From Candidatus Hydrogenedentota bacterium (GTDB lineage Bacteria; Hydrogenedentota; Hydrogenedentia; Hydrogenedentales; JAGMZX01), in NCBI GenBank assembly GCA_029556545.1, contig JAKQEQ010000195.1, forward strand, positions 1-14,193: 14,193 nucleotides of DNA. Reading direction: 5' to 3'. The position numbers were made by a program, and so were the translations under genes. Positions within the stretch are counted from its first letter, which is position 1, and every line of letters begins with the position of its first letter. Of this stretch, positions 1-14,193 are shown piece after piece. Below the pieces are notes generated by a model. That model was not told where the DNA came from. It searched no databases and worked only from the letters and a program-made list of their open reading frames with translations.

Positions 1-341
1 AAGGCGAAGGTCAGGCGCCCGCGCAGCACACGGCAGACCAAGACGGCAACAACCAGATTAGTCTGACCGAATTGTTGCGGGTCATCCAGTTCTACAACTC
101 GGGAGGGTTCCACTGCGCCACCGACCCATCGAGCACGGAAGACGGTTATGTACCGGGACCGGGCGGGGACTATTCGTGCGCGCCACATGCCGGCGACTAC
201 GCGCCCAGCGGTCCGGACTGGACGATCACCCTGACGGAATTGCTTCGCCTTATCCAGTTCTACAATTCCGGCGGATACTATTGGTGCCCCGACGAAGCTA
301 CCGAGGATGGTTTCTGTCCGGGGACTCCCAGCGGGCGCTAA
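1..341 (+). CDS. 3' end of a secreted protein with C-terminal paired EF-hand-like module (5' partial)
   Basis: The frame is open from the left edge (first full codon at base 3) to a TAA at 339-341, giving about 112 visible residues; the start lies outside the window. It begins G-E-G-Q, which looks like the end of a Gly-Glu linker. Two similar halves follow. The first has an EF-hand-style loop DQDGNNQISLTE, with ligand-type residues at loop positions 1, 3, 5, 9 and 12, then L-L-R-V-I-Q-F-Y-N. The second has a stretched, degenerate loop (D-Y-A-P-S-G-P-D-W-T-I) followed by E-L-L-R-L-I-Q-F-Y-N and a closing E-D-G-F-C-P-G. Cysteines recur at matching positions, consistent with disulfides in an exported protein. 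The same module ends the two minus-strand proteins near the right end of the window. The function of the missing N-terminal part is unknown. The TTG at 72 is internal to the module and is not a start. Confidence 0.85.
   Translation, partial: GEGQAPAQHTADQDGNNQISLTELLRVIQFYNSGGFHCATDPSSTEDGYVPGPGGDYSCAPHAGDYAPSGPDWTITLTELLRLIQFYNSGGYYWCPDEATEDGFCPGTPSGR
27..335 (+). other. Dockerin-like paired EF-hand module, copy 1
   Basis: Protein-domain feature. Half 1 carries a near-canonical 12-residue calcium loop; half 2 has three extra residues in the loop and few ligands. Each half continues with the helix motif E-L-L-R-V/L-I-Q-F-Y-N-S-G-G. It matches the modules at 10093-10410 and 11312-11617 residue by residue through most of its length. 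Calcium binding is inferred from the loop pattern only. Confidence 0.7.
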
Positions 342-429
342 AGACGAATCGAACGCCCCGACGCAAGAGCAGCTACCATGCGACGTTGAGTGTGCCCGAA
401 ATCTGGCAACGCATGGCGGGGAAAAAGAA

Positions 430-506
430 TGGCGCGCCCGGCGCGACTCGAACGCGCGACACCCAGCTCCGGAGGCTGGTGCTCTATCCAACTGAGCTAC
501 GGGCGC
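430..506 (-). tRNA. tRNA-Arg, anticodon CCG
   Basis: Read on the minus strand from 506 to 430, the sequence folds as a complete 77-base tRNA. The 7-bp acceptor stem is GCGCCCG (500-506) with CGGGCGC (434-440). The D arm carries GCTC/GAGC. The anticodon stem is CCAGC/GCTGG around the loop CTCCGGA, giving anticodon CCG, which reads the CGG arginine codon. The T arm is GCGCG-TTCGAGT-CGCGC. Position 73 is G and the 3' CCA is encoded (430-432). The variable loop is short, as expected for tRNA-Arg. The gene stands alone between two protein genes, with its own promoter at 518-547. No integrase gene or duplicated tRNA end is visible nearby. Confidence 0.96.
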
Positions 507-517
507 GGAAGAAAAAC

Positions 518-547
518 ATCATACCACACGGCGCTCTGGCGTGTCGA
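518..547 (-). promoter_or_regulatory. Sigma-70-like promoter of tRNA-Arg
   Basis: On the minus strand a -35 box TCGACA (542-547, five of six consensus bases) is followed after 18 bp by a -10 box TATGAT (518-523, five of six). Transcription would begin near 511, a few bases before the mature tRNA 5' end at 506. Both boxes and the position fit well. Confidence 0.65.
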
Positions 548-638
548 TTTTCTGGACCGCTGCACGGGTACGGACTGGGCGGTCAGACCGGTTGCGTTGG
601 ACAGGTCGCCCGGATCGGACGATCCGAACGAAAACCCT

Positions 639-657
639 GGTAACGGCACCGGTTGCC
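639..657 (-). terminator. Possible weak terminator hairpin after the hybrid kinase
   Basis: On the minus strand, nine bases past the kinase stop codon, GGCAAC...GTTACC can pair with one mismatch and a partly paired middle, followed by AGGGTTTT. The stem is imperfect and the T run short. A cleaner 6-bp palindrome CGGATC/GATCCG sits just beyond (611-626) but has no following T run. Low confidence. Confidence 0.25.
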
Positions 658-665
658 TCGCCGCG

Positions 666-3446
666 TCAGGCGGCGTGGCGGGACCGGAGGGCGTCCTCGA
701 TTTCGGTGAGTAGGCGCTTGAGTTCGAAGGGCTTGTGGAGGCAGGCGCGGATGCCGAGTTCCGTGGCCTCTTGGATTTCATCGTCGGTGGCGAGGGCAGT
801 CACGACGATGATAGGCAGGCCGGGGTCGTGTTCGCGGATGTGGCGCAGGAGCGCGATGCCGTCCTGCCGCGGCATGCGTATATCGAGCACGACGAGGTCG
901 ACGCGGTGGCCCGCAAGCAGCGCCTGCGCTTCGACGCCGTCGGAGGCGGCCAACGCGCGGTAGCCGCGCCCCTGAAATATCTCCTTGAGCACTTCGCGCA
1001 GGTCGACATCGTCGTCGATGACGAGAATGGAACGGGGCTCGGTCGCGGGCCGGGCAATAACCGCGGCGGATGACGGCGACGAGGCATCGAAGCGCGGTTC
1101 CGCCGGGGCCGGGCGGCGATGCTCGCGGATGGGTCCGGATTGGGACGGGGTGAGGCGGGCGGCGGAACGGGCCGGACGCGAGGGCGGCGGCGCGGATGGC
1201 GCAAGGGGGGCGACCGCTTCGGAAGCGGCGTGATCGGCACGCCCCGCGACGGGTCTGCCGGCCGACGGAACGGGCGCGGGTTTCGCCGCCGCGGGCGCCA
1301 GATCGATGGCCGCCGGCAGAATAACCCGGAACACCGCGCCCTGTCCGGGCGCATCACTCACATCGATGGCGCCGCCGTGACTCTCGATGATCCCGTGGCA
1401 CACGGCAAGGCCAAGTCCCGTGCCTTCGCCCTGGGGTCGAGTCGTGAAGAAGGGTTCGAAGATGCGGGTGCGCAGTTCAGGCGGCACACCGGGACCGGTG
1501 TCGGCTATCTCGATGCACACCTGTCGCCGATCGGCGCTGGGCCGCGCGCGAATGGCGAGTTCGCCGCCCTTCCCGGTCATGGCCTGTTCCGCGTTCACAA
1601 TGAGATGGAGAAAGACCTGTTCGATACGTCTACGGTCGAGGCGCACACGTGGCAAGTGGTCGCCGTATTCCTCGATGACCCGAATCCCCTGGCGATCGAG
1701 GCGGTCGCGGAGCGTCGCCGCGACCTGCCGCAGAATAAAGCTGATGACGGACGGTTCGAGACGGGGTTCCGGGGGCCGCGCGAACTGCATGAGGTCCGTC
1801 AAGATTCTACTGGCGCGCCGGCTTTGCTCGATGATGGTTTCGAGGCCGCGCGTGTCGTCGGCGGAGTGGGTCCGGTTCAGCATCATCTGGGCACGCCCGG
1901 AGATAACAGCCAGGGGATTATTGATTTCATGGGCGGCGCCGGCGGCCAGGGCGGCGATGCCCGCGAGTCGCTCGCGACGCAGGCGTCGTTGAAACTCCGC
2001 CTCCCGCTCAAGCACCGCATCGGCCATTTCCTCCGTGCGTCGCTCGAGCGCTTGGACCTTGCGCAGCCGCGCGAGGGCGGCCCCGGCGGCCCGCGCGAAG
2101 AGGCGCAGGTCCGCGAAGTCTTCCTCCGTAAACCCGCCCGGCGCGTCGGTGGTGTCGAGGAGCAACTGGCCCATGTGGCGGCCGTCCGCCGTCATCGGCG
2201 CGACAAGAAAGCCCGGACGCCGCACCAATTCGCCGAGGGACGTGCCGCGCAGCACGCCGTCAGGCGCATCCTCGGCGACCGCATCGAGCGCGGCGGGCAG
2301 AGCGGCGTCAAGTTGCTCGGGCGTGGCATTCACCGGTGCATGCAACGGTAGCGCGAGCGGCGTCAGCGGCCCCTGCGCGTCGGCCCACCAGCGCCCCTCG
2401 AGGCACGCCAGATCGAGGTCAACCGCGCAGCACATGCCGGACGGCACGTGAAACGCTTCCCGGACGTGCGGCCCGAGCGCATTGAGGACTTCGGCAACGT
2501 GCCGGGCGTCTGCCAGTTGCGTATGGAGGCGTTCGAGCAGGCCGAGACGTTCGAGGCGGCGTTCGAGGCGATGCTGCGCGTCCGCAACCGGCGACGACGT
2601 GAAAACCGGGCGCGACAAGTCGGCCATGGTCGGGACTGCGGTGTTTGCGGTCTGGCGATTGAGCGCCTCGCGCAATGATTCCTCGGAGAGTCCCAGCCGT
2701 TTGAGCAACACCGGGTCGGCCTGCGCGGCGCTTTCCGCGCCGTCTTCGGCTTCGAGGGTGCGGCGCGCAGCGTCCGCGGCCAGTTGCACGAGGTCGATGA
2801 GCCGCGTGGGATAGTGCGTTTCGTCCAATGCGCCCGCCGGGTGATGGTGCAGCCACGCCGCCGCCACATAGAGTTCATGCAGGCCCCAGTTCTCCAGGAG
2901 CCACTTACCCGCCAGCGTGTGATCGACCCCGAGTTCCCGCCGTTCGGCCTCGATGAGCCCGCGACCCTCCGCGATCGCGGCGTTTCGCACGCGAGCATAG
3001 ACCTCGGGCGCAACCGCATCGAGCGCCAGCTTGCCCACGTTGTGCAGTAAGGTCGCCACATAGGCGACGGACACGTATTCACCGGCGCAATGCTCTCCAA
3101 TCGCCACGGCGTATTCCGCGGCCAGCCGCGCGTGCCGCCAGAACAGGTCGCAGTCGAAGCCTGACTCGGGTGCGGCGGAAAACATTGCCGGGATCGAACG
3201 GGTGAAGACGATGCGGCCCAGCGTCTCGGCGCCCAGTTGAAAGACCGCGTCGCGCACGGTGCGCGCCTGCGGCGCCTGCCGCAGCAGGAATCGCGATACA
3301 TCGGCGTCGAACGAGGCGATGGCGGCGAGTTCCTCGAGGTCCGCCGGCCTTCCGGGGACACAGCGGGCCGTCTCACGCGCGAGATGCGGCAATGCCGGCA
3401 ACCCGCGCATGAGCTTGATACCTCGTTTGACCTCAAGCGCATCCAC
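666..3446 (-). CDS. HDOD-GAF hybrid sensor histidine kinase with C-terminal receiver domain
   Basis: About 926 residues from a GTG start at 3446. Domains in order: HDOD (about 5-235, beginning L-P-A-L-P-H, with L-L-H-N-V-G-K in place of the usual H-D); GAF (about 295-465); a short coiled coil; HisKA with A-H-E-I-N-N-P-L (phospho-acceptor His506); HATPase_c with N box I-V-N-A-E-Q-A (Asn618), G1 D-T-G-P-G-V-P and G2 G-T-G-L-G-L; an Ala/Pro-rich linker (about 714-803); and a receiver domain with acidic pair Asp811-812, phospho-acceptor Asp855 (V-L-D-I-R-M-P), Thr883 and Lys905 (H-K-P-F). It should autophosphorylate and pass phosphate to its own receiver or onward; the signal is unknown. No membrane segment is seen, so it is probably cytoplasmic. 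The frame stays open to 3611, but those residues look non-coding and lie upstream of a good promoter (3476-3505). GTG 3446 keeps the whole HDOD start; ATG 3410 is the alternative. Divergent from the PilT-like gene. Confidence 0.93.
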   Translation of the reverse strand: MDALEVKRGIKLMRGLPALPHLARETARCVPGRPADLEELAAIASFDADVSRFLLRQAPQARTVRDAVFQLGAETLGRIVFTRSIPAMFSAAPESGFDCDLFWRHARLAAEYAVAIGEHCAGEYVSVAYVATLLHNVGKLALDAVAPEVYARVRNAAIAEGRGLIEAERRELGVDHTLAGKWLLENWGLHELYVAAAWLHHHPAGALDETHYPTRLIDLVQLAADAARRTLEAEDGAESAAQADPVLLKRLGLSEESLREALNRQTANTAVPTMADLSRPVFTSSPVADAQHRLERRLERLGLLERLHTQLADARHVAEVLNALGPHVREAFHVPSGMCCAVDLDLACLEGRWWADAQGPLTPLALPLHAPVNATPEQLDAALPAALDAVAEDAPDGVLRGTSLGELVRRPGFLVAPMTADGRHMGQLLLDTTDAPGGFTEEDFADLRLFARAAGAALARLRKVQALERRTEEMADAVLEREAEFQRRLRRERLAGIAALAAGAAHEINNPLAVISGRAQMMLNRTHSADDTRGLETIIEQSRRASRILTDLMQFARPPEPRLEPSVISFILRQVAATLRDRLDRQGIRVIEEYGDHLPRVRLDRRRIEQVFLHLIVNAEQAMTGKGGELAIRARPSADRRQVCIEIADTGPGVPPELRTRIFEPFFTTRPQGEGTGLGLAVCHGIIESHGGAIDVSDAPGQGAVFRVILPAAIDLAPAAAKPAPVPSAGRPVAGRADHAASEAVAPLAPSAPPPSRPARSAARLTPSQSGPIREHRRPAPAEPRFDASSPSSAAVIARPATEPRSILVIDDDVDLREVLKEIFQGRGYRALAASDGVEAQALLAGHRVDLVVLDIRMPRQDGIALLRHIREHDPGLPIIVVTALATDDEIQEATELGIRACLHKPFELKRLLTEIEDALRSRHAA

Positions 3447-3475
3447 GGCGGGCCAGACTCCCCTGTTCCGGCAGG

Positions 3476-3505
3476 ACGCTAGAAAGTAAACGGTGCATTT
3501 GTCAA
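3476..3505 (-). promoter_or_regulatory. Sigma-70-like promoter of the hybrid kinase
   Basis: On the minus strand a perfect -35 TTGACA (3500-3505) is followed after 18 bp by TAGCGT (3476-3481), a weak -10. Transcription would start near 3469, about 23 bases before GTG 3446. If real, it rules out start codons further upstream (for example 3611). Confidence 0.45.
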
Positions 3506-3598
3506 GTCCCCCGTTGTCGCCACATTGTGTTCCGTCACGTAACTCAGCCGCATTCCGAGCTTTCTGAGACCGTGTGTTACGGTTCATAAAGCTTTTCT

Positions 3599-3628
3599 TT
3601 GACTGGTACACGGACTGCGTGCTAGACT
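3599..3628 (+). promoter_or_regulatory. Sigma-70-like promoter of the PilT-like gene and TPR gene
   Basis: The -35 box TTGACT (3599-3604) is followed after 18 bp by the -10 box TAGACT (3623-3628). The predicted start near 3635 leaves a leader of about 45 bases before ATG 3680, which is preceded by AGG-type ribosome-binding bases (AGGTGA, 3671-3676). It lies in the 233-bp gap shared with the divergent kinase gene, so the two directions could be co-regulated. Confidence 0.5.
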
Positions 3629-3679
3629 TCGAGTTGGGCGCAGTGGGGTGTATGGCAGAACGGGATTCATAGGTGAAGC

Positions 3680-5173
3680 ATGTTCATCGGAAGTCGGGCA
3701 AACAACACGATTCTGGACGTTTTTCGCATTGGCCTCAGCGAATTAATCCGCAAAGTGGGCTTACCCCGCGAGGCAGTCTATAAAACCGATGGGTGCCAAA
3801 TCCGCGTCCGGGCCAATGACCTCTCGAAGCGCGTGGACAACATGCGCATCGTCTTCGACCTCCGCGAAGGCGTGACGCAGGACGAGGTGGTGGCGGCGAT
3901 GGAGGAGTCGCGTTTGGGGGGGCGCGTGAAGTTCGAGAACGGTTCCTGCACTCTCCAGGCGCCGCCCTTCGAGTGGCGGCAACTGCCGATGCTGGTGCCG
4001 CTCGACAAGATGGTTCAGGATTTCGCGGTCCACTCGATGCGGTCGCAGACGTGGAGCCTCGAAACCGTCGAGTATGTCAAGCACAGCCTGAACATCAACG
4101 TTCTCATCGAGGAGATGGAAAAGCGCAAGGCGTCGGACCTGCACCTGCGCGCCGGCACCAAGCCGTACATTCGGGTGGACAACGACCTCTTCCCGCTCGA
4201 CCACATGCCGGTCCTTTCGGCAGGCGACATGAAGGAGTTCCTGCTGCAACTGGGCGGCGAGGCGGAACTCGAAGCGCTGATGTCGGAGAAGGAGATGAGT
4301 TTCCAGTACCACGCGGCGGGAATCGGCTACCTGCGCTGCAGCGGCTATATCAAGACGGGGGCCATTGCCATCGCCATCCGACTGATCCCGGAGGAACCGC
4401 TCCCGTTCGAGGCGCTCAACCTGCCGCTCGTGGTGCGCGACGTGTGCAACCGGCACCGCGGCCTCTTCCTCGTCTGCGGCATCACCGGCAGCGGCAAGTC
4501 CACCACGCTGGCGGCGATGGTGGACTTCATCAACCAGACGCGGTACGCGCACATTATCACCATCGAGGATCCCATCGAATACGTATACACGGACAAGAAG
4601 AGCGTGATTTCACAGCGGCAGGTCGGCCGGGACACGTACAGTTTCGCCAACGCGCTGCGCGGGGCGCTGCGCGAAGACCCGGACGTGATCCTCGTGGGTG
4701 AGATGCGCGATATGGAGACGATCCGAGCGGGCCTGAGCGCCGCGGAAACCGGCCACCTCGTATTCAGCACGCTGCACACGACCACGTCGGTGGACACCAT
4801 CAACCGCATCATCAGCTACTTCCCGCAAAACGAGCGCGACCTCATCCGCCAGGAACTCGCCTACACGCTCCAGGGGGTCGTCTGCCAACGCCTCGTGAAG
4901 CGCGTCGGCGGAGGGCGCATCCCGATTGTCGAGATTCTCCTTGGGGGGCGTCCGATCGTGCGCGACGCCATCCTCGACGGCGACATCGACAAGCTGCACG
5001 GCATCATCGAAGTGGACGGCGACATGACGACCTTCGACGAATATGCCGTGAAGCTATATCAGTCGGGCCTCGTCTCCCGGGACGAAGCCATCTCGGCGTG
5101 TTCGAATGAGCAAGGCTTCGAGCGCGTCATTTCCGGCATCAAGTCCTCGGAAGGCCGCAAGATTCTCAAATAA
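3680..5173 (+). CDS. PilT-like type IV pilus/type II secretion ATPase with N-terminal extension
   Basis: 497 residues. Residues from about 140 match the PilT/GspE ATPase superfamily: a PilT-type start E-K-R-K-A-S-D-L-H-L-R-A-G (148-159), Walker A G-I-T-G-S-G-K-S-T (267-275), Asp box I-T-I-E-D-P-I-E (293-300), Walker B D-P-D-V-I-L-V-G-E (333-341) and His box T-G-H-L-V-F-S-T-L-H (357-366). PilT-family hexamers power pilus retraction at the inner membrane. The usual PilT is about 340-370 residues. Here residues 1-139 are extra and not recognised. The C-terminal A-I-R-N-L-I-R-E motif of classical PilT is replaced by R-P-I-V-R-D-A-I-L-D-G, so retraction activity is not certain and no pilT/pilU symbol is given. 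The TPR gene follows after 9 bp, its ribosome-binding site overlapping this gene's stop codon, so the two are probably cotranscribed. No pilin or other pilus gene lies in the window. Confidence 0.93.
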   Translation: MFIGSRANNTILDVFRIGLSELIRKVGLPREAVYKTDGCQIRVRANDLSKRVDNMRIVFDLREGVTQDEVVAAMEESRLGGRVKFENGSCTLQAPPFEWRQLPMLVPLDKMVQDFAVHSMRSQTWSLETVEYVKHSLNINVLIEEMEKRKASDLHLRAGTKPYIRVDNDLFPLDHMPVLSAGDMKEFLLQLGGEAELEALMSEKEMSFQYHAAGIGYLRCSGYIKTGAIAIAIRLIPEEPLPFEALNLPLVVRDVCNRHRGLFLVCGITGSGKSTTLAAMVDFINQTRYAHIITIEDPIEYVYTDKKSVISQRQVGRDTYSFANALRGALREDPDVILVGEMRDMETIRAGLSAAETGHLVFSTLHTTTSVDTINRIISYFPQNERDLIRQELAYTLQGVVCQRLVKRVGGGRIPIVEILLGGRPIVRDAILDGDIDKLHGIIEVDGDMTTFDEYAVKLYQSGLVSRDEAISACSNEQGFERVISGIKSSEGRKILK

Positions 5174-5182
5174 GGAGGCGGT

Positions 5183-6412
5183 ATGCGCTGGGCCGCCGCG
5201 ATTCTCGCCATCGTACTGCTTGGGGCGCTGGCCGCGGTGCAGACCGCGCGCCTGTGGCGGTTGGCAGCTGAAAATCAAGCGGCGTCGCCGACCGTTCCGT
5301 CCATCGCATCCACTGGGGAGTCTCCGTCCGACACGATCCCCGAACAAACCCCAATCGACGCCGAAACGCAACCACAAGAGACGAGCGAGGGCGACGCCGC
5401 CTTCGGCGAAAGGCTCGTGGCGCAGGCTATCGAGGCGATGATGGCCGAAGCGGCTTCCGCCGAAGCGGCGCGGGCGCCGGAGATGCCGGCCGCGGGCGGG
5501 ACCGACGCGACACACGTCGAACGAAGGCGCAACGGCGCACGTCATGAACGTGCGGGCCGCGAAGGCGAGGAACCGGGACGCAGCGCGCAACGGGCGCAGC
5601 AATTGCTCAACCGCGCGAAGAACGCGCTGGCGGTGGGCGACTTCGAAGGGGCGGCGGGAATGCTCGCCCGAAGTCTGGAACTGGATCCCCGGAATCGTCA
5701 GGCCTATCGGGCGTTGGCCCAGATGCACCAGACCCTTGGTTTGACGGAGGACGAAATGCGCGTCTACCAGGAGTGGGCCGCGGCAATGCCCAACGATGGA
5801 ATGCCGCACTACTTGCTTGCGCGCGCGTACGAACGTATGGGGCTCAATGCGGAGGCCCTGGCGGAACTGCGCCTCTTCGAAAGCCTCAGCGGCGGCAGCC
5901 TGCCTTCGTTCCCGGTGCTGGCCAATATGTACCAGGAACTGGGCATGCGCGCCGAACAACAGCAGGTGCTTCAGGCGTGGGTCGAAGCCGCGCCGGATTC
6001 GCCGGATGCGCGCCGCGCAATGGCGCAGTATTACCGGCGCATGGGGGATTACGCCGCGGCCGCCGCGCAGTACGAACATCTTGCCGCAATCACGCCGCAG
6101 AATGCGTCCGTGTACGCCGACATGGCAAGCATCTACCGGCACATGGGCCTGTATGCCGAGGCGGAAGCCAACTATCTTCACGCGCTCGAGTTGCAGCCCA
6201 ACAACCTGGGTGTGCGCCTGCAACTCGGGAATATGTATCGCGCCTCGGGCGACTTGTACGCGGCGCTCGATGTTTATCAGAGCATCATGGACGCCTCGCC
6301 AAACTCGAATGAAGCGCGCCAGGCCGCCCGCGCCATCCTCCGCCTACAAAACCAGCTTGCGACGCCCAAACCGAAGCCCAAATTGCTTGCCGCTTCCCCA
6401 GAGCGAAAGTAA
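5183..6412 (+). CDS. Membrane-anchored TPR-repeat protein
   Basis: 409 residues. AAGGAGG (5172-5178) lies 4 bases before ATG 5183. The N-terminus has a hydrophobic segment (about residues 3-20) with a following Arg, consistent with a signal anchor or an uncleaved signal peptide. Next comes a Pro/Thr/Glu/Ala-rich low-complexity stretch (about 30-130). About seven tetratricopeptide repeats follow (138-375), with typical features such as G-D-F-E-G-A, L-E-L-D-P-R-N and A-L-E-L-Q-P-N-N. The tail is Lys/Pro-rich. TPR arrays are protein-binding scaffolds. Tight coupling to the PilT-like ATPase suggests a partner in pilus or secretion-machine assembly (compare PilF/PilW pilotins), but no lipobox is present and the link is inferred from position only. 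It could equally be a general periplasmic scaffold. Confidence 0.88.
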   Translation: MRWAAAILAIVLLGALAAVQTARLWRLAAENQAASPTVPSIASTGESPSDTIPEQTPIDAETQPQETSEGDAAFGERLVAQAIEAMMAEAASAEAARAPEMPAAGGTDATHVERRRNGARHERAGREGEEPGRSAQRAQQLLNRAKNALAVGDFEGAAGMLARSLELDPRNRQAYRALAQMHQTLGLTEDEMRVYQEWAAAMPNDGMPHYLLARAYERMGLNAEALAELRLFESLSGGSLPSFPVLANMYQELGMRAEQQQVLQAWVEAAPDSPDARRAMAQYYRRMGDYAAAAAQYEHLAAITPQNASVYADMASIYRHMGLYAEAEANYLHALELQPNNLGVRLQLGNMYRASGDLYAALDVYQSIMDASPNSNEARQAARAILRLQNQLATPKPKPKLLAASPERK

Positions 6413-6475
6413 GTCCCGAGGGTGGCGGGGAAGGCCGCCGGCAAAGTACAACCGCCGCAAACAGGGAGCTTGATG

Positions 6476-9400
6476 ATGAAGGACCCGTCACGAAACACCG
6501 CCGCCATTCTCATACTGAGCCTGCTTCTACACGCCGCCTCAAGCGCAAGCGACTTGGTGCGCGAGACGGCCCGCGAGATTCCCGTGAGCCACGATGTTGA
6601 CATTGTAGTCGCAGGCGGTTCGCTCGGGGCCGTCGGCGCGGCTGTCGAGGCGGCCCGCGGCGGTGCGCGTGTGTTCCTGGCGGCGCCCCGCACGTACCTC
6701 GGCGACGATGTTTGCGCCACTTATCGACTCTGGCTGGAGGAAGGCGAAACGCCTCAGTCACCCTTCGAGCAGACCTTGTTCGCGCCGCCGAAGCCGCCCA
6801 TTCAAGCAGGGAACAGCCTGCCGTTTTCGTACACGACCGATCTCCCCTCCGCGGCGTCGCATAAGGACACGGACCCGCCGTCGATGCTCGCGGACGACAA
6901 GGCAAACAACGCAGGCAGCCAGAGCGTGCAGTACGACGGCGACGTGACGATCATCGCCGATCTCGGACAGGAAACCGAGGTGGACCGCGTGCACGTCCTC
7001 GCTTTCCAGCGCCTCGCTTCGTTCGAGGTCGCCAAGGTCTCGGTCGCCCTCAGCGTGGACGGCAGACAATGGGGAAGCCCGGTCACAGCCGCAAATGAAT
7101 CGCGCACGGCGGGCAATTTCGAGGACGCGCCGCTGGCCGTCACCGTCGAGGCCGCGGGCCGCGCGCGGTATGTGCGCGTGTCGGTGAGGAAACCGGATCA
7201 CGTTGGGCGCATGCTGCTCGGCGAGATTGTGATCGAGCCGCAAAATACCGGCGGGCACCTTCGCGCCGCGACGGACGCGCCCATCCCCCCGATGCCGATG
7301 CAGGTCAAGCGCACGCTCGAGCAGGCGCTTATTGCGGAGGGCGTCGGCTTCCTGTACGGATGTTTCGTCACGGACGTGCTGCGCGATGAGGCCGGGCAAC
7401 CCGCGGGCGTGGTCATGGCAAATCGCTCGGGCCGCCAAGCGGTGCGCGCGAAGTACATCATCGACGCGACGCCCCGCGCCGCCGTCGCGCGCATGGCCGG
7501 CGCGGCGTTCTCGGCCTATCCCGCGGGCGATCGCGAGTTTCGGCGCGTGGTCATCGGGGAATCGCCCGCAGCACAGCCGGGGCCGGGTGTGGCGGATTGC
7601 CGCGTGCTGCCAGCGCCCGTGCAACTGCAACAAGGCGGCTGGGGCGGCCACAACCTGCGGCAGGCGCACGAGTATACGTTGCGTATTCCGATGGCGGACG
7701 GCGCCTTCGCGTCGTTCGCCGCCGCAGAGCAGGTTGCGCGTGACCTGACCTGGGGTCCCGAATTGTTGATAGCGTCGGAATCGCTTTTCCAGATACCGCC
7801 GGACACGATGCGTGCGCGCTCGAAGCATGAGGGGCCGGCCATCGACGCCGAGTCGCTTGATCTCGACGTGTTCCGCCCGACCGACGTCGATCGGCTGTAT
7901 GTCCTCGGCGGGTGCGCGGACGTGTCCCGCGAAGCCGCCGAGCGCCTGCTGCGGCCGTTGACCTTTCTTCGCGTCGGGCAGCGACTTGGCCGGCGCGTCG
8001 CCGCTGAAGCGTCGAACTTGCCCGCGCCGGACCGCGCCCGCGTGCGCGGCGCGTCGGTCGAGGACGCCGCACCCGGCGACGTGCGCGAGACGCTCGTCGG
8101 CCCGCGGCCCATCTCCTCGGGCCTGCCCACCGTTTCTTCCGAGGAACGCGGACTCCCGGTACTGGCCCGTTACGACGTGGTGGTGGTGGGTGGCGGCACG
8201 GGCGGCGCGCCCGCGGGCATCGCCGCGGCGCGTCAGGGCGCGCGCACGCTCGTCATCGAGTACCAGCACAGCCTGGGCGGCGTCGGTACGCTGGGGCTCA
8301 TCGGCAGCTACTACTACGGCTATCTGAAGGGATTCACGGACGAAGTCGACCACGGCGTCGCCGCGCTCGGCGGCCAGGAACAGCCGGCGCGGTCCTCGTG
8401 GAATGTCGAGTGGAAGATGGAGTGGTATCGGCGCGAACTGCGCAAGGCCGGCGCGGACATCTGGTTCGGCGCCATCGGCTGCGGCGCAATCGTCGAGGGC
8501 GGCACGCTCCGGGGCGTGGTCGTCGCCACGCCGGACGGTCGCGGCGCGGTGCTGGCCGACGTTGTGATTGACGCCACCGGCAACTCCGATATCGCAGTCG
8601 CCGCCGGCGCGGCCGGCATGACCACGACCGATGACCACGTCGGCGTTCAGGGCACGGGCATGCCGCCGCGCAGGCCCGGCGCGAATTACACCAATACGGA
8701 CTACACCCTCACCGACGACGCGGATACGGTGGATTTCTGGCGCACGCTGGTCTCGGGACGGGAGAAGTACCGGGACGCCTTCGATCTCGGCGTGCTCGTG
8801 GACTCGCGGGAGCGGCGCCGCATTGTGGGCGACTTCGTCGTCTCCCCGCTGGACCTCGCCAATCGCCGCACCTATCCCGACACGATTGGTCTCTCGCGCA
8901 GCAACTTCGACTCGCATGGGTTCACCGTGCACGCGCTGTTCGCGCTCGAAATGCCCGACAAGGAGGAGGTCATCGCGAACACGCCGTATCGCGCGCTGCT
9001 GCCGAAGGGACTCGAAGGCATTCTCGTTACCGGGCTCGGGATCAGCGCGCACCGCGACGCCATGCCGATCCTGCGCATGCAGGGCGATATCCAGAACCAG
9101 GGCTACGCCGCGGGCTGCGCCGCCGCGATGGCCGCGAAAGGGGGCGTGCCGCCGCGCGCCATTGATGTAAAGGCATTACAGCGGCATCTCATCGAGAAAG
9201 GTAACGTGCCCGAATCCGTTCTGACCGACCACGACTCGTACCCACTCCCACTGGACACGGTCTGGGCGGCCGTCGAGAGCGTGGCGGACGACTATCGCGG
9301 CGTCGCAGTGCTCTTGGCGCAGCCCGCCGAGGCGTTGCCGCTGCTGCGCGGCGCGTATCAGGCGGCGGAATACGACGCCGCGCGGCTGGTCTACGCGCAC

Positions 9401-9997
9401 ATCCTGGCGATGCTGGACGACCCGACCGGCGCGGAGACCCTTTTGCGCGCCGTCGCGGAGCAACCCTGGGACCAAGGCTGGTCGTTCACCGGCATGGGGC
9501 AGTTCGGCGGCAGTTTGAGCCGCCTCGACAGCCTGATCATCGCGCTGGCGCGCACGGGTTCCCCAAAGGCGCTCGAAGTCATCCTAGACAAAGCACGCGC
9601 GCTTGATGCAACCAGCGAGTTCTCGCACCACCGCGCGATTGCGATTGCGGCGGAGACGCTCGGGCGGCCCGAGGCCGCGCGCGGCCTTGTCGCGCTGCTG
9701 CGGAAGCCCGAAATGAGCGGCCACGCCTGCCGCGACATCGAGACCGCGCGGCAACGGGCAAACCTCGCGAACCCAGACCTCGACCGCGACCGCTCGATTC
9801 GCGAATTACTATTGGCCCGCGCGCTATATCGCTGCGGCGACTTCGAGGAACTCGGGGAAGGCATCCTCCACGAGTATGCCCACGACCTGCGCGGCCACCT
9901 GGCGCGGCACGCGCAAGCCGTGCTCGGCCTGACGGGAACATCGGTTCCCGTCGTTCCCGGCACGGGCCTCGATATCGAGCGCTGGCCTATACGATAA
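6476..9997 (+). CDS. Exported tandem FAD-dependent oxidoreductase with discoidin-like insert and helical-repeat tail
   Basis: About 1,173 residues. The frame is open from GTG 6422, but AGGGAG (6463-6468) sits 7 bases before ATG 6476 (4 before ATG 6473), and only these starts put the signal peptide (I-L-I-L-S-L-L-L-H-A-A-S-S-A-S) at the front. Half 1 has a Rossmann motif (about 40-63) with G-G-S-L-G-A, then an inserted beta domain of discoidin (F5/8 C) style (about 135-255, with D-L-G-Q-E-T-E-V-D-R-V and A-R-Y-V-R-V-S-V). Half 2 has a classical G-G-G-T-G-G motif (about 566-594), an I-D-A-T-G-N-S motif, and the FAD-oxidoreductase C-terminal pattern R-M-Q-G-D-I-Q-N-Q-G-Y-A-A-G (867-880). The last about 230 residues are helical, HEAT-like. 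The nearest family known to me is FAD_oxidored (PF12831), which includes large exported members in planctomycete-like bacteria; the substrate is unknown. The gene starts 63 bases after the TPR stop and could be read through from it, but its job looks unrelated. Confidence 0.9.
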   Translation: MKDPSRNTAAILILSLLLHAASSASDLVRETAREIPVSHDVDIVVAGGSLGAVGAAVEAARGGARVFLAAPRTYLGDDVCATYRLWLEEGETPQSPFEQTLFAPPKPPIQAGNSLPFSYTTDLPSAASHKDTDPPSMLADDKANNAGSQSVQYDGDVTIIADLGQETEVDRVHVLAFQRLASFEVAKVSVALSVDGRQWGSPVTAANESRTAGNFEDAPLAVTVEAAGRARYVRVSVRKPDHVGRMLLGEIVIEPQNTGGHLRAATDAPIPPMPMQVKRTLEQALIAEGVGFLYGCFVTDVLRDEAGQPAGVVMANRSGRQAVRAKYIIDATPRAAVARMAGAAFSAYPAGDREFRRVVIGESPAAQPGPGVADCRVLPAPVQLQQGGWGGHNLRQAHEYTLRIPMADGAFASFAAAEQVARDLTWGPELLIASESLFQIPPDTMRARSKHEGPAIDAESLDLDVFRPTDVDRLYVLGGCADVSREAAERLLRPLTFLRVGQRLGRRVAAEASNLPAPDRARVRGASVEDAAPGDVRETLVGPRPISSGLPTVSSEERGLPVLARYDVVVVGGGTGGAPAGIAAARQGARTLVIEYQHSLGGVGTLGLIGSYYYGYLKGFTDEVDHGVAALGGQEQPARSSWNVEWKMEWYRRELRKAGADIWFGAIGCGAIVEGGTLRGVVVATPDGRGAVLADVVIDATGNSDIAVAAGAAGMTTTDDHVGVQGTGMPPRRPGANYTNTDYTLTDDADTVDFWRTLVSGREKYRDAFDLGVLVDSRERRRIVGDFVVSPLDLANRRTYPDTIGLSRSNFDSHGFTVHALFALEMPDKEEVIANTPYRALLPKGLEGILVTGLGISAHRDAMPILRMQGDIQNQGYAAGCAAAMAAKGGVPPRAIDVKALQRHLIEKGNVPESVLTDHDSYPLPLDTVWAAVESVADDYRGVAVLLAQPAEALPLLRGAYQAAEYDAARLVYAHILAMLDDPTGAETLLRAVAEQPWDQGWSFTGMGQFGGSLSRLDSLIIALARTGSPKALEVILDKARALDATSEFSHHRAIAIAAETLGRPEAARGLVALLRKPEMSGHACRDIETARQRANLANPDLDRDRSIRELLLARALYRCGDFEELGEGILHEYAHDLRGHLARHAQAVLGLTGTSVPVVPGTGLDIERWPIR

Positions 9998-10083
9998 CGG
10001 GGAACACATCCACACAACGGCCCGGCGCGGACCGTGTCCCGTGTCGTACTCGTACTCGAATGCAGCGCACTCCCGCCCTCAGA

Positions 10084-10977
10084 CTACTTCGCGAAACCCG
10101 GACAGAACCTGTCCTCCGTGCCCTCATCAGGACAGGAATGGTAGCCGTCGGAGTTGAAGAACTGGACGAGTCGGAGTAGTTCCGTCAGCCCGATCTGCCA
10201 GTCCGGACCGGACGGCGCGTAATCGCTGTCGTGAGGACAACACGCCTGATTTACGCCGGAACCGGTTACATAGCCGTCTTCCGTCTCGCCCGGGTCGTCC
10301 GCGCAATGGAGCCCGCCCGAATTGTAGAACTGGATTACCCGCAATAATTCCGTCAACTCGATCACGCCGTTCGTATTCTGGTCCGCGACGTGGTGTGCGT
10401 TGACGCACGGATCGCCGGGCAGGCTTGTCAGCAGACAGAAAGCGAAGTCCGTCGCGATCCCGCCGACGCCGCTCGAGTAGGCAAGATTGTCCCCGCCGAC
10501 GCCGTTTGCCCAATAGAAGAAACAGCCGGACAGGTCGCCAACGCCAAACACGCTTACCCAGCCCGCGGCAAGGTCGACGGGCTCGGCGAACGTCACCTCG
10601 TAACGGAGCAGCTCACCGAAGCCGACGTCCGTGCCGGTCGCGACGGCCACCGGCGAGAATGTCTCCGAGGCCACCAGCGATCCCGGCTGCGCGCCGTTGT
10701 CGTTGTAGAATCCCACTTCAAAGTTGTCCGTGGCGCGGGTGCATGGGGCCATATTGATTCCCCCGCCCCACCACACCAGCCCGACGACAGGTTCGGTCAG
10801 ACCGGAGAAGTTGTCGTATGCCCGCAGCATGTTGTCGGACGCATCGCTGTAGCCGGGCAGGGTCGTAGTCGGCGCGGGCGGTTGAGAATAGGCCGCGTCC
10901 TCATCGCAGATTTCGATCGCTTCAGCGCAGACGACGCCGAAGACCAGGCACACAATACAAATACCGCGAACAATCAT
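10084..10977 (-). CDS. Secreted beta-sandwich protein with C-terminal paired EF-hand-like module
   Basis: 297 residues; GAGG lies 7 bases before ATG 10977. A signal peptide is clear (hydrophobic to about residue 17, likely cut after A-E-A at 20). The cysteine at 17 follows V-V, not a standard lipobox. Residues about 40-185 have the pattern of a beta-sandwich seen in many planctomycete secreted proteins: D-N-F-S-G, V-W-W-G-G-G, D-N-F-E-V-G-F-Y, P-G-S-L-V, F-A-E-P-V-D-L-A-A-G and D-F-A-F-C-L. Residues about 190-295 are the same dockerin-like module found at the other two sites: loop DQNTNGVIELTE then L-L-R-V-I-Q-F-Y-N, and a degenerate second half with E-L-L-R-L-V-Q-F-F-N. No (GE)n linker separates the two parts here. 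The gene lies downstream of the large surface-protein gene on the same strand, 322 bases away, so it probably has its own promoter. Enzymatic function is not apparent; a carbohydrate- or surface-binding role is a guess. Confidence 0.9.
   Translation of the reverse strand: MIVRGICIVCLVFGVVCAEAIEICDEDAAYSQPPAPTTTLPGYSDASDNMLRAYDNFSGLTEPVVGLVWWGGGINMAPCTRATDNFEVGFYNDNGAQPGSLVASETFSPVAVATGTDVGFGELLRYEVTFAEPVDLAAGWVSVFGVGDLSGCFFYWANGVGGDNLAYSSGVGGIATDFAFCLLTSLPGDPCVNAHHVADQNTNGVIELTELLRVIQFYNSGGLHCADDPGETEDGYVTGSGVNQACCPHDSDYAPSGPDWQIGLTELLRLVQFFNSDGYHSCPDEGTEDRFCPGFAK
10093..10410 (-). other. Dockerin-like paired EF-hand module, copy 2
   Basis: Protein-domain feature, residues 190-295 of the 297-residue protein. 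Half 1 has a 12-residue loop D-Q-N-T-N-G-V-I-E-L-T-E. Half 2 shares with copy 1 the stretched loop D-Y-A-P-S-G-P-D-W and has lost most ligands. Conserved Cys and the E-D-G-Y-V and E-D-R-F-C-P-G segments match the other copies. Confidence 0.7.
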
Positions 10978-11299
10978 TTCGATTCCTCATTGTTAGCGCA
11001 TCACGTGCGCATTTACGACATTCACGATCGCGCAACTCCTAATCCACCCTAGAGTAAAATAATATAGGCCTGAGCTATAATTCTGCTACGATCCTTGAGG
11101 CATCTCTGCGCAAACAGCCAATACTGAGAATTCTACTTTCTCACGGACTCAACACAGGGGAAGAGCCGCCCGATCGCTGACCTCGTGTATAACACATGCA
11201 GACCGGACAAGATTCCGGCATGGTTTGCGGCAAACGCCATCGGGTACGCCCCATCGAAATCAACGATGGCGTCGTGGCAAGGAAGTACGGCGCCAAGCC
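10978..11299. other. 322-base gap between two minus-strand genes
   Basis: No gene is supported here. The part next to 10978 is the leader of the beta-sandwich gene. It contains a small hairpin GCGCA-TCACG-TGCGC (10996-11010) and an AT-rich island (about 11030-11095) with the minus-strand -10-like TATATT (complement of 11061-11066); no convincing -35 goes with it. The part next to 11299 holds two inverted repeats downstream of the large gene's stop: arms 11235-11242/11264-11271 (8 bp, perfect) and 11223-11228/11230-11235. Neither is followed by a T run. Confidence 0.55.
11223..11271 (-). terminator. Possible factor-dependent terminator or 3'-end hairpins of the large surface-protein gene
   Basis: CGCCATCG (11235-11242) and CGATGGCG (11264-11271) are exact complements with a 21-base spacer, 29 bases past the minus-strand stop at 11300. 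A second, adjacent small hairpin (GTTTG-CGG-CAAAC, 11223-11235 region) shares a base with it. Lack of a T run argues against a classical intrinsic terminator. Confidence 0.25.
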
Positions 11300-14193
11300 C
11301 TATATCGCCGCCCCAGGGCAGAACCCGTCCTCCGTGCCCTCGCCCGGGCAGTAGTGGTAGCCGCCGTATTGGTAGAACTGGATCACGCGCAACAGCCCGG
11401 TGAGATCGATTCGCCAGTTGCTGTTGGTGTCGGCGGCATGAGGACAGCAGGTATGGTTCGCGCCCGGCCCCGGCACATAGCCGTCTTCCGTGTCGCCGGG
11501 ATCGTCCGCGCAGTGGAACCCATTCGAGTTATAGAATTGGATCACGCGCAACAGTTCAATCAGTTCGATCCGGTTGTCGCCATTCTGGTCCGTCGTGTGA
11601 TATTCACTGAAACAAGGGTCCCCTTCCCCTTCGCCTTCACCCTCACCCTCACCACCCTCGCCCTCGCCCTCACCCTCACCCTCACCCTCGCCCTCACCCT
11701 CGCCTTCACCTTCACCTTCACCTTCACCCTCGCCACTCATACCAGGATAGATAGCGGGGTCCAACGCGGCAACCTTGTAACGGATAGCCTCAGCTTTCGC
11801 CGTTGTTACCGCCTCATACTCCGGGCAGCGATTCGGCCAGAAGGCGTTGTACTCCTCGATATTCGAGAACCCGTCGCCATCGGCGTCCTCCAGCGCCGTC
11901 AGTTGTGACAGGGGGATGAAGTCCGCAATGTCAAGGTCGGGGTCGGCGAAACCTGTGCCCAGTTCTTCAGTGAGTGCATCGTTGAGCAGATTAAACAGCC
12001 CAGCGACGAATCCGAAGGACCCCGTTCCCTGGGCCACCGTTTCCGACACCCGCTCATAGGCGCCGTCGCCCAACGTAACGTAACCGACGAGTATCTCCGC
12101 AAGACCCGCGGCCAGCACGTTCAAAGCCGGTCCCAGCTCCGGGCCGATGTTCACGTTCACCAACTGGTTGTAATTGTGCTCCCACGCGGCCATGACCGTC
12201 GCGTGGTCCAGCACGCCGTTATCGAACGACTCATCGCTCAGAATCCGCTGCAACAGCCCGAGTTCATTGGCGGCGTCCTTGATGCCGTTCCCGAGAATCT
12301 CGACAACGAGATTCTCGGAGTCGGTGATATCGATGAAGAACGACCCGTTGATATCGGCGACATTCGGCTGGAGCATGTTGACGAACACCTGGTACTCGGG
12401 GTCCAGGTCGCCGAGCAGCGGGTTGTTCACCACGGCGTAGAACGAGAGGCAGAAGTCCACGAACGGGTCCTCCTCCCCTTCATCACCGCCGACCGGGAAG
12501 ATAGTGGGGTCGAGCGCCGCGAGGCGATAACGAATCGTCGGCGAACTCTCCTTGCCCAAGTCGTAGGAAGGACACGCATTCGGCCGGAAGTAGAGATATT
12601 CCTCCCGATTCGACCACGTGTCGCCGTCCGCATCGCTGTTCACGGTAAACATATCAAGGAAGATGAATGTCGCCGGGTCAAGATTCGGATCGGCGAAACC
12701 GTTCCCCAACTCACCGATCAGCGCGTCGTTGATGAGATTGAACAGCCCGGCGACAAACCCGAACGAGCCGTTTCCTTCGACAATCGTCTCCGAAACCCGC
12801 TCGAAGCCGCCGTCGCCCAGGGTCACAAAGCCCACCAGCAGTTCCGCGAGCCCCGCCGCAAGCAGGTCCAGCGCGGGCGCGAGGTCCGGCCCGATGTTGA
12901 CGTTCACCAATTGGTTGTAGTTGTGTTCCCACGCGGCCATGGCGACATCGTGGCTGATCACGCCGTTGTCAAACGCCGGGTCGTTCAGCACCCGTTGCAG
13001 AAGTCCAAGTTCGTTCGCGGCGTCCTTGATCCCATTGCCGCGAATGTCGATCACGGCGTTATCGCCGTCCGTAAGATCGACGTAGAAAGAACCGTTCAGG
13101 TCGGCCACGTCCGGTTGCAGCATATCGATCAGCGGCTGATATTCAGGGTCCAGTTCGCCGAACAGCGGGTTATTCGCGACAAGGTAGAACGCAAGACAAA
13201 AATCGATGAACGGCTCTTCGCCCTCGCCTTCTCCTTCCCCTTCACCTTCACCCTCGCCTTCCCCTTCGCCCTCGCCCTCGCCTTCCCCCTCGCCCGGCAA
13301 GGTGTCGTTCACAATCAATTCAATTGGGAAACCTGTCGGCACGGTCGTCGTCCACGTCTGACCCGCATTCAGATTGCCCGTGCCGTTGATGCGTCGGGCC
13401 GGGAACGATCCCGCACGCACCCATACCCGCGTTAGGTCAATCTCATTATCGTTTACCAGCAAGACCTGATCGAATCCGTTGAACACGGAATCGAATGCCG
13501 CCAGACGAATAAGGCGCACGTTCTTGACCGTTTGTTGCGCCGCGGCCTCCAGAACCTGCTGCTGGTTGAAGTAGCCCGGGATCGGATAACCCTGCACGCG
13601 CGGCCCATTCACCACCTGTGGGATTACCGGACTCGCCATGCCGTTCAGTATCGGATTCGTCCCCTTCAACAACGGGTCGTTCACCGTCGTCGCCAAGAGC
13701 GTCGTTGGATTCGTCAGTTCCGGTATCTGGAGGCTGACCGCGAACGGACTCATATTACAGACGAACGTGACTTGACCGTTGGCGTCTATGCTCGCATCGG
13801 CGCTGTTGTTGGCCAGAATCCGAGGAGGAGCCCCCGTCTGGTCCACCCGAACGACCGACGCGTGCAACTTCAGCGTGCCCGGCGTGCCGTGACCGCCCGC
13901 GCCGCCAACGCCCCCAAGACGCGCACCGGCCTGTCCGGCCTCGGGTGCACCCGCCGAAATATCCAGGTCAACACCCGGACCGATTTCGAGCAGCCCCTTC
14001 GCGGCAAGCACCAGGCACCCTCCCCCGTTGCCTCCCTTACCGCCGCGCCCGCCAACGCCGCCGTCGGCCGCCTTGCTTACATCTCGTTCAATAATTCCTT
14101 GGTCGCCCCCTGTCTTGGTCGGTATTCCGGCCCCCGCGCCGCCCGGCGCCCCCAGAGCCCCGTCGCCACCCTTCGCCCCCGCCCCGCCGTCGC
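11300..14193 (-). CDS. Large modular surface protein: Gly-rich region, two tandem repeats, (GE)n linkers, EF-hand-like C-terminal module (5' partial)
   Basis: The frame stays open from the right edge to the stop at 11300-11302; about 963 residues are visible and the start is outside. The GTG at 14011 lies inside a Gly-rich stretch that continues upstream without a stop, so it is not the start. From the N-terminal side: a G-G-x-G-G-rich region (to about 13890); a non-repetitive stretch with T-R-V-W-V-R-A-G-S-F-P-A-R; a (GE)n linker (13214-13294); repeat unit 1 (12491-13213); a short acidic spacer; repeat unit 2 (11741-12466); a longer (GE)n linker (11621-11734); and the paired EF-hand-like module (11312-11617). 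Each repeat unit ends with a calcium-loop-like D-A-D-G-D-x-x-S-N-x-E-E-Y, as in thrombospondin type 3 or EF-hand proteins. This layout suggests a long secreted or cell-surface protein. No catalytic motif is recognised. A general match to Gly-rich adhesin-like surface proteins is inference. Confidence 0.88.
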   Translation of the reverse strand, partial: DGGAGAKGGDGALGAPGGAGAGIPTKTGGDQGIIERDVSKAADGGVGGRGGKGGNGGGCLVLAAKGLLEIGPGVDLDISAGAPEAGQAGARLGGVGGAGGHGTPGTLKLHASVVRVDQTGAPPRILANNSADASIDANGQVTFVCNMSPFAVSLQIPELTNPTTLLATTVNDPLLKGTNPILNGMASPVIPQVVNGPRVQGYPIPGYFNQQQVLEAAAQQTVKNVRLIRLAAFDSVFNGFDQVLLVNDNEIDLTRVWVRAGSFPARRINGTGNLNAGQTWTTTVPTGFPIELIVNDTLPGEGEGEGEGEGEGEGEGEGEGEGEGEEPFIDFCLAFYLVANNPLFGELDPEYQPLIDMLQPDVADLNGSFYVDLTDGDNAVIDIRGNGIKDAANELGLLQRVLNDPAFDNGVISHDVAMAAWEHNYNQLVNVNIGPDLAPALDLLAAGLAELLVGFVTLGDGGFERVSETIVEGNGSFGFVAGLFNLINDALIGELGNGFADPNLDPATFIFLDMFTVNSDADGDTWSNREEYLYFRPNACPSYDLGKESSPTIRYRLAALDPTIFPVGGDEGEEDPFVDFCLSFYAVVNNPLLGDLDPEYQVFVNMLQPNVADINGSFFIDITDSENLVVEILGNGIKDAANELGLLQRILSDESFDNGVLDHATVMAAWEHNYNQLVNVNIGPELGPALNVLAAGLAEILVGYVTLGDGAYERVSETVAQGTGSFGFVAGLFNLLNDALTEELGTGFADPDLDIADFIPLSQLTALEDADGDGFSNIEEYNAFWPNRCPEYEAVTTAKAEAIRYKVAALDPAIYPGMSGEGEGEGEGEGEGEGEGEGEGEGEGEGGEGEGEGEGEGDPCFSEYHTTDQNGDNRIELIELLRVIQFYNSNGFHCADDPGDTEDGYVPGPGANHTCCPHAADTNSNWRIDLTGLLRVIQFYQYGGYHYCPGEGTEDGFCPGAAI
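11312..11617 (-). other. Dockerin-like paired EF-hand module, copy 3
   Basis: Protein-domain feature at the extreme C-terminus. Half 1 loop DQNGDNRIELIE is a textbook EF-hand spacing (acidic or Asn at 1, 3, 5; Ile at 8; Glu at 9 and 12). Half 2 loop DTNSNWRIDLTG keeps the 12-residue length but has Gly at position 12. Unlike copies 1 and 2 it lacks the three-residue loop insertion. E-D-G-Y-V-P-G-P-G and E-D-G-F-C-P-G match copy 1. Confidence 0.75.
11621..11734 (-). repeat. Gly-Glu dipeptide repeat linker, long copy
   Basis: About 19 hexanucleotide units (minus strand GGYGAR-type) encode an alternating Gly-Glu tract of about 38 residues. Synonymous third bases vary between units. One extra codon near 11652 gives a Gly-Gly and shifts the phase of the hexamer by half a unit. 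It separates repeat unit 2 from the C-terminal module. Confidence 0.9.
11741..12466 (-). repeat. Tandem protein repeat unit 2 (about 242 residues)
   Basis: Begins P-F-V-D-F-C-L and ends A-A-L-D-P-A-I-Y-P-G. Compared by eye it is about two-thirds identical to unit 1, including identical runs G-N-G-I-K-D-A-A-N-E-L-G-L-L-Q-R and A-A-W-E-H-N-Y-N-Q-L-V-N-V-N-I-G-P. Near its end it has D-A-D-G-D-G-F-S-N-I-E-E-Y, a calcium-loop-like motif. No family name is recognised. Confidence 0.85.
12491..13213 (-). repeat. Tandem protein repeat unit 1 (about 241 residues)
   Basis: Begins P-F-I-D-F-C-L-A-F-Y and ends A-A-L-D-P-T-I-F-P-V, aligning with unit 2 almost without gaps. The central part (V-A-G-L-F-N-L-I-N-D-A-L) looks helical. 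The D-A-D-G-D-T-W-S-N-R-E-E-Y loop lies near the end. A short acidic spacer (about 12467-12490) joins it to unit 2. Confidence 0.85.
13214..13294 (-). repeat. Gly-Glu dipeptide repeat linker, short copy
   Basis: Encodes about 26 alternating Gly and Glu residues between the N-terminal region and repeat unit 1. It is built of the same hexanucleotide type as the longer tract at 11621-11734, with synonymous variation that shows selection on the peptide or old duplication. Confidence 0.9.

Follow-up and report, generated by a model that had tools for sequence, protein, structure and literature searches.

In cellulosomes, separate dockerin types are carried by enzymes and by scaffoldins (PMC12484212). 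Outside cellulosomes, the 'planctosome' hypothesis proposed a cohesin-dockerin assembly in freshwater Planctomycetes for proteases with P-domains (PMC6461901). The planctosome proposal involves recognised dockerin domains on few proteins, whereas the locus described here carries a different module that occurs on about 100 proteins. A literature search retrieved no report on a dockerin or cohesin system of Hydrogenedentota. This phylum is known almost only through metagenomes, and most of its large exported proteins are unannotated. Cohesin-dockerin assembly outside cellulosomes had already been proposed, and the new element would be a distinct docking module in Hydrogenedentota. Judged from sequence comparisons, we consider it likely that this module is a dockerin-like domain by which secreted proteins dock onto cell-surface cohesins.

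The module in the window and its predicted fold

The window, i.e. the whole stretch of DNA that was analysed, is an entire contig of 14,193 bases (C191) from a 6.1 Mb genome in 195 contigs (G000). Its translations revealed that three genes close with one module of about 100 residues composed of two halves. Copy 1 (positions 15..326, plus strand; profile E 2.4e-64, also seen in the alignment) is the C-terminus of a gene at 3-341 that is cut by the contig start. Copy 2 is located at 10087..10413 (minus strand; E 1.1e-66) and copy 3, the main copy, at 11306..11620 (minus strand; E 4.8e-63). All three lie only a few residues before the stop of their own genes. Identity to copy 3 is 63% for copy 1 as well as for copy 2, and the three copies share a mean column identity of 78% over 111 alignment columns, which bears out the shared C-terminal module reported in the preliminary description. 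A profile was built from these copies and then searched in their own genome and in the phylum; the E-values of the window copies within the genome (5e-63 to 1e-66) exclude a chance match.

The carriers were also said to differ completely upstream of the module. Since the contig ends truncate genes 1 and 3, leaving only the tail of gene 1 visible and gene 3 without its start, this statement is checkable for genes 2 and 3 alone, and for these two it holds. Gene 2 (10084..10977, minus strand, 297 aa) encodes a signal-peptide-like start, a region of ~175 residues without a Pfam family, and the module. Gene 3 (11300..14193, minus strand, at least 963 aa) encodes a Gly-rich region, a domain of ~210 residues in two copies, (Gly-Glu)n linkers and the module, with the linker from passenger to module translated from 11621..11750 (minus strand, end approximate). 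The repeated domain ('...DPEYQPLIDMLQPDVADLNG...NELGLLQR...'; within 11621-14191, minus strand) lies between (GE)n linkers and matched no Pfam family. The rest of the contig (430-9994) is ordinary, with a tRNA-Arg(CCG) gene (430-506, minus strand), an HDOD/histidine kinase/receiver hybrid (669-3611, minus strand), a PilT/GspE-type ATPase (3680-5170), a TPR protein (5183-6409) and an FAD oxidoreductase with an F5/8 C domain (6473-9994).

An alignment of 192 full copies, 96 of them from the genome of the window, gave the half 1 consensus D-Q-[ND]-x-[DN]-x-x-I-x-L-[ST]-E-L-L-R-V-I-Q-F-[YF]-N-S-G-G-[FY]-H-C ... T-E-D-G-[YF]-x-P-G and a similar half 2 starting with S-D-Y-x-P-x-D-W. Ligand positions of a calcium-binding-type loop are kept in both halves (in loop 1, D1 100%, N/D3 88%, D/N5 97% and E12 99%), with exact EF-hand spacing in loop 1 and often one additional residue (13 residues) in loop 2. 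The loops of copy 3 were translated as DQNGDNRIELIE (11555..11590, minus strand; 12-residue EF-hand spacing) and DTNSNWRIDLTG (11396..11431, minus strand), the latter with Gly at position 12, compared with Glu in 99% of copies. The two halves are 67% identical across a 21-position core, and the presence of an insert between them in three carriers indicates that they behave as units. The closing C-P-G motif of the preliminary description is fixed in the three window copies but varies in the wider family.

The four cysteines of the module covary in two pairs. Among 240 modules, both cysteines of the first pair were present in 236, neither in 3 and a single one in 1, and the corresponding numbers for the second pair were 184, 55 and 1; covariation of the second pair persisted after 70% dereplication (p 1e-19). 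From this pattern, we infer that one disulfide closes the hairpin of each half. The putative bonds of copy 3 link Cys37 to Cys58 in the half-1 hairpin (11447..11512, minus strand) and Cys91 to Cys101 in the half-2 hairpin (11318..11350, minus strand), the second of which marks the subtype carried by passengers. An AlphaFold2 model of copy 3 built from 68 sequences (pLDDT 95.8, pTM 0.86) showed the order loop, helix, hairpin twice, with helices at residues 20-31 and 73-85 only after each loop and none before, which is the F-hand plan of dockerins. Two calcium-type loops, each followed but not preceded by a helix, are one mark of a type I dockerin, and the module shows them, the loops as conserved ligand positions in the sequence and the helices in the model.

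Database comparisons left the module outside named families, in agreement with the preliminary description: no Pfam or NCBIfam family reached its cut-off. In Pfam, EF-hand_6 (E 0.002-0.004) and Dockerin_1 (E 0.031) appeared below curated cut-offs; for Dockerin_1 (PF00404), copy 3 scored 14.9 bits against a gathering score of 22.9, and copies 1 and 2 were unlisted. Nothing relevant was returned by the NCBIfam scan. NF041540, the family of the GC-type dockerin, a known variant, did not match the window module and weakly matched a true dockerin of the same genome. Profile-profile comparison against 34 local dockerins aligned one F-hand only (probability 30%), Foldseek with the module model ranked dockerins first at E-values no better than 0.99, and all 16 entries listed by a VIA fold comparison (Z 2.0 to 3.8) were dockerins. 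The likeness in fold and sequence is consistent with a dockerin, weakly and without reaching significance. In common with type I dockerins (PF00404), the module has a duplicated calcium-loop-plus-helix plan, attachment by a linker to unrelated exported proteins, occurrence on cohesin proteins as in scaffoldins, and placement at the equivalent tail position of homologous proteins. It differs from the type I dockerins of cellulosomes in its length (~100 residues against ~60-70), in an added hairpin with a cysteine pair behind each helix, and in its helix motif ELLRxIQF[YF]N, with a score below the Pfam cut-off and a weak fold score. Taken together, the sequence features suggest that the module is probably dockerin-like in its working, while standing outside Dockerin_1 by that family's own test. 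An LPXTG/sortase identity was rejected separately, as the LPXTG motif, hydrophobic stretch and basic tail are absent from the three window tails.

Carriers and distribution of the module

The genome of the window contains 111 profile matches, which resolved into 107 distinct carriers upon inspection of the surrounding DNA. This and the other genomes are metagenome-assembled, and all counts and p-values treat related genes as independent. A (Gly-Glu)n-type linker was found in 55 of the 66 complete carriers. A signal-peptide-like start was detected in 58 of the 66, compared with 20 of 68 control ORFs, by a simple home-made and crude predictor. The passenger domains are unrelated and include peptidases (C1, C25, M14, S15), GDSL lipase, CHRD, LRR, Ig, PKD, Kelch, beta-helix and P-domain. 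Matches of 29 passengers to Pfam TrAA12 were discarded as a low-complexity artefact, since the inspected examples fell on the (GE)n linker.

The module ends no more than 15 residues before the stop in 93 of the 107 carriers. The question whether it is always C-terminal was answered in the negative, since six carriers bear it straight behind the signal peptide and the remaining ones are internal or could not be placed. These positions bear on the possibility that the module is a sorting signal for a dedicated secretion or attachment machine of the PEP-CTERM/exosortase or T9SS-like kind, with no involvement of cohesin. The prevailing C-terminal position and the export of the carriers would suit such a signal, as would the recurrence in low-copy genomes of a trypsin-like protease with the module, which could be a processing enzyme. 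However, the N-terminal and internal copies are hard to reconcile with a signal of the PEP-CTERM or T9SS type that must stand strictly at the C-terminus, and they led to rejection of an identity with the T9SS C-terminal domain; a search for the T9SS translocon by SprA_N gave no signal in its controls. Moreover, the module is a folded domain of 100 residues that lacks the hydrophobic helix and basic tail of a PEP-CTERM signal, and exosortase was not found in the genome of the window or in four others (G040, G028, G031 and G039). A sorting signal is accordingly regarded as improbable.

Across the phylum, the profile search recovered the module in 41 of 68 Hydrogenedentota genomes, with at least 72 copies in the four largest; two genomes held at least 150 and at least 96 modules. 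The copies, whose median identity is 67%, have kept their ligand residues, helices and cysteine pairs in the different families of the phylum. The best 80 contig loci by profile all belonged to Hydrogenedentota or to unnamed metagenome-assembled genomes. Similar 'ISLxELTRVIELYN' tails probably occur in Verrucomicrobia. The plasmid and phage collections searched yielded no convincing relative of the module. A cysteine-free relative with 41% identity to a window copy was seen at about 954-1295 of a 34-kb predicted viral contig (IMGVR_UViG_3300042371_000974; L415/L416), in a large protein beside a CBM_5_12-like match, and this contig may represent a phage carrying a docking module.

Several contigs of the window's genome (C191, C124, C9, C34, C155, C100, C75 and C192) have a module or linker within a few hundred bases of their start. 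Because many contigs begin in this way, it is probable that the repeats interrupt the assembly, and the actual number of modules may exceed the count. Such contig ends near modules or linkers are also what repeated DNA would cause if the module were a segment spread by recombination through (GE)n repeats without any common function. Against this stand the conservation of ligands, helices and cysteine pairs across families, the same pattern in both halves, and reading frames open in nearly all copies, which make spread without function very improbable.

Probable cohesin partners and exchange with classical dockerins

A candidate cohesin-like receptor, whose existence the preliminary description had raised as a question, is indeed encoded in the genome of the window, in some cases fused to the module. 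An operon (G000:C33:42094-44618) contains three adjacent cohesin genes, of which gene A encodes a cohesin followed by the module and genes B and C each encode a cohesin with a C-terminal membrane helix. Genes A and C passed the cut-off of Pfam PF00963; gene B scored below it, yet was matched by a cohesin profile of related proteins. The model of gene A superimposed on known cohesins with Z 18.6 (5nrk_A; rmsd 1.6 over 130 residues). The six-residue linker between its cohesin and module is too short for a docking test by model, and a natural module-linker-cohesin chain is present in another genome, G003. Furthermore, a 920-aa protein on contig C116 of the window's genome combines a module at its N-terminus with a cohesin-like domain behind it. 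Fusions of one cohesin to one module comprised 21 proteins from 20 genomes, with further ones recognised in the alignment only. In a census of 100 cohesin ORFs, 89 of them complete, a C-terminal membrane helix occurred in none of the 21 proteins with a module, compared with 54 of the 68 others. Two observations speak against the docking reading. No operon of the A-B-C type was found in G003, which has 37 modules; G041, with 19 modules, contains cohesins, and none of those seen was fused to a module.

Six genomes belonging to one family lack the module and have 11-51 classical dockerins each; the 11 genomes that have 19 or more modules contain 0-7. No genome was rich in both, a separation that is not significant (p 0.58) and follows family lines. 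Within this distribution, dockerins and modules occupy equivalent positions on homologous proteins. G064, one of the six module-free genomes of that family, has 15 dockerins and contains a three-cohesin operon whose 244-aa member ends in a classical dockerin at the position of the module in gene A. Likewise, homologues of a trypsin-like protease have three kinds of C-terminus: the module in eight genomes (G001, G002, G003, G007, G013, G014, G036 and G039), a classical dockerin in three (G041, G048 and G049), and a membrane helix in further genomes. This alternation of module, dockerin or membrane anchor on homologous proteins is the strongest support for a docking role, and suggests that the module is interchangeable with ordinary dockerins in Hydrogenedentota. 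Together with the unrelated exported carriers and the 21 cohesin fusions, the dockerin swaps on two homologues back the analogy with dockerins on which a docking or anchoring tag had been proposed.

The same results weigh on another interpretation, in which the module is a surface domain stabilised by calcium and disulfides that binds polysaccharide, an S-layer or itself and is fused to cohesins only incidentally. Loops and cysteines as strongly conserved as these would suit any extracellular calcium domain, and the cysteine-free relative near a CBM-like match on the viral contig fits as well. This interpretation leaves unexplained both the dockerin replacement on two homologous proteins and the mutual exclusion of module and membrane anchor on cohesin proteins, and we regard it as unlikely, to the same degree as a sorting signal.

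The trypsin-like protease (~830-1030 aa; L356, L358, L367, L368, L417-L421) is a recurrent carrier in genomes with 1 to 6 modules, and could serve as a maturation enzyme or as a core component of the system.

Two module subtypes and a possible two-tier display

The second cysteine pair divides the modules into two subtypes: 184 of 206 passenger modules have it, whereas all 34 modules borne by cohesins or proteases lack it. In a tree calculated without the two cysteine columns, 28 of these 34 fell into one group of 39 (support 0.82), and carrier labels changed 12 times, against a mean of 31 in shuffles. For 17 of 22 cohesin-borne modules, the nearest relative was another cohesin-borne module. 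The lack of the second pair in all adaptor and protease copies suggests two docking specificities, a parallel to the separate dockerin types on cellulosomal enzymes and scaffoldins. Alternatively, the subtypes could reflect descent only.

The docking reading that we favour would proceed as follows. After export, the two F-hands of the module would bind calcium and disulfides would form between its cysteines; surface cohesins would be bound by the symmetrical helices (ELLRxIQF[YF]N). Likely sockets in the genome of the window are the products of genes B and C of the C33 operon and of a gene on contig C9, which end in a membrane helix. Gene A would encode an adaptor, whose own module, which belongs to the subtype lacking the second disulfide, would dock to an anchored cohesin, and whose cohesin would receive passenger modules. 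In this way, ~100 proteins, among them proteases, lipases, adhesin-like and propeller proteins, would be displayed on the cell surface by a non-cellulosomal system.

A broader version of this scheme is put forward more tentatively, at somewhat less than even chances: a separate, disulfide-clamped class of cohesin-docking modules, unlike type I-III dockerins, would run a two-tier display throughout the phylum. Through modules lacking the second disulfide, a core protease and the adaptors would be fixed to anchored cohesins; through modules of the other subtype, 100 to 150 passengers would be fixed to the adaptors. On C33, a cohesin whose tail is of a distinct subtype lies beside membrane-anchored cohesins, which by analogy suggests the two-tier logic of adaptor and anchoring scaffoldins with type II/III cohesin-dockerin pairs (PMC12484212). 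In contrast to those scaffoldins, the operon described here has one cohesin per protein, anchoring relies on membrane helices instead of SLH or sortase anchors, and the passengers are mostly not glycoside hydrolases.

If the docking reading is correct, a single profile would name much of the Hydrogenedentota surface proteome, ~100 proteins per genome, and provide a rule for its assembly. It would also add to the known dockerin types a docking module with built-in disulfides and apparently two specificities, would bear on the evolution of cohesin-dockerin pairs outside cellulosomes, and may supply a plug-and-socket pair that is new and orthogonal. Because module and dockerin replace each other on homologous proteins, the docking question is directly testable.

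Two further features of cohesin loci were observed. A set of small anchored cohesins (L276:13917-14618 and homologues in L284, L280, L285, L288, L282 and L397) terminates in a cysteine followed by a hydrophobic stretch and a tail containing arginine, an arrangement that resembles a C-terminal sorting signal and was not recognised by NCBIfam. Beside the cohesin operon on C33, a 1284-aa protein (L276:5932-9783, minus strand) contains a long EF-hand array (Pfam E 5e-96) and ends in a module of the subtype that lacks the second cysteine pair.
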